Source: Acidobacteriota bacterium
GTDB lineage: Bacteria > Acidobacteriota > Terriglobia > Acidiferrales > UBA7541
Direction: 5' to 3'
Length of the DNA stretch: 64,000 bases
Assembly (NCBI GenBank): GCA_003223215.1
Contig: QHYH01000105.1
Span: 1-64,000, forward strand
Made by a program: the position numbers and the translations under genes. This document shows positions 1 through 64,000 of the stretch, piece after piece. The number at the start of each line of letters is the position of its first letter. Position 1 is the stretch's first letter. The notes below the pieces were generated by a model. It saw only the letters and a list, made by a program, of their open reading frames with translations, did no database searches and was not told where the DNA came from.

Positions 1-133
1 CGGCATTCTGCAGCCCTTCGCTGCGGACCAATCCATTCCCAAAGAAAAGATCACGGCTCTCGATCGTCGATATACTGCCGTGATTGAGGCGCTCGACGAC
101 CTCGTCGAGGCTGTCGGTTTGAAAGCAGCCTAA
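1..133 (+). CDS. C-terminal end of an unidentified protein
   Basis: An open frame runs from the window edge to a TAA at 131-133 and gives about 43 residues, ending in an amphipathic, Leu/Glu-rich tail (ALDDLVEAVGLKAA). The start lies outside the window. I do not recognise the family from this tail. A 7-bp hairpin begins 13 bases after the stop, which fits the end of a transcript. The frame is supported only by its openness and by ordinary codon use. Confidence 0.5.
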   Translation, partial: GILQPFAADQSIPKEKITALDRRYTAVIEALDDLVEAVGLKAA

Positions 134-146
134 GAAGGCAAGCATT

Positions 147-165
147 ACGAGAACGAAATTCTCGT
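147..165 (+). terminator. Short hairpin after the first gene
   Basis: ACGAGAA (147-153) and TTCTCGT (159-165) are perfect reverse complements with a 5-base loop, followed by TTTGGG. The stem is weak and the T-run is short, so it is a poor intrinsic terminator. It could instead be an operator, since it lies just upstream of the -10 box at 175-180. Confidence 0.3.
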
Positions 166-174
166 TTGGGACCC

Positions 175-180
175 TATAAT
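175..180 (+). promoter_or_regulatory. Candidate -10 box (TATAAT)
   Basis: A perfect TATAAT sits 13 to 40 bases after the preceding gene and its hairpin. No good -35 hexamer is present at the usual spacing (TTACGA at 145-150 is too far). The predicted start, near 187, is exactly where a highly structured stretch begins. Confidence 0.4.
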
Positions 181-186
181 GGGACT

Positions 187-432
187 AAAGCCGGCGACTA
201 CGGTCCTTCGCCGTGGGATGTCCCCAACCGCTTACTCTGTCCGAGGGACGCTTGGTATCCGCCTGTGGAGGCACAGTAAGACTTGGGTGCGGACTCAAGC
301 ATGTGGCTGTGAAGCAGGAACATCGTTGGAGACGAGCAGCAATGCTGCTTAGTAACTCCAAACAATCCCCCGCCTTTAGAATCGCTGTAAGGCGTGGGGA
401 GTCTCAAACTCCGGTCGTCCCGCGGCCGGCAG
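187..432 (+). ncRNA. Candidate structured non-coding RNA, family unknown
   Basis: No convincing protein is encoded here, but the stretch folds repeatedly. Helices I can pair by eye: GCCGGC 190-195 with GCCGGC 425-430 (closing helix); CTACGG 198-203 with CCGTGG 211-216; CTTACT 231-236 with AGTAAG 275-280; GCCT 261-264 with AGGC 269-272; CTTGGG 282-287 with CTCAAG 294-299; AGCAGC 335-340 with GCTGCT 344-349; and an 11-bp helix 366-376 with 389-400 (one bulge). A TATAAT lies just upstream. The size of about 245 nt and a long-range closing helix recall 6S-like RNAs, but I see no diagnostic 6S, tmRNA, RNase P or SRP motif. This is inference from pairing only. Confidence 0.38.
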
Positions 433-606
433 CGTAAAGCAATCGTGAGCCCGAAGCGCTTTTGTTCCGAAATGTTCCGAAACTGGAGGCACCAACCTCG
501 GTCTGGCAACGGAGGCACGGTGTTTGACGGGTTTCGAATCTGACCCAACTTTCGTGATTGAAAATGCTGGTTTATTGCTTCGCTCGCCTGGGAGCGCCAG
601 CCATCT

Positions 607-3040
607 TCAACCCTTGTGACAGTTCACGCAGATCGTGGCGTTATACGTGTACCCGCTCACACCCCCGTGCTGACTGTTCGTATTCGTCTGGTTCGTGTGT
701 GGCGAATTCCCTGTATGGCAAGCGCTGATGCAGGAGAAGATCGCATAATTGGTCGAATTAATATGGCAATCGGAACAGCTCGAACCGTTGTGCGGAATCC
801 TGAAATAAGTATGGTTAAAGACCGCACCAAGCCAAGCGGTGGTCACCCAGGTCGTGTGGCAGGAAACGCAGGTGGTCGGATAATTGGCCGTGACGTGATT
901 CGGGACGTTGGTGCCATAAGTCTGAGCGTTTATGAAATAGGTCTGATGGCAGCCGTAGCAATCTGTGGTTGGGTAGCCGGTCGTATAGTTGGCGCCGATA
1001 TGGCAGTCCGTGCAGGCGTTGACCATCGACCCAACCGCGCCCGTAACCGTGGTGCGGGGCGGGAGCATATGGGGTCCCTGCAAGGGAAACCCAGTCGCGG
1101 TGTGATCAAATTTTCCATCCGACCCAGACAACCGTGTCATGGCAAGTCGAACAGAGTGAGGTAGGGAAGCCCGCCGTGATGTGGTTTGGCACATTCCCGC
1201 CGAAGGTGGGCGTACTGTTCCAGGCCGCCTGGTGGCAACCGTAGCAATCCGTGTTCGCGGACGTGAGATTATAGTTGTTGTTGACGTGGCAGTCCGTGCA
1301 GGCGTTCGCTTTGCCTGCCGGCGCCATCTGGTGCGAACCCGTCAGCGGCCAGCCGGTCGTGCTGTGATCGAAGATGGCAGTGGTCCACGTGATCGTGTTG
1401 TGGCACGTCGAGCAGTTGGCTGCCGCAAACGCTGTTCCGCCAGTCGCGTGCGTCGGGTTATTGGTCTGCTGCCAGGTCGTCAGGTGGCATCCGGAATTCC
1501 CGCAGTCGGTCGGCTGGATCGCGAGGGTCGAGTAATTCCCCAGATGGCACTGATCGCAGCCCGTGACCTTTCCCGCCGGCGCGATCTGGTGCGCATTCGT
1601 CAGCGGAAAGCCCGTGTTGGCGTGATTAAAAGTCGAATCGGTCCACACATTCGTGTCATGGCACTGGCTGCACAAGGAGGTCGGGAATCCCGCGGTAATG
1701 TGGTTCGGCACACTTCCGCCAAAGGTGGGCGTACTGTTCCAGGCCGCCTGGTGGCAACCGTAGCAATCCGTGTTCGCGGACGTGAAATTATAGTTGTTGT
1801 TGACGTGGCAGTCCGTGCAGGCGTTCGCTTTGCCTGCCGGCGCCATCTGGTGCGAACCCGTCAGCGGCCAGCCGCTCGTGCTGTGATCGAAGATGGCAGT
1901 GGTCCACGTGGTCGTGTTGTGGCACGTCGAGCAGTTGGCTGCCGCAAACGCTGTTCCGCCAGTCGAGTGCGTCGGGTTATTGGTCTGCTGCCAGGTCGTC
2001 AGGTGGCATCCGGAATTCCCGCAGTCGGTCGGCTGGATCGTCAGATTGTAATTGTTGTTGACGTGACAGTCCGTGCAGGCACTCACCTTGCCCGCCGGGG
2101 CCATCTGGTGCGAATTCGTTAGCGGAAAGCCCGTCGTGCTGTGATCGAAGATGGCAGTGGTCCACGCGGTCGTGTTGTGGCACGTCGCACAGTTGGCAAT
2201 CGGAAAAACCGCGGGCGAGGTCGAATGCTTCGGGTTATTGGTCTGCTGCCAGGTGCTCAAGTGGCACAAGGAGTTGCCACAATCGGTCGGACTGCTCACT
2301 CGACCCTTGAAATTCGTGAACACTCCGCCGATGTGGCACGACGTGCACGCCACCGTGGCGTGCGCCCCGGCCAGGGCAAAATTTGCCGGCGGCCCGGCAT
2401 GATTAAAAGTCGCTCCGAGCCAACTGTCAAACGTATGACACATCTCGCAGTTTTGCGGAAACTTACTGGTGACGTGATTCGGATTGCTGGTCTTCTGAAA
2501 ATCTGTCTGGTGACAGGAAATACAAGCGGTCGAAAGCCCCTGGAATTGCCCCACCGCGGCACGCTTGTGACAATCTTCGCATTGCAAGGCCGCGTGGGCC
2601 CCGAGTAGCGGGAAGCGGTTCTGGTGATCCTTGACCTGCTGCACGGCGACATTCCAGCCCTGAACGGTGTGACACTGCGCACAGTTTGTGCCCATCCTTC
2701 TCTGGTGCACGTCGGCATGACAGTCCTGGCAATTCCTCCCGACATCCGTGAACACCGGCTTCACGTGGCACTGCGTGCATTCCACTTTTTCGTGCATACC
2801 GCGCAGCGGATATCTGGTCTTGTCGTGATCGAATTCCGGATTCGCCTTGATCGGGCGCCACGCGCTCACCTTGTGGCAATTGTCGCAAGGGATGGTGAGC
2901 GTCGGCCCATGAGGATTGCGCGTAGTCGCCCTGTTCTCTTGATGGACACGCTGGGCAGCCTTGGGGGTTTGCCTACCCGGTGCCGGCGCGCTCCACACCG
3001 CGGGGAGGGCCAACAAGGCACACAAAACGACCTGGAGCAA
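607..3040 (-). CDS. Large multiheme c-type cytochrome (28 heme motifs), one frameshift
   Basis: This encodes a secreted electron-transfer protein of roughly 810 residues. I count 24 CXXCH motifs plus three CX4CH (CGNSLCH, CGNSGCH twice) and one CX3CH (CISACH). It is built from a repeated module: CSTCH, a TGFPL..SHQMAPAGK linker, CTDCH, then CYGCH or CGNSGCH. The N-terminus has a hydrophobic stretch (LCALLALPAVWSA) like a signal peptide, but the only in-frame start is TTG at 3040 and an in-frame stop lies close upstream, so the 5' end may also be damaged. Translation breaks at about 1106-1115: dropping one A from the AAAA run restores the module WKFDHTATGFPL and continues to a stop at 607. Covalent hemes imply Ccm maturation and a periplasmic or outer-surface location. 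The exact role is not inferable. Confidence 0.85.
1180..1521. repeat. Intragenic direct repeat, copy 1
   Basis: About 340 bp inside the multiheme cytochrome gene recurs almost base for base at 1699-2040, an offset of 519 bp (173 codons). It encodes heme modules CSTCH/CTDCH/CYGCH. Only a few substitutions separate the copies (for example GTGATC versus GTGGTC), indicating recent duplication or gene conversion. Confidence 0.85.
1699..2040. repeat. Intragenic direct repeat, copy 2
   Basis: This is the partner of 1180-1521 at an offset of 519 bp, within the same reading frame of the cytochrome gene. Further, more diverged copies of the shorter heme module flank both. Confidence 0.85.
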
Positions 3041-3799
3041 TGTCGACGCAAAATTCCCCCTTCGAGGGCGGGCATTTCATTCCCCCGCTGGGAAGGGGCC
3101 GTTGAAGTTGCCAGCACTTTGTGCTGTCTCACGTGGCAAGGCAACTGTACGGACGGTCAGTTCTGGACCAGGCGGACTCTTCTACGGGGGGGCAGTGAGA
3201 CAATGGCCGAAGGGCCTTCTGCGGCATCCGAGTCTCGCAACCACGCGAAAGTCCGGATAAGGAATGACTGTCGAGTATTTTTTGTTTTCGCCTTGTCTTC
3301 CATAGAGGCAGCGCGAGTCGTGGTCGAGGCGGCTATTGCGACGGTTGATCACGCTGATAGTCGTGCGTCGGAACCGCCTAATCGTAATCCGTCGGGAGCT
3401 GCCTCAGACTAACGGCGCAGGTTCGGTCCGCAGAAAATAGCAAAGCGCCATGGTTCCGGCTTGGCAACGTGGCCATGCCCATACTTCAACGACCAGGCTT
3501 GGTGAACCAATCGAGCATTCCGGTATTCCGGCGGCTCTCGGCTGGACCCTGACGTTCGCGCGAAGCCAATTGAGAGCAAGGGCTCATTTGGTCTCGCGGG
3601 TGTCCCTCTGGTCGCAGTAGATACGAGGAGAAGGAGTTCTGGTTACCCTGATCGGCAACCTTCCCCAATTGGGTTCTCTCTGGTTTGCAGCAGTTCGGCC
3701 AACTCCGAGAAAGGATGCGACATCACATAAAGAAGAAGTTAAACGCACCGCCTCCTTTCCCAGGCGAGACGAGATTGGACGTCCTACCGGAGACCGGCC
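3041..3799. other. Intergenic region, no gene seen
   Basis: This is about 760 bases between the divergently placed cytochrome and the next small gene. None of the open frames here looks protein-like. GTCTCAC (3126-3132) and GTGAGAC (3195-3201) could close a 60-base stem-loop containing AACTG/CAGTT, in the 5' leader position of the cytochrome. I could not match it to the c-di-GMP (GEMM) or cobalamin riboswitch cores. A half palindrome resembling the REP family (CGGCAACCTTCCCC) lies near 3650. Confidence 0.4.
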
Positions 3800-4037
3800 A
3801 TGAAACCCAGGATTCTTGCATTTTCATCTCAGCGTGATACGACACTTCTCGAATACGATCCGCCAACCGCTGGCATGGAAGAAGTGAACCGAGTGATTGC
3901 CGAATACGAAGCCAAAACTGGCGCGCAGCCTTTTGACATCGCGACGGGCGAAGCTCATCGAGAAAATCACGTGAGAGCAGAACGAGGTTTTGATGGTGCT
4001 CAAGGCTGATGGTCAGGTGTTTTCCCGTGCGCAGTAA
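3800..4037 (+). pseudogene. Small hypothetical gene, apparently frameshifted
   Basis: The ATG frame (MKPRILAFSSQRDTTLLEYD..) is open to a TGA at 4007-4009, but protein-like sequence continues in the next frame (NEVLMVLKADGQVFSRAQ) to a TAA at 4035-4037. A one-base shift around 3975-3985 would join them into a protein of about 78 residues. The TAA is immediately followed by the ATG of the next gene at 4039, which supports the corrected end and suggests a two-gene operon. I do not recognise the family. The frameshift could be real decay or a base-call error. Confidence 0.45.
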
Positions 4038-4038
4038 G

Positions 4039-4386
4039 ATGAAAATGCAGGCATGCACGCCCGCCCGGCGTGCGGCAGAATACCTGAAGCGCGTCGCTCG
4101 GCTCACCGGGGCTGAACATGTCCACAACGAAACCTACCTGCTGAGGGCCGGGCACAGGAGCTTTTTGGTGGACGATAAATTCATACGTGTGATTTCACGC
4201 CGAGGCGAAGCCACTTGCTTTTCTGTGACCGCGGACCCGGACATGCCGAGGGCCGAAGTGGTTGCTTCTGCTTTACTGCAACTCAAGAACAATCCAAGAC
4301 TGTTTGAGAAGTGGAGAAAGATGCAAGGATATCCATTTAAGGCGAATGGGAAGATGTTCAAGAACGCAGACTTGGTTGGCTGGTGA
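4039..4386 (+). CDS. Hypothetical protein, 115 residues
   Basis: I chose the ATG at 4039, one base after the TAA of the preceding small gene, rather than the upstream in-frame start at 4009. The product begins MKMQACTPARRAAEYLKRVA and is basic, with a predicted alternation of helix and strand and no membrane segment. A central segment (AGHRSFLVDDKFIRVISR) looks like a beta-hairpin core. I do not recognise a family. Tight spacing to the upstream gene suggests translational coupling. Confidence 0.55.
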   Translation: MKMQACTPARRAAEYLKRVARLTGAEHVHNETYLLRAGHRSFLVDDKFIRVISRRGEATCFSVTADPDMPRAEVVASALLQLKNNPRLFEKWRKMQGYPFKANGKMFKNADLVGW

Positions 4387-4455
4387 TAAGATCTAAGGGT
4401 TTGCCGCGCGAACAATGTTTGTCTGGTCGGTTGCGCGGTTGCACGGAAGGTCTTC

Positions 4456-5001
4456 ATGTGGGGTAGAAAGAAACCGGATGAGCGACAAGCTGCGATGCCG
4501 GAACCGAAGAACTTGCAAGAGAATGAGCCTGCCAAACCTTCGGTTGCGAGTTCGCGGGGAAACGCTCAAGTGAACGAACGGGCGGTGGGACCTACGGGCG
4601 CGATGAAGAGCAGCGTGGCCGCCCGGCTCGGAGCAAACTTGCGCATAAAGGGCGAAATCACCGGCAGCGAGGACCTGATGATCGACGGTACGTTCGAAGG
4701 ACTCGTTCTACTTGACGAGGGGAAGCTGACGATAGGGCCGACCGCGCGGGTGACCGCTGACATCGTCGCCACCGAGGTAGCGGTGTCCGGCAACTTGAAA
4801 GGAAACGTGCGCGCGAAGAACCGAATCGAGATCAAGAAGGATGGTTCGGTGACCGGGGATTTGACAACGCCGCAGATCCTGATCGAAGACGGCGCATTCT
4901 TCCAAGGTTCGATCGAGATTGACGGGAGCGTGGAAAAAGGAACCCCCAAGAGCGCCTCCTCCCAGGCAGCATCTACGTCGACTCCGCCGAAGGTGGCGTG
5001 A
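4456..5001 (+). CDS. Bactofilin (polymer-forming cytoskeletal protein)
   Basis: The 181-residue protein has a Pro/Glu-rich disordered head (about 1-55), a beta-helical bactofilin domain (about 60-155) and a Ser/Thr/Pro-rich tail. The core shows the family's repeating hydrophobic-Gly pattern: ANLRIKGEITGSEDLMIDG, KLTIGPTARVTADI, VSGNLKGNVRAKNRIEI, GSVTGDLTTPQILIEDGA, GSIEID. Bactofilins polymerise without nucleotide into filaments near the membrane and scaffold cell-shape, polarity or envelope enzymes. The length and terminal tails are typical. The gene starts at ATG 4456, 69 bases after the preceding hypothetical, so co-transcription is possible. No M23 peptidase partner is next to it. Confidence 0.9.
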   Translation: MWGRKKPDERQAAMPEPKNLQENEPAKPSVASSRGNAQVNERAVGPTGAMKSSVAARLGANLRIKGEITGSEDLMIDGTFEGLVLLDEGKLTIGPTARVTADIVATEVAVSGNLKGNVRAKNRIEIKKDGSVTGDLTTPQILIEDGAFFQGSIEIDGSVEKGTPKSASSQAASTSTPPKVA

Positions 5002-5109
5002 GCGGGACGTCCTAGAAGTGGGTTTGAGATGTCGGATGTCTCGCAGCGAAAAAGGCTATGTGCCCAAACGAGAGCGTTGGCCCAAAATTTTTCCCGCCGC
5101 GTCCCGGTA

Positions 5110-5412
5110 TCAGTTCTTGAGAGGCTTGGCTTGTCCGTCGTTGCTGGTGATGAGGTTTAGTCCAACCGCAAATTTCTTGGGACCGATAGCTTTGCAATAG
5201 ACAACTCGTGCTCTGGCCTTTAATTCACGCGCGATGGCTTTCACGTCTACATGCGAGCCCGATTCTCAAGACCGCTCCGTGGCAACTCGCACGCCGTTAG
5301 GACTCTGGTTTTCCACGGAAGCTAACTCAGTTACAAGCGGGTCATGCACTGAAGAGACTTGCACGAGAAATCGTTCGGCAGTGCGCGGATGTTTGCGACC
5401 TTCGAGTAGCAT
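5110..5412 (-). pseudogene. PilZ-domain protein with an in-frame TGA
   Basis: Read on the minus strand from ATG 5412-5410 this gives a single-domain PilZ protein of 100 codons before the TGA at 5110-5112. It carries both c-di-GMP binding signatures: RxxxR (GRKHPR, residues 6-11) and N-x-S-x-x-G (NQSPNG, about 37-42). It ends in a typical PilZ strand pair (ARVVYCKAIGPKKFAVGLN). Codon 49 (5266-5268) is TGA, exactly where homologs usually read LE-I-GS, so the protein would stop at 48 residues. The frame on both sides is intact, so this is a point nonsense change or a base error. PilZ proteins act as c-di-GMP effectors, often on motility or exopolysaccharide. Confidence 0.75.
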
Positions 5413-5892
5413 CTGGCCCCGTTGCCGACGCCGTAGTAAATAGCCACAGGGTGGGAAGCGCGAATCCTATCAAGTAGCCACGATAGAGAGTCAGTCAGGT
5501 AAAGACCTTAGAACTGCGGGAACAACAAGAGAGCTGTGAGCCGTTCAAGCACTGGTGTTGGCCCTTCTTGATGAGGAAGTTGCCGATCGACCCATGCCAT
5601 GCGTGCGCTCGACGAAAACCAAAACGAACAGTAACTCCAGTTTCAGCGCGCCCCCGGCATAGCCGCGGCCCGTCAATGTGACGTATTGGTGCGCTCATCC
5701 TCTGGCGGCGACCGGCAGCCCAATCGATTGGGCTTGCGGCGAATTACGAACGTCCATCGGCACCAAGCCTCGGCTCGCGCCAAAGGCCCGATTCTCGAAC
5801 CAGCGCGGATGACATTCTGGGGCAGGTACGCCGAGAGGTCTACGCCAACTGCCGTCGAAGACGCAGTGCCGAAGCGCTTCGGACAGCTTGGC
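5413..5892. other. Intergenic region, no gene seen
   Basis: This is about 480 bases between the PilZ gene and the cyclase-like gene. Open frames on both strands are low-complexity or Cys/Arg-rich shadows. I see no RNA motif or clear promoter. Confidence 0.35.
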
Positions 5893-6822
5893 CTATGAAG
5901 TGCTAGCCGGCTCGAGCCTTCGTCGCTCGTACCAACGTAGCACGCGCAGTGCCCGGAGCGTGTTCCACCGACTCGGCTCACCTACAGATTCGCCGAACGG
6001 GAAGGCCAGCGCCTCGTCGTAGGCGCGATCGAGAAGCCATCGACCGTCGGCCTGCCGCTTGCTCTCGACAAGGTGCACGGCATCGCCGATGCGCGCGTCG
6101 GGCCGGACACCGGCGTTCCTGAAGTAGTCGAGCGCACGGAGAACGTCGTAATGGTAGCGGGGAGGGAAAGCGAGCTCCAGGAACGCCGGTGTCGCGACCT
6201 CGCCGGTGGAGCGCCTCCGGAAGAGGCCACGCTCGAGCAGATACTCCTCGCCGCGCCGCCTGGCCGCCGCGATCTCCGGCGCGGACCCGCCGGCACGCTC
6301 GTACTCGAGCAGCCCCTCCAGCACGCAGATCGTGGTGTGGAAGGACGAGCGCGCACTCTTCGGCGCTTCGCAGTTCCAACCGCCGTCATCGAGCTGCTCG
6401 CCGACGAGACGGAGCGCGAGGCTCTCCGTCGGACGCCCGAAGTAGGCGCCAAGCGCGAGCGTGCCCCCGTTGATGCACGGCTCCACTTCGCCCTCGAAGA
6501 ACGGCTTCTCGCCGAATTCCTCGTCCCAGCGGAAGCCCTTCTCGAGACGAGCCACCACTGACTCGACCGCCGGTTCGGCACAGTCGACGCCGGTCGCGCG
6601 CAGGAGGAGCAACGTGTAGAGGGTCGGTAACCAGGCGGGAGCGTCGGCCCGGTGCCACGAGCCGTCCGACCCCTGGCGGGTGAGAATTTCGACGCCGATA
6701 CCTTCGCGCGGGACGCGGGCGCGCTCCGCGGCGATCGCCGCCGGGGAGGCGTCCGTTAAATCGCGCATCGCCTGCCAGCTTATTGCCGGGTCCGAATCGA
6801 GCAGCCAATTGATGGTGTCCAC
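5893..6822 (-). CDS. Squalene-cyclase/prenyltransferase-like alpha-toroid protein
   Basis: The 309-residue protein has the helical-repeat look of terpene cyclase/prenyltransferase barrels. QW-like segments recur: QGSDGSWHRADAPAWLPT (about 50-67), QLDDGGWNCEAPKSARSSFH (about 142-161) and QADGRWLLDR (about 258-267). It is far shorter than the roughly 630 residues of squalene-hopene cyclase and I see no DXDD acid motif, so a single-barrel squalene-cyclase-like protein is the safer call. No signal peptide is visible. The gene is markedly richer in G+C than its neighbours, with many CGC/GAG codons, hinting at transfer from a high-GC donor. A radical SAM remnant lies immediately upstream on the same strand. 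Confidence 0.7.
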   Translation of the reverse strand: MDTINWLLDSDPAISWQAMRDLTDASPAAIAAERARVPREGIGVEILTRQGSDGSWHRADAPAWLPTLYTLLLLRATGVDCAEPAVESVVARLEKGFRWDEEFGEKPFFEGEVEPCINGGTLALGAYFGRPTESLALRLVGEQLDDGGWNCEAPKSARSSFHTTICVLEGLLEYERAGGSAPEIAAARRRGEEYLLERGLFRRRSTGEVATPAFLELAFPPRYHYDVLRALDYFRNAGVRPDARIGDAVHLVESKRQADGRWLLDRAYDEALAFPFGESVGEPSRWNTLRALRVLRWYERRRLEPASTS

Positions 6823-6970
6823 GCCGCAATATTACCTTTTTCACCGCTGAGCTATCCAGGCGATCATCAACGGACGCTTACGAAGTTTCTTCGTTTCTTC
6901 CGTGAACAGTTGAGAAACGAGCAGCCTCAAAGGAGAGCTGCCTCTCGACCAACACGAGCTACGGCAGGAG

Positions 6971-7816
6971 CTAGGCGGAGGCGGCGTGAGCCTGAGCTTC
7001 GGCGCTGACGGTTTCGTGCGGAGGCAAGTAGCGAAGACGATGGGGACTGGCCAAGCGTGCCCGCACCGGTCCCATCAGGATGCTCGAAAAGTCGCGCTGG
7101 ATCCGGCGCGTGGCCAGAAACTTTTTCGAGGTGCGCTTGAGCCAGCCATTGCCATAACAACCTCGGAAGCCCTGCTCCAGCAGCGACTCGAGAACCCCAG
7201 GTGCGCAGTGCGGATGGTTCCAGACCAGCTGCTTGGTGTCAAACTTGGACCAGTCTTTCTCAAGAATTCCGAAACGCGATTCGAGTTCCCGCCACATTTC
7301 CGTTTGCGGATGCGGCGTGACGATGGTGATTTGCGTAGTATCGAGTTCAAGCGATGCCAGCGTGCGCAAATCTTCTGCGATGGATTCCGGCGTCTCTGGC
7401 GACAAGCCTATGATGTAGTAGCCCTGCGAGTACAAACCGGCACGATTTAGCTTTTGGGCCAGCTCAAAGGCGGCTTGGACTTTTTCGTTCTTGTGCATCT
7501 GCTTCAGGATGTCCTGATGAAAGCTTTCAATGCCGAACAGCGCGCCATCGAGCAACCAACGGTCCACTACCTCACGCGTAGTGTCCGCCGCGGGTGAATC
7601 CCTACGACGATATGCCGCCTGGATTGTGTCGTTCTTTGATACGGCGCTCCCGGGAAAGAGGCTTGAAGGCCAGGGGACTGCTGACAGTGGCCCGGAGCTG
7701 CAAAGCTGTAAAGGAGGCCCACGAGACTCAGATAAACCAGCTTCCCAAACCTGAAGACAGAACTCTTTTCCATTGAATCCACGATGGTTACCACTTTCTA
7801 GTTTCCCGCGACTCAT
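6971..7816 (-). pseudogene. C-terminal remnant of a radical SAM (B12-binding type) protein
   Basis: From about 7575 down to the stop at 6971 the frame encodes the C-terminal half of a radical SAM enzyme: GALFGIESFHQDILKQMHKN, then GLYSQGYYIIGLSPETPESI, then ITIVTPHPQTEMWRELE and LEKDWSKFDTKQLVWNHP. These match the substrate-side strands of B12-dependent radical SAM family barrels. The upstream 240 bases of the frame are unrelated, and neither a CxxxCxxC cluster motif nor a B12 domain is present. An overlapping frame (start at 7773) instead encodes a signal-peptide-like sequence (LVYLSLVGLLYSFAAPGHC). The gene therefore seems to have lost its front half by a deletion that joined it to foreign sequence, and is unlikely to be active. 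Confidence 0.7.
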
Positions 7817-8281
7817 TCGGTGCGGTTCCCTCGCCGCCCGGCTACATTTTTTGATGCGTTGGAACCGGTCTCCCAGTGATCACTCTGTTCAATGGGATTC
7901 CCACGGACGAGACGCTGAAAATCTTCGATACTCTCCCAAGTTATGTGCGTCCTAAACTTTGGAACGACCAGTAGGGCGGTCTCCTGATGCAGGCCCTCTG
8001 CTTGCTGCCTCTGATCGAGAATGTGACCGCAGGAATTGCGAAAATCCTAATGATTGTGCACAGCGGCCCCAATCGGCTCGGGTGTCGAGCCTTGTTTTCG
8101 TTTCTGCTTCGCGCTCAGGCATCGGCGTAGCGAGAACCAGTAGGTGTGTTACACCTGCCTCAACGCCGTGCTTTTTTCTTGCTTTTTTTGCACAGATTTC
8201 CACTTTTCGATCTTTCGGGCCGGGTATTCAATTGATCCTCGTCGAGGTAAGATAGCGGCGTGCGTCTCATTCTGTGGGGGG
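7817..8281. other. Intergenic region, no gene seen
   Basis: This is about 465 bases upstream of the SNF2 helicase. No protein-like frame, RNA motif or repeat was recognised. Confidence 0.35.
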
Positions 8282-11200
8282 ATGGTCGTGCAAAAAGATA
8301 CGCTCGAAGGTATCCAGCGGTTCCTCAATTCATTGGGCTTCCAATCCCTCGACCGCGGCCGGCGTTATTTCTCCCGCGGCAGCGTGCTCGAGCTTGACTG
8401 CGTCGACCCCGATCATCTCTACTTCGCGAGCGTGCGCGGAGAGCGGGTTTATGACGTGCAACTCGAGTTTGCGAACGGCAAGTGGGAAGCGGATTGCTCT
8501 TGTCCCGTCGGCGTGCGTTGCAAGCACATTGCCGCCGCGATGATGGCATTAGAGGAGCCCGAGTCGGAGTCGGACAACGGCGGGCCGCCCGTCTGGGACA
8601 GAAAACGAATCGCCGCAGTTATGCGGAATCGCTGGCAAAAGGTCCGGGCGGCTGCGCTAAAACCGCCGCCCTCGCCGCTGCTCAACAAAGTGGTTGCCCA
8701 TCTCGGACGCGACCTCCGGCCACGCGAAGTGGCCTTCCTCCGTGCCGTGCAAAGCTCGTTCGCCAAAGGTGCTCGCCCGTTCACGGAATCGGATCTGCGC
8801 GCAATGGCCGGACCTGGCACGGCGTTCAATTCTTTCAACACCTGGAACGTCGTCGATCTCTGGCCCACTTTTCCGGCCGACGATTTTTACTTCTGGCTTT
8901 TCGTGGCGTGGGAACTCCGGCGGCGCAACTGGAGCTACCCGCGATTCATGCACGGGGTCACCGATTTCAGCCTCATCGAGCCGACCATGAAGACCTGGGA
9001 GCGCCAGAAGGAGATCGAGCGGTGGAAGAATTGGTTCCAGCGATTCGAGAGCTCCCCGCCGGATCCAGAACCAGGTATTTTGCAATTGCGCTTGGCTGTC
9101 TGTGCCGAGGAGGCGAGGCTGCAATGGCGCAGTGAGCCGACCGCACCGTTCGCAGACCTTAAGCCGGCGCAGGCCGGGAAATGGGCCGATCTATTCCGCC
9201 AAGGTGCCTTGGCCGTGGAGCCCGATTCCTTCCCGCTTTGGAGCGCCGTTTGCGGAACCTGGTCTTACGACAACGCCTGGTGGTTGCTTCGCTACGCGAA
9301 CGGAACGGCGCTCCTGATACTGAACCGACTGCTGCGCATGCCTCTCGCGCCGGACCGCGTCGTGACCGCCGACGGTCGGCCGCTCGCGCGGCCGGCCGAG
9401 CCTCTGCGCATCGATTTGCGCCCGCCGAAAGACCCCGACGGCGACTATGAGATCGCGCTCGTGACTGCCAGCGGAGCACCGCCGCCGAAAATCCTTTGCA
9501 GGCTGCCCGGCCGACCCACGCTTTACCTGACCGAGGAGGTTTTGTTTGCCGGTCCGCCCGCCGATATGCTCGAGGCCGACGCGCGCAGAACGATACCGGC
9601 GCCTGCGCTCGAGACCGCGGGAGGCCTGAGCGCCTTGCGCGCCGCCGCAGTTCCCCTCCCCGAACATCTCGCGCGGCGCGTCCGCACCGTGCCTGTGCGT
9701 GTTACGATTTCCTGCGAGCTGAAATCGTTTTCTCACGGCCAGAAAAAAGAGGAGATCTTCCTAAGCGTGGACGCCCACGCGCCCGGGATGAACCTGGAAA
9801 CGCTGGCCGCTAGCGGCTGGAGAGAAAAGCGAATAAATGGCGCGAAAAAAACGCCCGCCTCGGGCAATGGTATCGTGGTCCTCTATGACCGCACGGCGCA
9901 AAAACATTTCCCGCGCGTGCTCGAATCTCTCGCCGATTTGAAATGGCAAGACTATCCGACCGGTTGGAGGTTGCGACTCGCCAAGAAAACGCCGGAACTT
10001 CTCGCCGCCTGGCTCCGTTCCCTTCCACCGGATATCGAAGTGCGGCTCGATCGTGAACTCTCCACACTGCGCGACGAGCCGGTGAGCGGCACCGTGTCAC
10101 TCGAGGTGGACGAGGCGAGCATAGACTGGTTTGACCTGAAAGTCGCGCTCGACGTGAGCGACTCGACGCTAACGGAGGAAGAATTAAAGCTGCTGCTCAA
10201 AGCTCGCGGCGGCTACGTCCGCCTCGGCGGGAAAGGCTGGCGGCGGCTCGCATTCAATGTCACGCCCGAGGACGATGAGCAGCTGGCCCGCCTCGGACTC
10301 AGCCCGCATGATTTTTCCGCCGAGCCACAACGTTTTCATGTCTTGCAGCTGGCCGATGAAGCGACGAAGAAGTTCCTCGCGCCCGAACACCTCGAAAAAA
10401 TCCATCGGCGCGTGAGCGAACTGAAGACGCGCGTCATGCCCTCGCTGCCGGCGTCGATTCGTGCCGAAATGCGGCCGTATCAGACCGAGGGCTTTCATTT
10501 TCTGGCTTATCTCACTTCGAACCGCTTCGGGGGCGTGCTGGCCGATGACATGGGGCTCGGCAAAACGCTGCAAACCCTGGCGTGGCTGGCCTGGCTGCGG
10601 GAAAATCCTCCCCGTCCTGGGCCCGAGACGGTGGGCGCGTCGCTGGTGGTCTGTCCCAAATCGGTGATGGACAACTGGCGCGTCGAAGTGGAGCGATTTT
10701 GTCCGAGCCTGCGCGTCCGCCTCTGGCGCGGCGAACCCAGCCTAGAGCTTTCCGCCGCGCGCCAGACCGCCGACCTGGTAATCATCAATTACGCGCAGTT
10801 GCGCTTGCTTTCGCCAGAGCTTGCCGACTTGCCCTGGCTTGCGGTGATTTTGGACGAGGCGCAATACATCAAGAATCCCGACTCGCAAACTGCACAGGCC
10901 GCCCGTGCCCTACAGGGGGAGCACCGCCTGACGCTGACCGGAACGCCGATTGAGAACCGGCTGCTGGACTTGTGGAGCATTCTCAGTTTCGCCATGCCCG
11001 GCGCACTCGGCACTCGCTCGCTCTTTCTGCGCCGCTTCAGCGCCAAGAATGATCCGCTTGCGCGTCGGCGGATTGCGGCGCGCGTGAGGCCCTTCCTGCT
11101 GCGACGCACCAAGGCGCAAGTGGCCAAAGACCTGCCCGACCGCGTGGAAGAGGATTTGTTCTGCGAAATGGACGGCCAGCAGGAAACGCTCTATCGCGCC

Positions 11201-11857
11201 GAACTCAAGCGCGCCCGCCAGCTCCTTCTGCAACTGAAAACCAACGCGGAACTTAACAAGGAACGCTTCCACATCCTGACCTCGCTGCTGCGGCTGCGCC
11301 AGATTTGTTGCCACCCGGCGCTGGTCGACGCAAAGTTGCGCCTGGCCGAGGCCGCCAAGCTTTCCGCGCTCGAAGATCTACTTGAACCGCTTATGGAGGA
11401 AGGCCACAAAGTTCTGGTGTTTTCGCAGTTCGTCACCATGCTCGATTTGCTGCGCGAGACCGTCAACAAACACGAGTGGCCGCATTTTTATCTGGCGGGC
11501 TCGACGGAAAATCGCGGCGAACTCGTGGAAAAGTTCCAGTCGGCGGAGGGCCAGGCCGTGTTTTTGATTTCACTCAAGACCGGCGGATTCGGGTTGAACC
11601 TTACGGCCGCTTCCTACGTCGTGTTGTTTGATCCGTGGTGGAATCCGGCGGTGGAGAAGCAGGCCATTGACCGCACCCACCGCATCGGTCAGGTGAGCAA
11701 AGTGATGGCCTATCGCTTGTTGATCCGCGGGAGCATTGAAGAAAAAATGCGCGCGCTGCAGCGCCAGAAGGCCCAGCTGGCGGACGACGTGCTAGGGGAG
11801 GAGCGTTTCTCCGAGAGCCTGACGCTTGAAGACTTGCAGTTTCTGTTTGCGGAGTGA
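8282..11857 (+). CDS. SWIM zinc finger + SNF2-family helicase
   Basis: This is a DNA-dependent ATPase of about 1190 residues in the bacterial SNF2/HepA-like group. An N-terminal SWIM zinc finger (CSCPVGVRCKH, about 73-83) is followed by a long bacterial SNF2-associated region, then the motor. Motor motifs are MRPYQTEGF (about 730), Walker A DDMGLGKT (about 755), DEAQ box LDEAQYIKN (about 857), LTGTPIENR, and helicase-C motifs KVLVFSQF (about 1041), SLKTGGFGLNLTAA and IDRTHRIGQ (about 1130). It is complete. The start is ATG 8282 or GTG 8288: the G-run at 8276-8281 is too close to the ATG and better spaced for the GTG. A further in-frame ATG at 8144 would add an unlikely Cys/Phe-rich head. Likely role is remodelling of protein-DNA complexes. 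Confidence 0.93.
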   Translation: MVVQKDTLEGIQRFLNSLGFQSLDRGRRYFSRGSVLELDCVDPDHLYFASVRGERVYDVQLEFANGKWEADCSCPVGVRCKHIAAAMMALEEPESESDNGGPPVWDRKRIAAVMRNRWQKVRAAALKPPPSPLLNKVVAHLGRDLRPREVAFLRAVQSSFAKGARPFTESDLRAMAGPGTAFNSFNTWNVVDLWPTFPADDFYFWLFVAWELRRRNWSYPRFMHGVTDFSLIEPTMKTWERQKEIERWKNWFQRFESSPPDPEPGILQLRLAVCAEEARLQWRSEPTAPFADLKPAQAGKWADLFRQGALAVEPDSFPLWSAVCGTWSYDNAWWLLRYANGTALLILNRLLRMPLAPDRVVTADGRPLARPAEPLRIDLRPPKDPDGDYEIALVTASGAPPPKILCRLPGRPTLYLTEEVLFAGPPADMLEADARRTIPAPALETAGGLSALRAAAVPLPEHLARRVRTVPVRVTISCELKSFSHGQKKEEIFLSVDAHAPGMNLETLAASGWREKRINGAKKTPASGNGIVVLYDRTAQKHFPRVLESLADLKWQDYPTGWRLRLAKKTPELLAAWLRSLPPDIEVRLDRELSTLRDEPVSGTVSLEVDEASIDWFDLKVALDVSDSTLTEEELKLLLKARGGYVRLGGKGWRRLAFNVTPEDDEQLARLGLSPHDFSAEPQRFHVLQLADEATKKFLAPEHLEKIHRRVSELKTRVMPSLPASIRAEMRPYQTEGFHFLAYLTSNRFGGVLADDMGLGKTLQTLAWLAWLRENPPRPGPETVGASLVVCPKSVMDNWRVEVERFCPSLRVRLWRGEPSLELSAARQTADLVIINYAQLRLLSPELADLPWLAVILDEAQYIKNPDSQTAQAARALQGEHRLTLTGTPIENRLLDLWSILSFAMPGALGTRSLFLRRFSAKNDPLARRRIAARVRPFLLRRTKAQVAKDLPDRVEEDLFCEMDGQQETLYRAELKRARQLLLQLKTNAELNKERFHILTSLLRLRQICCHPALVDAKLRLAEAAKLSALEDLLEPLMEEGHKVLVFSQFVTMLDLLRETVNKHEWPHFYLAGSTENRGELVEKFQSAEGQAVFLISLKTGGFGLNLTAASYVVLFDPWWNPAVEKQAIDRTHRIGQVSKVMAYRLLIRGSIEEKMRALQRQKAQLADDVLGEERFSESLTLEDLQFLFAE

Positions 11858-11879
11858 CGCACCGGTCTCCGAGTCTGCG

Positions 11880-12291
11880 CGAGCGTTGCTTGCGACACCT
11901 GAATGCCGAGTTTCAGGAGCTCTCCATGAGTATGTGGGGCTCCTCCATGTGGGTTGGCAAGGCTCATTCGACGAATCGACGAATCAGGTCCCGAACTTCC
12001 GGACCTACGGTTGGACGGCCTGCGCAGCGCCGACTCTTCCACCTCCAATAGAGCCGACACCCCTTGCGATGCCAGGCGATGACGGTCGCCGCTTGACGAT
12101 GAGCAGGGCCGACCGCCAAGCGTTCCACAACTGCGAGAGCCAGACCAAGAGGACTCGGTCAGCCCAACGGAACGGAGCGTTTGACCGCGGCTCGAACGCT
12201 GCAGGACCAAGAGCTGATGGCGAAGAGCAAGAATCTCTGCTTTTAAAGCAGCGCGAGTTCGGAACCCCGCAGGCGGGAGAAGAGTCAGCAT
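11880..12291 (-). pseudogene. Degraded integrase-core transposase (5' part only)
   Basis: On the minus strand from 12291 the frame gives KAEILALRHQLLVLQRSS, the conserved head of a large group of rve/IS-type integrases. A frameshift follows: another frame reads ATVIAWHRKGCRLYWRWKSR and then RPTVGPEVRDLIRR. The first frame then resumes with IRRMSLANPHGGAPHTHGEL and KLGIQVSQATLA. The catalytic DDE region is absent. The remnant ends only about 25 bases beyond the stop of the SNF2 gene. I see no terminal inverted repeats or target duplication. It is an old, non-functional insertion sequence fragment. Confidence 0.75.
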
Positions 12292-12771
12292 GGCCTGGAA
12301 AGGCTACACGTCGTGGCTTTGCAATGATTTCAGCATGTAGAAGTTTCTGGCAGGGACAGCTGGCGGAGCGTCTGGAAGCAAGTGGTTACGATATTCCGGC
12401 GAACGAGATCGCAGCCGGAATAGAACTCCACCTTCCCTGCCTGGTGAGAGTCGGTCAGGGCGACAAAGGATACCAGACCATCGAAGCGTTCTTGTCCGAA
12501 GCTGCCGATTAACCGGCTGCCGCACTCACACCATCTGAGTCAGGAGGTGAAAACCTATCTGACTCGGATTCTTTGCTTGAAGTCACCGTGCGGCGAAAAC
12601 GGGAGAATGTACCAGTCACTTCACTCGATCGCAAGGGCCATGCAGGCCATGCGACGCACAACGCAGCGCCGCGAGGCGAAGGCGTTCCCTTCCACAGCAC
12701 ATCATAGGAATTTTCTCTTGTGTAGCCAGAGCGGACGAAGTACCGTCATCTCGGTTACCGAGAATACGAAC

Positions 12772-13056
12772 ATGAGCAAACCTTCCGATCTCGTGCAGGG
12801 CACATTGGATATGCTGTTGCTAAAGATTCTCGCGCTTGAGCCGATGAACGGCTTCGCTGTGAGCCAGCGGCTGAAGCAAGTCTCGGGCGACGCGTTGCAG
12901 GTGAGCGACGGATCTTTGTACCCGGCTCTGCCCAAGTTAGAGCAGGAGAGCTGGATTACAGCCGAGTGGAAGCGGCGACAGCTCGAAAAAGAAGCGGACA
13001 ACTGGGGCAGGCTTTCGAGCGCCATTTCGCGCGTGGTCAAACTAAAAGAGGCCTAA
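12772..13056 (+). CDS. PadR-family regulator lacking its wing
   Basis: This PadR-type winged-helix repressor has 94 residues from ATG 12772. The helix-turn-helix half is standard (GTLDMLLLKILALEPMNGF, VSDGSLYPALPKLEQESW). Directly after AEWK the sequence jumps to RRQLEKEADNW. Compared with the intact PadR at 31102-31449, about 18 residues are missing, precisely the beta-hairpin wing (there TTAGNRRARYYQLTTAG). The C-terminal dimerisation helix is present. The deletion is in frame. The gene lies 25 bases before an ADOP permease, the usual PadR-ADOP arrangement, and would be expected to control it. DNA binding may be impaired. Confidence 0.8.
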   Translation: MSKPSDLVQGTLDMLLLKILALEPMNGFAVSQRLKQVSGDALQVSDGSLYPALPKLEQESWITAEWKRRQLEKEADNWGRLSSAISRVVKLKEA

Positions 13057-13081
13057 GGGTGCGACATCGAAGGAAACTGCC

Positions 13082-15829
13082 GTGCGACCGCTGAGTTGGC
13101 CGCACAAATTATCATCTTGGTTTCGCTTGCTCCTGCGTCGTCGCGAACTTGACTCTGCGCTGGATGACGAACTGAAATTCCACGTCGACTCGAAAACCGA
13201 AGAGAACATCTCCAAAGGGATGACTCAAGAAGAGGCACAGCGCTCAGCGCGTATCGAGCTTGGCGGTGCGGAGCAGGTCAAGGAGCGCGTCCGGTCAGTA
13301 CGCACAGGGGCGTGGCTGGAAACCCTTCTGCAAGATATCCGCTTCGGGTTGCGAATGCTGTGCAAGTCTCCTGTGTTTACCAGTATCGCCATCCTTACGT
13401 TAGCGCTCGGCGTCGGCGCAAACACCGCTGTGTTTAATTTACTGAGAGCGGTGGTCTTCCCTTCCCTATCGGTTCCGTTGCCGGATGAAATCTTTGTGCT
13501 GCGCGGGATGCAAACTCCCAATGACCGAGCATTTCTGTATTCCCAGCCGGCGTTTCAGCGTCTACGGGAGTCGACGGCGGCCCAGGTTGACGGTCCGAGA
13601 GTTGCGGCCCACTCGGCCCTGGGAGAGGGTGAACTCGCCGCTTACAGTGGAGCTCCCGTACATCCAGTAAGCTTGCAGTTAGTTTCGACAGATTTCTTTT
13701 CAGTACTAGGTGTCTCCGCTTTGGCAGGCAGGGTGTTGGATCGGGGCGATGATAGAGCATCGAGCCATGGGTGGCCAGTCGTGCTCCGCCATGGCTTTTG
13801 GCAGCAACATTTCAATGCTGACCCCGGCATATTGGACCGATCTCAGGTATTAAACGGCACACTCGTGTCCATCGTAGGAGTGGCTGCGCGCAACTTTGAC
13901 GGCGTGATTCCAGGTGACGCCCCCGACTTGTGGCTGCCGCTCGAAGCCCAACACGATGTTCGTTACGTCGGACCTTTCGATTCCCCCGGCGACGGGAGTC
14001 ACAAAGATCTCAGCAAACCGTACAACCAGCAGAGTGCCTTATTCTGGCTCACCCTCATCGCCCGTGTGCCTCCGGGACAAGCTGCTTCAGCACTCGCGCG
14101 GTGGGATGCCGCATTTGAGCCGGATCGCGAAATTTATGAAAGATTCGACTCGCCGGAGCAGAAAGCAACGGCAGGAAAGGCAGACTTTTCGATTTTGCCG
14201 GCAGCATCCAACGAGGGAGCGCTGTCGGAAACTTACGGCAAACCCTTGCTTGTGTTGATGGGGATGGTGGGCCTGCTCCTTCTAATTGCCTGCCTAAACC
14301 TGGCGAATCTACAAGGCACAAGAATGCTGCGAAGGAGCCATGAGTTTGCTATGCGCTCGGCTCTTGGAGCGAGTCGGCTGCGCCTGTTGCAACAGATTGT
14401 GGCCGAGATAATCCCGCTCGGTGCTTGCGGCGGACTTCTAAGCCTAGGCCTAGCGCATCTGCTTGGATCCGCGCTAGTCCGCGTGTCTTCCGATAGGCCA
14501 ACTCATCTGAACTTGCGTTTTGGTTTAGATGTCTATGTGTTTTGCTCGGTTTCGCTGCTGATCGCGCTGATCTTGTTTCAGATACTTCCGGCCAGAAAAT
14601 TCCTGTTCGCTGAAACGTTGCCTGCAGTAGGTCTTACGTCGGCTCGGGGATCAATCGGCGCTAGAGGTAGCGATGGCGGTGACGCCATGCTGGGAGCACA
14701 GATTGCGCTGTGCGTACTGCTCTTGAGCCTGGCAGCAATGTTTGTGCGCACATTGAAAAACCTGAACGGATTAAACGCCGGCCTTGATTGGCGGAACATT
14801 CTGACGGTCCGCTTTGATTTCTACAATTCGAACTTCGGCGACGCTGCATTAGCGACCCTTTACCCGCAGATGCTCGACAGCCTCCGATCTCTGCCAGGCG
14901 TACGCTTTGCCGTACAAGACATGTGCCCTCCGCCGAATTGTCTCTGGAATACGCCCGTTCATGCAGCTGGAATTTCAGGTGAAACGGAGTCCCATCAAGA
15001 CGACGTTGGACCTGGGTATTTTCGCGCTATGGGCATACCGCTCTTGCGCGGCCGTGAGTTCAATAACGAAGATCGGCCGACCACCGCCGAAGTGGCAATA
15101 GTGAACCGCGCCCTGGCAAGGAGGCTTTTTGGTCCAAATCAAGATCCCGTAGGGCATCGCGTAGGTTTTGGCAAGGCGCCCAAAGATGCCGCTTATTTAG
15201 TCGTGGGCGAAATCGCCGATGTTCTGGTCGACGATCTTCGCCGAGCCCCTCCTCCGATGATCTATCTTCCTGTGGCGCAGCACTTTCCGACAAGGGGCAG
15301 TCTCGAGGTTCGCACGGTCAACCGAGCTTCGAACACAATTGCTAGCGTGCGAGCGGCTCTTCGAGCAGTCGACCGGCAGTTGCCAATATCGACGATCACC
15401 CCGTTGGATGAAGCCTACGCACACACCTTCCAAACACAATATTTGCTGGCAAGACTTACTTCGGCGTTCGGAATATTGGCGGTGGTACTGGCAGCCATTG
15501 GTGGCTATGGTGTCCAGTCGTTTCGCGTGGTCCGCAGAACGAGCGAGTTTGGCGTGCGGATGGCTCTTGGGGCTTCGAGAGGGGATGTCTTTGCCATGGT
15601 ACTCGGACAAGCTCTCAGAGTGTCGGCGATTGGCAGCTCAGCAGGGGGAGTACTGGCGGTCGTCTTTTCACACAGTCTGCAAAACCTTCTTTTCGAAGTT
15701 GGCGACCACGGTATCGGTTCATGGCTTCTCTCCTCGCTAATCTTGGGCGGGGTAAGTCTCCTCGCTGCATTTGTGCCGGCGCGCCGTGCCATGCAGGTTG
15801 ATTCGGCAGTGGCACTGCGCCATGAATGA
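13082..15829 (+). CDS. ADOP-type ABC transporter permease (MacB/FtsX fold)
   Basis: This is a 915-residue acidobacterial duplicated orphan permease. A cytosolic N-terminal segment (LDSALDDELKFHVDSK.., about 20-80) precedes the first membrane helix (ILTLALGVGANTAVF, about 103-117). There follow a periplasmic MacB-like domain, an FtsX helix bundle with LIACLNLANLQGTRML and FAMRSALGASRLRLL (about 395-440), a second periplasmic domain, and a second FtsX bundle ending RRAMQVDSAVALRHE. No ATPase is encoded nearby, which is typical of these orphans. It starts at GTG 13082, 25 bases after PadR, and is followed 37 bases on by a second ADOP, so the three probably form one operon. The substrate is unknown. 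Confidence 0.9.
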   Translation: MRPLSWPHKLSSWFRLLLRRRELDSALDDELKFHVDSKTEENISKGMTQEEAQRSARIELGGAEQVKERVRSVRTGAWLETLLQDIRFGLRMLCKSPVFTSIAILTLALGVGANTAVFNLLRAVVFPSLSVPLPDEIFVLRGMQTPNDRAFLYSQPAFQRLRESTAAQVDGPRVAAHSALGEGELAAYSGAPVHPVSLQLVSTDFFSVLGVSALAGRVLDRGDDRASSHGWPVVLRHGFWQQHFNADPGILDRSQVLNGTLVSIVGVAARNFDGVIPGDAPDLWLPLEAQHDVRYVGPFDSPGDGSHKDLSKPYNQQSALFWLTLIARVPPGQAASALARWDAAFEPDREIYERFDSPEQKATAGKADFSILPAASNEGALSETYGKPLLVLMGMVGLLLLIACLNLANLQGTRMLRRSHEFAMRSALGASRLRLLQQIVAEIIPLGACGGLLSLGLAHLLGSALVRVSSDRPTHLNLRFGLDVYVFCSVSLLIALILFQILPARKFLFAETLPAVGLTSARGSIGARGSDGGDAMLGAQIALCVLLLSLAAMFVRTLKNLNGLNAGLDWRNILTVRFDFYNSNFGDAALATLYPQMLDSLRSLPGVRFAVQDMCPPPNCLWNTPVHAAGISGETESHQDDVGPGYFRAMGIPLLRGREFNNEDRPTTAEVAIVNRALARRLFGPNQDPVGHRVGFGKAPKDAAYLVVGEIADVLVDDLRRAPPPMIYLPVAQHFPTRGSLEVRTVNRASNTIASVRAALRAVDRQLPISTITPLDEAYAHTFQTQYLLARLTSAFGILAVVLAAIGGYGVQSFRVVRRTSEFGVRMALGASRGDVFAMVLGQALRVSAIGSSAGGVLAVVFSHSLQNLLFEVGDHGIGSWLLSSLILGGVSLLAAFVPARRAMQVDSAVALRHE

Positions 15830-15866
15830 AGAATGGAAAGTGCTGCGCGTACGGTAAAGAGAAATA

Positions 15867-18680
15867 ATGGCGCTCCAACGGTCACTATATAGATTGGCCT
15901 TTTGGTGCCGGTGGTTGTTGTGTCGTGACCAGCTTGAGCGGGAATTAGACGACGAAATCAGCTACCACGTTCAAGCAAATACAGAGGAGAACATCGCCAA
16001 GGGAATGACACCGCAACAAGCGCGACGGGCTGCACGACTCGAGCTCGGCGGTGTTGAACAGATAAGAGAGCGAGTTCGCGCGGCCCGGATGGGCGCGTGG
16101 TTCGAAACTCTTGTGCGAGACGTGCGATTCGGCCTCCGCGTGTTGCGCAAGTCTCCCGGTTTCGCAGCGGCAGCCGTCGTCACCCTCGCTCTCGGGGTCG
16201 GCGGGACCACGGCGATTTTTACACTGGTGCAGCAGGTGACGTTGCGGTCGCTACCGGTCGCGCAGCCCGGCCAGCTTTGGCGCATCGGCGACGCGGTCCG
16301 CTGCTGCTACTCGGACGGGTACTCGCAGGGAGACGGCAACGGGCTGCCGCAGAACGACTGGAGTTTGTTCTCGTGGCAGGCGTACAAGCTGTTCCGCGCC
16401 AACACCCCCGCGTTCGAGCAATTGGCGGCCTTTCAGATCGGTGAGGCTAACGCGCACTTGGGGGTGCGGCGCGCCGGTTCGGCAGCAGCCCCTGTCGCGA
16501 CAGCCAACGGTGAGTACGTCTCCGGCAATTTCTTCGAAACCTTCGGCATTTCCACGTGGCGCGGGCGTCTGTTCACCGAAGCCGACGACCGGGAAGGCGC
16601 GCCGCCGGTCGCCGTGATGAGCTTCCATGCTTGGCAGGGGAAGTACGGATCTGATCCGTCCGTCGTCGGAGCCACATACGATCTCAACAGCCATCCGTTT
16701 ACGGTCATCGGTATCGCCCCGCCGGGCTTCTTCGGAGCGAAGATCGCCGACGAGGACATGCCCGATTTCTGGCTGCCACTGACGACGGAGCCGCTGATCG
16801 CAGACGCAACTTCGCGCCTCAAGAATCCCCGGCTGGCGTGGCTCGATCTGATCGGTCGCGTGCGCCCCGGGACGAATCCGAAAAGTCTGGAGACGCAGCT
16901 TCAGGTGGAGCTGCACCAATGGCTGGCGAGCCATGAGTCGGATATGACCTCGCAGGAGAAGACGCTACGGGAGAAGCAGATCCTGCACGTGACGCCGGGC
17001 GGCGCGGGCGTTTCCCTGATGCGCGAAGACTACAGGGAAGCTTTGTGGCTGCTGCTGATGGCCGCTGCCTGCGTCCTGCTGGTGGCCTGCGCCAACATCG
17101 CCAATTTGTTGTTGGCGCGCGGTTTGAAGGACCGGCACCAGACGGCGCTGCGCGCTGCCTTGGGCGCCTCGCGCGGGCAGCTGGTGCGCAAGGCGTTGGC
17201 TGAGAGCCTCACGCTAAGCGTGTTCGGCGCCGGTGCGGGCATCGCCGTCGCCTATGCGGGCGCAAGGCTCATCCTCCGCCTTGCTATCTCGAGGCCGGAC
17301 ACCTGGGTGCCCGTGAACCCCGCGCCCTCAGCTCCGGTGCTGCTCTTCGCCCTGGGAATTTCGGTGATCACCGGAGTGGTCTTCGGAATTGCCCCCGCAT
17401 GGATGGCCTCGCGGACCGAGCCGATCGAAGCGCTGCGCGGGGCGAATCGCACAGTGCCCGGCAGGCGCGGCGCTTTGGGAACGGCTGCGGCGCAGAGCAC
17501 GCTAGTGATCGTGCAGGCGGCTGTATCGCTCGTACTGCTGAGCGCGGCGGCGATGCTGGGCCAGAGCTTGCGCAATCGGGAGCACCAGAACTTCGGATTC
17601 GATACGAGCGGCCGGTATTTGGTCTCGATCGATCCGAGAATTTCGAGCTACAAGCAGGAACAACTGGTGCCGCTCTTTCGCGAAATCGAGGACCAACTGC
17701 GGTCCATCCCCGGCGTGCGTATGGCGGGCGGCGTACTCGAGGCGCCGCTGACCGGTTGGGTGTGGCCTCATCACATCCGGATTGAAGGTAAACCCGAAGA
17801 CGATGGCTCATCCGGTTGGACCCGCGTGACGCCGGGATTCTTCGAGACTCTCGGGGCCAAAATCGTGATGGGACGGCCCATCACCGACGAGGACGGCGCT
17901 GATACGCGGCCGGTGGCCGTCGTCAGCGAGGCGTTCGCGAAGAGGTTCTTTGGCAGCGAGAGCCCCATCGGGCGGCACTTCGGCCCTGCTCCCGAGAAAA
18001 ACGCGGGGATGTACGAGATTGTCGGCGTCGCCTCCGATGTAGACTTCGCGGATGGTCTCAAGCCGGTGTATTGGCTCCCGGAAGCACAGAGCACGCAATT
18101 CGATGATCCAGAATCGGAAGAGCGCGAAGTATCATCGCATTACCTGTACAACGTCGTGATCTGGGCCCCGGGGAATCCGCCGCGGCTGAAGGCGCAGGCG
18201 ACGAGGGCGCTGGCGCATGTCGATCCGAACCTCGTGATTTACGGCGTTCAGTCATATTCGGAGGTCATTCACGCCGATTTTGCCCAGCAAAACATGATTG
18301 CCAGCCTGACCTCGCTGTTTGGAGCCGTCGGGCTAGTGCTGGCCGCTGTGGGCCTCTATGGCGTGACGGCGTATGGTGTGGAGCAGCGGACGAGCGAGAT
18401 CGGCGTGCGCATGGCCCTGGGCGCGAACCGCGGCTCGGTGGTGGCCATGGTGCTACGCGGAGCCTTCTCGCAAATGGGCATAGGGCTGGCGGTGGGGATT
18501 CCGGGGGCATTCGGCGCAGGGCATCTGATCACCAGCCAGCTTTTCGGAGTGAGACCGTGGGACCCACTGATGCTGTCAGGTGCCGCTTTGCTGCTTGGGC
18601 TGGCCGCGCTAATCGCGACAATCATTCCCGCGCGCCGTGCCGCCAGCGTAGATCCGATGCAGGCCCTGCGCAGCGAATAA
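15867..18680 (+). CDS. ADOP-type ABC transporter permease (second in operon)
   Basis: This 937-residue permease has the same architecture as its upstream neighbour: N-terminal segment with LERELDDEISYHVQANTEEN (about 22-41), first membrane helix at VVTLALGVGGTTAIFTLVQQ (about 108-127), a central FtsX bundle containing LLVACANIANLLLARGL and TALRAALGASRGQLV, and a final bundle with IGVRMALGANRGSVVAMVL and the C-terminal RRAASVDPMQALRSE. The two permeases are clearly paralogous but diverged. The start ATG at 15867 lies 37 bases after the previous stop. No ATPase is encoded alongside it. A role in export or lipid/peptide efflux is only inferred from MacB/FtsX homology. Confidence 0.92.
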   Translation: MALQRSLYRLAFWCRWLLCRDQLERELDDEISYHVQANTEENIAKGMTPQQARRAARLELGGVEQIRERVRAARMGAWFETLVRDVRFGLRVLRKSPGFAAAAVVTLALGVGGTTAIFTLVQQVTLRSLPVAQPGQLWRIGDAVRCCYSDGYSQGDGNGLPQNDWSLFSWQAYKLFRANTPAFEQLAAFQIGEANAHLGVRRAGSAAAPVATANGEYVSGNFFETFGISTWRGRLFTEADDREGAPPVAVMSFHAWQGKYGSDPSVVGATYDLNSHPFTVIGIAPPGFFGAKIADEDMPDFWLPLTTEPLIADATSRLKNPRLAWLDLIGRVRPGTNPKSLETQLQVELHQWLASHESDMTSQEKTLREKQILHVTPGGAGVSLMREDYREALWLLLMAAACVLLVACANIANLLLARGLKDRHQTALRAALGASRGQLVRKALAESLTLSVFGAGAGIAVAYAGARLILRLAISRPDTWVPVNPAPSAPVLLFALGISVITGVVFGIAPAWMASRTEPIEALRGANRTVPGRRGALGTAAAQSTLVIVQAAVSLVLLSAAAMLGQSLRNREHQNFGFDTSGRYLVSIDPRISSYKQEQLVPLFREIEDQLRSIPGVRMAGGVLEAPLTGWVWPHHIRIEGKPEDDGSSGWTRVTPGFFETLGAKIVMGRPITDEDGADTRPVAVVSEAFAKRFFGSESPIGRHFGPAPEKNAGMYEIVGVASDVDFADGLKPVYWLPEAQSTQFDDPESEEREVSSHYLYNVVIWAPGNPPRLKAQATRALAHVDPNLVIYGVQSYSEVIHADFAQQNMIASLTSLFGAVGLVLAAVGLYGVTAYGVEQRTSEIGVRMALGANRGSVVAMVLRGAFSQMGIGLAVGIPGAFGAGHLITSQLFGVRPWDPLMLSGAALLLGLAALIATIIPARRAASVDPMQALRSE

Positions 18681-18886
18681 AATGTCAGACTGACGCTCCC
18701 AACGTTCCAAGCCCACAATCCCTTTGACACACAACTAGTGGCAACCGGAGCAGCGGCATTGCCAGACGATGGCAGCGACCTTGCCTGATGCAGAACACGG
18801 AAATAGGAAATCGCTCATCGGCCCAGGTTAAGCGGCGAGCCATCGATATGTTAACCTTCGCGCATCAAACTTGAGGGGCTTTACGG

Positions 18887-19972
18887 TTGGCATCCGCAAC
18901 GTCAACAAGAATGCCGTGGTGGGGGTGGACTTGGCAGGTCTTGGCGCTTGTCATCATAAGTGTCCACACAATCCTCGGCCCCGGCTTTCTAATAACCGCC
19001 GCTGAAGGTCTCGCTCTGGTCGGCACCGTTTTTGCCGCGGTCTACCATGCGGAAGTCGTGGCCCACCGTGTTGGTGAGCCATTTGGATCGCTCGTGCTAG
19101 CCGTGGCCGTCACCGTTATCGAGGTGGCGCTCATCGTTTCCATGATGATCGCGGGCAGGGCCGACACCACAGGGCTGGCACGCGACACGGTCTTTGCCGC
19201 TGTCATGATTGTTTGTAACGGTATCGTCGGCCTATGCCTCCTCGCCGGTGGCTTGCGCCATCATGAACAGGTCTTTCACCTTCAAGGCGCGCAAGCCGCG
19301 CTGTCTGTGTTAATCCCGCTGACAACGCTGACCATGGTTTTCCCGAATGTCACTTCCACTACAATCGGGCCGACCTTCAGCTCCTCGCAACTCGCCTTTG
19401 CCGCCATAATTTCGTTGATTCTTTATGGTTCATTCCTATTTGTGCAGACTGTTCGCCATCGCGATTATTTCCTGCCCGAAGAGGGTGAAGGAGAAGCGCA
19501 TGCTCTGCCGCCATCCAACCAGGCTGCCCTCATCAGTTCGGTTTTACTTTTGGTGTCACTAGTTTTAGTTGTGGGCCTGGCCAAGATGCTCACGCCGACT
19601 CTTGAGCGCGTCATCGCAACAGTTGGTGCGCCAAGAAGTGTTGTGGGCATTGTTATCGCGGGGCTGGTTCTCATGCCCGAAGGACTTGCGTCGTATCGCG
19701 CGGCAAATGCAAATCGCCTACAAACCAGTATGAATCTCGCCCTGGGTTCGGTCTTGGCCACCATTGGGCTGACCATCCCGGCTGTTGCCGGCGTGTCGAT
19801 TCTTCTCAACGAACCCTTAACGCTTGGCCTGAGCGCCAAAGAAGAATTGCTGCTCGCCCTGACGCTCATTGTTAGTCTTCTGACTATTGGGACAGGGCGC
19901 ACTACCGTGCTTCAGGGGATTGTCCACCTCATCATATTCGCTGTTTTTCTCTTCCTCTCAGTGGTGCCCTAA
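18887..19972 (+). CDS. Calcium/proton (cation) antiporter, ChaA family
   Basis: This is a 361-residue polytopic inner-membrane protein with two homologous halves of about five helices each, as in the CaCA superfamily. The signature acidic alpha-repeats are visible: HRVGEPFGSLVLAVAVTVIE (about 62-81) in the first half and VGIVIAGLVLMPEGLASYRA (about 250-269) in the second. An acidic loop EEGEGEA lies between the halves. The family exchanges Ca2+ or Na+/K+ for H+. The start is TTG 18887, supported by GAGGGG eight bases upstream; an ATG at 18911 is an alternative. It appears to be a single-gene unit. Confidence 0.88.
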   Translation: MASATSTRMPWWGWTWQVLALVIISVHTILGPGFLITAAEGLALVGTVFAAVYHAEVVAHRVGEPFGSLVLAVAVTVIEVALIVSMMIAGRADTTGLARDTVFAAVMIVCNGIVGLCLLAGGLRHHEQVFHLQGAQAALSVLIPLTTLTMVFPNVTSTTIGPTFSSSQLAFAAIISLILYGSFLFVQTVRHRDYFLPEEGEGEAHALPPSNQAALISSVLLLVSLVLVVGLAKMLTPTLERVIATVGAPRSVVGIVIAGLVLMPEGLASYRAANANRLQTSMNLALGSVLATIGLTIPAVAGVSILLNEPLTLGLSAKEELLLALTLIVSLLTIGTGRTTVLQGIVHLIIFAVFLFLSVVP

Positions 19973-20016
19973 GACCTTAAATACTCTCCAGTGCAGTTCA
20001 ACAACCGTATTCGGCC

Positions 20017-20140
20017 CTAAAACGTCAGCCGGGCTCCTAGCTCGATCAGCCGCGCATTGTTCACCTGAGCCGGAGTGACGCGGCCGAAGTTAGCGGTGTC
20101 TGGGTTGGTATTGGGGGCATCAAAGCGCGGATGATTGATA
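20017..20140 (-). pseudogene. C-terminal scrap of a TonB-dependent (Oar-like) receptor
   Basis: The minus strand reads NHPRFDAPNTNPDTANFGRV followed by TPAQVNNARLIELGARLTF and a stop at 20017-20019. This is the characteristic final beta-strand region of acidobacterial carboxypeptidase-regulatory/TonB receptors, which end in an aromatic residue. Upstream of about 20140 the similarity ends and no remainder of the roughly 1100-residue receptor is present. It is a deletion leftover. Confidence 0.7.
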
Positions 20141-20273
20141 CAACACTAAGACTTCCCGTTACTGATCGGTTTGAGTCGAGAGGCTCTGATCTGAATCGCT
20201 CGGCACAGTCACAAATTCGGAGAAAATGCCACTGTGGTCTACAATCCTTAAATGCCAAATGCAGTTCAATTCG

Positions 20274-20279
20274 TATAAT
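20274..20279 (+). promoter_or_regulatory. Candidate -10 box before the hydrolase-cupin gene
   Basis: A perfect TATAAT lies 40 bases before the chosen start at 20319. TTAAAT at 20248-20253 is the nearest -35-like hexamer but at 20-base spacing, so the promoter call is moderate at best. Confidence 0.35.
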
Positions 20280-20318
20280 TTCCGAACAAACCGATTGTTT
20301 TCGCGTATGGAGATATCG

Positions 20319-21716
20319 ATGATTCTACGTTTCCTCGCCGTAGGCCTTTTTGCAGTGACAACAGTTTCAAGCCAAACTCCCGCTTCCTTGCCCTCTAGTT
20401 TTCAACAAAGAACCATACACAGCCCGGAAGGGGCAGACATTTTTGTGCGTTGGGGAGGAAGCGGGCCTGTGGTGCTCCTTATCCATGGGTACGCAGAAAA
20501 TAGCGATTCGTGGGCTCCTCTGGCCGCAGATCTCATGAAGGACCATACGGTAGTGGTGCCGGATCTCCGGGGTATTGGGCGCTCCTCCAAGCCTGCCGAC
20601 GGCTACGAGAAGAAAACTCAGGCAAAGGACATGCGCGCCGTTGTGACCTCGTTGGGATACGACAAGACATTTGTTGTTGCTCACGACATCGGCAATATGG
20701 TCGCATACGCCTACGCCGCGATGTACCCCGACAAGGTTGAGAGGTTGGTTGTTATGGACGCTCCAATCCCTGGGATTGATCCCTGGAACCAGATTCTCCT
20801 AAATCCCGGGGTTTGGCACTTCAACTTCCATGGAGCGGATGCGGAACGGCTGGTGGCAGGCCGGGAGCGTATCTACTTTGACAGGATATGGAATGACTTT
20901 ACCGGCGATCCGGGTAAGCCAGATGAGGCTACCAGAAATTTCTTTGCCGCCACTTACGCGCAACCAGGCGGAATGCGGGCCGGCTTCGCTCAGTTTGCTG
21001 CGTTCTCCGAGGATGCCAAAGACAACAAAGTTTTCGAACAAACGAAGCTAACGATGCCGGTGATGGCGGTAGGGGGAGAGAAGTCCTTCGGTCCCATGCA
21101 GGCTGTGATCATGCGTCATGTAGCGACTAACGTGCAGGAGGAGGTCGTGGCGGGCTCAGGACATTGGCTGATGGAAGAACGGCCAGCTTACACGGTCGCG
21201 TTGATTCGTAAATTCCTTGATGGTCCGCTGGTTGCTCATCCAGTTGCAAGCAGTGCTGACGGCGGCGCAAACGAAGAACGACTCACTCCTACAGAATACA
21301 AGTTCCCGCAAGTGGGCAATCCGGGCACGGGAAGCTCAGGCGTAGGCGGAATCCAGACCGTTGTTCTGAAGGGCAATCCAGACCAAGCGGGCGTATATAC
21401 CATCATGCTTCGCGTCCCGGCACATACGCGCATCGCTGCCCACTCCCATCGTGACGACAGGGTTGCGACCGTAATCTCCGGCACGTGGCATATCGGCTAC
21501 GGTGACAAGTTTGACGAGGCGAAACTGAAGGCTCTGCCACCGGGCAGTTTCTACACCGAACCGCCATCTCGGAATCACTTCGCAGAGACCGGTGACGAAC
21601 CTGTTGTTGTTCAGATTACTGGGTTCGGTCCATCTTCGACCGAGTACGTGGATGCCACACAAGACCCCCGTAAGTCACAACCAATCGCTGGAGCGAAGCC
21701 GGATAGCTTTCGGTAG
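20319..21716 (+). CDS. Secreted alpha/beta-hydrolase fused to a cupin domain
   Basis: The 465-residue protein starts at ATG 20319 (GGAGA at 20309-20313) with a signal peptide (MILRFLAVGLFAVTTVSSQT). Residues about 30-300 form an epoxide-hydrolase-like alpha/beta-hydrolase: oxyanion loop VVLLIHGYAENSDSW, FVVAHDIGN (nucleophile Asp in the AHDIG elbow) and a late GSGHWLMEERP carrying the catalytic His. Residues about 350-450 form a single cupin (HTRIAAHSHRDDRVATVISG) like the stand-alone cupin at 33581-34129. An Asp nucleophile fits epoxide hydrolases or haloalkane dehalogenases rather than esterases. The fusion suggests periplasmic processing of a small organic substrate, with the cupin as sensor or second catalyst. 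That role is inference. Confidence 0.85.
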   Translation: MILRFLAVGLFAVTTVSSQTPASLPSSFQQRTIHSPEGADIFVRWGGSGPVVLLIHGYAENSDSWAPLAADLMKDHTVVVPDLRGIGRSSKPADGYEKKTQAKDMRAVVTSLGYDKTFVVAHDIGNMVAYAYAAMYPDKVERLVVMDAPIPGIDPWNQILLNPGVWHFNFHGADAERLVAGRERIYFDRIWNDFTGDPGKPDEATRNFFAATYAQPGGMRAGFAQFAAFSEDAKDNKVFEQTKLTMPVMAVGGEKSFGPMQAVIMRHVATNVQEEVVAGSGHWLMEERPAYTVALIRKFLDGPLVAHPVASSADGGANEERLTPTEYKFPQVGNPGTGSSGVGGIQTVVLKGNPDQAGVYTIMLRVPAHTRIAAHSHRDDRVATVISGTWHIGYGDKFDEAKLKALPPGSFYTEPPSRNHFAETGDEPVVVQITGFGPSSTEYVDATQDPRKSQPIAGAKPDSFR

Positions 21717-21867
21717 CCGACCATCCCTCCGGCACCAGCCGCGCCCGCTGCGTACTGATGGCGGCAAAGAACACAACGGCTATCGCTGATTGCTGCTCAG
21801 GGCCTACAATGTCTCCGTATGGGCGACGTACCCCTTGAAATACTTTTCTTGACACCTCCTTTACGCT

Positions 21868-22320
21868 ATGTCGAGTGGGCCAACCCAACAGCGAACTATC
21901 CCCGATGCCGCGGTTCTTGGGACACAGCCTGTGCCACGTTGGAGTCGTCCGCTGGCTGTTGCGACAGCGGCCATCTTTTGCGTATCCACGGTGTTTCCCG
22001 TGGTCGCAGGATTGTCCAAGAATACCGGGGCTTTCCCGAAATGGTGGGGTATCGCGGACGTTGTTTTGGCCTTTGTACTCGCGGCGATGGTTTTTCTGGT
22101 GATGGTGGCGGCTCACGGCAAAATAAGCAGACAAGCTGACGACGCCACCTACCGCGCCTATCGGATCTTGACTCATGGAATATTCGTGATGCTGGTAGTG
22201 TTCTTCCTGGCCGGGGAACGGATCACTTGGATCAATTGTCTAACCGGGTTCGGCTGGCGCGCTTGGTTGCTCTTGTATGCGTTGCCTTCGTTGTTCACCG
22301 CGGTGAAGGCTCCTAAGTAG
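21868..22320 (+). CDS. Four-helix membrane protein, unknown function
   Basis: This 150-residue protein has an N-terminal polar head of about 28 residues and four hydrophobic spans: PLAVATAAIFCVSTVFPVVA (about 28-47), GIADVVLAFVLAAMVFLVMV (about 61-80), THGIFVMLVVFFLAG (about 103-117) and WRAWLLLYALPSLFTAV (about 130-146). I do not recognise the family. No ribosome binding site is obvious before ATG 21868, though the codon pattern and span spacing are convincing. It lies about 150 bases downstream of the hydrolase-cupin gene on the same strand. Confidence 0.6.
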   Translation: MSSGPTQQRTIPDAAVLGTQPVPRWSRPLAVATAAIFCVSTVFPVVAGLSKNTGAFPKWWGIADVVLAFVLAAMVFLVMVAAHGKISRQADDATYRAYRILTHGIFVMLVVFFLAGERITWINCLTGFGWRAWLLLYALPSLFTAVKAPK

Positions 22321-22404
22321 CCGATGATGTGGTCATACCCGGCACAAACGCCAGTACTGCCATTGACCTCCTCCCCTCCCTGAAGGTCCCTGAAGGGAGA
22401 GGAT

Positions 22405-22515
22405 TCCTACGGGTCTCATGCACACGCACGACACCTCTCCTTCACCCGGAGTCGGCTCTGGAAATTCCTCGAAGCGCGGCGCTTTGCCCAGCGCGTGCAG
22501 CACGGCGGCACGCAT
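22405..22515 (-). pseudogene. N-terminal fragment of a zinc-type alcohol dehydrogenase/quinone oxidoreductase
   Basis: With AGGAGA eight bases upstream, ATG 22515-22513 begins MRAAVLHALGKAPRFEEFPE followed by PTPGEGEV, the N-terminus of MDR-superfamily NADPH:quinone oxidoreductases. Similarity ends after about 35 residues and the rest of the gene, roughly 300 residues, is missing. The replacing sequence holds a short repeated CCCTGAAGG motif. Confidence 0.6.
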
Positions 22516-22639
22516 CAATTTTCTCCTTTCAAAGATTCACATCGACTAGCTATGCGATTGACGAAACCGAGTTGATCGTGACAAATGCTCCTCACAGAGT
22601 GCATGAACCGAACCCAACGGACCCGAGGATTGCCCGAGA

Positions 22640-25315
22640 CTAGGCGAGTGACCGCGCAATCACCATGGTGATGTCATCCTGTTGTTCTCCGGCGCTGAAT
22701 TGGCGGACTGCCCCAACGACTGCTTGGAGCAGTGGACCCACCGGAAGATGACAATAACAGCGAAGGGTGTCGACTAAGCGGGACTCGCCGAACTCTTCGC
22801 CATCGGCGCTCCGGGCCTCCGTTATTCCGTCGGTGTACAGTACCAGCGTGTCTCCCGGCGCTAGCCTCACTTCCGCAACTTCACATTGCCAGTCGCTAAA
22901 CAGCCCCACGACCATGCTGGTGGCATCCAAGCGCTGCACTTCCCCTTTTCGCGAAGCCTGATCTTTCGCGCCTCCGCCGCCACACAGTAGTAGTGGCGGA
23001 AGATGTCCACAATTCGCGTAGCGGAGTCTGCGGCTGGTGTCATCGTAGTCCGCAAAAAAGAGAGTCGCGTAACCTGCGTCCCCAGTGTTTTTGCAGAACG
23101 AGTGGTTTACGGAGGAGAGGGCGCGCCCCAGGTCGTCGACCGCCATGGCGCACTGACTACGTAAGTTGGCTTGAAGATTGGCCATCAGCAGGGCGCCCGA
23201 CACTCCTTTGCCCGCGATATCAGCCAATACCAGTGCCAGGTGGCCTTCGCGGAGCTCCACAAAATCGTAGTAGTCCCCACCCACTGCCCGAGCTGGGATG
23301 CAGCCGCCGGTATACTCAAGCGTCTTCATCGCCGGTAACTTTTGCGGAAAGAGCCGCGCTTGCACCTCCCGGGCAATCTCCATTTCACGGGCCACGCGGC
23401 GATCCGCTTCCATCCGATCCGCCATCTTTTCGGCAAGGCGTATGTTCTCTAGAGTGATTCCCGCCTGGGCCGCCACGGAATCAAGCAAATGCTTGTCCTC
23501 GCCGGAGTAAGGTTCCTCCGAAAGCCGCTGGCCAAGCACCAGCAAGCCCATCAATCCGCTGTTGCGCCCAAGGATAGGCACCAGGCATTCCGGCGCAAGC
23601 GACCCCAGATCGCCGGCCGCCTCGTGACTTTGCGGGACGTCCCAGGCCTTTCCGCGCTGTGCGACCTCCCTGAGCAGCGGCAGCGTTGCTGGAATTGTGT
23701 CCGACTCCCGGGGAACGAAGACTGCGCCGAAGCGGAAAGGGAACTTTGGCCGAGGTAGCGCGGCCGGAATTGCTTCTAACTCCCGGGGCACTGGTTCGGA
23801 TTCCGCGGCAAGGTTTCCATCTTCGGCTTGCAGGTAACAAACAAACGATTTCGGATGCAGAGCACCCTTGATGTGTTTTTCGAGCAGCATCGCGAGCTCG
23901 CGGCGGTCGCTAACCGTACGTGTTTTCTCCGCCAGATCTTGCAGGATGACACGCGCGTCATACGCGCTACGGAAAAAGGCGCGATCGATGCGCGCTGTTC
24001 CTCGCTTAACCAGTGGCGCGGAAATCCACACCAATCCGACCCCAAATACAAGGCCGAGGCCAAGCACCGTATTCGAGAATGTCCCTACCAAGCCCGAAAC
24101 AGCGTAAGTGAAGAGTCTAATAGCGGCGAGCCAAAGGGTCAGGAGCAGAATCGTGAAGCCGCGCTGCACCAGCACGTACCTTGCGCTGCGTCGCAGCAGC
24201 ACGGGAATGTCCATGACCCGGTGTTTCACTACGGCATAAGCGAACGACAGGGGATACAAGGACAACACCAGAATCAGCGCTGTGTCGAACCAAAAAGAAG
24301 GACGATATCCTGCGAAGTCCATCGCTACGCGCTCGAGAACGATCGGCAAGACGCCGGCAATTGTTCCCCACAGAATCACTCGCGATTTGCGCCGCGCTTC
24401 CGAAGCGACTGCAGCTATGAACGAATTTTGTGCCAAGGAGAGGACGCCCAAAGCAAATAAGCCATACAGAACGGATGAGAGGATCAAGTCAGCGTTGCGT
24501 GTGCCCACCGCATCAACCGCCAATCGCGGGAGGCTTGGATGCCCGGCCCGCAACCCTGGAAGGGCAATAGATACTCCAAAGGCCAGAGCCAGCCATTTCA
24601 ACCATGGGAAACGCCGATCCAACGGAGACTGCGTAGGAAACACCGCGAAAAACAGATAGAAGAGCGGACCCAGCATCCCCAAAAAAATCGCACAGAATGC
24701 CAGCACGAATGCCACGAGGGCAGGAGAAACTCCCGAGGGAATCACAAGATCTGGAGCGGCGATGAAGGCACAGAACAACAATGCCAGGAGCCACGCCGTT
24801 GGCTCTTCCAACCTCAAGAACAGGACGGCGAATCCGACCAGAAGAAACGGAACCGGAAACAATCCGATGACTTGCAACGCGGAAGACCTGGCGAGGCCTT
24901 CGCTTGCTCTGTTTGGCCATCTCTTTGCCCGAAAGACTGCATGCAGAACTAGCGGATCGGGCTCACCTGGTCGTTCTATTGTTAAGGCCACAGCGTCGCC
25001 CGGATGGCCGCGGACGTAGGAGTCGTCGAATCCAATCTCGGTGCCCAAGGCACGCCCATTGACCGCAGTTATGCGGTCGCCAGCGCGCAGTCCAGCTTGC
25101 TTCGCTGGGCTTCCCTCTATCACATCGTCAACCAACAGCGAGTGCGTTCTCGCGTCATAGTTTGGGTTGTGGAGCTGATTGAAGCCGAGCTCTACAAGCG
25201 GACCCGGATAACGGACAGCGTACATCCAGAGAGACCCGTAAAGGATCGCGCCTAAGGCAAACACGCCAGCAAGCGTGGCGAGGAATGGTCGGGGCAGCGC
25301 TGACCAGCGACGCAT
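22640..25315 (-). CDS. PDZ - membrane - GAF - PP2C (SpoIIE/RsbU-type) phosphatase
   Basis: From ATG 25315 the product is about 891 residues. Order: membrane helix (PFLATLAGVFALGAILYGSL, about 9-28), PDZ-like domain with IEGSPAKQAGLRAGDRITAV (about 67-86), a block of about eight membrane helices (about 145-420), a GAF domain (about 490-650, GLMGLLVLGQRLSEE), a coiled linker (MEADRRVAREMEIAREVQAR), then a SpoIIE PP2C domain with metal-binding motifs VGGDYYDF, LVLADIAGKGVSGALLMA, LVLYTDGITEARS and the terminal QQDDITMVIA. Such proteins dephosphorylate anti-anti-sigma (STAS) partners in response to membrane or small-molecule cues. No STAS or anti-sigma kinase is adjacent. An upstream start at 25384 is possible. 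It is complete. Confidence 0.9.
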   Translation of the reverse strand: MRRWSALPRPFLATLAGVFALGAILYGSLWMYAVRYPGPLVELGFNQLHNPNYDARTHSLLVDDVIEGSPAKQAGLRAGDRITAVNGRALGTEIGFDDSYVRGHPGDAVALTIERPGEPDPLVLHAVFRAKRWPNRASEGLARSSALQVIGLFPVPFLLVGFAVLFLRLEEPTAWLLALLFCAFIAAPDLVIPSGVSPALVAFVLAFCAIFLGMLGPLFYLFFAVFPTQSPLDRRFPWLKWLALAFGVSIALPGLRAGHPSLPRLAVDAVGTRNADLILSSVLYGLFALGVLSLAQNSFIAAVASEARRKSRVILWGTIAGVLPIVLERVAMDFAGYRPSFWFDTALILVLSLYPLSFAYAVVKHRVMDIPVLLRRSARYVLVQRGFTILLLTLWLAAIRLFTYAVSGLVGTFSNTVLGLGLVFGVGLVWISAPLVKRGTARIDRAFFRSAYDARVILQDLAEKTRTVSDRRELAMLLEKHIKGALHPKSFVCYLQAEDGNLAAESEPVPRELEAIPAALPRPKFPFRFGAVFVPRESDTIPATLPLLREVAQRGKAWDVPQSHEAAGDLGSLAPECLVPILGRNSGLMGLLVLGQRLSEEPYSGEDKHLLDSVAAQAGITLENIRLAEKMADRMEADRRVAREMEIAREVQARLFPQKLPAMKTLEYTGGCIPARAVGGDYYDFVELREGHLALVLADIAGKGVSGALLMANLQANLRSQCAMAVDDLGRALSSVNHSFCKNTGDAGYATLFFADYDDTSRRLRYANCGHLPPLLLCGGGGAKDQASRKGEVQRLDATSMVVGLFSDWQCEVAEVRLAPGDTLVLYTDGITEARSADGEEFGESRLVDTLRCYCHLPVGPLLQAVVGAVRQFSAGEQQDDITMVIARSLA

Positions 25316-25437
25316 AAGCCAAATGGGCTCCACCAGTGAGGATTTGCTACATGGCAGGCTACGACGGCCACCAGCGCGAGTCAATCAAGTCGCCCAGTGT
25401 TCGCGAGTCGTTCAGACAGAGCGATTATGCCCGAGTG

Positions 25438-25492
25438 ACGGTTAAGCCTTCCGTAACGCCTATTAGGGAAGCGTTGCCGACCATCCGCTAAG
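25438..25492. repeat. REP-like palindrome (diverged copy)
   Basis: GCCTTCCGTAAC .. GGGAAGCGTTGCCGACCATCC matches the right half and core of the dispersed palindrome family seen at 54.3, 55.0 and 57.1 kb. The left arm has drifted (GGTTAAGCC instead of GGGCAACCC). Confidence 0.5.
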
Positions 25493-25542
25493 AACTCCTA
25501 TTAGCTTCCAGCATTGAGCGTGACGCAATTACTGCAAGGCGT

Positions 25543-26604
25543 TCAGGATGTTTGTGCCAGCCGTGAGCGAAGAATCTCTATGGTTTGCTCCAACTTCTTC
25601 GGACCAATCGTTCGCATGGGGAAGTAAGTCTCTGCGTTCTTGCCCTGCTGAAGGAGAGCTTCGTCGAGCGCGGTGCGGCCCTCAGCATTGCGAATGCTCG
25701 CATCAGCGCCCGCGGTGAGCAGGACTTTCACAAACTCCGTTGGATCAAGAACGATGCGGCTTTTGAGGACGCGATGGAGCGGTGTGTCACCGTTCGCGTC
25801 GTGCCAGTCCGGGTTGGCCCTGTGCTGGAGCAGGATGTGGGCCATGGCCGCGCCTGCGACCATAGCCGCCGGTCGCCACGCGCGTTCGTCATAAGCTGGC
25901 CGGTCGGCGAGGGCGCCGTATTGAAACAGGATCAGCGCGGACTCGGTCTGCTGGCCATAGATGGACCAGCCGAGCGGCGACTCACCCGTAGAGAGGTCGT
26001 TGGCCTGACGCGAATCGTTCTGCAGAATTTCCCGCAGACGATCGTGCATTCCATAAGCGGCGGCAGCGCAGACGTCGGACCGGGCTCCGGCGTCGAGCAC
26101 GATCTGAACGAGGTGATCGCGTCCCAGCTCGAAACAATCGTGTAGCGGTAGACGGCCATCCGTATTACGGGCGTTTACGTCGGCTCCGCGCTCGATAAGA
26201 AGGCGCAGAACGTCGCTCTGGTTTTCAGCAACCGCCAGGTGAGTCAGGTGCATCGCGAAAGTGTCGCTGGGGCGTTCGCGCTGCTGAAGATCGGTGCTCG
26301 CGTTGGCCAGCTCGGGATAGCGGTCGAGAATCCGGCGAATTGTGGGCAAATCTCCCTGGCGCACCGCCTGGATGATCTGAGCGTCAAAGCTGTGCAACGC
26401 GTCGACGTAGGTTTTGAGCGCGCGCCAACTGGAGAATCCATATCTGCGTGCGACGTCAAGTTGAGCTTCAGCGAGACCGGCGGCCGTTTTCTTCTTGCGC
26501 AGGGTCCGGAGATGCGCCTTCGCTTCATTCCTGAGATGTTCGAGACTAGCGCGGGCGGGGAGATCGCGCCCCGGAGAGACTGGACGAGCAGGTGTGTCGC
26601 TCAT
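25543..26604 (-). CDS. Ankyrin-repeat protein with a shared N-terminal domain
   Basis: The 353-residue protein starts at ATG 26604, with AGGAAGG six bases upstream (an in-frame start at 26643 lacks this). The head, about 20-75, has the pattern SLEHLRNEAKAHLR .. ARRYGFSSWRALKTYVDAL, which recurs in the ankyrin protein at 55277-56887. Ankyrin repeats follow: THLAVAENQSDVLRLLIERG and ADVNARNTDGRLPLHDCFEL (about 115-155), and GDTPLHRVLKSR with VKVLLTAGADASIRNAEGRT (about 270-320). Ankyrin repeats mediate protein-protein contact. The cellular role is unknown. No signal peptide or membrane helix is seen. Confidence 0.82.
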   Translation of the reverse strand: MSDTPARPVSPGRDLPARASLEHLRNEAKAHLRTLRKKKTAAGLAEAQLDVARRYGFSSWRALKTYVDALHSFDAQIIQAVRQGDLPTIRRILDRYPELANASTDLQQRERPSDTFAMHLTHLAVAENQSDVLRLLIERGADVNARNTDGRLPLHDCFELGRDHLVQIVLDAGARSDVCAAAAYGMHDRLREILQNDSRQANDLSTGESPLGWSIYGQQTESALILFQYGALADRPAYDERAWRPAAMVAGAAMAHILLQHRANPDWHDANGDTPLHRVLKSRIVLDPTEFVKVLLTAGADASIRNAEGRTALDEALLQQGKNAETYFPMRTIGPKKLEQTIEILRSRLAQTS

Positions 26605-26786
26605 GGAACCTTCCTTCCCTGATTGCCCAGAGGTCCGCGTCATTTGGGCGGGAAGTCAGGTTGATGTTGACTGGACTGCAAGGTGGGCTGAGCCCTTTAC
26701 GCGGACCGTCGGCCTCCCGCAAGGCCGGGCGCATCATCATCCATTCAGGACGCATCTTTCGGCCACTCTGGACAACATGGCCACAC

Positions 26787-26875
26787 CGAGGCTCCGGTAG
26801 CGACCAATGTTCGCTCCATCAATTTCCAGAAGTTGCGGTTTCGCGAAGGATGCGGGCAATCTGTTTATTGTCCAT
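26787..26875 (-). pseudogene. 5' remnant of DNA polymerase X (PolX-type)
   Basis: From ATG 26875 the minus strand reads MDNKQIARILRETA, then after a one-base shift LLEIDGANIGRYRSL. This is the conserved start of bacterial PolX (family X polymerase with PHP exonuclease), which begins with a helix-hairpin-helix region. Similarity stops at about 26790, so roughly 550 residues are missing. It is a small deletion relic. Confidence 0.6.
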
Positions 26876-27075
26876 GGCCCCAATTATAAGCCCGATCAGT
26901 TTCCGAGCGCCCAACGACTCGCCCTGAGCCTCGTCTCTCGCTTCCTGCAACATCTTTCGGGATAGTTTCCAAGTTGCCATTTATTAGCGGCAAGTTGCTA
27001 CGGTACGCAAGCGGACCCCTGAGTGATCGCTGCCGCGCTTCCGGGCGAGTAATGCCGGAGGGTACAATCGCTTCC

Positions 27076-28134
27076 ATGCGCGCTCCTAGTGCATTGCTGG
27101 AAGCACTTGGTGGCGAGGAGGGTTGCAGGGGGTTGTGCGCAGCATTTTACGCGCACGCTGGCAAGGACCCGGTTCTTCGCCCGTTCTTCCCAGGCAAGAG
27201 CCTAAAGTGTGCTACCGAAGAATTCGCTGGTTTCCTCATTCAGTTCCTGGGCGGAAATGAAAAGCAAACTCAGCATCGATGGTGGCTGAGTTTGCGCGAA
27301 TCACATGGACGCTTCCAGATTGACCCGACTGCACGACGCGCCTGGTTGAGGCATATGGAGGCAACGCTCGATGCCGCCCCGCTGGATGATGCAACGAGAA
27401 ATGCGCTTCGTGCCTTTTTCTCGCGCAGTTCCGCCTATGTCATTGGAAGGGACACTGCCGGGTCGGATCATGAAGAGTTGGCCGCGCGTTGGAGCGAGCA
27501 GCGGGTTTTGGATAGCGTTATCGCAGCCATTGTGGAAGGCCGAGGCCATGAAACGCTCGCTTTCGCACCAGGCTTCGCCTCCCGCCCATCGGTGTTCGTG
27601 GGATTACTCGCACGGATGGTTCAATCCGGCCGTGCGAGGTTGATTCACTTCGTCATAGATGCCGCGGAGAGCGTTCCCTCACTCGCGACGCGGCGTTTTG
27701 CCGGGACCACTCTCTTGCATTTCGCGGCCGGCGCAGGTTGCTTGGAAGTGGTGGCATTACTACTGCGGCTTGGTGCGGACCCGAACGTCCAGGGTCGCGG
27801 CGACCATACGCCGCTCTATTGCGTCGCGAACGAATGCGCGTCGGAAACGGGCCCCGAGGTAGTCCGTGCGCTCGTACGAGCCGGCGCTGACGTCAACGCG
27901 TGTGGCGGCGTAACGCGGGCGACGGCGCTTCATATGGCGGCCCGGCGGGGACACGTGGAGATCGCGCGAGCGTTGCTCGATTCCGGTGCGGCAGTGAATG
28001 CGCGGGACCGCAAAGGTGACACGCCTCTACAACGCGCAATCAATTGCCGCATGAAGGGAGTCTCGCAGTTGCTACTAGAGCGTGGACCCGTTGGCACTGT
28101 CCGGCCGACGAGCCACTCCAGACCTCGCGGTTAG
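27076..28134 (+). CDS. Truncated globin fused to ankyrin repeats
   Basis: The 352-residue protein from ATG 27076 starts with a group II truncated hemoglobin domain (about 5-125). B10 Tyr is in LCAAFYAHAGKDPVLRPFF (Tyr25), the proximal F8 His in LRESHGRFQI (His77) and the G8 Trp in RRAWLRHM (Trp90). A short linker leads to four ankyrin repeats (about 205-345): GTTLLHFAAGAGCLEVVALL, ALVRAGADVNACGG, TALHMAARRGHVEIARALL and GDTPLQRAINCRMKGVSQLL. Heme-binding residues are intact, so the globin should bind heme and possibly O2 or NO. Ankyrins would couple this to a partner protein. Start choice: GGAGGG lies 13-18 bases upstream, which is loose. Gene context gives no partner. Confidence 0.85.
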   Translation: MRAPSALLEALGGEEGCRGLCAAFYAHAGKDPVLRPFFPGKSLKCATEEFAGFLIQFLGGNEKQTQHRWWLSLRESHGRFQIDPTARRAWLRHMEATLDAAPLDDATRNALRAFFSRSSAYVIGRDTAGSDHEELAARWSEQRVLDSVIAAIVEGRGHETLAFAPGFASRPSVFVGLLARMVQSGRARLIHFVIDAAESVPSLATRRFAGTTLLHFAAGAGCLEVVALLLRLGADPNVQGRGDHTPLYCVANECASETGPEVVRALVRAGADVNACGGVTRATALHMAARRGHVEIARALLDSGAAVNARDRKGDTPLQRAINCRMKGVSQLLLERGPVGTVRPTSHSRPRG

Positions 28135-28233
28135 TGCGTCGGTTTATCGCCATCGGACCAATGACGGCTTCACCGACGTTGTGATATCCGCCTCATGGGC
28201 GAAGGCTTGGTTTCGCCTGTCGTTGGAGTGATT

Positions 28234-28512
28234 TCAGGCGCGCCACGGGCATAAACCAGTGGTCCGAGAGCTCTCCACGCGCAGCACCTCCTCGCTCGTT
28301 TCATGGATGTACTCCGCGATGTCGTAGCCGCGCATCTCCCCGCGGCGCAGAGCCTTCAAGGCCTTGCCATCGAGTCCCGCGCCCACCGATGCGATCAGGC
28401 CACCAAGCTTAAAGTCCGCGTGAAGCTCAGCGCCCGAGAAGATGATGCGGTTCGACTCCCGCGACACAAAGCCTTCCCACAGCTTCTTCGGGCTTGCGGC
28501 AATGTAGAACAC
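28234..28512 (-). pseudogene. Chimeric ORF: SRPBCC fragment joined to PadR fragment
   Basis: From GTG 28512 the frame encodes FYIAASPKKLWEGFVSRESN and FSGAELHADFKLGG, the first strand and helix of an SRPBCC/AHSA1-type protein. It then switches to LKALRRGEMRGYDIAEYIHE and TSEEVLRVESS, which is the HTH part of a PadR regulator. The PadR part ends abruptly, without the GSLYPAL motif or wing, at a TGA at 28234. PadR and SRPBCC genes often sit side by side in ArsR/PadR-AHSA1 pairs, so an internal deletion plausibly fused two neighbours. It is unlikely to be functional. Confidence 0.6.
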
Positions 28513-28568
28513 ATATTTAAGTGGTGCTTCAATGGGCGACGATTGGCCCCGTAGATGCTGCCGACCAG

Positions 28569-29579
28569 CTATGGCTTGAAATGGAAGAGCAAGATGCCAT
28601 AGCCGACGCCTGCGGAGTCGCCGGTCTTGGCAACTTGGAATGCCATGAAGCGGCCATCCGTGGAGATCACCGGATTTGAAGCTTTGCCGCCTTCGTAGTC
28701 GTTGAAATACGTAAGCCGAGTGAAATCCTTGCCGGTTCCGTCGAGCTTCAGCTTCCAGATGTCGATATTTCCGGAGCCGCGGTCACCGCCAAGCTGCTCG
28801 CATTGACGGTCCGCTTCGACGGCAGCGTACGGGCCGTCTGGGAAGATACCCTCCACTTCATTATACGAGCCGGGCGCTTTCGAAAAATTCGTCACCACGC
28901 CGGTGCGCAAGTCGATGCCCATGACCGAGGCTTGCGCACGCGGCTCGTAACAGGTGAACGTCATTTTGTCATCCTGATCGTAGAAATCCTGTGCTTCGAG
29001 AGTGCAGCCACGGTCCTTGCTTTCAAAAACTATCTTTTTGTTGATCAGCGCGGGGACTCCATGGGACAGATCGAGTTCCGCGACCACCAAGCGCGAGGAT
29101 TCGGATGCCAAATCTGGGTTTTGCTGGGACGTCTCCGAGTAGGAAATTTTGAGAGACTTCTTCGAGATGGCGGCTCCTTCGCTCATTTTTTGCCCAAGCT
29201 TAACGGGTCGCGATCCGCGCTCTTTGCTGAGAAACCACAGTTCATTGTCGCGTGTGCGGCTTACGCGGACGTCTTCGAAATGATCGGGCCCAATCAAGAT
29301 ATAGTCGCCGGTCACCAAGTGCATCACCCGCAAGAAGACGGCGGAAGGAACATTGCAGGTAAGGCAGCGAATTTCGCGGGTCTTTAGATCGATTATCATG
29401 GCATCGCCGAAGCTTTTCGCCATGAACGCGACGCGCAGATTATCGGGTGAAATGTCAGCACGTTCCCCGAAATGAGTCAGGATTTCGAAGTTGGGAGGCA
29501 GATGATCGAGTGGATTTCCCTGCTTCCGTTCGGCAGGCAGGGCTAAGAGCAGTGCAGTGATAAGGCTCAGTACGCGCAT
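28569..29579 (-). CDS. Secreted TolB-like (WD40/PD40) beta-propeller protein
   Basis: The 336-residue protein has a short signal peptide (MRVLSLITALLLALPAE) and repeated beta-propeller blades. Typical PD40 phrases are ISPDNLRVAFMAKSFGDAMI (about 43-62), SKKSLKISYSETS (about 139-151) and NPVISTDGRFMAFQVAKTGD (about 301-320). Propellers of this type are periplasmic or surface-associated and often bind proteins or glycans; no catalytic motif is visible. It runs to its own stop and appears complete. The downstream chimeric SRPBCC/PadR ORF begins about 57 bases after its stop on the same strand. Confidence 0.75.
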   Translation of the reverse strand: MRVLSLITALLLALPAERKQGNPLDHLPPNFEILTHFGERADISPDNLRVAFMAKSFGDAMIIDLKTREIRCLTCNVPSAVFLRVMHLVTGDYILIGPDHFEDVRVSRTRDNELWFLSKERGSRPVKLGQKMSEGAAISKKSLKISYSETSQQNPDLASESSRLVVAELDLSHGVPALINKKIVFESKDRGCTLEAQDFYDQDDKMTFTCYEPRAQASVMGIDLRTGVVTNFSKAPGSYNEVEGIFPDGPYAAVEADRQCEQLGGDRGSGNIDIWKLKLDGTGKDFTRLTYFNDYEGGKASNPVISTDGRFMAFQVAKTGDSAGVGYGILLFHFKP

Positions 29580-29795
29580 GCCGACATCCTATCAAATCGA
29601 CCAGCCGGTCTACGAAGCCGCACGAGCACGGACCAGTATTTCTTCGGACGGTTGTGCTAGGCTTGCACGCCGATTTGCCGCAAAAGTGTGGCGAAATCGA
29701 AGTAAATCCGGCCAGCCGGAATCTTTCTGGTTCGGAGATCGTATTCGTAAAAGGAGCACCCAGTGGAACTTTCCGAATTGGATCACTAGATCGCT

Positions 29796-30254
29796 TCAGA
29801 CGTCGAGGATCTGGTGCGCGATCGAGCGATTCTCTTGGTGAGGATAATCGCGCATCGTCCGAATTGGGGATAACACAAGCCACAGACTCGACAAGAGTAA
29901 GCCTGCTGCCCCTACAGTCAGTGTCGGACGCAGGCCTATCATTTCAGCTAATATGCCGGCACCGAGGGACCCAATCGGCAGGAAGCCGGAATCTCCCAGC
30001 GCTTCCCGCAGCTTGTTGATCGAAGTATTTAGGCCATTGTCAAAATCAACAAAAGTATCGGTCGGCCAGATCGCCAAACGTAATTCCTCTCGCGTCACCA
30101 CATCGCCAGGTCGTTGCACCAGAATCGTGAGGATCTGGAAGGGCTGTTCTTGCAACTTGACCCGCACGCCCTGCTTGCGTACCTCCCCCGCGCGCACATC
30201 CACCTCAAACACTCCGAAGCGCAGGATTGCGGAAGATCGGGATTCAAGGGTCAT
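29796..30254 (-). pseudogene. Chimera: OmpR-type winged helix joined to MFS C-terminus
   Basis: Residues 1-90 are a transcriptional-regulator winged helix of the OmpR/CadC kind used in large acidobacterial regulators: FGVFEVDVRAGEVRKQGVRV, PFQILTILVQRPGDVVTREE, then DFDNGLNTSINKLREALGDS. Where the wing should begin (homologs continue N-P-R-Y-I-E-T), the frame runs straight into LPIGSLGAGILAEMIGLRP and TLTVGAAGLLLSSLWLVLSP, the last two helices of an MFS transporter. The product would be 152 residues and lacks both an effector domain and most of the transporter. A deletion joining two genes is the simplest explanation. A membrane-bound mini-regulator of ToxR type is a remote alternative. Confidence 0.65.
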
Positions 30255-30447
30255 GTCTATCTACCCCAGCTGTTATCGCGAGTCCCTCCACCTAGATGAC
30301 AAGGTTCAGATAAGCCGGCGCGCGAAATAGGTGAAACGACTGGCTTTAGTGGCTTAGGAGCAATCAAGCTCCAATCAAGGCGCCATCCATTGTCCTACCC
30401 CATGACTAGTTCCCGGGTCGCCTCCAGAACACACCTTGAGGCGGCAA

Positions 30448-30964
30448 ATGAACCGTCGGATTTGGGTCACTCTTGTCTCACTAGCAGTGGCGCAGTTCAG
30501 TTGGGGGCAAACGAACGCCGTTTCAACGCCGGTGATCGCAGAAAACGCGGCCTTGGATCCTGGCACTCTTGCCGTTATCGGGGCGACAGCGGAGCAGGAG
30601 ACTGCTTTACGGTCTCAGATTCAGCTCATGCACCTGGACGTTTTCCCCTGCGAGTTCTTTTCGTGGCGCATTGGAAGTACCTGGAAGCCGCCAGGGCATT
30701 TCAGCTTCATGTGCCCAAGGGTTTCGGCAGGTTGATGTTTACCCACCTGGCCAGCCGGACCGTGTACATTGACAATGATCGCTATATATGGGCACGGACT
30801 GGCTGGGCCACTGGATCGCTCACGAACTCGGGCACCTGGCAAGCAACAGCACGAGGGAAGAGGACGCAGAGAAAGCCGCCCGCAAATACCGAAGGTGCCT
30901 TAAGGATGCACGCAAACAGACGCACACTGCGATTGCGGGCGTATCACGGGCAACCCTTCCGTAA
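30448..30964 (+). pseudogene. Secreted HELGH zinc-metalloprotease-like protein, two frameshifts
   Basis: ATG 30448 (GAGG just upstream) begins MNRRIWVTLVSLAVAQFSWG, a signal peptide. The frame is lost at a CCCC run near 30648. The next frame continues LRVLFVAHWKYLEAARAFQL and GFGRLMFTHLASRTVYIDND. It is lost again at a GGG near 30788, and the third frame gives DWLGHWIAHELGHLASNSTR, with a zinc-binding HELGH, and runs to TAA 30962-30964. Restoring one base at each run gives a coherent protein of about 172 residues. The final residues GVSRATLP and the stop are encoded by a REP-like palindrome. Homopolymer base-call error or recent decay are both possible. Confidence 0.7.
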
Positions 30965-30988
30965 TCGGATAAGGCAAGAGTTGCCGAA
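30946..30988. repeat. REP-like palindrome at the end of the HELGH gene
   Basis: GGCAACCCTT (30949-30958) pairs with AAGAGTTGCC (30976-30985), with CCGTAATCGGATAAGG in the loop as in other family members. It provides the last codons and stop of the preceding reading frame. Confidence 0.75.
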
Positions 30989-31101
30989 ACCCACCCAGAA
31001 TCTCACCTTTCGCTTCCCAACGCCTTTTGAAGGGACGGGAGCCAGTGCACTTGATCCCTTGACAGCGGCTGCTAACCATCCGACACTCGCATAGTCTAAC
31101 T

Positions 31102-31449
31102 ATGTCATGGGGTGATCATTTGCACCGAGACGAGATTCCTCCAGGAACACTTTATCTGCTGATCTTGAAAACTTTGGCGCGCTCCGGCGAGATGCATGGA
31201 TATGAGATCGCCAATTCTATTCAGCGGATATCGGACGACGTTCTCCAAGTCGAAGAAGGCTCGTTGTACCCCGCGTTGCAGCGGATGCTCATCAAGGGAT
31301 GGGTGACCGCGAAGTGGAGCACGACGGCTGGCAACCGCCGCGCTCGTTACTACCAGCTGACTACAGCAGGCCGCAAACAATTGGCCGTCGAGATGTCGCC
31401 GTTCGAACGCGTCATTGGCGCGATCACGCGTGTGATTGAAGCGGTCTGA
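31102..31449 (+). CDS. PadR-family transcriptional regulator
   Basis: This is a complete PadR protein of 115 residues. HTH region LYLLILKTLARSGEMHGYEI (about 17-36), recognition helix and GSLYPALQRMLIKGW (about 54-68), intact wing NRRARYYQLTTAGRKQL (about 78-94), then a C-terminal helix. It is typical of ADOP-linked PadR repressors, and an ADOP gene begins 14 bases after its stop. That ADOP gene is truncated, so the regulator may have lost its main target or act elsewhere. Confidence 0.9.
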   Translation: MSWGDHLHRDEIPPGTLYLLILKTLARSGEMHGYEIANSIQRISDDVLQVEEGSLYPALQRMLIKGWVTAKWSTTAGNRRARYYQLTTAGRKQLAVEMSPFERVIGAITRVIEAV

Positions 31450-31462
31450 AAGGAGTTCTGTC

Positions 31463-31810
31463 ATGAACTGGCTGCGCGAAGTCGCAAGACGACTCCGGAT
31501 GCTCGTGCATCGGCGCCAATTCGATGCGGACCTCGAAGAAGAGATGCAGCTGCATTTGGAGTTGCGACAGCAGGAACATCTCGAGTCGGGCATGACCGTA
31601 GACTCTGCTCGGGCCGCCGCTCGGCGTCGGTTTGGCAACGTAACTGCGCTCAGGGAGAAGAGTCACATGGCGTGGGGCTGGGACTGGTTCGAGAACCTCG
31701 TGCAGGATGTGGGCTACGGCCTGCGCATGCTGCGCAAGAATCCCGGCTTCACCTCCGTCGCCGTCCTTACTCTTGCCGTTTGTGGACGCGTCGCCATCTC
31801 GTATGCGTAG
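31463..31810 (+). pseudogene. Truncated ADOP permease (N-terminal fragment)
   Basis: From ATG 31463 (AAGGAG upstream) the frame encodes the ADOP N-terminal segment (FDADLEEEMQLHLELRQQEH, then AARRRFGNVTALREKSHMAW) and enters the first membrane helix (KNPGFTSVAVLTLAV). It then runs into unrelated sequence and a stop after 115 residues. Intact relatives in this window have 845-937 residues. About 85% of the gene is missing and the sequence that follows belongs to a DUF1801 gene. Confidence 0.8.
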
Positions 31811-31903
31811 TACAAGAAAGACTGTTCCAGACAAGGGATTTTGCTGGAGGGAAGATAAGAGTGTTACGTAACCACAGATCTCAAAGCAGAAAGTGGAGCG
31901 ACG

Positions 31904-32305
31904 ATGAGAACGGATTTGCTGCGATTCAACGGCGCTGTCGAGCGGGATACCGCCATCGATGCGTGGATGAAAGAGCATGCAGGTGAATTGGGAGCCATCG
32001 CGCATCAGTGGTTTGAGGTGATGCGAAAATGCGGGGACGAAGTTCGGGAGCTTTTGCATGACGGCTGCCCGGTTGCATGTTTGGGAGATGCGCCCTTCGG
32101 CTACGTCAATGTATTCGCTTCGCACGTAAACGTGGGGTTCTTTCACGGCGCAGCGCTGCCGGATCCGGCCCGCTTGTTGCAAGGCACCGGCAAGTTCATG
32201 CGCCATGTGAAGCTGAGACCGGGAACGGCCACAAGCGCCACAGCGCTAAGCCGGCTCATCGATGCGGCGTACTCGGATATAAAGGCGCGCGTCGAAAACG
32301 GCTAG
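31904..32305 (+). CDS. DUF1801-family protein
   Basis: The 133-residue protein matches the DUF1801/YdhG-like fold. It has an N-terminal helix with a Trp (IDAWMKEHAGELGAIAHQWF), the strand pair CLGDAPFGYVNVFASHVNVG (about 58-77) and the typical FFHGAALPDPARLLQGTGKF followed by MRHVKL (about 78-103). Members bind small phosphorylated ligands or iron-sulfur partners, but the function is undefined. The gene is intact and sits directly downstream of the truncated ADOP on the same strand. Confidence 0.75.
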   Translation: MRTDLLRFNGAVERDTAIDAWMKEHAGELGAIAHQWFEVMRKCGDEVRELLHDGCPVACLGDAPFGYVNVFASHVNVGFFHGAALPDPARLLQGTGKFMRHVKLRPGTATSATALSRLIDAAYSDIKARVENG

Positions 32306-32380
32306 TTCAGAGAAACGCCTTGAGAGGCCGGCACGGATATGAACCTCCAGATTACTAACGATATGTCGCATGGTGTTTGC

Positions 32381-32442
32381 TGGTCGTGGGTCGGATAATC
32401 GGCAAACAGGAAGTGACTGCCTGTTTGTTGGATTGTCGACCA
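32381..32442. repeat. Palindromic repeat, GGCAAACAGG variant
   Basis: Nested inverted repeat: outer TGGTCG (32381-32386) with CGACCA (32437-32442), inner CAAACAGG (32403-32410) with CCTGTTTG (32420-32427). GGATAATCGGCAAACAGGAAG resembles the copy at 51164-51212. Confidence 0.65.
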
Positions 32443-32596
32443 GTCGTGCAGAATCGTCGTGGCTTGAGCCGAAATGACGAAAAGAGCATTCGGCCGCAGA
32501 GAAGGCGAAGAGCAGATTCCTTGGCTGATGCACACTTGCCCGCGGCTTTTGCCGCGGTGGTCCTCCAAAAGGCTGCTGCGCAATAAAGGCTTGCGG

Positions 32597-33145
32597 CTAT
32601 TCCTTGCCGGGCTTGATTGGTCCGCGGATTTCGCCGCCGGGACTGTCCATGGTATGGAGGTTGGCATAGGTTTGCCTTGCACGAATTGCAGCGAGCAACG
32701 CTGCGAAATCGTGTGCGGCGAGTTGCTGCGAAGTGAGTCCTATTACGTCAGCGGTCGTGAAATCACCCTCGACCGTCCCAGCCTGCTCGGGGCACGTCCG
32801 GGAAGTATGGGGTGGTGTGGTGTTGTCACAAAAGAAGACGGTTACACCGCCATTGACGTTCGGCTGTCCCACGTGGATGTGGGAGAACATGATGTGCGTC
32901 CGCAAGCCTTCGTAGGTCAGTACAAAGTGCGCGGAACTTTCATCTTGGCTGACGGTCAACTCGAGGCTCCCATGCGCGCCTGACAATGTTAAGGGAACTT
33001 CGTTTCGTCCCCGCAACTCTGCGCGGAACAAATGGGCTTGTCCACGTTCGTCGTCCTTTTGTGCGCGTGCGCCGAGGCCCGCGATCGTAGTGACTGCGAG
33101 CACTAACAGTACAGCTAATAGGCTTCTTGATCCAAGAGTCCTCAT
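32597..33145 (-). CDS. Secreted CHRD-domain protein
   Basis: ATG 33145 follows a strong GGAGGAGG and begins a signal peptide (SLLAVLLVLAVTTIAGLGARA). The CHRD domain occupies about 38-180: AELRGRNEVPLTLSGAHGSL near its start, FSHIHVGQPNVNGGVTVFFC in the middle (about 88-107) and YANLHTMDSPGGEIRGPIKP at the end. Bacterial CHRD proteins are extracytoplasmic and of unknown function, possibly metal- or matrix-associated; two Cys residues could form a disulfide. The gene is complete and stands alone. Confidence 0.88.
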   Translation of the reverse strand: MRTLGSRSLLAVLLVLAVTTIAGLGARAQKDDERGQAHLFRAELRGRNEVPLTLSGAHGSLELTVSQDESSAHFVLTYEGLRTHIMFSHIHVGQPNVNGGVTVFFCDNTTPPHTSRTCPEQAGTVEGDFTTADVIGLTSQQLAAHDFAALLAAIRARQTYANLHTMDSPGGEIRGPIKPGKE

Positions 33146-33580
33146 AGTCCTCCTCCTCATCGAGCAAAGAAATGTGCAGGAACTTGGGTTCCCCGGAGGT
33201 TGCCATTGCCGGCGCTAAGTCCTCTGACAGGTCGCGAGTCGTCCCTGAATCGTCTCTCTCTTCTAGGCGCACTGCGACGCCTACCAAGAACCTGCCCTCG
33301 ATCTTGAGTGCCTTCAGGACTACTGCAGGCTCGTTGATCGGGGACCCCGGCCCGACGAATGGCGCAGACCTTACCGCCATGACCGCATAATTGCAAGCCA
33401 AGATTATATCCGTTAGGGGGTCACTGTGTTCATCGTGCGATCTATGTTGATCGCATGACGTCTGTCTCCTGCCGTTGATCGCGGCCGAGTGCCATCCGGA
33501 ACTTACATGGGAACCGATCTCACTCGGTGCGCCGGCACCCTCCGAGATCTGCCACTTGCCTCAGGCTGGCCGCCGAAAAA

Positions 33581-34129
33581 CTAATTCGTCTTCTTCGCTG
33601 GCCCCGGATCGTCCGGCCCAACGAAATTAACTACAAAGGGTGCAATCCCATTCACCTGCACAACGCAATCACCCTTGCACTGCGCGTAGTGCCTCATTTG
33701 CGGAGGCGCGGAAACGAAGCCTCCCACGGGGATTTCTTTCATTGCGGAGTCATCCCACTTTGCGCCCATTCCCAGCAGAAATGCGCCATTGATCACGGTT
33801 ACATTTTCCGTCGTCGGATGCCAGTGCGGAGCAATCTTTGTCCCGTCCGTGCCGGAAAGCCTAACTGTGAACGAACGGCCGGCTGTCATCGGGTCGCCCT
33901 GCAGAATGGCTATCTTCAGCGTTCCGCCCATCTCCACCGACGGAGTCCCCACCAGAGCGGCCGCAGGAACATCCATCCATTGCTCGGATCCCGGCATCAC
34001 CGGTCCGCCGCTCACCGCGCCCCCGCTCTTTTTCGCGGCAGGCTTCTGTTTCGCGGGCGGCGCCTGAGCCAAGCTCGCCACCGCGAGTAACGCGCTCACA
34101 ACCAGCACACCAATTCGCTGTTTCGTCAT
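33581..34129 (-). CDS. Secreted cupin-domain protein
   Basis: The 182-residue protein starts at ATG 34129 (GGAGG upstream) with a signal peptide (IGVLVVSALLAVASLAQA) and a Lys/Pro/Ala-rich linker. A single cupin spans about 75-175: RLSGTDGTKIAPHWHPTTEN carries the His-x-His metal motif, and GGFVSAPPQMRHYAQCKGDC carries the second-motif His. It resembles the C-terminal cupin of the hydrolase fusion at 20319-21716. Metal binding is expected; the reaction is unknown. Confidence 0.85.
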   Translation of the reverse strand: MTKQRIGVLVVSALLAVASLAQAPPAKQKPAAKKSGGAVSGGPVMPGSEQWMDVPAAALVGTPSVEMGGTLKIAILQGDPMTAGRSFTVRLSGTDGTKIAPHWHPTTENVTVINGAFLLGMGAKWDDSAMKEIPVGGFVSAPPQMRHYAQCKGDCVVQVNGIAPFVVNFVGPDDPGPAKKTN

Positions 34130-34870
34130 GGATTCATTTCCTCCGGGGTTCAAGTTGCCAAACAAAAAATGGAAGTACCCAGCCGACGTTGTATTTTGTG
34201 ACCCGACTTCGGGCATCCTCCTCGTGGGTGCAGGTTACCACCGACGACATTCAGTTCGACCGTGCGGCGGCGCGTGCAACCGTCCAGAATCATAGCACCC
34301 AAGATGGTTGCTACATGAAAAGCGTGGAGAAACCAGTGGCCACGAGTGCGGCTCCCCAGGCCAAGCGTCGATTCGATGGGAACCTCTGCACAGAACGGCC
34401 ACCTCATCTTTGCCGACCGCGCCGACGAGGCGAGCACATCGACTCCTAACCGCATTTATCGCGGCTTTGCGGGCTAAGGGCGAGGGTGGGAAGCGATTGG
34501 AGAGTTCGCGAAGAGCGGCTGCCTCCGCGGCAGTGACATCCAGGCTGCGAATGGGCATAAACGGAGATTCTCTTTCCGAGGATCTCCGCATTATCTCTCA
34601 CCACGCCGAATCGAGGCAATGTTCGGCTGAACGTCGGTCCGTCAGAGTTTCGGTCGCTTCCGTGTCGCCGAAGCGGACAACGGCTGTAGATCAGGCTGGA
34701 AGAACGGTAGCAATTCCGGCCACATTCGAGATTACCGGGCTGTGAGCCTTTTCCGTTCTGGTCTCGAACACGTGTCTTGGATTATTCATATCGAGAAGAT
34801 ACGCCCGCAATGAACCCTGCCTAAGCTCTACGGCTCACTGACGGGAGCATGTCAAGCGAGAGTCGATCGA
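34130..34870. other. Intergenic region, no gene seen
   Basis: This is about 740 bases without a convincing gene. Minus-strand stretches around 34235-34560 are open and partly protein-like but have no start with a ribosome binding site and no recognisable family. It may hold decayed coding sequence. Confidence 0.35.
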
Positions 34871-36187
34871 ATGAAGCAAGATCGGAGGGGGACAACATTA
34901 TTGCACGGCAAGGTAAATCGTGTGTTTTCTATCGTCCGCACCTCGGTGCTTTTCTTCTTTGCCATCTTGCCGGTTGCCCTGCACGGGCAGAACGCGATGC
35001 CCTTCGCCGCCGCCGCGGATTCTTTCCTCTATATCAAGGTGCAACTCGAACCCAGCATTATGCGTGCGTCTCTGAAGCCGGGAGACCTTGTGGAAGGCAG
35101 GCTGATTCGTAGCGTCTATTGGCGTGACAAGGAACTGCTTCAAGCGCGCAGCCCTGTCCGCTTGGTAGTCGACAGGTTAGAGCAACGACGGCGTGCGCCC
35201 AATGACCATTGGCCCTGGGCGATGAAGCTTTTCGCTCCCCGGCACGACAAATATCCGACGTTCCGTTTGGCGCAGGTGCTGTTGCCCGACGGCAGAACGA
35301 TGGATTTGCAGGTTTCGCTGTTGTCAATCACGCAGGAGGTCGAGGTCCGGGCAGAGTCGCGGAAAAGGAGCACGAAGGCGAGCGCAGGATCAGCGAAAAC
35401 GCCAGACGCCACCGTCAGGGCGGCCTCTAGCGCGGATTAGAGCGCGTCGACGGCCAGGCTTACCGCCAACCTTCAAGCGTTTGTGGATACCGCGGCTTTT
35501 GCTTCTGAGTCTGGCAGCCAAGCTTCTCTGGCATCCGGGGAGACAATGACGGTTCCTGCAGGCACGCAGGCCAAGGTCATCCTCATGGACGCTGTCAGCG
35601 CGTCCGGGAGTCACGAAGGGGATACTTTTCGAGCCCGACTGATCGAGCCGATCTCGGTTAGTTCCACCTTTGTGTTACCTGCGGGAAGTGTGCTGGAAGG
35701 GAGAGTCGCGAAAGCGCAGAAACCGCGGATGATGAGCCGTTCAGGTTCTCTGCTGCTTTCGTTTACCTCGGTAACCAACCCGGACGGAACCGACAAACGC
35801 ATCGACGCTTCTGTGGCGGGAGTCAGCTTGGACCGGCGCTCGCACACAAGAGTGCGTCCGGAGGGGGAAATGCAAGGCGACCGGCCCGGCGCCGCGTGGA
35901 CGCTTTTAAACCTGGGAGTGACGGGCGGGTTGGCCAAAGTGGCTGATGACGGAACGCAACTGATCTTGGAGGCGATTCTCTCGACGGCGACCGACGTGTC
36001 CACCGCGGGAACTTCGAGGATTGTTTCCGAGTGCGTTTCCGGCGTGTTTATGCTGACGCGGCACGGACGCGACGTGGTGTTGCCGAAATTCACGGAGATG
36101 GAGATTACGTTTAGCCGGCCGGTGGTGCTGTCCGCTGGAGCGCCCAGCGCCGTTGTCGGCGATGCACAGTCGAAAATCGAGCAGTGA
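34871..36187 (+). pseudogene. Secreted hypothetical protein interrupted by an in-frame TAG
   Basis: One reading frame of 439 codons starts at ATG 34871 with a signal peptide (FSIVRTSVLFFFAILPVALHG). It is broken only by TAG at 35438-35440 after SSAD and continues as SASTARLTANLQAFVDTAAF to TGA 36187. The two halves share repeated beta-barrel-like elements: LKPGDLVEGRLIRSVYW and VLLPDGRTMDLQVSLLSI in the first; FRARLIEPISVSSTFVLPAG and MEITFSRPVVLS in the second. This pattern (required Gly-Asp-x-V-x-G-R, 'expensive parameter' strands) recurs in acidobacterial secreted proteins of unknown function. A later start near 35483 could allow the second half alone to be made, but without a signal peptide. 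Confidence 0.6.
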
Positions 36188-36344
36188 CCTGCAGGCGATG
36201 AAAAACCCACACGCGATGCCGCCACAGTAGACGAAGACCACCGAGCACCAGCCTGTACAGCGAGGCTAAACCGGAGATCAACAACAAGAGTTGGGCACGC
36301 TGTTGCTTATTGTCGGAGCCGCAGCTTCAGATCCTAAGCAAAAC

Positions 36345-36374
36345 AATCGGTGGGACCCGAGGGTCCCACCGATT
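36345..36374. terminator. Bidirectional hairpin terminator
   Basis: AATCGGTGGGACCC (36345-36358) and GGGTCCCACCGATT (36361-36374) form a near-perfect 13-14 bp stem. On the minus strand it is followed by GTTTTGC. It sits between the converging genes ending at 36187 (+) and 36398 (-), where a shared terminator is expected. Confidence 0.75.
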
Positions 36375-36397
36375 TGTGTGAGTGGTTTGTGTTTGGT

Positions 36398-39396
36398 CTA
36401 TTTCCCGTCGTCGTCGGCATCGACTGTGACTTTCGGGAAGCGGGTTTTGACGGCTGGAGCCGGTGTTCCTTTGAGCCCTTCCCAAAGGATCTTGTTGTAG
36501 AGCTCGGCAGGAACGCGGTCTTCTCCCGAGAAATCAAAATTGCGGGTTTTCTCCGCCCAGTACTGCGCGTTATGAGTGGGTTTCAAGTCGGGACCAGCAG
36601 CGAACTCGACCTTGGTTGGATCCAGCCCGAGTGTGGTCAGCTTCAGAAGCGTGGATGCGACGGCGTTGAAGGTCCACGATCCGGAAGACTTGATGTCGAA
36701 GAGATCTGCCATCGGTCGCGCGTAATATAGGTGTTCAGGTTGAGGTGCTCTGTGCCCAGGACGTCCTCGATGGTGCGGAGCACGTTGGGTTGGCTGTAGC
36801 GGGTGCTCACGACGGCATGCTGCTTCACGTACGGACCGACGAAGTAGGTCGTGGCACGATGTGAATCGACGTGGTCCGCTCCGTCCTGAGAATCGTCCTC
36901 AATGATGATGATCAAGGTGTCTTTGGCGTACGGGCTGTGAGCCACCGTTTGAACCAACAGGCCGACCGCGCAGTCGTTATCCGCCTGCTGGAGTTCAGGG
37001 GTGTTCACTCCACCCAGCGCCGAGCCGAAACTACCTGTGTGATCGTGGCTGAGCCCGCGGATCATCTGCAGTGAAGGCAGATTGCCATTGGCAACGAATT
37101 GCTGGAACTCACGGTTCCATTCGTTGAAGCGCCAGAAATCCGGGTAGGCCTGATCGTAAGCGCGGAAGTACGGATCATAGAACCCGTTTTCGTAGATAAG
37201 CTGATTGGCCGCGGTGGTCTGGATGACGCCGGCGGCGAAAGGATCGAAAATGGGGTTTGCAATCGTTCCAATACTCCCCGGCGTGTTGGCCATCCACCCA
37301 TAGTTACGAACCGTTCCGCCCGCGTTCAACACCGCATTGAAGATGTACCCCTGCTGATAACCCGTCGGGCCGTCGGTTGCGGCATGGTCGCCGTCGCCGG
37401 CCAGAATGTTGGGCGTGCCGCCCTTGAACGACGAGGTGCGGGTGCTATAGGGCGTAGTTGCGCCGGTTGGGTCAAAGAAAAAGTCGCGCGCGGCAGTGGT
37501 ATTCAGGTTGGCCGGAATGTTGCGGTTCTGGCCTTCGCCTTCATAAGAAAGGCCGCGGTTGACACGTGCATAGTTGATCTGTTGCGTGAGGGTCTCCGTA
37601 TTGGTCACGCGGCCGCGCATGGACCAGGACCAGCCGTCCATGGAGCCGTCGCCGGGGTCCATGAAGTTGTCTATGGTTACGAAGTTCCGCGCCACGCGAT
37701 GGAAACTGGGTGTGACCTGTTCTCCGAAAAGAGTCAGCGAAGGATCGCCGTTGGAACCATTGCCCAAATCGCCAAGAATCTGATCGAACGTACGGTTTTC
37801 CTTCACGATGTAGATGATGTGTTTGATTTTTGAGTGAAGGAAGTTCATAACTTCTTTGTCCGATTCGGCAGCGTTCGGACGATAGCTATTGTTGGCTGCT
37901 ACCTGTGAGGTCAAGTCCAAGAGAGCACTGCTGTCCGGAATCTGAGCGCTGACCAGTGATGCGTGTTCCAATTGGAATTGGTACTGATTGTTGGTGGTAA
38001 GTATGACGGACTCAACCGCGTTGCCACCCGGGAAGGGGCCCCCCGGCGGGGTGATGTACTGGATTCTGGCAAAGTTGCCGTAGCCATAGTCGGGGTTCGG
38101 GCCGGTGTCGCTCTTGCCATTGATGATGTACATCCAGCCGCCATCAGCGCTGAAGGCCACATCGGTCGGGTCATATGCGGTTGGAATCAAGCCAATGGTG
38201 TGGAACGCGTGCGGGCCGCCCAGCGGTATTACCGCGATGGAGTTGGAACCCGCGTTAACGGCGTACAGTGTTGTGTTGGCTGGATTAATGGTGACCGCGG
38301 TGGGTGCCGCGCCCGTGGTGTTCGCGGGGAAATTGAGGTACTCGGGGCCACGCGTATCAATCTTGCGGGTGATCTTGTTGGTTGCGGTGTCAATGACTGC
38401 GACCTGGTCCTGGTTATCCTGTGCAACGAAGAGGGTTGAACCGTCGCGGCTGAGGGTCATGCCGTTGGGATTGCCGTCCGTTGGAATGCGGGCGACTAAC
38501 GTCTTGGTAGCAATGTTGGCGGCAACGACTTCACGATCGCGGTCACAGCCGATATAGGCCGTCATGCCGTTCAATACGACGGAGTAAGGAAACGTGCCGC
38601 CCTTGGTGCCGTTCGGCGCGCCCGAAGTGGCAAAGGGCCGCAGATCGTATTCATAGCGCACGGTCCCAGTGGCTGTATCAATCACGCTGATCGAATCGTT
38701 GTAGTTGTTTGCCGCGACGAGCGTCTTACCGTCGGCGGAAACGGCAAGCCCAGCGACGTTGGGCTCGACGCTGAGCCCCAGGCCAGTCTGATTCGCCTGG
38801 TTGGAGATGCAGCCATTTGGGGCGTGCCCAAGAGCAATCTTGGCGCTCAGCACGAAGCTGGTGCCGTTGTTGGTGTAGGCGTACACCGCGTCGTCACAGC
38901 CGCCGGCGGCATACAGCGTGTGGCTGTCTGGCGCCCAGACCAGACCAGCGTGCGCATTGAGCTGCTGGATCACTTGCTTCAAGGCGGGCTTGCTCTGCTT
39001 GGCGCTGGAAATGTCGTACAGGAACAGGAACTGCGTGGAAGCCCCCGTGTCGATTGTAGCGACAGGATTAGAGGGGTCAGGGTTAGGGTTAGGGACGTAC
39101 AGCGAGTTCATTCCCGCGGTCAGGATCGCCAGGGTCTTGCCATCCGGGCTGACGACGGCCTTCACCGCCTCACCCGCGACGAAATTCGGATAGTTTTTAA
39201 GGCCGGGATTTAGTTCCTGCTGAGCCGCGTTCGGCAAAGCCGTTGGTGTTATATAGAGTCCTGGCGGCGTCGGTGAATTCTTGTCACCATTGTCGGACCT
39301 CGCGTTCGCTTGCGCGTTCGCAAGACCCGCACACGCCAGAATCATCCAGGTGAGAACAATCGTCTTGGGCAATTCGTCGAACCTGAACATTCTCAT
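36398..39396 (-). CDS. Secreted YVTN beta-propeller + phosphoesterase, one frameshift near the end
   Basis: From ATG 39396 (GAGAGGAA upstream) the protein has a signal peptide (VLTWMILACAGLANA), a YVTN-type seven-bladed propeller (about 60-440; blade phrases TLVAANNYNDSISVIDTATG and MTLSRDGSTLFVAQDNQDQV) and a PF04185-type phosphoesterase domain (about 510-900; IIYIVKENRTFDQILGDLGN, SHDHTGSFGSALGG, IIIIEDDSQDGADHVDSHRA). The frame is lost near 36715-36722 after LNTYIT; the neighbouring frame continues PMADLFDIKSSGSWTFNAVA to a stop at 36398. One missing base would give about 1000 residues. The family hydrolyses phosphodiesters or phosphomonoesters such as phospholipids. A hairpin terminator follows. 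Confidence 0.88.
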
Positions 39397-39790
39397 GCTG
39401 CAGTTCCTCTCGTTGTGAAGTCTCCTCACGATTCCTACCGTGAGGCCGTGTCGGACCGTACCATGCAGCTCTGGCGACCACGCTACAGTTCAGAGAAAGA
39501 TGCGTGAAATCTTCGGGAGTGTATTGCCGTTTACATGGAGTGGTGGGGCGATAAAGCCGCTTAACCGGATAGGTGCTCTACTCTCAAGCGGTTCCAATTG
39601 TGACGGGCCTTCTGTGAGTTTCTACCTGCGCTCTGAGCCAGCGTTCCAGTTTCGCCACGACCTCATCCTGCATGACCAGACTCCAAGCGCCTAAACCAAG
39701 CATTTCACGGACTCTTCATACTTCTGAAATCTCGCCATCATTAAGGAGCCGTATGAAAACAGGGCACGCGCGACAAGAAAGGGTGCTTCG

Positions 39791-40948
39791 ATGAAAACTT
39801 ATCTGTTCGGATTGGCAGTCAGTCTGGCGCTCGCAGTAGGCATGCCTGCTGCGCGGGCCCAAAATAACCAGGATAACCAAGACGGCATCCCGAGGCTCGA
39901 TCACGTGTTCGTGATCGTCCTTGAGAATCACAACAGTTTTACGAGTTTCGGCAGCATCGGCATTCTTGATAACCCGCAGGCGCCGCAGATCCGAGCGCTC
40001 GCGCAGAAATATAACGTGGCCCCGAACTACCATGGAGTCTGGCACCCGAGCCTGCCGAATTATCTTGCGATGATCACAGGCGATTGGATTGGGACTGACG
40101 TCCTCGGGACCGGGCACACATATCCAAAGGGCAGCAGGGTGGGCATCAGCGATGATGACTCGCCGTCGGTCGCCACGGACTACGGGCCGCCAGCCAACCC
40201 TTCATTCCATCGGTGGACTGTTCAGCTTCCGTCGGTTGCGGGCCAGTTGGTCAAAGCCGGCAAGGACTGGCGGGCGTACCTGCAGAACATTCCTGTATCG
40301 GGCACGAGTCTCGCCAATTGGCCTGGAGACAACAACACGGCCAAGCTCTATGCGGTGAAACACAACCCATTTCCTTACGTGGCTGAGATTCAGGCCGACC
40401 CAAACCAATTCGCCAAGCAGGTCCCGATCGAGCAGTTGTTCAGCGATCTCGGCAGCGGAAAGGTCCCCGCGTTCTCCTACATCGTGCCGGACCAATGCCG
40501 CGACATGCATGGCATCGGCAACCCGCTGGCGCCCTGCGGCGGCGCGTTTGATACCGACGACAATGACGTCAAGCGCGGCGATGACGAGACCGGATGGCTG
40601 GTCAACGCGATCACCGGCAGCCCGGTATGGCAGCGCGGCCGCAATGCTCTGTTCATCGTATTCGACGAGGGGAACGGTCCCCTGACCTGCGCCTACGATC
40701 CGGATCATGGCGTGGACACTGCTCCCGGATCACTGCTGCCGGGTGCCGATTGCTACGCTCCGGCAAATTACAATGACCGAGTGGTGTTCATTGCCATCAC
40801 GAACTACGGAGCGCATGGCCTCCAGGACCCCCGCTCTTACAACCACTTTTCGTTGCTGAAAACGATTGAAGCTGCTTTTGGCCTGCCATTTCTTGGGCAT
40901 GCGGCAGACGCCACCACGAACACCTTGGCGCCGCTCCTGGTACCGTAG
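39791..40948 (+). CDS. Secreted phosphoesterase (PF04185-type acid phosphatase/phospholipase)
   Basis: This intact 385-residue protein has a signal peptide (GLAVSLALAVGMPAARA) and an alkaline-phosphatase-fold phosphoesterase. Family motifs are DHVFVIVLENHNSFTSFGSI (about 37-56; the metal/nucleophile strand), HGVWHPSLPNYLAMITGD (about 81-98; HPSLPNY), VPAFSYIVPDQCRDMHGIGN (about 225-244) and ALFIVFDEGN followed later by YNHFSLLKTIEAAFGLP. It lies 395 bases from, and divergent to, the propeller-phosphoesterase gene, suggesting a local phosphorus-scavenging pair. I see no Pho box that I would defend. Confidence 0.9.
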   Translation: MKTYLFGLAVSLALAVGMPAARAQNNQDNQDGIPRLDHVFVIVLENHNSFTSFGSIGILDNPQAPQIRALAQKYNVAPNYHGVWHPSLPNYLAMITGDWIGTDVLGTGHTYPKGSRVGISDDDSPSVATDYGPPANPSFHRWTVQLPSVAGQLVKAGKDWRAYLQNIPVSGTSLANWPGDNNTAKLYAVKHNPFPYVAEIQADPNQFAKQVPIEQLFSDLGSGKVPAFSYIVPDQCRDMHGIGNPLAPCGGAFDTDDNDVKRGDDETGWLVNAITGSPVWQRGRNALFIVFDEGNGPLTCAYDPDHGVDTAPGSLLPGADCYAPANYNDRVVFIAITNYGAHGLQDPRSYNHFSLLKTIEAAFGLPFLGHAADATTNTLAPLLVP

Positions 40949-41202
40949 GATCGCTAAAAGGTAGGAAGCCGTTTTCGGAGCACCAAATCATGTCTGGTCA
41001 GGCTGTCTGTTGCTTGGGGCGGTCAGTCAGCGCGCTGCAAGGCCCACCCAGAGCATTCTTCCTGCCGGGGCCACTACAACCGTGCACAGAATCCATTTCA
41101 GGCCGACTGTCGAAAGCGGCCGCTGAGGTAGACGTCTAGGATGCTTCCTGGCACGGATCCCGCGAGAACGGACCCCACAAATACTAGATTCACGTTTCCG
41201 AG

Positions 41203-41254
41203 CCCCGTGCCTGTCACGCGGGAGGCCACGGGTTCGAGTTCCGTCGTCCCCGCC
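41203..41254 (+). pseudogene. 3' half of a tRNA-Asp (GTC), possible attachment-site relic
   Basis: CTGTCAC (41211-41217) is the exact tRNA-Asp anticodon loop (GTC at 41213-41215), followed by the 3' anticodon strand GCGGG, a variable loop, a T-arm ACGGG-TTCGAGT-TCCGT (41228-41244) and an acceptor strand CGTCCCC plus discriminator G. There is no D-arm and no 5' GGGGACG. Fragments of this kind are left at the edge of elements that integrate into tRNA genes. No integrase is seen nearby. It is not a working tRNA gene. Confidence 0.65.
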
Positions 41255-41351
41255 CCTTCAAGAACATTGGCGAGAATTGGTCTATTCGGTGCGAGAGCAT
41301 TTTTTGAAATGGCAGGCTGGAACGTCGGGGAAACTGTTGCTTTCGGGTGGG

Positions 41352-42215
41352 CTACTCTGCAGCCTTAACTGCTAATGTTTCGATAATGGAGACATTCTGA
41401 AGCAACTCCTCTGGCAAGCCGTGCCTCTGCTTTAAATATTCGGGACTGTTGTAGGAAACCCAGACCTTGCCCTGGTTATCTTCCCAAACCAAGATTTTTA
41501 GAGGAAGGTCTATGGCGATGCTTGGTGCAGCCAGCATCAGCGGTGTGCCGGCTTTGGGGGTGCCAAAGATCAGCAACTTCGTGGGAGGCATTTTCATTCC
41601 TATCTTCGCCGCTTCGCCGCTGTGGTCCACGAATGCAAACAGTGTGACTTCCTTTGACTGAAGGACAGTCTTTAGCTTTTCCACTGTCTTCTCGACGGAG
41701 TGGTTGCTGGGCTTGCTGATGATTCCTTTGCTTGTTTCAGGAGTGGTCGTTGTTGCCGGTGCCATGGTTTTCTCCTTGATATTTTGTGATTCAATATTCG
41801 CTGAACCGCGCACAGAAACCAGATAGATCGCCATTGCGAGTCCGACCAGCGTCAGAAATAACGCTGTGGCAAGAGCCGGGATCAACGAACGAGAACCCTC
41901 GGTTTCGGCTTTGTCCAGTTCGCGAACCAATTGAACATGGCGTCGAGCAGAAGAAAGATTTACGAGGACGCCCGCCGCAATGAGCGCAGTTCCGAACCAT
42001 AGCGATAGTCCGGTCGAAGATGCGGACCCAGGCTGCCGAAAAAACTGAAGCTGCCGCAGGAAAAGCCCGAACCGCGCCACGACAAAACCGAATCCCATCA
42101 GCGCCAGGCCTGTGCGTATCCACGCAAGAAACGTTCGTTCGGCGGCAAGATAATCACGGAGGTCCGCTTTCTGCTTTGTTTCCGTGGATCTTTCCAATGC
42201 AGCCTCCGCAGTCAC
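41352..42215 (-). CDS. DUF202 membrane domain fused to DUF302 domain (possibly two genes)
   Basis: Residues 1-140 are a DUF202/YidH-like membrane protein: RDYLAAERTFLAWIRTGLAL and MGFGFVVARFGLFLRQL, then helices at LWFGTALIAAGVLVNLSSA and LIPALATALFLTLVGLAMAI. Residues about 155-287 are a DUF302 domain: VEKTVEKLKTVLQSKEVTLF, MKMPPTKLLIFGTPKAGTPL and ALDLPLKILVWEDNQ-like core. Between them, AAGGAGAAAACC precedes an internal ATG at 41765 (residue about 151), a textbook ribosome binding site. The likely history is two adjacent genes whose frames became joined by loss of the first stop; both the fusion and a separate DUF302 protein could be made. Functions are unknown; DUF302 proteins bind heme or nucleotides in some cases. 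Confidence 0.8.
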   Translation of the reverse strand: MTAEAALERSTETKQKADLRDYLAAERTFLAWIRTGLALMGFGFVVARFGLFLRQLQFFRQPGSASSTGLSLWFGTALIAAGVLVNLSSARRHVQLVRELDKAETEGSRSLIPALATALFLTLVGLAMAIYLVSVRGSANIESQNIKEKTMAPATTTTPETSKGIISKPSNHSVEKTVEKLKTVLQSKEVTLFAFVDHSGEAAKIGMKMPPTKLLIFGTPKAGTPLMLAAPSIAIDLPLKILVWEDNQGKVWVSYNSPEYLKQRHGLPEELLQNVSIIETLAVKAAE

Positions 42216-42440
42216 GGATTCGGATCTACTCGGATAAGATCTTAGCCATCGCTCCCTTGTCTTGTGATGAAGAGGTCATAGTAAGACAAACGGAGGTTCG
42301 CGCATCACCCCCTCCGTGAAATCTACTATCACTTCTGCGCAAGCGCGGCACGTTCTCAGGCTTGGAACTCTCGTGGATCCGGAGCCGATGCAGCCCGGCA
42401 TGAGCGCTACGGCTGTCCACGGAGGGAGAATCATTGATAC

Positions 42441-43265
42441 TCACGGCCTGCTCTCAGACAGGCTGGAGGCAGGTGGATGCTGTGCGACAAGCGCGGCGGG
42501 AGTCACGCCATTGACGCGGTCGATGTGGTGCTCGATACTGAGAATTTTCTTGCCGTAGAGTCTTACCTCCACGAAGGTCTGATCCCTCGCGGGAAGCCAA
42601 AAGTCGCCGATTTTTTCGTACTGACGCACGAAATCGGCTCGCTTGATCCAAAAGGACGGATTCTTCGCCGGATGTCCGGAAATTCGGACAACCGCGAACT
42701 CCTGGCTCTCAATCCATATCTTTCCTTCGAAGAGATACTTGTCTCTGCGCTGGGGAAGAGCTTCAACGACGAAACAGCGGTGGTGGCCGAGATCTTCTTC
42801 GCCGAGCAAACGAAAAGTGTAGTTCGCGGGACTGATCGAGCTATCACGACGGTCCTGTCCCGCGGAAGCGGAGGCTTCGCTTTCCATTAAGCGGTTGAGC
42901 ACGAGATGGCGAACCACGCTGGAGCCTTCCGCCGCAATCGTCGCGAATGTCTTTTTGTCTGGGGCGACATAGTCCATCCGCACCGTTTCCTTCGCGCGAA
43001 CTTTGCCGTTGAGATCGCTTACAGCATAGGTTCGTACCGCGGAATATTCCCGCAATCCGGCATTGCGAATCTCATTGTGCTTCACGAGATCAGCGAAAAT
43101 CTGGTCTCCACTGGAAGACGGTCTCGCGGGCTGGAGCGGCTCTGGAAGTACGATCTGTTCCCCGCTTTGGTTGGATTGTCCCGCTGCGGGAATTCCGCCG
43201 GCTATGATCCCAGCCACCAGGAGAGCTCCCAGGAAGCATACTCTTGCCGCGCCAAGGATTTGCAT
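42441..43265 (-). CDS. LolA-like outer-membrane lipoprotein-sorting family protein
   Basis: From ATG 43265 (GGAGAG nine bases upstream) the product is about 274 residues with a signal peptide (ARVCFLGALLVAGIIAGGIP). The remainder is a half-barrel LolA/LolB-type fold: LREYSAVRTYAVSDLNGKVR and MDYVAPDKKTFATIAAEGSS, then CFVVEALPQRRDKYLFEGKI and FAVVRISGHPAKNPSFWIKR, with IGDFWLPARDQTFVEVRLYG near the end. Such proteins are periplasmic carriers of lipids or lipoproteins. It stands alone here; no LolCDE genes are present. Confidence 0.78.
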   Translation of the reverse strand: MQILGAARVCFLGALLVAGIIAGGIPAAGQSNQSGEQIVLPEPLQPARPSSSGDQIFADLVKHNEIRNAGLREYSAVRTYAVSDLNGKVRAKETVRMDYVAPDKKTFATIAAEGSSVVRHLVLNRLMESEASASAGQDRRDSSISPANYTFRLLGEEDLGHHRCFVVEALPQRRDKYLFEGKIWIESQEFAVVRISGHPAKNPSFWIKRADFVRQYEKIGDFWLPARDQTFVEVRLYGKKILSIEHHIDRVNGVTPAALVAQHPPASSLSESRP

Positions 43266-43374
43266 TGTTGTGATCTCTCCGTGCGCCACGCAGGCGCGCG
43301 GCCGCCCTAGTCTTCGAAGCTCCTAGCTCCACCCTTCAAGCGATTCGTTACCAAGTTCGTCCAGACGAACTCGA

Positions 43375-43512
43375 TTACGCGCGCGTCGTTGTAGCAATAA
43401 GCGAGCGTTCGAGCGGATCGAGACCGGCAATTTTGCGCAGTCGTATGCGCTCTGCCTCCAAACGCTCCCTGATTTCTGGATCGTTCGCAATCTGGACGAG
43501 ACGCGTCGCCAT
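43375..43512 (-). CDS. Small charged protein, 45 residues
   Basis: ATG 43512 is preceded by AGGAGGACTCG, an excellent ribosome binding site at proper spacing. The product, MATRLVQIANDPEIRERLEA and then ERIRLRKIAGLDPLERSLIA, is a single charged helix. I do not recognise it; it could be a DNA- or protein-binding helix or the head of a lost longer gene. Confidence 0.45.
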   Translation of the reverse strand: MATRLVQIANDPEIRERLEAERIRLRKIAGLDPLERSLIATTTRA

Positions 43513-43902
43513 CGAGTCCTCCTGCGCCCGGAATTTTGCTCTGGTTAAAGGGATTCGAGGTGGTACGGGAATGGGTGAACTGAAAGTACGCTGGGAACAC
43601 GGCTAGTTGCTGCGGCCGCAATGTGCACGGAAATACCGCAGTCAGTATTGGCCCCACGTATTTCGCTCTGGAGGTGAACATCTGAACTCCGGAGACCCAG
43701 CTAGGCCGTCGAATTTTTTTCTCGAACTTTAGATGCACCTCGCGGACAGAAGATGGAAAAAAAATCGTCGTACTGGTACCGCAGCACTTGCCGATATCCT
43801 GAGTGCCAACTCCCAGACCCGCGCATTTGTACGCTATGTGTCCGGCCTTGGCGCAGCGATTTGCCAGCCCTATCGGTACGTCGGGGCTGCCATGGGGGCG
43901 CT

Positions 43903-45027
43903 CTAGGGCTGACTCTGACCGCGTGCTGAACGCTTGGGTGAGAACCTTGGGAAAACGAGCTCTTGAAGGATGGCGGCGAGAGATGTTTCACCCAGCCTGA
44001 TCAGCGCTGTTGAGACCACTGAAGCGGCTCCCCGGCGATCGGCCGCTGGATAGTAAAGATTTGCGATTCCTGCGGCGCCGAAACTTCCAAGGACGTTTGA
44101 GTAATTCGGCTGCCATCGTCCATTATCTCCTTTGCAGATGACGGAGTTAGATATCGCATAGAGAATCCTCGATAGCTTGCTGCCAGTTCCCTTGTAGAAA
44201 TAACGCGGATCTTGTTTCAGAAGCGAAGGCAGTACCGCACCTCCTAGAAACGTAGCTCCGAAAACATCGGCGTACGTCGCGCCGTAGCGCTTTGCATATC
44301 CTTGCACACCTTGTCCATACGCACCCCAGCGATCTGCCGCCTGGTCAATCCCAGCTAGAAACCCAACGCCGGCAAGTGTGACCGGGTCGCTAGCCGATTT
44401 CCAGGCAAGCCTGAACTTTAGTCTCGGCGAGAGTGGAGCGGCATCGCCCACGTAGCTAACATAGAAATTCGGAACGAAGCCGAACGCACGCTGCTTCTCT
44501 TGGTCCTCGATCTGCAGCTCGGCCAGTTCGGCCGGCGGGAGTCCGACCCGCACTTCCGTCACTTGAGTGGCAACAACCAACGTGACTTGCGGAACAACGC
44601 AGGTCTCCCCTGCTTTCACACTTCCAGAGACGGTTTGGCTTGCCAGACCTTCCGATGTGATTGTGAGCTGGAAGGCCCCAGGATCGATGTTGAAAAAGAA
44701 AAATTGTCCCTCTTCGTCGGACTCTACCTCTTGGCTTGAGGATTGGCCTTCACGCGTAAGTGTGACGATCGCACCGGTGATATTGGCTCCGGATTGATCG
44801 ACAACTCTTCCGCGGATGTTTCCCGGTGTTTGCCCGTCGGCTTTCTGCCCAACGGTTGGACTTGCGGTCTCTTGTAACATAACTGGATTCGTCCCAAGTT
44901 CCGCAACGACCGGGGTTTGCTGACACAGTAGCGGAACGGAACAGGCGAAGACCGGGACAGACAGACTTAAACCTAGGAGAACCCATTTCCGGACCTTAAA
45001 GGCCCAATTCCTTTTCGTTGAACGCAT
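43903..45027 (-). CDS. Carboxypeptidase-regulatory-like (CarboxypepD_reg) secreted protein
   Basis: The 374-residue protein starts with a basic n-region and signal peptide (VLLGLSLSVPVFACSVPLLC). A CarboxypepD_reg beta-sandwich follows (about 69-150): NIRGRVVDQSGANITGAIVT, SDEEGQFFFFNIDPGAFQLT, ITSEGLASQTVSGSVKAGE. The second half (about 185-365) has a glycine-rich, membrane-facing character (GVGFLAGIDQAADRWGAYGQ, FGATFLGGAVLPSLLKQDPR) and may be an outer-membrane or surface domain. Such sandwiches usually head TonB receptors, but here no barrel follows. It is common in Acidobacteriota. The gene is complete. Confidence 0.8.
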   Translation of the reverse strand: MRSTKRNWAFKVRKWVLLGLSLSVPVFACSVPLLCQQTPVVAELGTNPVMLQETASPTVGQKADGQTPGNIRGRVVDQSGANITGAIVTLTREGQSSSQEVESDEEGQFFFFNIDPGAFQLTITSEGLASQTVSGSVKAGETCVVPQVTLVVATQVTEVRVGLPPAELAELQIEDQEKQRAFGFVPNFYVSYVGDAAPLSPRLKFRLAWKSASDPVTLAGVGFLAGIDQAADRWGAYGQGVQGYAKRYGATYADVFGATFLGGAVLPSLLKQDPRYFYKGTGSKLSRILYAISNSVICKGDNGRWQPNYSNVLGSFGAAGIANLYYPAADRRGAASVVSTALIRLGETSLAAILQELVFPRFSPKRSARGQSQP

Positions 45028-45550
45028 GCTTCCTGCCTTGCCCTAAAGCTTAAACCTCCACTTTGATGCTGCTCCCTCGCTCTCGGACACACTGAAGTTC
45101 AGGATTTGATTTGAGGAAGAACGGATGGCAGGCTCCCGGGTGACGAGGAAGATGTGAACGGTTGGACCAGCTAACCGTGGACGTCCATGCCGGAGTGCGA
45201 TGACCCCGCGCAATTTCCTCAAGATTGCCGGTCCGCCGTCCCAATGCGGCGGCTGCCGCCCGCCCGGGCAGCATCTGGTCGCACATGCGGGTTCAAAACA
45301 TCGCATCCGGTTGGACAAACCGCTCGTTATGCGTGTACCTTAGGACGGCAGAGTCCATCTCAGGGTAGCTTGTCAAAAAAGAGATAAACGACGGCAATCC
45401 GGCCATCTGGGCAAGGATGAAATCAGTCCCGGCGTAAGCTGGCGCCTCACCAGGGCGGCCCGATACCCATTAGATCCGCCCGCGATTGCCCAATTCTTCG
45501 GGCCCGGCAATTGGCTGAGCTCGACGTGAGCCATCCGAGCGAACGGAACT
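45028..45550. other. Intergenic region, no gene seen
   Basis: This is about 520 bases between the CarboxypepD_reg gene and the end of the isochorismatase gene. Open frames lack starts, family similarity or codon pattern. I see no repeat or RNA motif. Confidence 0.35.
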
Positions 45551-46207
45551 TCACGCACCCGCCTTTTTCCTGGTATCGACTGACGCCTGCGAATAATACT
45601 GCCTAAGACCGAAGAGCAACGCGCTGAACGGCATGCCGAGTGCTGCGTAAACTGCCTCCGCTTCCGGTGCCGCATTGTCGGCCAAGAGTTCAACAGCAAC
45701 ACTGGAATATCCCACTGGAACGACACCGGCTTGCTGCATGCGCAAGACTCCCATGTCGACCTGAGTCTGACTGAAACCACCGGACGCGTCGATGACTGCA
45801 TAACTCTGGAACCCGTCGGCAAGCGCAGCTATTGCCGGGAAAGCGAGACAAACGTCCGTGGAAATGCCCGTCACGATGAGTTTCTTGCGCCCCGTCGCCT
45901 TGACCGCATCGACAACGCGCTTATCGTCCCAAGCGTTGACGGTGGCGCGTTCGATGCTCGGCACGCCGTGCAGAACGTCAGCCAACTCGGGGATAAGTGG
46001 CCCCCACATTTTCTCCGAGGTAGTGGTCACGATAACGGGCACTTTGAGTGCGAGCATCGATCGTGTCAGAGCAACGATGTTGTGCTTGAGTTGCAGGATG
46101 TCGATGTCACGAACGCCAGTGTACAAACCGACCTGGTGATCCACCAGGAGTAGTAGACCGTTGTTGCGCGTCAGGCGTTCGGTGTGTTGCGTGGAACCAG
46201 CCATCAT
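45551..46207 (-). CDS. Isochorismatase-family cysteine hydrolase
   Basis: The 218-residue cytosolic enzyme has the family catalytic triad in order: Asp in GLLLLVDHQVGLYTGV (about 18-33), Lys in VIVTTTSEKMWGP (about 58-70) and Cys in KKLIVTGISTDVCLAFPAIA (about 109-128, VCLAF). The cis-peptide region GISTDV is standard. Sequence is closest in style to YcaC-like hydrolases of unknown substrate rather than to EntB or nicotinamidase. GGAGGA precedes the start. A LysR gene lies upstream in the same orientation, 147 bases away, and may regulate it. Confidence 0.88.
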   Translation of the reverse strand: MMAGSTQHTERLTRNNGLLLLVDHQVGLYTGVRDIDILQLKHNIVALTRSMLALKVPVIVTTTSEKMWGPLIPELADVLHGVPSIERATVNAWDDKRVVDAVKATGRKKLIVTGISTDVCLAFPAIAALADGFQSYAVIDASGGFSQTQVDMGVLRMQQAGVVPVGYSSVAVELLADNAAPEAEAVYAALGMPFSALLFGLRQYYSQASVDTRKKAGA

Positions 46208-46353
46208 AAGAATATCCTCCCTATGTCATCTGCGCCTTGTCTGCGGCGCGTTCTCATACAAACACGAGTATAGATGTCGTTGGGTTTACTGCGATGCGCT
46301 CAATGAAGCAAACTGGCCTTGCATAAATGCAAAGCCGATTTTCGGGGGCAAAT

Positions 46354-47310
46354 CTATTGACTAGCGGGACTGCCTCGCTTAGCAGCTGTAAAGCAATCTC
46401 TCGCCTTGGTACCTCGCAGCCGCGGATCTAGATCGGTTCCGAGGTATTTTCGGATGAAGTCCAGAAAGACCTTGACCTTAGGGGTCAACCGGGAGCTATC
46501 GGAGTACAGAGCGCAGGGCACCACAGGTTTTGGCTGCCATCCAGGCAAAATGGGTGCAAGCCGCTTGGCGATCGCGGGGTCGAGAGCAATATACAGCGGC
46601 AAAATTGCAATCCCGGCTCCGTCCAGCACCAGCTGTCGATGTACAAGAGGGTCGTCTGTCACAACTCGGGGGGCGAGATCGGGTGTAACCGTCTTTCCCC
46701 CGTTTGAAAGCGTCCATCTACCGGAACCAATGCAACGATGCGAAGTAAGCTCTGCGGGTCCGGCAGGCTTCCCGGCAGTTAGTACGTATCTACGGCTTGC
46801 GAAGAGGCCACGAGCAACGCCGGGGTAGGAGCGGACGCGGCGCGACGAGTCATTAGGCGCACGAACCTTGAAGAAAACGTCGATATCTTCCTTCGGTTCC
46901 TGGTCGAAGCGGGATGAATACGTTTCGAGTTCTACTCTAAGATCAGGGAAAGCCTCCATGAATTTGCTCAACAAAGGCGCGATCAAGTCCCGCGCCATTG
47001 TAATGGGGCAAGCGATGCGCAAAAGACCTGAAGGGCTGGTACGATGTTTATCGAGAAGCTCGCGTCCTTCGCGCAAGAGCCGCAGCGCGCGTTTACAGGA
47101 CACGAGATATTCCTTCCCGGCGTCGGTAAGCGTAAGCCCTCGCTGACTCCTGCGCATAAGCAACAAATCCAAATGCTTTTCGAGTCGGGTCAGGGACCTG
47201 CTTATCGTGGAAGCCGGGAGCTGGAGATGGGCCGCCGCAGCGCTGAACGTTCCCGCCTCCGCTGCGGCGACGAATATTCTGATGCCATCGAGATCGGTCG
47301 TTTTGCGCAT
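46354..47310 (-). CDS. LysR-type transcriptional regulator
   Basis: The 318-residue protein begins at ATG 47310 (a TTG six bases earlier is also in frame). The N-terminal winged HTH (about 3-60) is standard: FVAAAEAGTFSAAAAHLQLP and ASTISRSLTRLEKHLDLLLM, then LTDAGKEYL. The effector domain (about 90-290) has the two-lobed LTTR pattern, with ITMARDLIAPLLSKFMEAFP, RYVLTAGKPAGPAEL and LDGAGIAILPLYIALDPAIA. It resembles CrgA/AaeR-type LTTRs. The downstream isochorismatase gene on the same strand is a candidate target. The inducer is unknown. Confidence 0.92.
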   Translation of the reverse strand: MRKTTDLDGIRIFVAAAEAGTFSAAAAHLQLPASTISRSLTRLEKHLDLLLMRRSQRGLTLTDAGKEYLVSCKRALRLLREGRELLDKHRTSPSGLLRIACPITMARDLIAPLLSKFMEAFPDLRVELETYSSRFDQEPKEDIDVFFKVRAPNDSSRRVRSYPGVARGLFASRRYVLTAGKPAGPAELTSHRCIGSGRWTLSNGGKTVTPDLAPRVVTDDPLVHRQLVLDGAGIAILPLYIALDPAIAKRLAPILPGWQPKPVVPCALYSDSSRLTPKVKVFLDFIRKYLGTDLDPRLRGTKARDCFTAAKRGSPASQ

Positions 47311-47868
47311 GTGCAAGCTGGCTGTGCGGTAGTGATCATACTCTGTTCGGCCAGTCTGGAGGATGTGGCCGTTCCCAGCTGGGGCTAGGTGAAGTGCGAG
47401 TTAGAAGACTGGTTGACTGCGGCCGCACTCGAGCGAGGCAAACTGTTCCGATGCGTCAACAAAGTCGGCAGGACATGGGGAGACGGCATGACCAAACATT
47501 GAGCAACACAAGCGCTGGCGTTTCTCGTTACCAAACCCGACGGCCGCGACTCCGGCTTCACCGAAGACCTAGGCCTGCATCCCGAACAGCTATGAGCAGA
47601 AATGAACGGGAATGACGGTTGGACGCTCCCAGTCAAGATATCGACACGCTGTCCCAAACGTTAGACTTGCGCACTGCCAGACACTGAGGGGCGGGGTCCA
47701 ACCCCCTCCTTGTATATACCTCGTGCTCAGTGCCTTGCATCACCTCCTGGCCCTCCCAATCGAAGAGCACGGTGTGTGCATTGTAAAGGCAGGCTAAATG
47801 CAGATCTCAATTCCTCTGTCCCGTTCTTTCGTTCCCGGCTACAATCTTCCTTCCCTTAGGAGCTTTCT
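47311..47868. other. Intergenic region, no intact gene seen
   Basis: This is about 550 bases between the divergent LysR and MFS genes. A short plus-strand stretch around 47490-47595 reads ALAFLVTKPDGRDSGFTEDL but has an in-frame stop and no start. Otherwise nothing was recognised. Confidence 0.35.
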
Positions 47869-49149
47869 TTGTCCTCCACCGCGCCCCCATCTCCTCAGCC
47901 CCAAGCCAGCCGCGCCGCCTTCATCTTCATTCTGGTCACCGTCCTCTTCGATTTTCTGGCATTCGGCATCATCGCTCCCGTTCTCCCCAACCTCATCATC
48001 CATTTCGAAGGCGGCAACATCGCCCGCGCCGCCGCCATCACCGGCTATTTCGGTTTCGCCTGGGCGCTCATGCAGTTCATTTTTTCGCCCATCCTCGGCG
48101 CGTGGTCCGACCGTTTCGGCCGCCGCCCGGTCATCCTCATCTCCTGCTTCGGACTCGGCCTCGACTACATCTTCATGGCCCTCGCGCCTTCCCTCAAATG
48201 GCTCCTGGTCGGACGCATCATCTCCGGAATCACCGCCTCCAACATCTCCAGCGCCTTCGCCTACGTCACCGACGTCACGCCTCCCGAAAACCGCGCAAAG
48301 CAGTTCGGCTACCTCGCTGCCTCCTTTGGCATGGGCTTCATCATCGGCCCGGCCGTCGGCGGATTCCTCGGCAACATTAATCTCCGCTTCCCCTTCTGGG
48401 CCGCCGCTTGCCTCAGCTTAGCCAACGCCCTGTACGGCTTCTTCGTTCTTCCCGAATCACTCCCCAAGGAGCGCCGCTCCAAATCCGCCTGGCACATGGC
48501 CAATCCACTCGGCTCGCTCACGCTCCTGCGCTCGCATCCCCAACTCTTCGGCCTCGCCAGCGTGATGACCCTCTTCTACCTCGCCCAACAGTCCCTCCCC
48601 GCCGTGTTCGTCCTCTACACGCAATATCGCTACGCATGGACCGAACGCGACGTCGGCCTGGCACTCGCCGTAGTCGGCGTCAGCACCAGCATCGTCTCCG
48701 GGATCCTCGTCGGTCCCTTCGTGCGCCGTTTCCGTGAACGCCGCAGCGTCCTTTCCGGCCTCACCTTCGGCACGATCGGATTCCTAAGTTTCGCGTTCGC
48801 ACGGCGCGGCTGGATCTTTCTCTGCGCCATTCCCTTCCTCGGCCTCTGGGGCATCGCCGGGCCTTCCGTGCAGTCCCTAATGTCCCGCCGCGTCGATCCC
48901 ACCTCCCAGGGCAAGCTCCAAGGCGCTATCAACAGCATCCGCGCCATCACCGGCATGATCGGCCCGCTCCTCTTCACCCAAGTCCTCGCCATCGCCATCT
49001 CCCCCATCACGCCGATCCACTTCCCCGGCGCCCCCTATTTCCTCGCCGGCCTCCTCCTCCTCTCCAGCCTAACCCTCGCCGCTTACGTCACGCGTCCAGC
49101 TTCACAAGCCGACTCCGCCTCGATAACATCGCCCGATCTCGCGTCTTGA
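47869..49149 (+). CDS. MFS transporter, TetA/TCR-like drug efflux family
   Basis: The 426-residue protein has twelve predicted membrane helices. Motif A is clear in the loop 2-3 position: SPILGAWSDRFGRRPVILIS (about 80-99). Motif C-like GFIIGPAVGGFLG is in helix 5 (about 163-175), the antiporter signature of drug-proton exporters. It groups in style with TetA/TCR proteins of the 12-helix family. The start is TTG 47869, with TTAGGAG about seven bases upstream. The gene is strongly C-rich at third positions, unlike neighbouring genes, so transfer is possible. Substrate cannot be told from sequence. Confidence 0.9.
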   Translation: MSSTAPPSPQPQASRAAFIFILVTVLFDFLAFGIIAPVLPNLIIHFEGGNIARAAAITGYFGFAWALMQFIFSPILGAWSDRFGRRPVILISCFGLGLDYIFMALAPSLKWLLVGRIISGITASNISSAFAYVTDVTPPENRAKQFGYLAASFGMGFIIGPAVGGFLGNINLRFPFWAAACLSLANALYGFFVLPESLPKERRSKSAWHMANPLGSLTLLRSHPQLFGLASVMTLFYLAQQSLPAVFVLYTQYRYAWTERDVGLALAVVGVSTSIVSGILVGPFVRRFRERRSVLSGLTFGTIGFLSFAFARRGWIFLCAIPFLGLWGIAGPSVQSLMSRRVDPTSQGKLQGAINSIRAITGMIGPLLFTQVLAIAISPITPIHFPGAPYFLAGLLLLSSLTLAAYVTRPASQADSASITSPDLAS

Positions 49150-49363
49150 TTCACGCATGCGTCGCTCTCCCGTAATCGCCTATACTCAGGATTGTGGCCA
49201 TTGATCCATTGATTCCATTGATTCCGAGTAGCCGAATCCGGTGGACCATAGCATTATTACTAATGTCTGCGGATTGGTCGGACTGCCCGGCGCACCAGCC
49301 TGGTGGTTCGCGGAAGCGAATGCGGTTGTGCTTTTGCGAGGCTGGCATCCACCCACTGGCGCG

Positions 49364-49899
49364 TTAGTGTCTGGTCGCGTAGGCGCCTGAGGCCTCCAGC
49401 AAAAACACGTGGTAATCAGTGGCTAGGGGCTCGGCGTGGAGCAGCCGCATCATCAACGCGACTTGGCCGCGATGATACGTGGAGTGGTTGGCCAGATGTT
49501 GCATCAAGTGCGTCAAACTGAGTTGTCCTGAGCGAATTGGAAACATTTTCCTCAAGGTTTCCTCCGTCAGCGAACTCACGAACTCCGTCTGTTCTTTCTC
49601 TACTTCGTCCCACTTCAAGCGTACCGTCGACAGGTTGGGAAATCCGTCCGGATGGAAGAGAGCGTCGTGTCGATCCCACAAATCCGCTAGGAATGCTGCG
49701 CTATGGGACGACGCTTTCCAGTAGGCAAGCCAACCCCATTCGCCGCCGATGATGTGCATGAGAGTGTCTCGTAGGGAACGAAAGCTGCCACCCAGATCAC
49801 GGGTGAATTGCTCAGGGCTGAGAACGGAAACGGCTTGCAAAACCCTGTTGTTCGCCAGCGGTCGTATTCGTAGAGTAGCTGAATGTCATCTTTAGTCAT
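49364..49899 (-). pseudogene. DinB-family protein, one-base frameshift near the start
   Basis: ATG 49899 begins MTKDDIQLLYEYDRW, then the frame slips at TGG (about 49856); the neighbouring frame continues NRVLQAVSVLSPEQFTRDLG to the stop at 49364. One missing G (TGGG to TGG) explains it. The joined protein of about 178 residues is a DinB four-helix bundle, with the metal-binding His residues in RDTLMHIIGGEWGWLAYWK (first His, about 48) and QLSLTHLMQHLANHSTYHRG (last His set). DinB/YfiT-like proteins are metal-dependent thiol or nucleophile transferases. Tandem 22-bp repeats lie 17 bases upstream. Confidence 0.8.
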
Positions 49900-49915
49900 G
49901 GTGACGGCCGACCTC

Positions 49916-49959
49916 TTCGTTTGGGTAAGCTTACATTTTCGTTTGGATAAGCTTACATT
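49916..49959. repeat. Tandem 22-bp repeat, possible operator for dinB-type gene
   Basis: Two direct copies of TTCGTTTGGRTAAGCTTACATT (49916-49937 and 49938-49959) differ at one base. Each contains a TAAGCTTA palindrome, GTAAGCTTAC in the first. They end 17 bases from the ATG at 49899 on the minus strand, a position suited to a regulator site or promoter elements. Confidence 0.6.
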
Positions 49960-50102
49960 GCCACAGGTCTTGGGCAAGGCCTGACATGAGGTCGTTCCTG
50001 GCACCTTGGTGATTGTGCCGAAGTGACGGGCGATTCGGAAGTTATCCGAAAAGCGCGCCGATTTTCCGGATTGCCATCTGGAATTGATTTGTTCCGTCGA
50101 CA

Positions 50103-51068
50103 CTATGGCGTAACCGAGTGGCGGCTTGCGAGTGTCTCGTTGCTCTTCACCGCCTGCGCTGTTACCCAATCGGTCCAGAGAGCTGTACCACCGCTCGAGA
50201 GGAGCGGGGCGCCATCGAGTACGGCATCGACAAAATTCTTCACGCAAGGATAGTGCACATTCGCGTGCGTCGGCAGGTTTTCCTGCGCGCCAGGATATTC
50301 GAGTCCGGGGCCATTGAGCGGCGTCAAGTCCAGTTCGCCCTCGGTCCCGATAATGCGGAACCCGTCGCGCTCGATCTGCGAATGCCAGCGCACGTCCACA
50401 ATCGCGCGCAACTTGTTCTTGTACTCAATCATTACCGTCGCCGAATCTTCCACAGCGAGCGCGTGGACAGCGTTCGAGAGTTGACCGGCGACCCGCGCCG
50501 GCTCTCCGAAAAGGAAATTCAGGATGTCAATGCGGTGGCAGGCGATGTCGTACAGCGGTCCGCCCCCCGCCTGAGCGGGGTCCAATAGCCACGAGCGATG
50601 CAACTTTGTGGCAGGTACCTCCGTGTGGCACGTCGCCCAAGCGAGCACTGGCTGGCCAATCACCCCGCGGCGGATCAGCTCCCTGGCGCGATGGATCTTG
50701 GGATATGCACGGCGATAGTAGGCTACGCCCAAGGTGCGGCGGCTCTCGCACGCCTGCGCGACCATCCTTTCCGCCTCGGCCAGGTTCATGGCCAGAGGCT
50801 TTTCGCAGAGGACGTGCCTATGCGCTGCGAGTGCGGCGATGGACTGCGGAGCGTGTAGAAATACCGGTGATGCGACGTAAATCGCAGCGGCTTCCGATTC
50901 CTTGAGAGCGGCGTCAAGGGTTGTAAACGCCGGAACGCCGTACGGCGCGGCCTTCGCCGGATCGCGAGTAACGATGCCCGTCAGCTGGCTGCGCTCCTCG
51001 GCGAGAATCGCCGGCAGAACGCGCCTAGTAGTGATGTCTCCGACTCCGATTACGAGCCAAGTCAGCAC
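50103..51068 (-). CDS. Gfo/Idh/MocA-family oxidoreductase
   Basis: The 321-residue NAD(P)-dependent enzyme has a Rossmann fold start (LTWLVIGVGDITTRRVLPAI, about 2-21), the family signature HVLCEKPLAMNLAEAERMVA (EKP, about 84-103), and the C-terminal Gfo/Idh/MocA domain with GGGPLYDIACHRIDILNFLF (catalytic HR/D region, about 168-187). Substrates of the family are sugars, inositols or biliverdin; nothing nearby narrows it. Complete; starts at ATG 51068. Confidence 0.93.
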   Translation of the reverse strand: MLTWLVIGVGDITTRRVLPAILAEERSQLTGIVTRDPAKAAPYGVPAFTTLDAALKESEAAAIYVASPVFLHAPQSIAALAAHRHVLCEKPLAMNLAEAERMVAQACESRRTLGVAYYRRAYPKIHRARELIRRGVIGQPVLAWATCHTEVPATKLHRSWLLDPAQAGGGPLYDIACHRIDILNFLFGEPARVAGQLSNAVHALAVEDSATVMIEYKNKLRAIVDVRWHSQIERDGFRIIGTEGELDLTPLNGPGLEYPGAQENLPTHANVHYPCVKNFVDAVLDGAPLLSSGGTALWTDWVTAQAVKSNETLASRHSVTP

Positions 51069-51163
51069 CTGTGTATTCTAAGCCGGTCGATAAGAATCGT
51101 CGAAACTGTGCGGTACGCCTCGGGATGGGGCAGGACGGCGTCGTCCCAGGTCACATCCGGAGT

Positions 51164-51212
51164 TACGGGCAAACAGGAAGGAATCAGATTACTTCTTGTT
51201 TGCCGAACTAAT
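51164..51212. repeat. Palindromic repeat, GGCAAACAGGAAG variant
   Basis: GGCAAACAGGAAG (51168-51180) and CTTCTTGTTTGCC (51192-51204) form a 13-bp stem with one mismatch, followed by GAACTAATCGG. The right arm GATTACTTCTTGTTTGCCGA recurs exactly at 53870-53889. Confidence 0.75.
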
Positions 51213-51254
51213 CGGGCGTAGGAATTATTTCGCACTTGGAGCTAGAATTCAGGG

Positions 51255-53792
51255 ATGATTCGCCAGAAGCGCATTCACAATTGGCTCCATTCGCTCTTCT
51301 CGGATTGCTGCTTCGCCCTCCGCCAACTTCGCAAGTCCCCTGGCTTCACCGCCGTCGCCGTTCTCACCCTCGCCCTCGGCATCGGCGCCAACACTGCCAT
51401 CTTTTCGCTGACCGACCAAATTCTGCTGCGCGAATTGGCTGTGCCGCATCCGGAACAGCTCGTCATTTTGCGCTCGCCCGGGCCGGCTCATGGGCATACC
51501 TGGAGCGATGTGGACAATGGCGCGCAGTCGTTTTCCTATCCGATGTACAAAGGTCTGCGCGAACGAACGACTGTGTTTTCCGGCCTGCTGGCGTGCCGCG
51601 AGGCTACGGTCAACGTTTCCGGCCACGGTGACACTCAGGCTGCGCACGCGGACCTGGTCAGCGGCAATTTTTTTGAGACCCTGGGGGTGCAACCAGCACT
51701 CGGCCGCCTGTTCACGCTGAACGATGAGACCGCTCCCGGCGCAAATACTGTCGCGGTACTGAGCTACGGCTACTGGTCGCGGAAATTCGGCGCCGACCCA
51801 TCCGTCTTAAACAAGCCGCTAACTGTGAATGGTGTTCCGTTGACCGTTGTCGGCGTGGCTCGCAAAGGATTCTACGGCGTGCAAGTCGGTTCGGCGCCGG
51901 ACATTTTCATACCTGTCACCATGAAGACGCAAATGGCGCCTAACATGCTCCAAACGCTCGAAGATCGCACCGATCACTGGTTGCCGGTCATGGGCCGACT
52001 CAAGCCGGGAATAACGCCCGTCCGCGCCCAGGCAACGCTGCAGCCGATTTATCAGCCAATTCTGGAATCCGATGCAAAGCTGCTCAAGCTCTCGGGCAAC
52101 GATTTGAAGCGGTTCGTCTCGAAGCCGCTGCTGCTCGTAGGTGGCACGCATGGCCGGTTGGTCTTGCAGGAAGATGCACAAGAGCCGCTGCTCGTCTTGA
52201 TGAGCATGGTTGGGCTGGTCTTGCTGATTGCCTGCGCGAACCTCGCGGGCTTGCTGGTGGCGCGTGGCGAAGCGCGGCAACGGGAAATCGCCGTGCGCCT
52301 GGCTATGGGCGCGAAACGTGCGCGGCTGATTCGCCACCTCCTTACGGAAAGTCTGCTCATCGCCACTGCGGGAGGTGCGGCAGGTATCGCGCTGGCTTGG
52401 TGGTGCTTGAACGCCATCGCGGCCGCCATTCCTGAGGGTTACGGGATGCGTGCTTTGGCGAATAGTCTCGATTTTCGTGTGCTCTGGTTTGCGATTGCCC
52501 TGACGCTGGCAACCACCATCCTTTTCGGCTTCGCTCCGGCGATGCGCGCCACTCGCCTCGACTTGCAAAGCACCCTGAAAGATCAGGGTTCGAACGTTTC
52601 CGAGGGCCGCTCAAACGTTGGTCTCCGCAAGGTGCTGATCGTCTCGCAAGTGGCGCTTACTGGCGTGTTGCTCGCGGGCGCGGGGCTTTTCGCGCGAACG
52701 CTGATGAATTTGGAACACGCGAATCTAGGCGTGAACACCAGCCACGTGCTGCAATTTTCGGTGGCGCCGGATTTGAACGGCAGCACGCCCGCGCAGACGC
52801 TTGCGTTCGCCGACCGTGCTCGGGGTGAAATTGCCGCGCTCCCCGGCGTGCGCTCCGTGAGCATTTCCACGACTGAAATTTTTGCGGGCGACGATTCGAG
52901 TTCCAACTTCACACCCGAAGGCTATCGTCCCGGAGACGATACCGACGCCATGTATGACTACATTGGCCCAAATTACTTTTCGACGATGGGCGTTCCGCTC
53001 ATCGCCGGTCGGGAATTCAACGAGTCTGATACAGCCGAGAGCCCCAAGGTCTGCATCATCAACGAAAAACTGGCGCAGCGATCCTTCGCGGGACGCAATC
53101 CCATTGGCCTGCACATCACGCGCGGAGGGGGCAAACTTTATACGAACCCGCCGATGGAAATCATCGCCGTGGTTGCCAACAGCAAATGGGATGACGCGCG
53201 CAGCGATATTGTCCCGTTCCTGTATATGCCTTATTCGCAAGACAAGAACCTCGGCCATCTGGCGTTTTACGTGCGAACCGAGCGCGATCCGTCGCCCATG
53301 GCCGCAGTGCTTCGCTCGCTGGTTCAGCGGCTCGATCCAAACTTGCCCGTCAACAATCTGCGCACGCTCGGGGAGCAGGTCAGCAATTCGATGTTAAACG
53401 ACCGGCTGGTCGCTGTGCTCTCTGTTTCGCTGGCGCTTCTGGCGGCGCTGCTCGCGGCTCTGGGGCTTTATGGCGTGCTCGCTTACGTGGTCGCGCGGCG
53501 CACGCGTGAAATTGGCATTCGCATCGCGCTCGGCGGCGAGCGCGCGGACATCTTGCGGCTCGTTGTGGGGCAAGGCGGGCGGCTCACGGTGGTGGGCAGC
53601 GCGATCGGAATCGTTGCAGCGTTGGTAGCGATGCGATGGGTGGCGAGTTTGCTCTATGGTGTGACGGCACACGATCCGCTGACATTTGTCGGTGTCGTCG
53701 TGCTGCTCGCAATTGTCTCGGGCGTAGCCTGCTACATCCCCGCGCGCCGCGCCATGCGCGTCGATCCGATGGTCGCCTTGCGATACGAATAA
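51255..53792 (+). CDS. ADOP-type ABC transporter permease (short N-terminus)
   Basis: This 845-residue orphan permease enters the first membrane helix almost at once (TAVAVLTLALGIGANTAIFS, about 32-51), lacking the extended N-terminal segment of the two ADOPs at 13-18 kb. The rest is standard: two periplasmic MacB-type domains, a middle FtsX bundle with LIACANLAGLLVARGEARQR and IAVRLAMGAKRARLIRHLL (about 330-370), and a final bundle ending RRAMRVDPMVALRYE. It starts at ATG 51255. No PadR or ATPase is adjacent; a palindromic repeat lies just upstream. Confidence 0.9.
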   Translation: MIRQKRIHNWLHSLFSDCCFALRQLRKSPGFTAVAVLTLALGIGANTAIFSLTDQILLRELAVPHPEQLVILRSPGPAHGHTWSDVDNGAQSFSYPMYKGLRERTTVFSGLLACREATVNVSGHGDTQAAHADLVSGNFFETLGVQPALGRLFTLNDETAPGANTVAVLSYGYWSRKFGADPSVLNKPLTVNGVPLTVVGVARKGFYGVQVGSAPDIFIPVTMKTQMAPNMLQTLEDRTDHWLPVMGRLKPGITPVRAQATLQPIYQPILESDAKLLKLSGNDLKRFVSKPLLLVGGTHGRLVLQEDAQEPLLVLMSMVGLVLLIACANLAGLLVARGEARQREIAVRLAMGAKRARLIRHLLTESLLIATAGGAAGIALAWWCLNAIAAAIPEGYGMRALANSLDFRVLWFAIALTLATTILFGFAPAMRATRLDLQSTLKDQGSNVSEGRSNVGLRKVLIVSQVALTGVLLAGAGLFARTLMNLEHANLGVNTSHVLQFSVAPDLNGSTPAQTLAFADRARGEIAALPGVRSVSISTTEIFAGDDSSSNFTPEGYRPGDDTDAMYDYIGPNYFSTMGVPLIAGREFNESDTAESPKVCIINEKLAQRSFAGRNPIGLHITRGGGKLYTNPPMEIIAVVANSKWDDARSDIVPFLYMPYSQDKNLGHLAFYVRTERDPSPMAAVLRSLVQRLDPNLPVNNLRTLGEQVSNSMLNDRLVAVLSVSLALLAALLAALGLYGVLAYVVARRTREIGIRIALGGERADILRLVVGQGGRLTVVGSAIGIVAALVAMRWVASLLYGVTAHDPLTFVGVVVLLAIVSGVACYIPARRAMRVDPMVALRYE

Positions 53793-53824
53793 GATTGCTG
53801 GGGTTGAGTATCGCTGAGAGTTAA

Positions 53825-54262
53825 TTGGCAGGTAAATACCCGATTAACCCCCATCTCGGAAAGAAACTGGATTACTTCTTGTTTGCCGACCATCCACTCT
53901 GGGTGCCGGTAAAGGCGACTTTCAACGGTGTGCCTTATACGGGATCACTTATCAAGTACGGCCATCCCCTTCACAGTCTAGGGATACCTAAGGCCATACG
54001 CGAACAAACTGGGAAAGACCCGGGCGATACTATTGAAGTCGTTGTTTGGAAAGATGAAGAGGTAAGAACCGTCGAAGTGCCTGTTCAATTTGAAAAGTTG
54101 ATGAACAAAGAGGGCCTGCTTCCAGTCTTCAAGCAACTGAGTTACACCCATCGCAAGGAGTACTGCCGCTGGATTACCGACGCCAAGAAGGAAGAAACGC
54201 GACTAAGGAGATTGGGGAAAGCCATTGAAATGCTCAAGAAAGGAGTAAGCACCCCTGGGTAG
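53825..54262 (+). CDS. DUF1905/YdeI-like protein with repeat-derived N-terminus
   Basis: From about residue 27 the protein is a DUF1905-plus-OmdA (YdeI) type: LWVPVKATFNGVPYTGSLIK, YGHPLHSLGIPKAIREQTGK, GDTIEVVVWKDEEVRTVEVP, then the helical YdeI tail FKQLSYTHRKEYCRWITDAK and KKEETRLRRLGKAIEML. The first 26 codons from TTG 53825 do not look like the family, and codons 16-24 are encoded by a half-copy of the palindromic repeat (53870-53895). The original start may have been replaced. Function of YdeI-like proteins is unclear (bacteriocin or stress related in places). Confidence 0.72.
   Translation: MAGKYPINPHLGKKLDYFLFADHPLWVPVKATFNGVPYTGSLIKYGHPLHSLGIPKAIREQTGKDPGDTIEVVVWKDEEVRTVEVPVQFEKLMNKEGLLPVFKQLSYTHRKEYCRWITDAKKEETRLRRLGKAIEMLKKGVSTPG
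53870..53895. repeat. Half palindromic repeat inside the DUF1905 gene
   Basis: GATTACTTCTTGTTTGCCGA plus CCATCC, identical over 20 bases to the right arm at 51187-51206. The left arm is absent. It encodes DYFLFADHP. Confidence 0.65.
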
Positions 54263-54300
54263 GACAAAACCGCGCGAATTCTCGGGATTTGGCCCGGGTC

Positions 54301-54346
54301 ACGGGCAACTCTTCCGTAATCGGATAAAGGAAGGGTTGCCGACCAC
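54301..54346. repeat. REP-like palindrome
   Basis: GGCAACTCTTCC (54304-54315) pairs with GGAAGGGTTGCC (54329-54340), loop GTAATCGGATAAA, trailing GACCAC. It is one of the best-preserved copies of the family. Confidence 0.85.
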
Positions 54347-54435
54347 TCGCCCAGAACCTCATTCTTTACGCTTCCCAGAACCCTGTTGCGCAGGTATCGT
54401 AGCTCGGGCCGCGCTCTTCTCGGAAGGAGGATGGG

Positions 54436-54987
54436 ATGCTTTTTCTAAGACGCCAACTGCTGCGAACTCTGTCCTTTGCTTTCGGGTCGAGCTTCATCTT
54501 CGGGCGGAACCAACTCGCCATAGCGGCGCAGACAGCCGTACAGCCAAAGACCTCTCCTCTCCCTGCGGGGGCCGCTGTTCGCGATGGGATCGCTGGAGGA
54601 ACGGAAATGGAAAAAGTGAACGGAATCGGAGGATTCTTCTTTCGAGCCAAAGATCCGAAAGCGCTGGGGCTTTGGTACGAGCAACACTTGGGGATTTTGC
54701 CGATACCAACGAGCTACGGGGAAACCGGGTGGCAGCAAGAGGCAGGACCAACCGCTTTCGCTCCCTTCCCTGAGACGAGCAAGTATTTCGGGGATGCCCA
54801 GAAGGTTTGGATGCTGAACTTTCGAGTGCGGGATCTCGACAAAATGGCGGCCCAGCTACAAGCTGCGGGAATCGCGGTCAAGATTGACGCGCAGTCTTAT
54901 CCCAACGGCCGGTTCGCTCGCCTGCATGACCCTGAGGGAAATCCGATCGAATTGTGGCAGCCAAAGGGTCCAGATACCAAAGGCTAG
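54436..54987 (+). CDS. Exported VOC-family (glyoxalase/bleomycin-resistance fold) protein
   Basis: ATG 54436 follows AAGGAGG. The first 35 residues look like a twin-arginine-style leader (FLRRQLLRTLSFAFGSSF). A VOC domain follows at about 60-178: VNGIGGFFFRAKDPKALGLW, YEQHLGILPIPTSYGETGW, MLNFRVRDLDKMAAQLQAAG and HDPEGNPIELWQPKGPD. The family includes metal-dependent isomerases and dioxygenases; the exact reaction is unknown. The gene sits between two REP-like palindromes. Confidence 0.82.
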   Translation: MLFLRRQLLRTLSFAFGSSFIFGRNQLAIAAQTAVQPKTSPLPAGAAVRDGIAGGTEMEKVNGIGGFFFRAKDPKALGLWYEQHLGILPIPTSYGETGWQQEAGPTAFAPFPETSKYFGDAQKVWMLNFRVRDLDKMAAQLQAAGIAVKIDAQSYPNGRFARLHDPEGNPIELWQPKGPDTKG

Positions 54988-55029
54988 GTTGCAAAGCAGT
55001 TCAGGACTGTTTCTGGATTTCTCCTGGGT

Positions 55030-55078
55030 TATAGGCAACTCTTCCATAACCCGGGTCAGGGAAGAGTTGCCGACGATC
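55030..55078. repeat. REP-like palindrome, perfect 12-bp arms
   Basis: GGCAACTCTTCC (55034-55045) and GGAAGAGTTGCC (55060-55071) are perfect reverse complements around a 14-base loop, followed by GACGATCCG. It lies 45 bases after the VOC gene stop. Confidence 0.85.
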
Positions 55079-55276
55079 CGCCCGCAATCCGTAACGCTAC
55101 GGCGCTTTAGCGGAACTATTCTCCTACCGTCTGCTCGCGGGCCGGGAATCTGACCGCTGCTGTGTTCGTCACGCCGACTGCAGACAAAAAGAAGGTTCTG
55201 AAGCCGACATGCCTCGGCGCACGGTGAAAAGTCGCACATGCCGGGGCGGCCTTCTGATTGATCCGCCTGGCCGCTC

Positions 55277-56887
55277 TCAGCGCGATGCCTGCTCCCGCCG
55301 TTGTTGCGCCTCGCCGAGCCACTGCGCCATCTTCTCGTCCTTCGCAGCGTGATATGCCCAACCCTGGGCGGTACCGCCCCAGCGATAATCGACGATCGTC
55401 ATGTCGATGCCGCGATCGATGAGGAATTGCATCGCTTCGTAATTTTTGTGGAAATACACCAGCTCATGCAGAATGCTGGCGGGCTCATGGGAGCTCCAGT
55501 TCGTGTTGATATCAGCCCCGTGACCGAGAAGAAAGTCGGCGACCTCGAAGTGGTTATTGAGGACCGCCCAGGCGAACGCGGTGTCGAGAACCTGCTGCAC
55601 AGTAGGCTCGCCCCATTGCAGGTCCCTCCGGGCGAAGGCACTGTTAGCGGGAAAATGATTCGCGGGGTCGCCCAGTGCGGGCTTGCCCGCCGCGTCGAAC
55701 CAGCTTTTCACGCGTGTGAGGTCCCCATTCCCGGCTGCATGTGGCAGATCGTCGGGGAGGCGCCAGATGCGCAGCAGCATCGGAAGCAGATGGGACTTCG
55801 CATACACGAACGCGAATTCAATGGCCTGCGATCGCGGCGGCACAGGACTGCGCAGCAGAGCGGGATCGAGATCGAGAAGAGCGGTAATGAAAGCGGCGCG
55901 ATCGCGCAACACTGCCCGTTCGATCATTCCGACCTGAAATTTCACGTATGCGTCTCCCAACATCCATGCTTCGCGCCGCAATCCGCCGACAAAGGATGCC
56001 AGGTCGACGTCGTTCACCGCGCGCACGACCTGTCGCATGACAAAAGCCTGCCAGGGCCCGGCCGGGTCGGCGTTGGTGAAGGCGAGCGTCTCACTTTCCG
56101 CCATGATGCATTGGACAAATGCGGAACGTCCCGGCCCGCCATCGATCTGCCTTCCCAGCTCGGCATCGAGCGTGATTGACCGATCCAGCAGCAGCGCCGC
56201 TGCGGTCGCGTGCTGGAGATGGCAGGCACACATGAACGCCCGGTTCACCACTGCAAGATCGTCGCCATTCGCATCAAGACAGGCGCGAACGCCATTGACG
56301 TCGCCAAGCGCGGCAAAGAACCGGAGCGATTGGGGAAGAAGGCCTCTGCGGTGGAAGAGATCGAGCAGTCCCTTTGTGCGGGAAGCGATGAGGCCATCGC
56401 ATACCGACGGCGCGACGACTGCGCCTGCATCGATCAGGAGCTCTGCACATGCCGCGCGCGTGAATATCTGCTCCCGGGACGGGTCGAAGCTGTCGCCGTA
56501 GGACTTGGTAGCCATCCCGAGCAGCCCGCCCTCGTTTTCATCCGCCCTCCACGACAATAACGCCGGGTATTCAGCCAAAAGCTGCCGTAGACCTTCGATG
56601 TCATTGTTATGAATGCAGCGGCGGGCTTCGGATAAGGCCCACTCGAGTCCCCTGCCGAGGCGTTGCTTTACTTCTTTAACCAGGTCCTGCCAGCCTGGAA
56701 ACCCATATTCGCGCGCCAGCACCAGCTGGGCATCACGCTGCGACAACGGCAGTTTGGCTTTGGGCAGATGGGCACGTGCCTGGTCGATGGCGCCTGGATC
56801 GCCGGCAGCGATGCCACGGGCCAGTTTCTTGGCTTGTTTGCGCAGGGATTCCAGCGAGGGACGAGCAGGAAGTTTCGATGTGGTCAT
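55277..56887 (-). CDS. Large ankyrin-like repeat protein
   Basis: The 536-residue protein starts at ATG 56887 (AAGGAGG five bases upstream; the in-frame ATG at 56944 lacks this). It begins with the SLESLRKQAKKLARG .. LAREYGFPGWQDLVKEVKQR domain shared with the protein at 25543-26604. Degenerate ankyrin-type helix pairs follow: IHNNDIEGLRQLLAEYPALL (about 92-111), FFAALGDVNGVRACLDANGD (about 188-207), AWAVLNNHFEVADFLLGHGA with DINTN (about 445-470) and YEAMQFLIDRGIDMTIVDYR near the end. No catalytic or membrane segment is seen. Likely a cytosolic scaffold. Confidence 0.8.
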   Translation of the reverse strand: MTTSKLPARPSLESLRKQAKKLARGIAAGDPGAIDQARAHLPKAKLPLSQRDAQLVLAREYGFPGWQDLVKEVKQRLGRGLEWALSEARRCIHNNDIEGLRQLLAEYPALLSWRADENEGGLLGMATKSYGDSFDPSREQIFTRAACAELLIDAGAVVAPSVCDGLIASRTKGLLDLFHRRGLLPQSLRFFAALGDVNGVRACLDANGDDLAVVNRAFMCACHLQHATAAALLLDRSITLDAELGRQIDGGPGRSAFVQCIMAESETLAFTNADPAGPWQAFVMRQVVRAVNDVDLASFVGGLRREAWMLGDAYVKFQVGMIERAVLRDRAAFITALLDLDPALLRSPVPPRSQAIEFAFVYAKSHLLPMLLRIWRLPDDLPHAAGNGDLTRVKSWFDAAGKPALGDPANHFPANSAFARRDLQWGEPTVQQVLDTAFAWAVLNNHFEVADFLLGHGADINTNWSSHEPASILHELVYFHKNYEAMQFLIDRGIDMTIVDYRWGGTAQGWAYHAAKDEKMAQWLGEAQQRREQASR

Positions 56888-57114
56888 TACGCCTCCTTTC
56901 AAGAGCGCCTGTGACCCGCTGATACAGGCTGAAAGAAGGTGCAAAGCACGCTGTCTGGATCAAAGCAGGTGGGATTTGTTCCCTTGCCGCGGGTCGGTGG
57001 TGCCCTGTCGCACGCTGCCGCTAGTATCCGCAACTTGCCGCGGCACTGTCAAACCGCGTTTTCACGGCCCATTTCTCGCTGTCTACTCACGCACCTTGGA
57101 GATTGCGGCCGGAT

Positions 57115-57161
57115 CACGGGCAACCCTTCCATAATCCGGTAAAGTAAGGGTTGCCGACCAC
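57115..57161. repeat. REP-like palindrome
   Basis: GGCAACCCTT (57119-57128) pairs with AAGGGTTGCC (57146-57155), core CCATAATCCGGTAAAGT, trailing GACCACGC. Confidence 0.8.
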
Positions 57162-57294
57162 GCACGAAGTGACCTGGCCCAGCATAGTGAGCGCAATGGC
57201 GATTTGTCGCCAAGCGTTGCCCGCCCAGCTAGAATATTCCCCGTGACTAGAGAACGCTGGGCTCAGATAGGAATCACGGCTCAATTTCCTCATC

Positions 57295-57519
57295 GTGGTA
57301 AGGACCCTAGGTGAGTTCTTCCGGCTCAGGCACGTCCTTGGCACGAGCTTCTCGGCCGCAGTCGCTGCGCCGTATGTCGGTGGCGCCTTAATAGCTGCTT
57401 GCTTCTGCTGGGCAGGCGTGACCTTGTACTTCTTCCGACGCTACACGCTGTCCGTCCGGATCGCGCTGGCCGCCGTAGTCATTCTGCTCGTGTACAAAAT
57501 TGCTGTAATTGGTTGGTGA
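57295..57519 (+). CDS. Possible small two-helix membrane protein
   Basis: A GTG frame of 74 residues has two hydrophobic spans, APYVGGALIAACFCWAGVTL (about 25-44) and SVRIALAAVVILLVYKIAVI (about 53-72), joined by a basic FFRRYT loop. No ribosome binding site is convincing before GTG 57295 and I recognise no family. Small two-helix proteins are common, but this could also be chance. Confidence 0.35.
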   Translation: MVRTLGEFFRLRHVLGTSFSAAVAAPYVGGALIAACFCWAGVTLYFFRRYTLSVRIALAAVVILLVYKIAVIGW

Positions 57520-57872
57520 TGGCGGCTCGCTCAGACGCTTGAGTCGAACGGCGGGCAAACTATGCCTCCTCAAGAGTTGTTATTGCTAAAGGGCTTGTTG
57601 ACGTAATCAGGCGATAGCGCTCACCACGTGGAGTGGCTGGGTTCGGAGTCCGGTTGACGGGCTATGCGGAAGCAATTCCAGGAGACCTGATAAGTGCTGC
57701 AGCATCCCACCACCAGGACCTTAGCCACGCGTCGCAGAGTGATGTCAAAACCTTCCGATACGTTCTGCAGGTTGTTTACCCCTGCGTTTGCAACCGGGAG
57801 CTCTCCGCCCGGACGGCGAGCGGAAGCCATCCTAGATTGGCATCGACTGTTTGGTGTGCCGGCATGCAAAAT
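57520..57872. other. Intergenic region, no gene seen
   Basis: This is about 350 bases between the possible small membrane gene and DUF4256. No protein-like frame, repeat or RNA motif was recognised. Confidence 0.35.
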
Positions 57873-58463
57873 TTAGACCCTTAGCGAGCCGCGGAACGCC
57901 CGCGCGGCATAGTAAGATTCCGCACCGTTGTGATACACGAAAACAGTGTCGTAGCGGCGATCACAAAACAGGGCGCCGCCGAGTTTTCTGATATCAGAAG
58001 GTGTTTTCACCCAGCTCGACGTTTTCGTATCGAAATTCCCCAGTTTCTGCAACTCTCGATATTGTTCTTCCGTTAAAAGCTCAATGCCCATGGCAGCTGC
58101 CATATCAAGAGCGTTATTTTCTGGTTTATGTTCTTTCCTTGACTCCAGCGCTTCGCAGTCGTAGCAAAAACTTCTGCGGCCTTTAGGACTTTCCGCCGAA
58201 CAATCATAAAAAATGTATTCGCCCGTCTTTTTATCATGTCCAACAACGTCCGGTTCACCACCAGTTCTTTCCATTTCATTGAGTGACCACAGTTTTTCGG
58301 TATTAGCTTCCAGCTTTGCTTGTATTTTGGCCCATTCAAGACCTTTATGGCGGTTCATGTTTTTCTCAAAACGGGCTTTCCATGCTCTAAGTAGTTGTTC
58401 ACATTGTTCTGGTGACAAGCCCTTTTTGTTGTTATTAATGTTTCTTGCTGTTGTTGCTCTCAT
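57873..58463 (-). CDS. DUF4256-family protein
   Basis: The 196-residue protein matches the DUF4256 pattern: LSPEQCEQLLRAWKARFEKN and HKGLEWAKIQAKLEANTEKL, then EMERTGGEPDVVGHDKKTGE, YIFYDCSAESPKGRRSFCYD, MGIELLTEEQYRELQKLGNF and the C-terminal VFVYHNGAESYYAARAFRGS. Function unknown. Its ATG overlaps the TGA of the upstream MmcQ gene (ATGA), so the two are translationally coupled. The coding is more AT-rich than the neighbours, suggesting transfer. Confidence 0.88.
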   Translation of the reverse strand: MRATTARNINNNKKGLSPEQCEQLLRAWKARFEKNMNRHKGLEWAKIQAKLEANTEKLWSLNEMERTGGEPDVVGHDKKTGEYIFYDCSAESPKGRRSFCYDCEALESRKEHKPENNALDMAAAMGIELLTEEQYRELQKLGNFDTKTSSWVKTPSDIRKLGGALFCDRRYDTVFVYHNGAESYYAARAFRGSLRV

Positions 58464-58855
58464 AGTCGTCGCTTCCTGCGTTTCTTATCTGTTACTCCGT
58501 TGCGCTCCGCCACACGGGAGTTCTTTCGGCTTGTCTTTGCGTTCTTATCAATTCGCAGTTTCCACGCCGTTCGGAGTGCACCCGTCAGTACATCCTCGCT
58601 CGCCGCCGCCAGGCGAATATGCGTGTGTCCCATCTTTCCCCAGCCGCCAGGAATCGGCAGGAAAATCTCGGGCGCCTCCTCCACAAACGCCGCCTGCTGC
58701 TCCAGCGTAAGCATTAGATTTCCGTACCCCCCTGCTTGCGAGGCCAGCGAAGCAAATTTCCGGCCTCCTACACGAAAAGCCGGCAATCCTGCGTGGGAGT
58801 ACTCTTCCACTCCCTCCAGGCTCAGTGCAATCCTGCGAAAGTCTGCTGCGGTCAT
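58460..58855 (-). CDS. MmcQ/YjbR-family protein
   Basis: From ATG 58855 the protein has 131 residues. It shows the MmcQ/YjbR (CyaY-like) fold: MTAADFRRIALSLEGVEEYS, AGLPAFRVGGRKFASLASQA, and KMGHTHIRLAAASEDVLTGA for the last helix. The C-terminal tail is very basic (DKKRRKRRL), suggesting nucleic-acid contact. It ends with TGA overlapping the ATG of DUF4256. The family's molecular role is unsettled; some members bind DNA. Confidence 0.85.
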   Translation of the reverse strand: MTAADFRRIALSLEGVEEYSHAGLPAFRVGGRKFASLASQAGGYGNLMLTLEQQAAFVEEAPEIFLPIPGGWGKMGHTHIRLAAASEDVLTGALRTAWKLRIDKNAKTSRKNSRVAERNGVTDKKRRKRRL

Positions 58856-58924
58856 CGGGTCACTCTGTAGATTACGGAGTATCTGACCATCATCGGACGG
58901 CATATGTCTACTGCTTCGGGCGGA

Positions 58925-58991
58925 ATCATGGGCAAACCTTCCGTTAAGGTTTGAGGAAGAGGCTTTCGGGAACAGTTGCCGACCAACCGCC
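58925..58991. repeat. REP-like palindrome, expanded/diverged copy
   Basis: ATGGGCAAACCTTCCGTTAA (58929-58948) gives the left arm and AACAGTTGCCGACCAACCGC (58971-58990) the right arm, with a longer, imperfect centre than other copies. Confidence 0.6.
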
Positions 58992-59162
58992 CACAATTCT
59001 CGACAGCAGCGCGTAACCGCAAGGGTCGGGCGTTATGCGGCCAAGTGGCCCATCTATTGAACGGCCGACTTTTCGGGCATCGATAGCACCGGGCATCTTG
59101 ATGCCACAATCGCTGGGTGAACACGTATTATGAAGAGCACCACTAGCCACGAGGAGGTCTAG

Positions 59163-59582
59163 ATGACCATCGCTTCCGACCTCTTGCAACGACATATCCA
59201 GACGCTCGTCGACGACAACACGCAGTGGCAGACGCTGATCGCCGATGATGTTTTGTGGGAACTCGCCTACGCACCGTCCATCGGGCATCCAGCACAGCTG
59301 TCCGGACGGGAGGAAGCGGTCCGTCATGCAATTTGGTTCGTCGGGGCTGTGGAGAATTTCCGCTTCTTCGACCTCAAGGTGTATGCGTTCGCCGATCCGG
59401 AACGTGCAGTCGGCGAAGTCAAGGGCGAGGGGCTCATCAAGTCTACGGGACGTATGTATCGCCAGGATTATGTGGTATTTCTGCGTGCTGCAGGCGGCAA
59501 GATCGCGTTCCTACGAGAATATTTCGATCCTGTGCGTGCGGCTAGGGCACTTGACACGCCGATCCATGGTTTCGAATCCTGA
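59163..59582 (+). CDS. SnoaL/NTF2-like protein
   Basis: The 139-residue protein starts at ATG 59163 after GAGGAGG. It has the cone-shaped NTF2/ketosteroid-isomerase-like fold: two N-terminal helices (LLQRHIQTLVDDNTQWQTLI), a loop and helix HPAQLSGREEAVRHAIWFVG, and a curved beta-sheet (FRFFDLKVYAFADPERAVGE, RQDYVVFLRAAGGKIAFLRE, YFDPVRAA). The terminal YFDP motif is typical of SnoaL-like members. They act as isomerases, cyclases or ligand binders; this one's substrate is not inferable. Confidence 0.82.
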   Translation: MTIASDLLQRHIQTLVDDNTQWQTLIADDVLWELAYAPSIGHPAQLSGREEAVRHAIWFVGAVENFRFFDLKVYAFADPERAVGEVKGEGLIKSTGRMYRQDYVVFLRAAGGKIAFLREYFDPVRAARALDTPIHGFES

Positions 59583-59702
59583 GGACAACCGACATGCCAA
59601 AGCTTTCGTCGGTTAAGGGCCTCATCCCACACTGATTGCCACCCGATGAAAGCGATAATCGGCTCAAGCCACGGCGACTCTGCACGACCGCTGACTCCCC
59701 AA

Positions 59703-60083
59703 TTATGACCCTGTTTTCGCAGCCTTGCGTAGCCAAGGCAACGGATTTGCCGAAGGTGGCGTTGTCTCTTGGGATTCCACCTGAGATTCCCAAGTGGCGG
59801 GCGGATCGCCTGACAAGGGTTCGGCGGGTGATGGCAGTTCCGCTGATTTGGTCCGTGAGGTAGCCCGTAAGCGTGAAAAGCGCAAAGCAACTTGGGTGAT
59901 ACCACCCCGAACTTCGATGACGTAAAAACCAAGCCACAAAATGGCGCACACAAACGCGCTGGCGATTGTCAAGTACCAATGCCGTAGGTCAACAGCAAAA
60001 TTAGCAAAGTAGGAGAAAAGGGCAATCGCGCCAATGAACGCGCATAAATTTCGGAGAGCACGCAGGGCAAGTTTCCAATTCAT
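59703..60083 (-). CDS. Two-helix membrane protein with polar tail
   Basis: The 126-residue protein starts at ATG 60083. Two hydrophobic spans, LCAFIGAIALFSYFANFAVD (about 13-32) and WYLTIASAFVCAILWLGFYV (about 36-55), are followed by a Ser/Pro/Glu-rich tail of about 65 residues, probably cytosolic and disordered. I recognise no family. Codon pattern and clean boundaries support a real gene. Confidence 0.5.
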   Translation of the reverse strand: MNWKLALRALRNLCAFIGAIALFSYFANFAVDLRHWYLTIASAFVCAILWLGFYVIEVRGGITQVALRFSRLRATSRTKSAELPSPAEPLSGDPPATWESQVESQETTPPSANPLPWLRKAAKTGS

Positions 60084-60617
60084 TTTTCCCCATGGTGGGC
60101 AAGTAATCTTATCACGCGTTTATGAGAAGGACATCATTTTGAGCAAAAATTCCATACAGGCACTGTGATTGCAGCGGTGGTGTGCCTCATCCAAAACCTC
60201 ACGCACCCGTGGAATGAACGACTTCGGACGCCCAGACGACAACGGGCTGAATTTCTACGGGCACTTTTGGGGGGGAACGATCTTTTGCTGCGGACAATGG
60301 CGCGGGATCGGTTCCTTGCCGCCGCATGGAAAAACATCTCCGGCGTCGGAGCGACCGGTGCGTGCACGCTTCAAGACTTCACGGTAGGGTGACTCTTTCA
60401 TATACACGTAACTATACATCTTGTCGCGAAGCCAGTCCAGATGTCCTTCCCGACCTCCCGACCTGCCTGATTCACGGGATTGGCCTTAAAGTTGGGACTA
60501 GTCCCTAAGTTACCGGTAAGGCGACATTACTTAACCAGGCACAACATTTATTTGTGGTAGATTTTCGTACGCTGGGGATCTTCTTTTGTGGAGTCCTTGA
60601 CTGTCGGATGTCCATCA
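60084..60617. other. Intergenic region, no intact gene
   Basis: This is about 530 bases. On the minus strand an open stretch from about 60440 to 60120 reads DWLRDKMYSYVYMKESPYRE, then an in-frame TAG, then PKSFIPRVREVLDEAHHRCN; it could be a decayed small gene but has no recognisable family. No RNA feature was seen. Confidence 0.3.
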
Positions 60618-61078
60618 ATGAGCAATTTAAACAAATTGATTAAAGCCATAAAGCTGCGTGATGTGAACCAAGTCAGGACGATTCTGGACGACGACGGCAA
60701 ACTGGTGCATGCGTACGACGAAACGGGCGCAACCGCTCTTCACTACGCGACGTTTGGTGGGCTCGCGAAATCGTCGAACTGTTGCTCGACAGAGGCGCAG
60801 AAATCAACAGCCGAGACAGGCAGTTCGGTGCTACGCCAACCGGTTGGGCAATCGAGTATTTGCGGGAGAAGGGCGGTTACTTTGCTATTGAGATAGCAGA
60901 CCTTGTTTATGCCATTGAGCTTGGAGATGCTAGGTGGGTAGCCCGATTTCTGGAACGCTTTCCTAAACTTCGCCAAGGCAGAGATCCAAGCGGAAAGCCG
61001 TTTCGAGAACTGGTGGAAGAGTCTGGAAACCGAGAAGTTATGGCCCTCTTTCGAGTGCCTGGTGAGGCTGGAAGTTGA
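60618..61078 (+). pseudogene. Small ankyrin-repeat protein, one-base frameshift
   Basis: ATG 60618 begins MSNLNKLIKAIKLRDVNQVR, then ALHYATFGGLA. The frame slips at GCGAAATC (about 60766; GCGGAAATC expected) and the next frame continues EIVELLLDRGAEINSRDRQF, GWAIEYLREKGGYFAIEIAD and FLERFPKLRQGRDPSGKPFR to TGA 61078. One missing G restores a protein of about 153 residues with two to three ankyrin repeats. The change is either a homopolymer base-call error or recent. Confidence 0.75.
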
Positions 61079-61100
61079 CCAACGTACTCGTCCATGCGGT

Positions 61101-61125
61101 TTCAAGTTTTCAAGTTTTCAAGTTT
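61101..61125. repeat. Tandem octamer TTCAAGTT x3
   Basis: Three perfect copies of TTCAAGTT plus one T, 23 bases after the ankyrin gene stop. A CCGATTA-CGC-TAATCGG palindrome follows directly (61128-61144). Confidence 0.8.
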
Positions 61126-61219
61126 CCGATTACGCTAATCGGGACTTAGCGTCGATTCCCCGCATCACGCGGGCTCCGCTTAGGACTCAAACCTGTGCTT
61201 TAATCATCATGCGGGCTTT

Positions 61220-62077
61220 ATGAAGCTAACGCTATTGACTGTACTCTTCGGGCTCGTCATGTGTTCGGTCATTCGTGCCCAAGTGTCGGCGGCCACTCCA
61301 AAAATCATCATTGAGCGCGTCGATTTGCAGGGAGCGGTCCACCTGCCTCAAAGCGTCAAAAAGCAGTTGGTAGCCGCTTTAATGCACAGCGAGTACGCAG
61401 AAAACTCAGATTTGATAGCCGAGGTAGAAGACAAAGTGGTTCGCGCAGAAATCGCGGGTTGGCCGGACCGGGAAAACCAAGGATATATTGGATTTTCTCT
61501 GACAGCGACCTCTAAGACGCTTCGGCAAGAGCCAAGATTGCTCCATGTTCTGGTCACGATTCAAGTGGACGAAGGCCAGCAAAGAAGGCTGAAGGAAATA
61601 GGGTTTCGATACGTTGGGACTGAACCAGCCACGGCTCGTCTTGACTCGGTCAATCTTCGGAAGCTGATTCCACTGAACGATGGTGAAGTCTATAACCGCG
61701 ACAGATTCCAAGCCGGTCTGCACGCTGTGTCACGCGCCTATCACGAACAGGGATTTATCGACCTTGCGTACAATGTTGAAAGGCAGTCTGACGACACGGA
61801 CCGGAGTGTTGCGATTTTCGTCGAGCTAAACGAAGGCAAGCAATATCGATGGGGGAACATACAAGTGATTGGCCTCGACCCGAAGGTGGAAAGGCTCCTG
61901 AAGTCGCAACTGAAAATGGGAACGCCGGTGAATCCGAAACTCATAGAAGATTTTTACCGAGACAATGAATCTCTTCTGCCAGTTGGCGTGTCCCCCCAAA
62001 GCGTCAAATGGCAACGTGACGCCGAGCGGGCAACCGTCGATTTGACGTTTAACTTCAGCACGCCTATTTCACCATGA
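61220..62077 (+). CDS. Secreted POTRA-domain protein (BamA/FtsQ-like repeats)
   Basis: The 285-residue protein has a signal peptide (LLTVLFGLVMCSVIRAQVSA) and three POTRA-like alpha-beta repeats. Repeat 1: IIIERVDLQGAVHLPQSVKK (about 29-48). Repeat 2: LKEIGFRYVGTEPATARLDS with DGEVYNRDRFQAGLHAVSRA (about 125-180). Repeat 3: YRWGNIQVIGLDPKVERLLK then GTPVNPKLIEDFYRDNESLL (about 213-255). No outer-membrane barrel follows, so it is a free periplasmic POTRA protein. Such modules bind unfolded outer-membrane proteins or partner subunits. Stand-alone gene. Confidence 0.82.
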   Translation: MKLTLLTVLFGLVMCSVIRAQVSAATPKIIIERVDLQGAVHLPQSVKKQLVAALMHSEYAENSDLIAEVEDKVVRAEIAGWPDRENQGYIGFSLTATSKTLRQEPRLLHVLVTIQVDEGQQRRLKEIGFRYVGTEPATARLDSVNLRKLIPLNDGEVYNRDRFQAGLHAVSRAYHEQGFIDLAYNVERQSDDTDRSVAIFVELNEGKQYRWGNIQVIGLDPKVERLLKSQLKMGTPVNPKLIEDFYRDNESLLPVGVSPQSVKWQRDAERATVDLTFNFSTPISP

Positions 62078-62102
62078 GTCCACGGGCGGGACCGTTCAGT
62101 CC

Positions 62103-62134
62103 CTGGTAAACGCGGTAATCGGAAAAGTGCGCAC
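62103..62134. repeat. Right-end repeat family, copy 1
   Basis: CTGGTAAACGCGGTAATCGG followed by AAAAGTGCGCAC. Related copies lie at 62546-62573 and, reversed, at 63817-63836; a shorter version (TTTCCGATTACGC) lies at 61125-61137. Confidence 0.65.
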
Positions 62135-62484
62135 TAGGAAGGCACATCGAGCAGTCGTATGAGTTCGGCGGCGGCATTCATCGCACTGTCTCGGTAAAAC
62201 TGCTCAGCTTCTGCAATCTCGTGGTCTTTGCGCTTTAGCGCTTCTGGATTCCAAGCCTCCCGCACTTTACCGACTGGAAGCGCATCGGTTTCAGAGTCGA
62301 TTCCAGCGAACGTTAAAAGCACCTCCGCAACCTGCGGCTCTGCCTCATGACGTAATGGACTCAATTGCCGCGCTGCTGCTATTACGCCAAGTTGCCCCGC
62401 AACCAGTTGCTTTGCAGCATCCAGAATCTGAAATCTGACATTTGCTTCGCGTCCCGAAAGCTGCTTGTTGTCGCGTTCGCTCAC
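62134..62484 (-). CDS. Hypothetical helical protein (DUF2489-like)
   Basis: From GTG 62484 the product is 116 residues, nearly all helical: SERDNKQLSGREANVRFQIL, DAAKQLVAGQLGVIAAARQL, LRHEAEPQVAEVLLTFAGID and a C-terminal AEAEQFYRDSAMNAAAELIR. The motif of a helix, AGQLGxIxxARxL and a following LR is reminiscent of DUF2489, but I would not insist. The frame stays open upstream to 62790 but that part includes a repeat copy (62546-62573) and looks non-coding. The stop abuts another repeat copy. Confidence 0.5.
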   Translation of the reverse strand: MSERDNKQLSGREANVRFQILDAAKQLVAGQLGVIAAARQLSPLRHEAEPQVAEVLLTFAGIDSETDALPVGKVREAWNPEALKRKDHEIAEAEQFYRDSAMNAAAELIRLLDVPS

Positions 62485-62545
62485 ACATTTACAATACTGC
62501 TTGTTGGAACCCTCATGGAACAGACCTGAATATCGGCGGTCAAGT

Positions 62546-62573
62546 CTGGTAAACGCGGAAACCGGACAAGTGG
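62546..62573. repeat. Right-end repeat family, copy 2
   Basis: CTGGTAAACGCGGAAACCGG followed by ACAAGTGG, five to six differences from copy 1 at 62103-62134 in 27 bases. Confidence 0.6.
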
Positions 62574-62618
62574 ATTTGTACGAGATATCCGACGAGCGGA
62601 CCAAGCGAACAAAACTAT

Positions 62619-63032
62619 TCAGCAGGTCCCGGAGGGCGGTGGTTCGGAAGGTGCAGCTTGAGCTTCCGCTGCCAGTCGTCGGACATTCTTCAACAGATAC
62701 CACAGGATGAGCAGGGTCAAAATGAGAGTGACCAATCCAAAGGTTGACGGTCCGCCCAAAAGGCTCAGTAGGAAAAAGAACACGGTCCAACCCGCACTCG
62801 CATACAGGAGGGTCACGATGCGGCTCGCAGAACCTCTCAACAGCTTTGGCAGAGTGAATCCGACGTACACGAAAGCTAAGCTGAAACCAATACTGATAAG
62901 TCCAAGGATTACGCCAATTACACCTGCATCCAGCAGACTGACCCGAAGAGCCGAGGCCGCGAAAAACACGCCCGCTAGTCCGCTGAAAATGAAGTAGGCG
63001 CGCAGGCTCCGAACAGTTTCTCGCATTCCCAT
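62619..63032 (-). CDS. Four-helix membrane protein, unknown function
   Basis: ATG 63032 follows AGGAG at eight bases. The 137-residue protein has four hydrophobic spans: LRAYFIFSGLAGVFFAASAL (about 10-29), LLDAGVIGVILGLISIGFSL with AFVYVGFTL (about 33-61), VTLLYASAGWTVFFFLLSLL (about 73-92) and FGLVTLILTLLILWYLLKNV (about 98-117), then a short acidic tail. No recognised family. Complete. Confidence 0.65.
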   Translation of the reverse strand: MGMRETVRSLRAYFIFSGLAGVFFAASALRVSLLDAGVIGVILGLISIGFSLAFVYVGFTLPKLLRGSASRIVTLLYASAGWTVFFFLLSLLGGPSTFGLVTLILTLLILWYLLKNVRRLAAEAQAAPSEPPPSGTC

Positions 63033-63109
63033 GTTGTCAACTCCTCTCGTAGGCCTGTGCCCAACTTATGGATTTCAAGTCTCGGGTCGCAGTGAAGTAC
63101 ACTGAAACT

Positions 63110-63301
63110 CTACGGGGGCATGGACAAAGTCGCGCCACCCTCAGGTGATTCGGCCCTGGACAACCAGGCAAACACAAAAGAATAAATGGAGCTCGCCGCC
63201 CACCATCGGGCCACGGCGAGAGCGTAATAGAAGGTCTTCCACCAAGAAGCACGGCTGACCGCCAACGCGGCTTTTGTTGGGGGGCAAAGGAAACCCCACA
63301 T
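63110..63301 (-). CDS. Possible small aromatic-rich protein
   Basis: A 63-residue ATG frame with one amphipathic to hydrophobic span (WWKTFYYALAVARWWAASSI) ends at a TAG at 63110. It follows the gene ending at 63309 by a few bases on the same strand, which supports an operon, but I see no family and no clear ribosome binding site. Confidence 0.3.
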   Translation of the reverse strand: MWGFLCPPTKAALAVSRASWWKTFYYALAVARWWAASSIYSFVFAWLSRAESPEGGATLSMPP

Positions 63302-63308
63302 GGGGACT

Positions 63309-63683
63309 TCAATGTTGGCAGCTTTCTGGGATCCCTGCCGAGAGTTTCCCTTCGCGGTCTAGCCGGTGTTCCTTGCGGTGGGCTGCCCAGGCTTTTTCCA
63401 GCGCTCGGGTTTGCTCCTTCGACGCGATTTCGAATCGGGCAAGCGCCAGGATCAAGGCGCGCACGCTGACGTGGGGCTCCGCGGCAGGTCCCGTGAACCC
63501 GCACCTGCGGCAAGTGATGATTGGCGTCTTGATGTCGTGTCCAGCTCGAATCCGGCGAAGCATTCCCTCCAGGTCGTCCCGCAGACTGATGAGCGCCGGC
63601 ATCGACATTTCCGCTTGCCAGTCCGCTCGCAACCGCACGATCATTTCCGGAAACCAAGTTCTCTGCGGGTCGCCCGATGACAT
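63309..63683 (-). CDS. Hypothetical protein with a CxxC knuckle
   Basis: From ATG 63683 the product has 124 residues: MSSGDPQRTWFPEMIVRLRA, then helices MPALISLRDDLEGMLRRIRA, a knuckle IITCRRCGFTGPAAEPHVSV and a helical tail LALARFEIASKEQTRALEKA. Only one CxxC is present, so zinc binding would need dimerisation. The frame remains open upstream to GTG 63878, but that extension contains a copy of a repeat (63817-63836), so I prefer the internal start. Not recognised. Confidence 0.5.
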   Translation of the reverse strand: MSSGDPQRTWFPEMIVRLRADWQAEMSMPALISLRDDLEGMLRRIRAGHDIKTPIITCRRCGFTGPAAEPHVSVRALILALARFEIASKEQTRALEKAWAAHRKEHRLDREGKLSAGIPESCQH

Positions 63684-63816
63684 GTCGGTGGTCTCCACTT
63701 CAGCCGTCCGTTTTTGGTTTCGGCCGTTGTCATTGTAGTCGTAGACGCGTTTCAGCGAAATGGTCTCTATCGACACGTGGCGTATGACGTCCGAGCTCCG
63801 ATTGTGGCCAGGAACG

Positions 63817-63836
63817 GGCACTTTTCCGATTACGCG
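63817..63836. repeat. Right-end repeat family, reversed copy
   Basis: GGCACTTTTCCGATTACGCG is the reverse complement of the core of the copy at 62103-62134 (CGCGGTAATCGGAAAAGTGC), with one base fewer. Confidence 0.6.
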
Positions 63837-63878
63837 TGCGGGCACTTCCTCCTCCCTTCGAGAAACGTGGAACTGCAC

Positions 63879-64000
63879 GGCGGGGGGTACGAAATTTTAG
63901 AGCTATCGGAGAGAGTTAGATTAGACTATACTGGTATTCACTTCATCGTTACTTCATTCGATGGGGACGGTCTTCCTCGGGAAGGAACGGTCCCATGCGC
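63879..64000. other. Window end, no gene seen
   Basis: Short non-coding stretch. TATAGT on the minus strand (63926-63931) could be a -10 for the downstream genes, and GGGACGGTCTTCC / GGAAGGAACGGTCCC near 63964-63995 is an imperfect hairpin. Confidence 0.3.

Follow-up and report, generated by a model that had tools for sequence, protein, structure and literature searches.

How a heme globin might be put to work when the rest of its polypeptide carries protein-binding repeats is the question raised by the gene at 27076-28134 (+) in an Acidobacteriota bacterium (GCA_003223215.1, contig QHYH01000105.1). The window, the whole stretch of DNA analyzed here, comprises positions 1 to 64,000 (64,000 nt) of the forward strand of this contig. 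A sequence-only reading, made without database searches, had proposed that the gene encodes a group II truncated globin fused to four ankyrin repeats. The gene is one unbroken ORF of 352 aa from the ATG at 27076, in a frame that is open upstream to a TTG at 26974. There is one additional in-frame ATG, 8 codons upstream, and the position of ATG 27076 is that of the sole start codon present within 25 residues in the orthologs L014, L049 (the same protein as L015) and L050 (the same protein as L016). In a Pfam scan of the protein, residues 7-115 matched Bac_globin (PF01152) with 51.8 bits (E 1.1e-13), well over the cut-off of 21, followed by Ank (PF00023, E 5.7e-26) and Ank_2 (E 3.9e-22), with matches also to Ank_3, Ank_4 and Ank_5, and the proposal of both parts in one chain is thereby confirmed. 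The features are:

27076..28134 (+), complete globin-linker-ankyrin gene, 352 aa (ORF, Pfam, ortholog start, purifying selection)
27094..27420 (+), group II-type truncated globin domain, residues 7-115 (PF01152, phmmer, model of residues 1-127)
27436..27711 (+), family-specific helical linker, residues 121-212 (alignment, linker profile search, model)
27712..28086 (+), ankyrin stack of about four repeats, residues 213-337 (PF00023 E 5.7e-26; model on 1n0r, Z 19.3)

No non-ankyrin second domain scored above cut-off in this protein with Pfam or NCBIfam, and no reductase, DNA-binding or catalytic domain was found by Pfam in it or in the seven relatives scanned. With no other recognized domain in the chain, docking is the only visible output. 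A full-chain model (pLDDT 75.8, pTM 0.58, based on 7 sequences) is of low confidence across residues 62-81 and 124-141, so that the packing and interface of the globin and ankyrin halves cannot be read from it.

In the whole-genome search, the globin matched PF01152 with an E of 8.0e-14, and a phmmer search of solved structures returned 16 matches, all truncated globins (titles checked for most), with 5d1v the closest (E 2.5e-15) and 2bmm, 2bkm and 1ngk among the others. As Foldseek on the full model gave ankyrin and DARPin entries, the globin was modeled alone (residues 1-127, pLDDT 79). The top rows for this model are truncated 2/2 globins (Z 13-15, maximum 15.1), with groups I and II tied, and 3/3 globins score lower (Z 11-12.9). 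On the basis of its PF01152 score, HisF8 and TrpG8, the domain is classified as a group II-type truncated globin. Helix positions were assigned by alignment to M. tuberculosis HbO, and the pocket residues are then TyrB10 (Y25), PheCD1 (F38), AlaE7 (A46), PheE11 (F50), HisF8 (H77) and TrpG8 (W90). Tyr25, His77 and Trp90 are located where the sequence-only reading had placed them, and all three are invariant in the 21 aligned members of what is designated subfamily 1, as are A46, F53, R68, L73, R79, F80, M94 and F115. The F-loop preceding F8 in group II globins is usually RGHPRLRxRH; in the window protein and most of subfamily 1 it is, instead, RWWLSLRESH. Arg68, Leu73 and His77 of the loop are retained in 21/21, and the sequence reads as a variant motif rather than as the breach of a strict defining feature.

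Trp at G8 is a hallmark of group II truncated hemoglobins, and is present both as W90 throughout subfamily 1 (21/21) and in 7/7 members of the second subfamily described below. A survey (PMC4720485) gives Trp at G8 in 70% of truncated globins, and ties pockets of this TyrB10/TrpG8/small-E7 sort to slow O2 release and to redox or peroxidase chemistry. We infer that Ala at E7 counts as open, and such a pocket would suit an enzyme and a sensor alike. Cys45 (27208-27210), which adjoins E7, is kept in 20 of the 21 subfamily 1 members, and thiol chemistry near the heme is a possibility that this residue suggests. In the closely related pair L065 and L066, a segment of the G-H region of the globin is missing, yet HisF8 and TrpG8 are retained.

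The linker is modeled as helices at residues 132-153, 157-167, 171-184 and 187-199, which are possibly degenerate ankyrin-like helix pairs; model residues 134-336, linker included, align with ankyrin G (Z 18.3, rmsd 4.6, 191 residues aligned). A count of four ankyrin repeats is a fair one: PF00023 scores three stretches, but model residues 209-339 superimpose on the four-repeat designed protein 1n0r (Z 19.3, rmsd 2.0, 122 aligned). When the linker was used as a query at E 0.01, it matched once in each of the 21 fusion genomes, every time within the fusion itself, with the best 150 of 166-178 candidates scored in three of these genomes. Bacterial ankyrin-repeat proteins share the consensus repeats and DARPin-like stack with the fusion. 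On the subfamily 1 profile, however, the ankyrin parts of intact fusions score 106-209 bits and the other ankyrin proteins compared ≤81; the ankyrin parts of subfamily 2, which are absent from that profile, score 106-135 bits, with two broken or gapped copies at 58 and 93. Identity as a Dot/Icm T4SS ankyrin effector was considered and rejected, the best NCBIfam score being 48.1 bits, with its best stretch in the ankyrin region, against an equivalog cut-off of 600.

To establish how widespread the architecture is, three bacterial phyla were sampled. Of 399 genomes from the class to which the source genome belongs, 21, the source genome among them, proved to carry the fusion when searched with the globin profile. 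These 21 matches score at least 125 bits in frames of at least 329 aa, the next-best being 84.6 bits in a 153-aa frame, and all align end to end through globin, linker and ankyrins. A thinner sample across the phylum had the fusion in 1/396 genomes, the source genome, and within the genus of that genome it is present in two of 36, a patchy presence that agrees with an accessory gene. In family f7 of the class, which contains a Bryobacterales MAG, the linker is present in 39 of 237 genomes, 17 of them already among the class 21. Inspection of the remaining 22 loci showed a single open frame running through globin, linker and ankyrins at 19 of them; the ankyrin part shifts into another frame in L128, a run of N lies inside the fusion gene of L136, and in L129 the contig ends before the globin, which is therefore not visible, as it is in the other 38 of the 39. 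Globin and ankyrin parts thus occur together in 42 Acidobacteriota genomes (38 of f7 plus G000, G017, G043 and G661), all such counts being lower bounds taken from the best-scoring candidates per genome. Globin matches within further long frames (G541, G626 and two actinobacterial loci) were rejected, the globin merely lying at the end of a longer frame, as were L024, L029 and L035 for the same reason, judged from sequence.

The same fusion was recovered also in a second phylum, that of L017, an Armatimonadetes MAG, searched in 201 genomes with the globin profile and in 281 with a profile of subfamily 2. Such recurrence across many genomes identifies the fusion as no accident of chance or assembly. 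Of the 281 genomes, 21 have a fusion of one or the other subfamily. Subfamily 1 is present in ten (G1020, G948, G1052, G1332, G1284, G1296, G1356, G1330, G1326 and G1298; much diverged in G1052), a count that rests on the profile built from subfamily 2. Subfamily 2 is present in eleven, full-length in ten and cut within the globin by a contig end in one (G1074); G1048 has an ankyrin end alone at a contig edge, and G1287 and G1001, initially candidates, hold ordinary ankyrin proteins. In subfamily 2, the linker is shorter than and different from that of subfamily 1 and the F-loop is RGKxSLxCRHAH, with a Cys placed two positions ahead of the proximal HisF8. HisF8 and TrpG8 are intact, and His replaces Tyr at B10 in 10/10 full-length members (L149-L155, L183, L185, L186). 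No paper on HisB10 in truncated hemoglobins was found in the literature searched. There was no full-length subfamily 2 match in the 199 Acidobacteriota genomes searched. In the third phylum, that of the actinobacterium L018, separate globin and ankyrin matches do occur; no match at E 1e-12 spanned both in 198 genomes, from each of which the best ten candidates were taken, a search in which a much diverged fusion could appear as a part match.

A tree built from 73 globin domains has a branch that separates the 31 fusion globins from the 42 free globins (support 100/94), with subfamily 1 and subfamily 2 each a clade. Eight long or duplicate free globins (L012, L013, L033, L044-L048) were left out of this tree; with all eight included, the 21 subfamily 1 fusions still group on one side of a branch (SH-aLRT 91). 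In a 47-domain tree, with six free globin rows only, subfamily 1 members from one phylum branch among those from the other; well supported branches require the Armatimonadota label to change at least twice, and this interleaving suggests horizontal transfer. A single fusion event followed by transfer between phyla would fit these comparisons best; deep duplication with losses could also stand in place of the transfer. For a common origin of the ankyrin parts of the two subfamilies, an ankyrin tree gives a support of 67 with 3 outsider rows, too few to decide the point, and the gap in ankyrin score between the fusions and other ankyrin proteins is the better hint. Comparison of the window gene with three orthologs gave NG86 dN/dS values of 0.14-0.34 for the globin, 0.22-0.29 for the linker and 0.12-0.41 for the ankyrins, low values consistent with purifying selection that has kept both halves and their join. 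Plasmid or phage carriage was also considered: matches occur in 33 plasmid and 10 phage records, none of which covers 80% of the query, and among the 30 plasmid and phage matches listed the match begins at residue 147 or later, in the linker and ankyrins. Three loci on viral contigs matched residues 184-337 only.

Solved group II (O) truncated hemoglobins (HbO/GlbO; 1ngk, 2bmm, 1ux8, 5d1v) share PF01152, HisF8, TrpG8 and TyrB10 with the window globin but are single-domain chains of 123-132 aa, to which the fusion adds the linker and ankyrins; they differ too from the RWWLSLRESH loop of most of subfamily 1 and the His at B10 of subfamily 2. Fusions of a truncated globin to an antibiotic monooxygenase are known, although a literature search found no paper on them. 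Another chimera in which a truncated globin is fused to a further domain is the nitrate reductase-2/2HbN of raphidophytes (PMC3820574). In both cases the partner domain is a redox enzyme, in contrast to the ankyrin repeats of the present fusion. Globin-coupled sensors and flavohemoglobins are described as chimeric globins (PMC1457004), and globin-coupled sensors likewise have an N-terminal heme globin, a C-terminal second domain and a presumed gas response (PMC1457004, PMC10882959). They join a 3/3 globin to a cyclase, phosphodiesterase or chemotaxis domain, whereas the fusion joins a truncated globin to a binding repeat, and its identity as a globin-coupled sensor was rejected because the globin matches PF01152 and Pfam and NCBIfam place no domain other than ankyrin above cut-off. 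A search of the literature, outside subscription papers and database architecture pages, found no paper on a truncated globin-ankyrin fusion. Chimeric globins being a known kind, the ankyrin-bearing one looks like a variant; the evidence is good that the family exists but weak as to its mechanism.

The fusion gene of the window stands alone. An ankyrin gene upstream (25543-26643, -) diverges from it and the gene downstream (28569-29579) faces it; a sigma-70 scan detected no promoter-like site, and 3 terminator-like sites were counted, versus 1.9 expected. As the sequence-only reading had noted, two further ankyrin proteins are encoded in the window, by 25543-26643 (-) and, with a weak match (Ank_2 E 6.7e-8), by 55277-56944 (-). 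Its suggestion that these be considered first as docking partners found no support: BLASTP at 1e-6 detected no homolog of the 25543 protein at any of the 20 further fusion loci examined, and the gene at 55277 is 27 kb away, with a weak ankyrin stretch only. By eye, the N-terminal parts of the two proteins are alike (LEHLRNEAK...YGFSSWRALK and LESLRKQAK...YGFPGWQDLV), and these N-terminal parts match no Pfam family at E 0.001. Two genes upstream of the fusion, 22640-25384 (-) encodes a protein that combines a PDZ domain with a SpoIIE-type phosphatase (PF07228, E 3.3e-47).

Neighbors were compared at 63 fusion loci (31, then 32 more), with less than 2 kb of flank before the gene in 8 and after it in 10; greedy gene calling lost the fusion gene to antisense frames in 4/20 loci. 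In the 31-locus set, a PSCyt2/PSD1 (DUF1549/DUF1553) family was present at 7 loci and a protein-kinase-like family at 6. Across all 63, no family occurs within 3 kb at more than 7 loci, and the few that recur are common ones: kinase-like (7), PSCyt2/PSD1 (6), carboxypeptidase/TonB-type receptor (6), DUF1501 (5), ABC-permease type (5) and pilin-like (4), of which the kinase, receptor, permease and pilin families were named by eye. Within 3 kb of the window fusion gene there is no gene from any family present at three or more of the 63 loci. A PSCyt2/PSD1 gene lies on the same strand and within 2 kb of the fusion at six loci (L084, L089, L092, L093, L094, L164), adjoined in five by DUF1501, and four of the six make up two related pairs (G578/G637, G659/G635). 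In a control of 20 arbitrary stretches from seven of the genomes concerned, 33 of 532 positions (6.2%) are equally near such a gene, so that 6/63 is without clear enrichment and the same-strand order is a weak lead. With no widely conserved neighbor, the partner, if there is one, is probably encoded elsewhere in the genome.

The reading that we tentatively favor is that of a heme-based adaptor, in which the ligand or redox state of the globin alters how the ankyrins engage a partner. The protein would be cytosolic, with heme bound by the N-terminal group II-type globin and the conserved helical linker joining it to the ankyrin stack; the stack would dock a putative partner encoded elsewhere in the genome, and a change in the globin (O2, NO or Fe oxidation) would change that engagement. 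The presence of both parts in one chain, the intact pocket, the single clade, the occurrence in two phyla and selection on all parts support an adaptor as read from the sequences. An O2/NO-responsive adaptor was what the sequence-only reading had envisaged; the conserved single-chain design makes the adaptor reasonable, but the response to O2 or NO stays conjectural.

A serious competitor, in our estimate also short of probable, is that of a docked heme enzyme, in which NO, peroxide or peroxynitrite would be consumed by the globin, and the ankyrins would carry the globin to an electron donor or to a protein that it protects, with no signal passing between the parts. The group O-like TyrB10/TrpG8/small-E7 pocket suits this, as peroxidase and NO chemistry have been proposed for group O globins (PMC4720485), and in a chain that has no reductase domain a docked donor would be useful. 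The raphidophyte nitrate reductase fusion (PMC3820574) provides a precedent, and among the PSCyt/PSD1 genes near fusions that were scanned, two have a cytochrome-type PSCyt1 domain; the proximity of these genes is, however, near the background of the control. The replacement of TyrB10 by His in all full-length members of subfamily 2 would, furthermore, change the chemistry of such an enzyme, yet the ankyrin part is kept. We consider that HisB10 with a retained docking part would suit a retuned adaptor rather more than a fixed enzyme.

That the globin has degenerated into a structural cap, without heme, on an ankyrin protein is improbable. The replacement of the usual GHPR stretch of the F-loop by WWLS in most of subfamily 1 and the missing G-H part of L065 and L066 could be taken as decay, but HisF8 and TrpG8 are invariant in 21/21 and present also in subfamily 2, and the dN/dS range of the globin part is that of a domain under constraint. 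With a source assembly in 279 contigs, one might suspect an artefact of assembly or prediction, or a pair of proteins translated separately. The same one-frame fusion, with its conserved linker, recurs in tens of genomes that include 2- and 3-contig assemblies (G707, G571) and, in the second phylum, contigs of 7.6 Mb (G948) and 5.2 Mb (G1009); this recurrence refutes an artefact and makes separate translation very improbable.

To our knowledge, the heme-globin sensors of bacteria all act through an enzyme, a chemotaxis domain or DNA binding, and a conserved globin with a protein-docking repeat as its sole output would convert gas or redox state into protein interaction in a different way. A broader version of the adaptor reading, which we regard as possible but rather unlikely, is that of a horizontally mobile, heme-gated adaptor family, fused once, in which the docking half was kept and the heme pocket retuned (TyrB10 versus HisB10 with a Cys before HisF8). 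If so, different ligands or coordination states would feed the same kind of docking module, in a bacterial gas or redox signaling route without a kinase, cyclase or DNA-binding output. The family is located in abundant, poorly understood soil phyla, and its two subfamilies, which differ at B10 and share one docking module, allow ligand and partner to be compared. Elsewhere in the window, 1106-3040 (-) is an open frame with many CxxCH motifs, judged by eye from its translation to encode, probably, a multiheme cytochrome c. A second globin match (E 1e-10) is present in 9 of the 21 fusion genomes of the class, and additional globins of this kind do not discriminate between the readings; in the source genome, the second PF01152 globin is a 110-aa frame at G000:C211:17974-18246 (L176, 47 bits).
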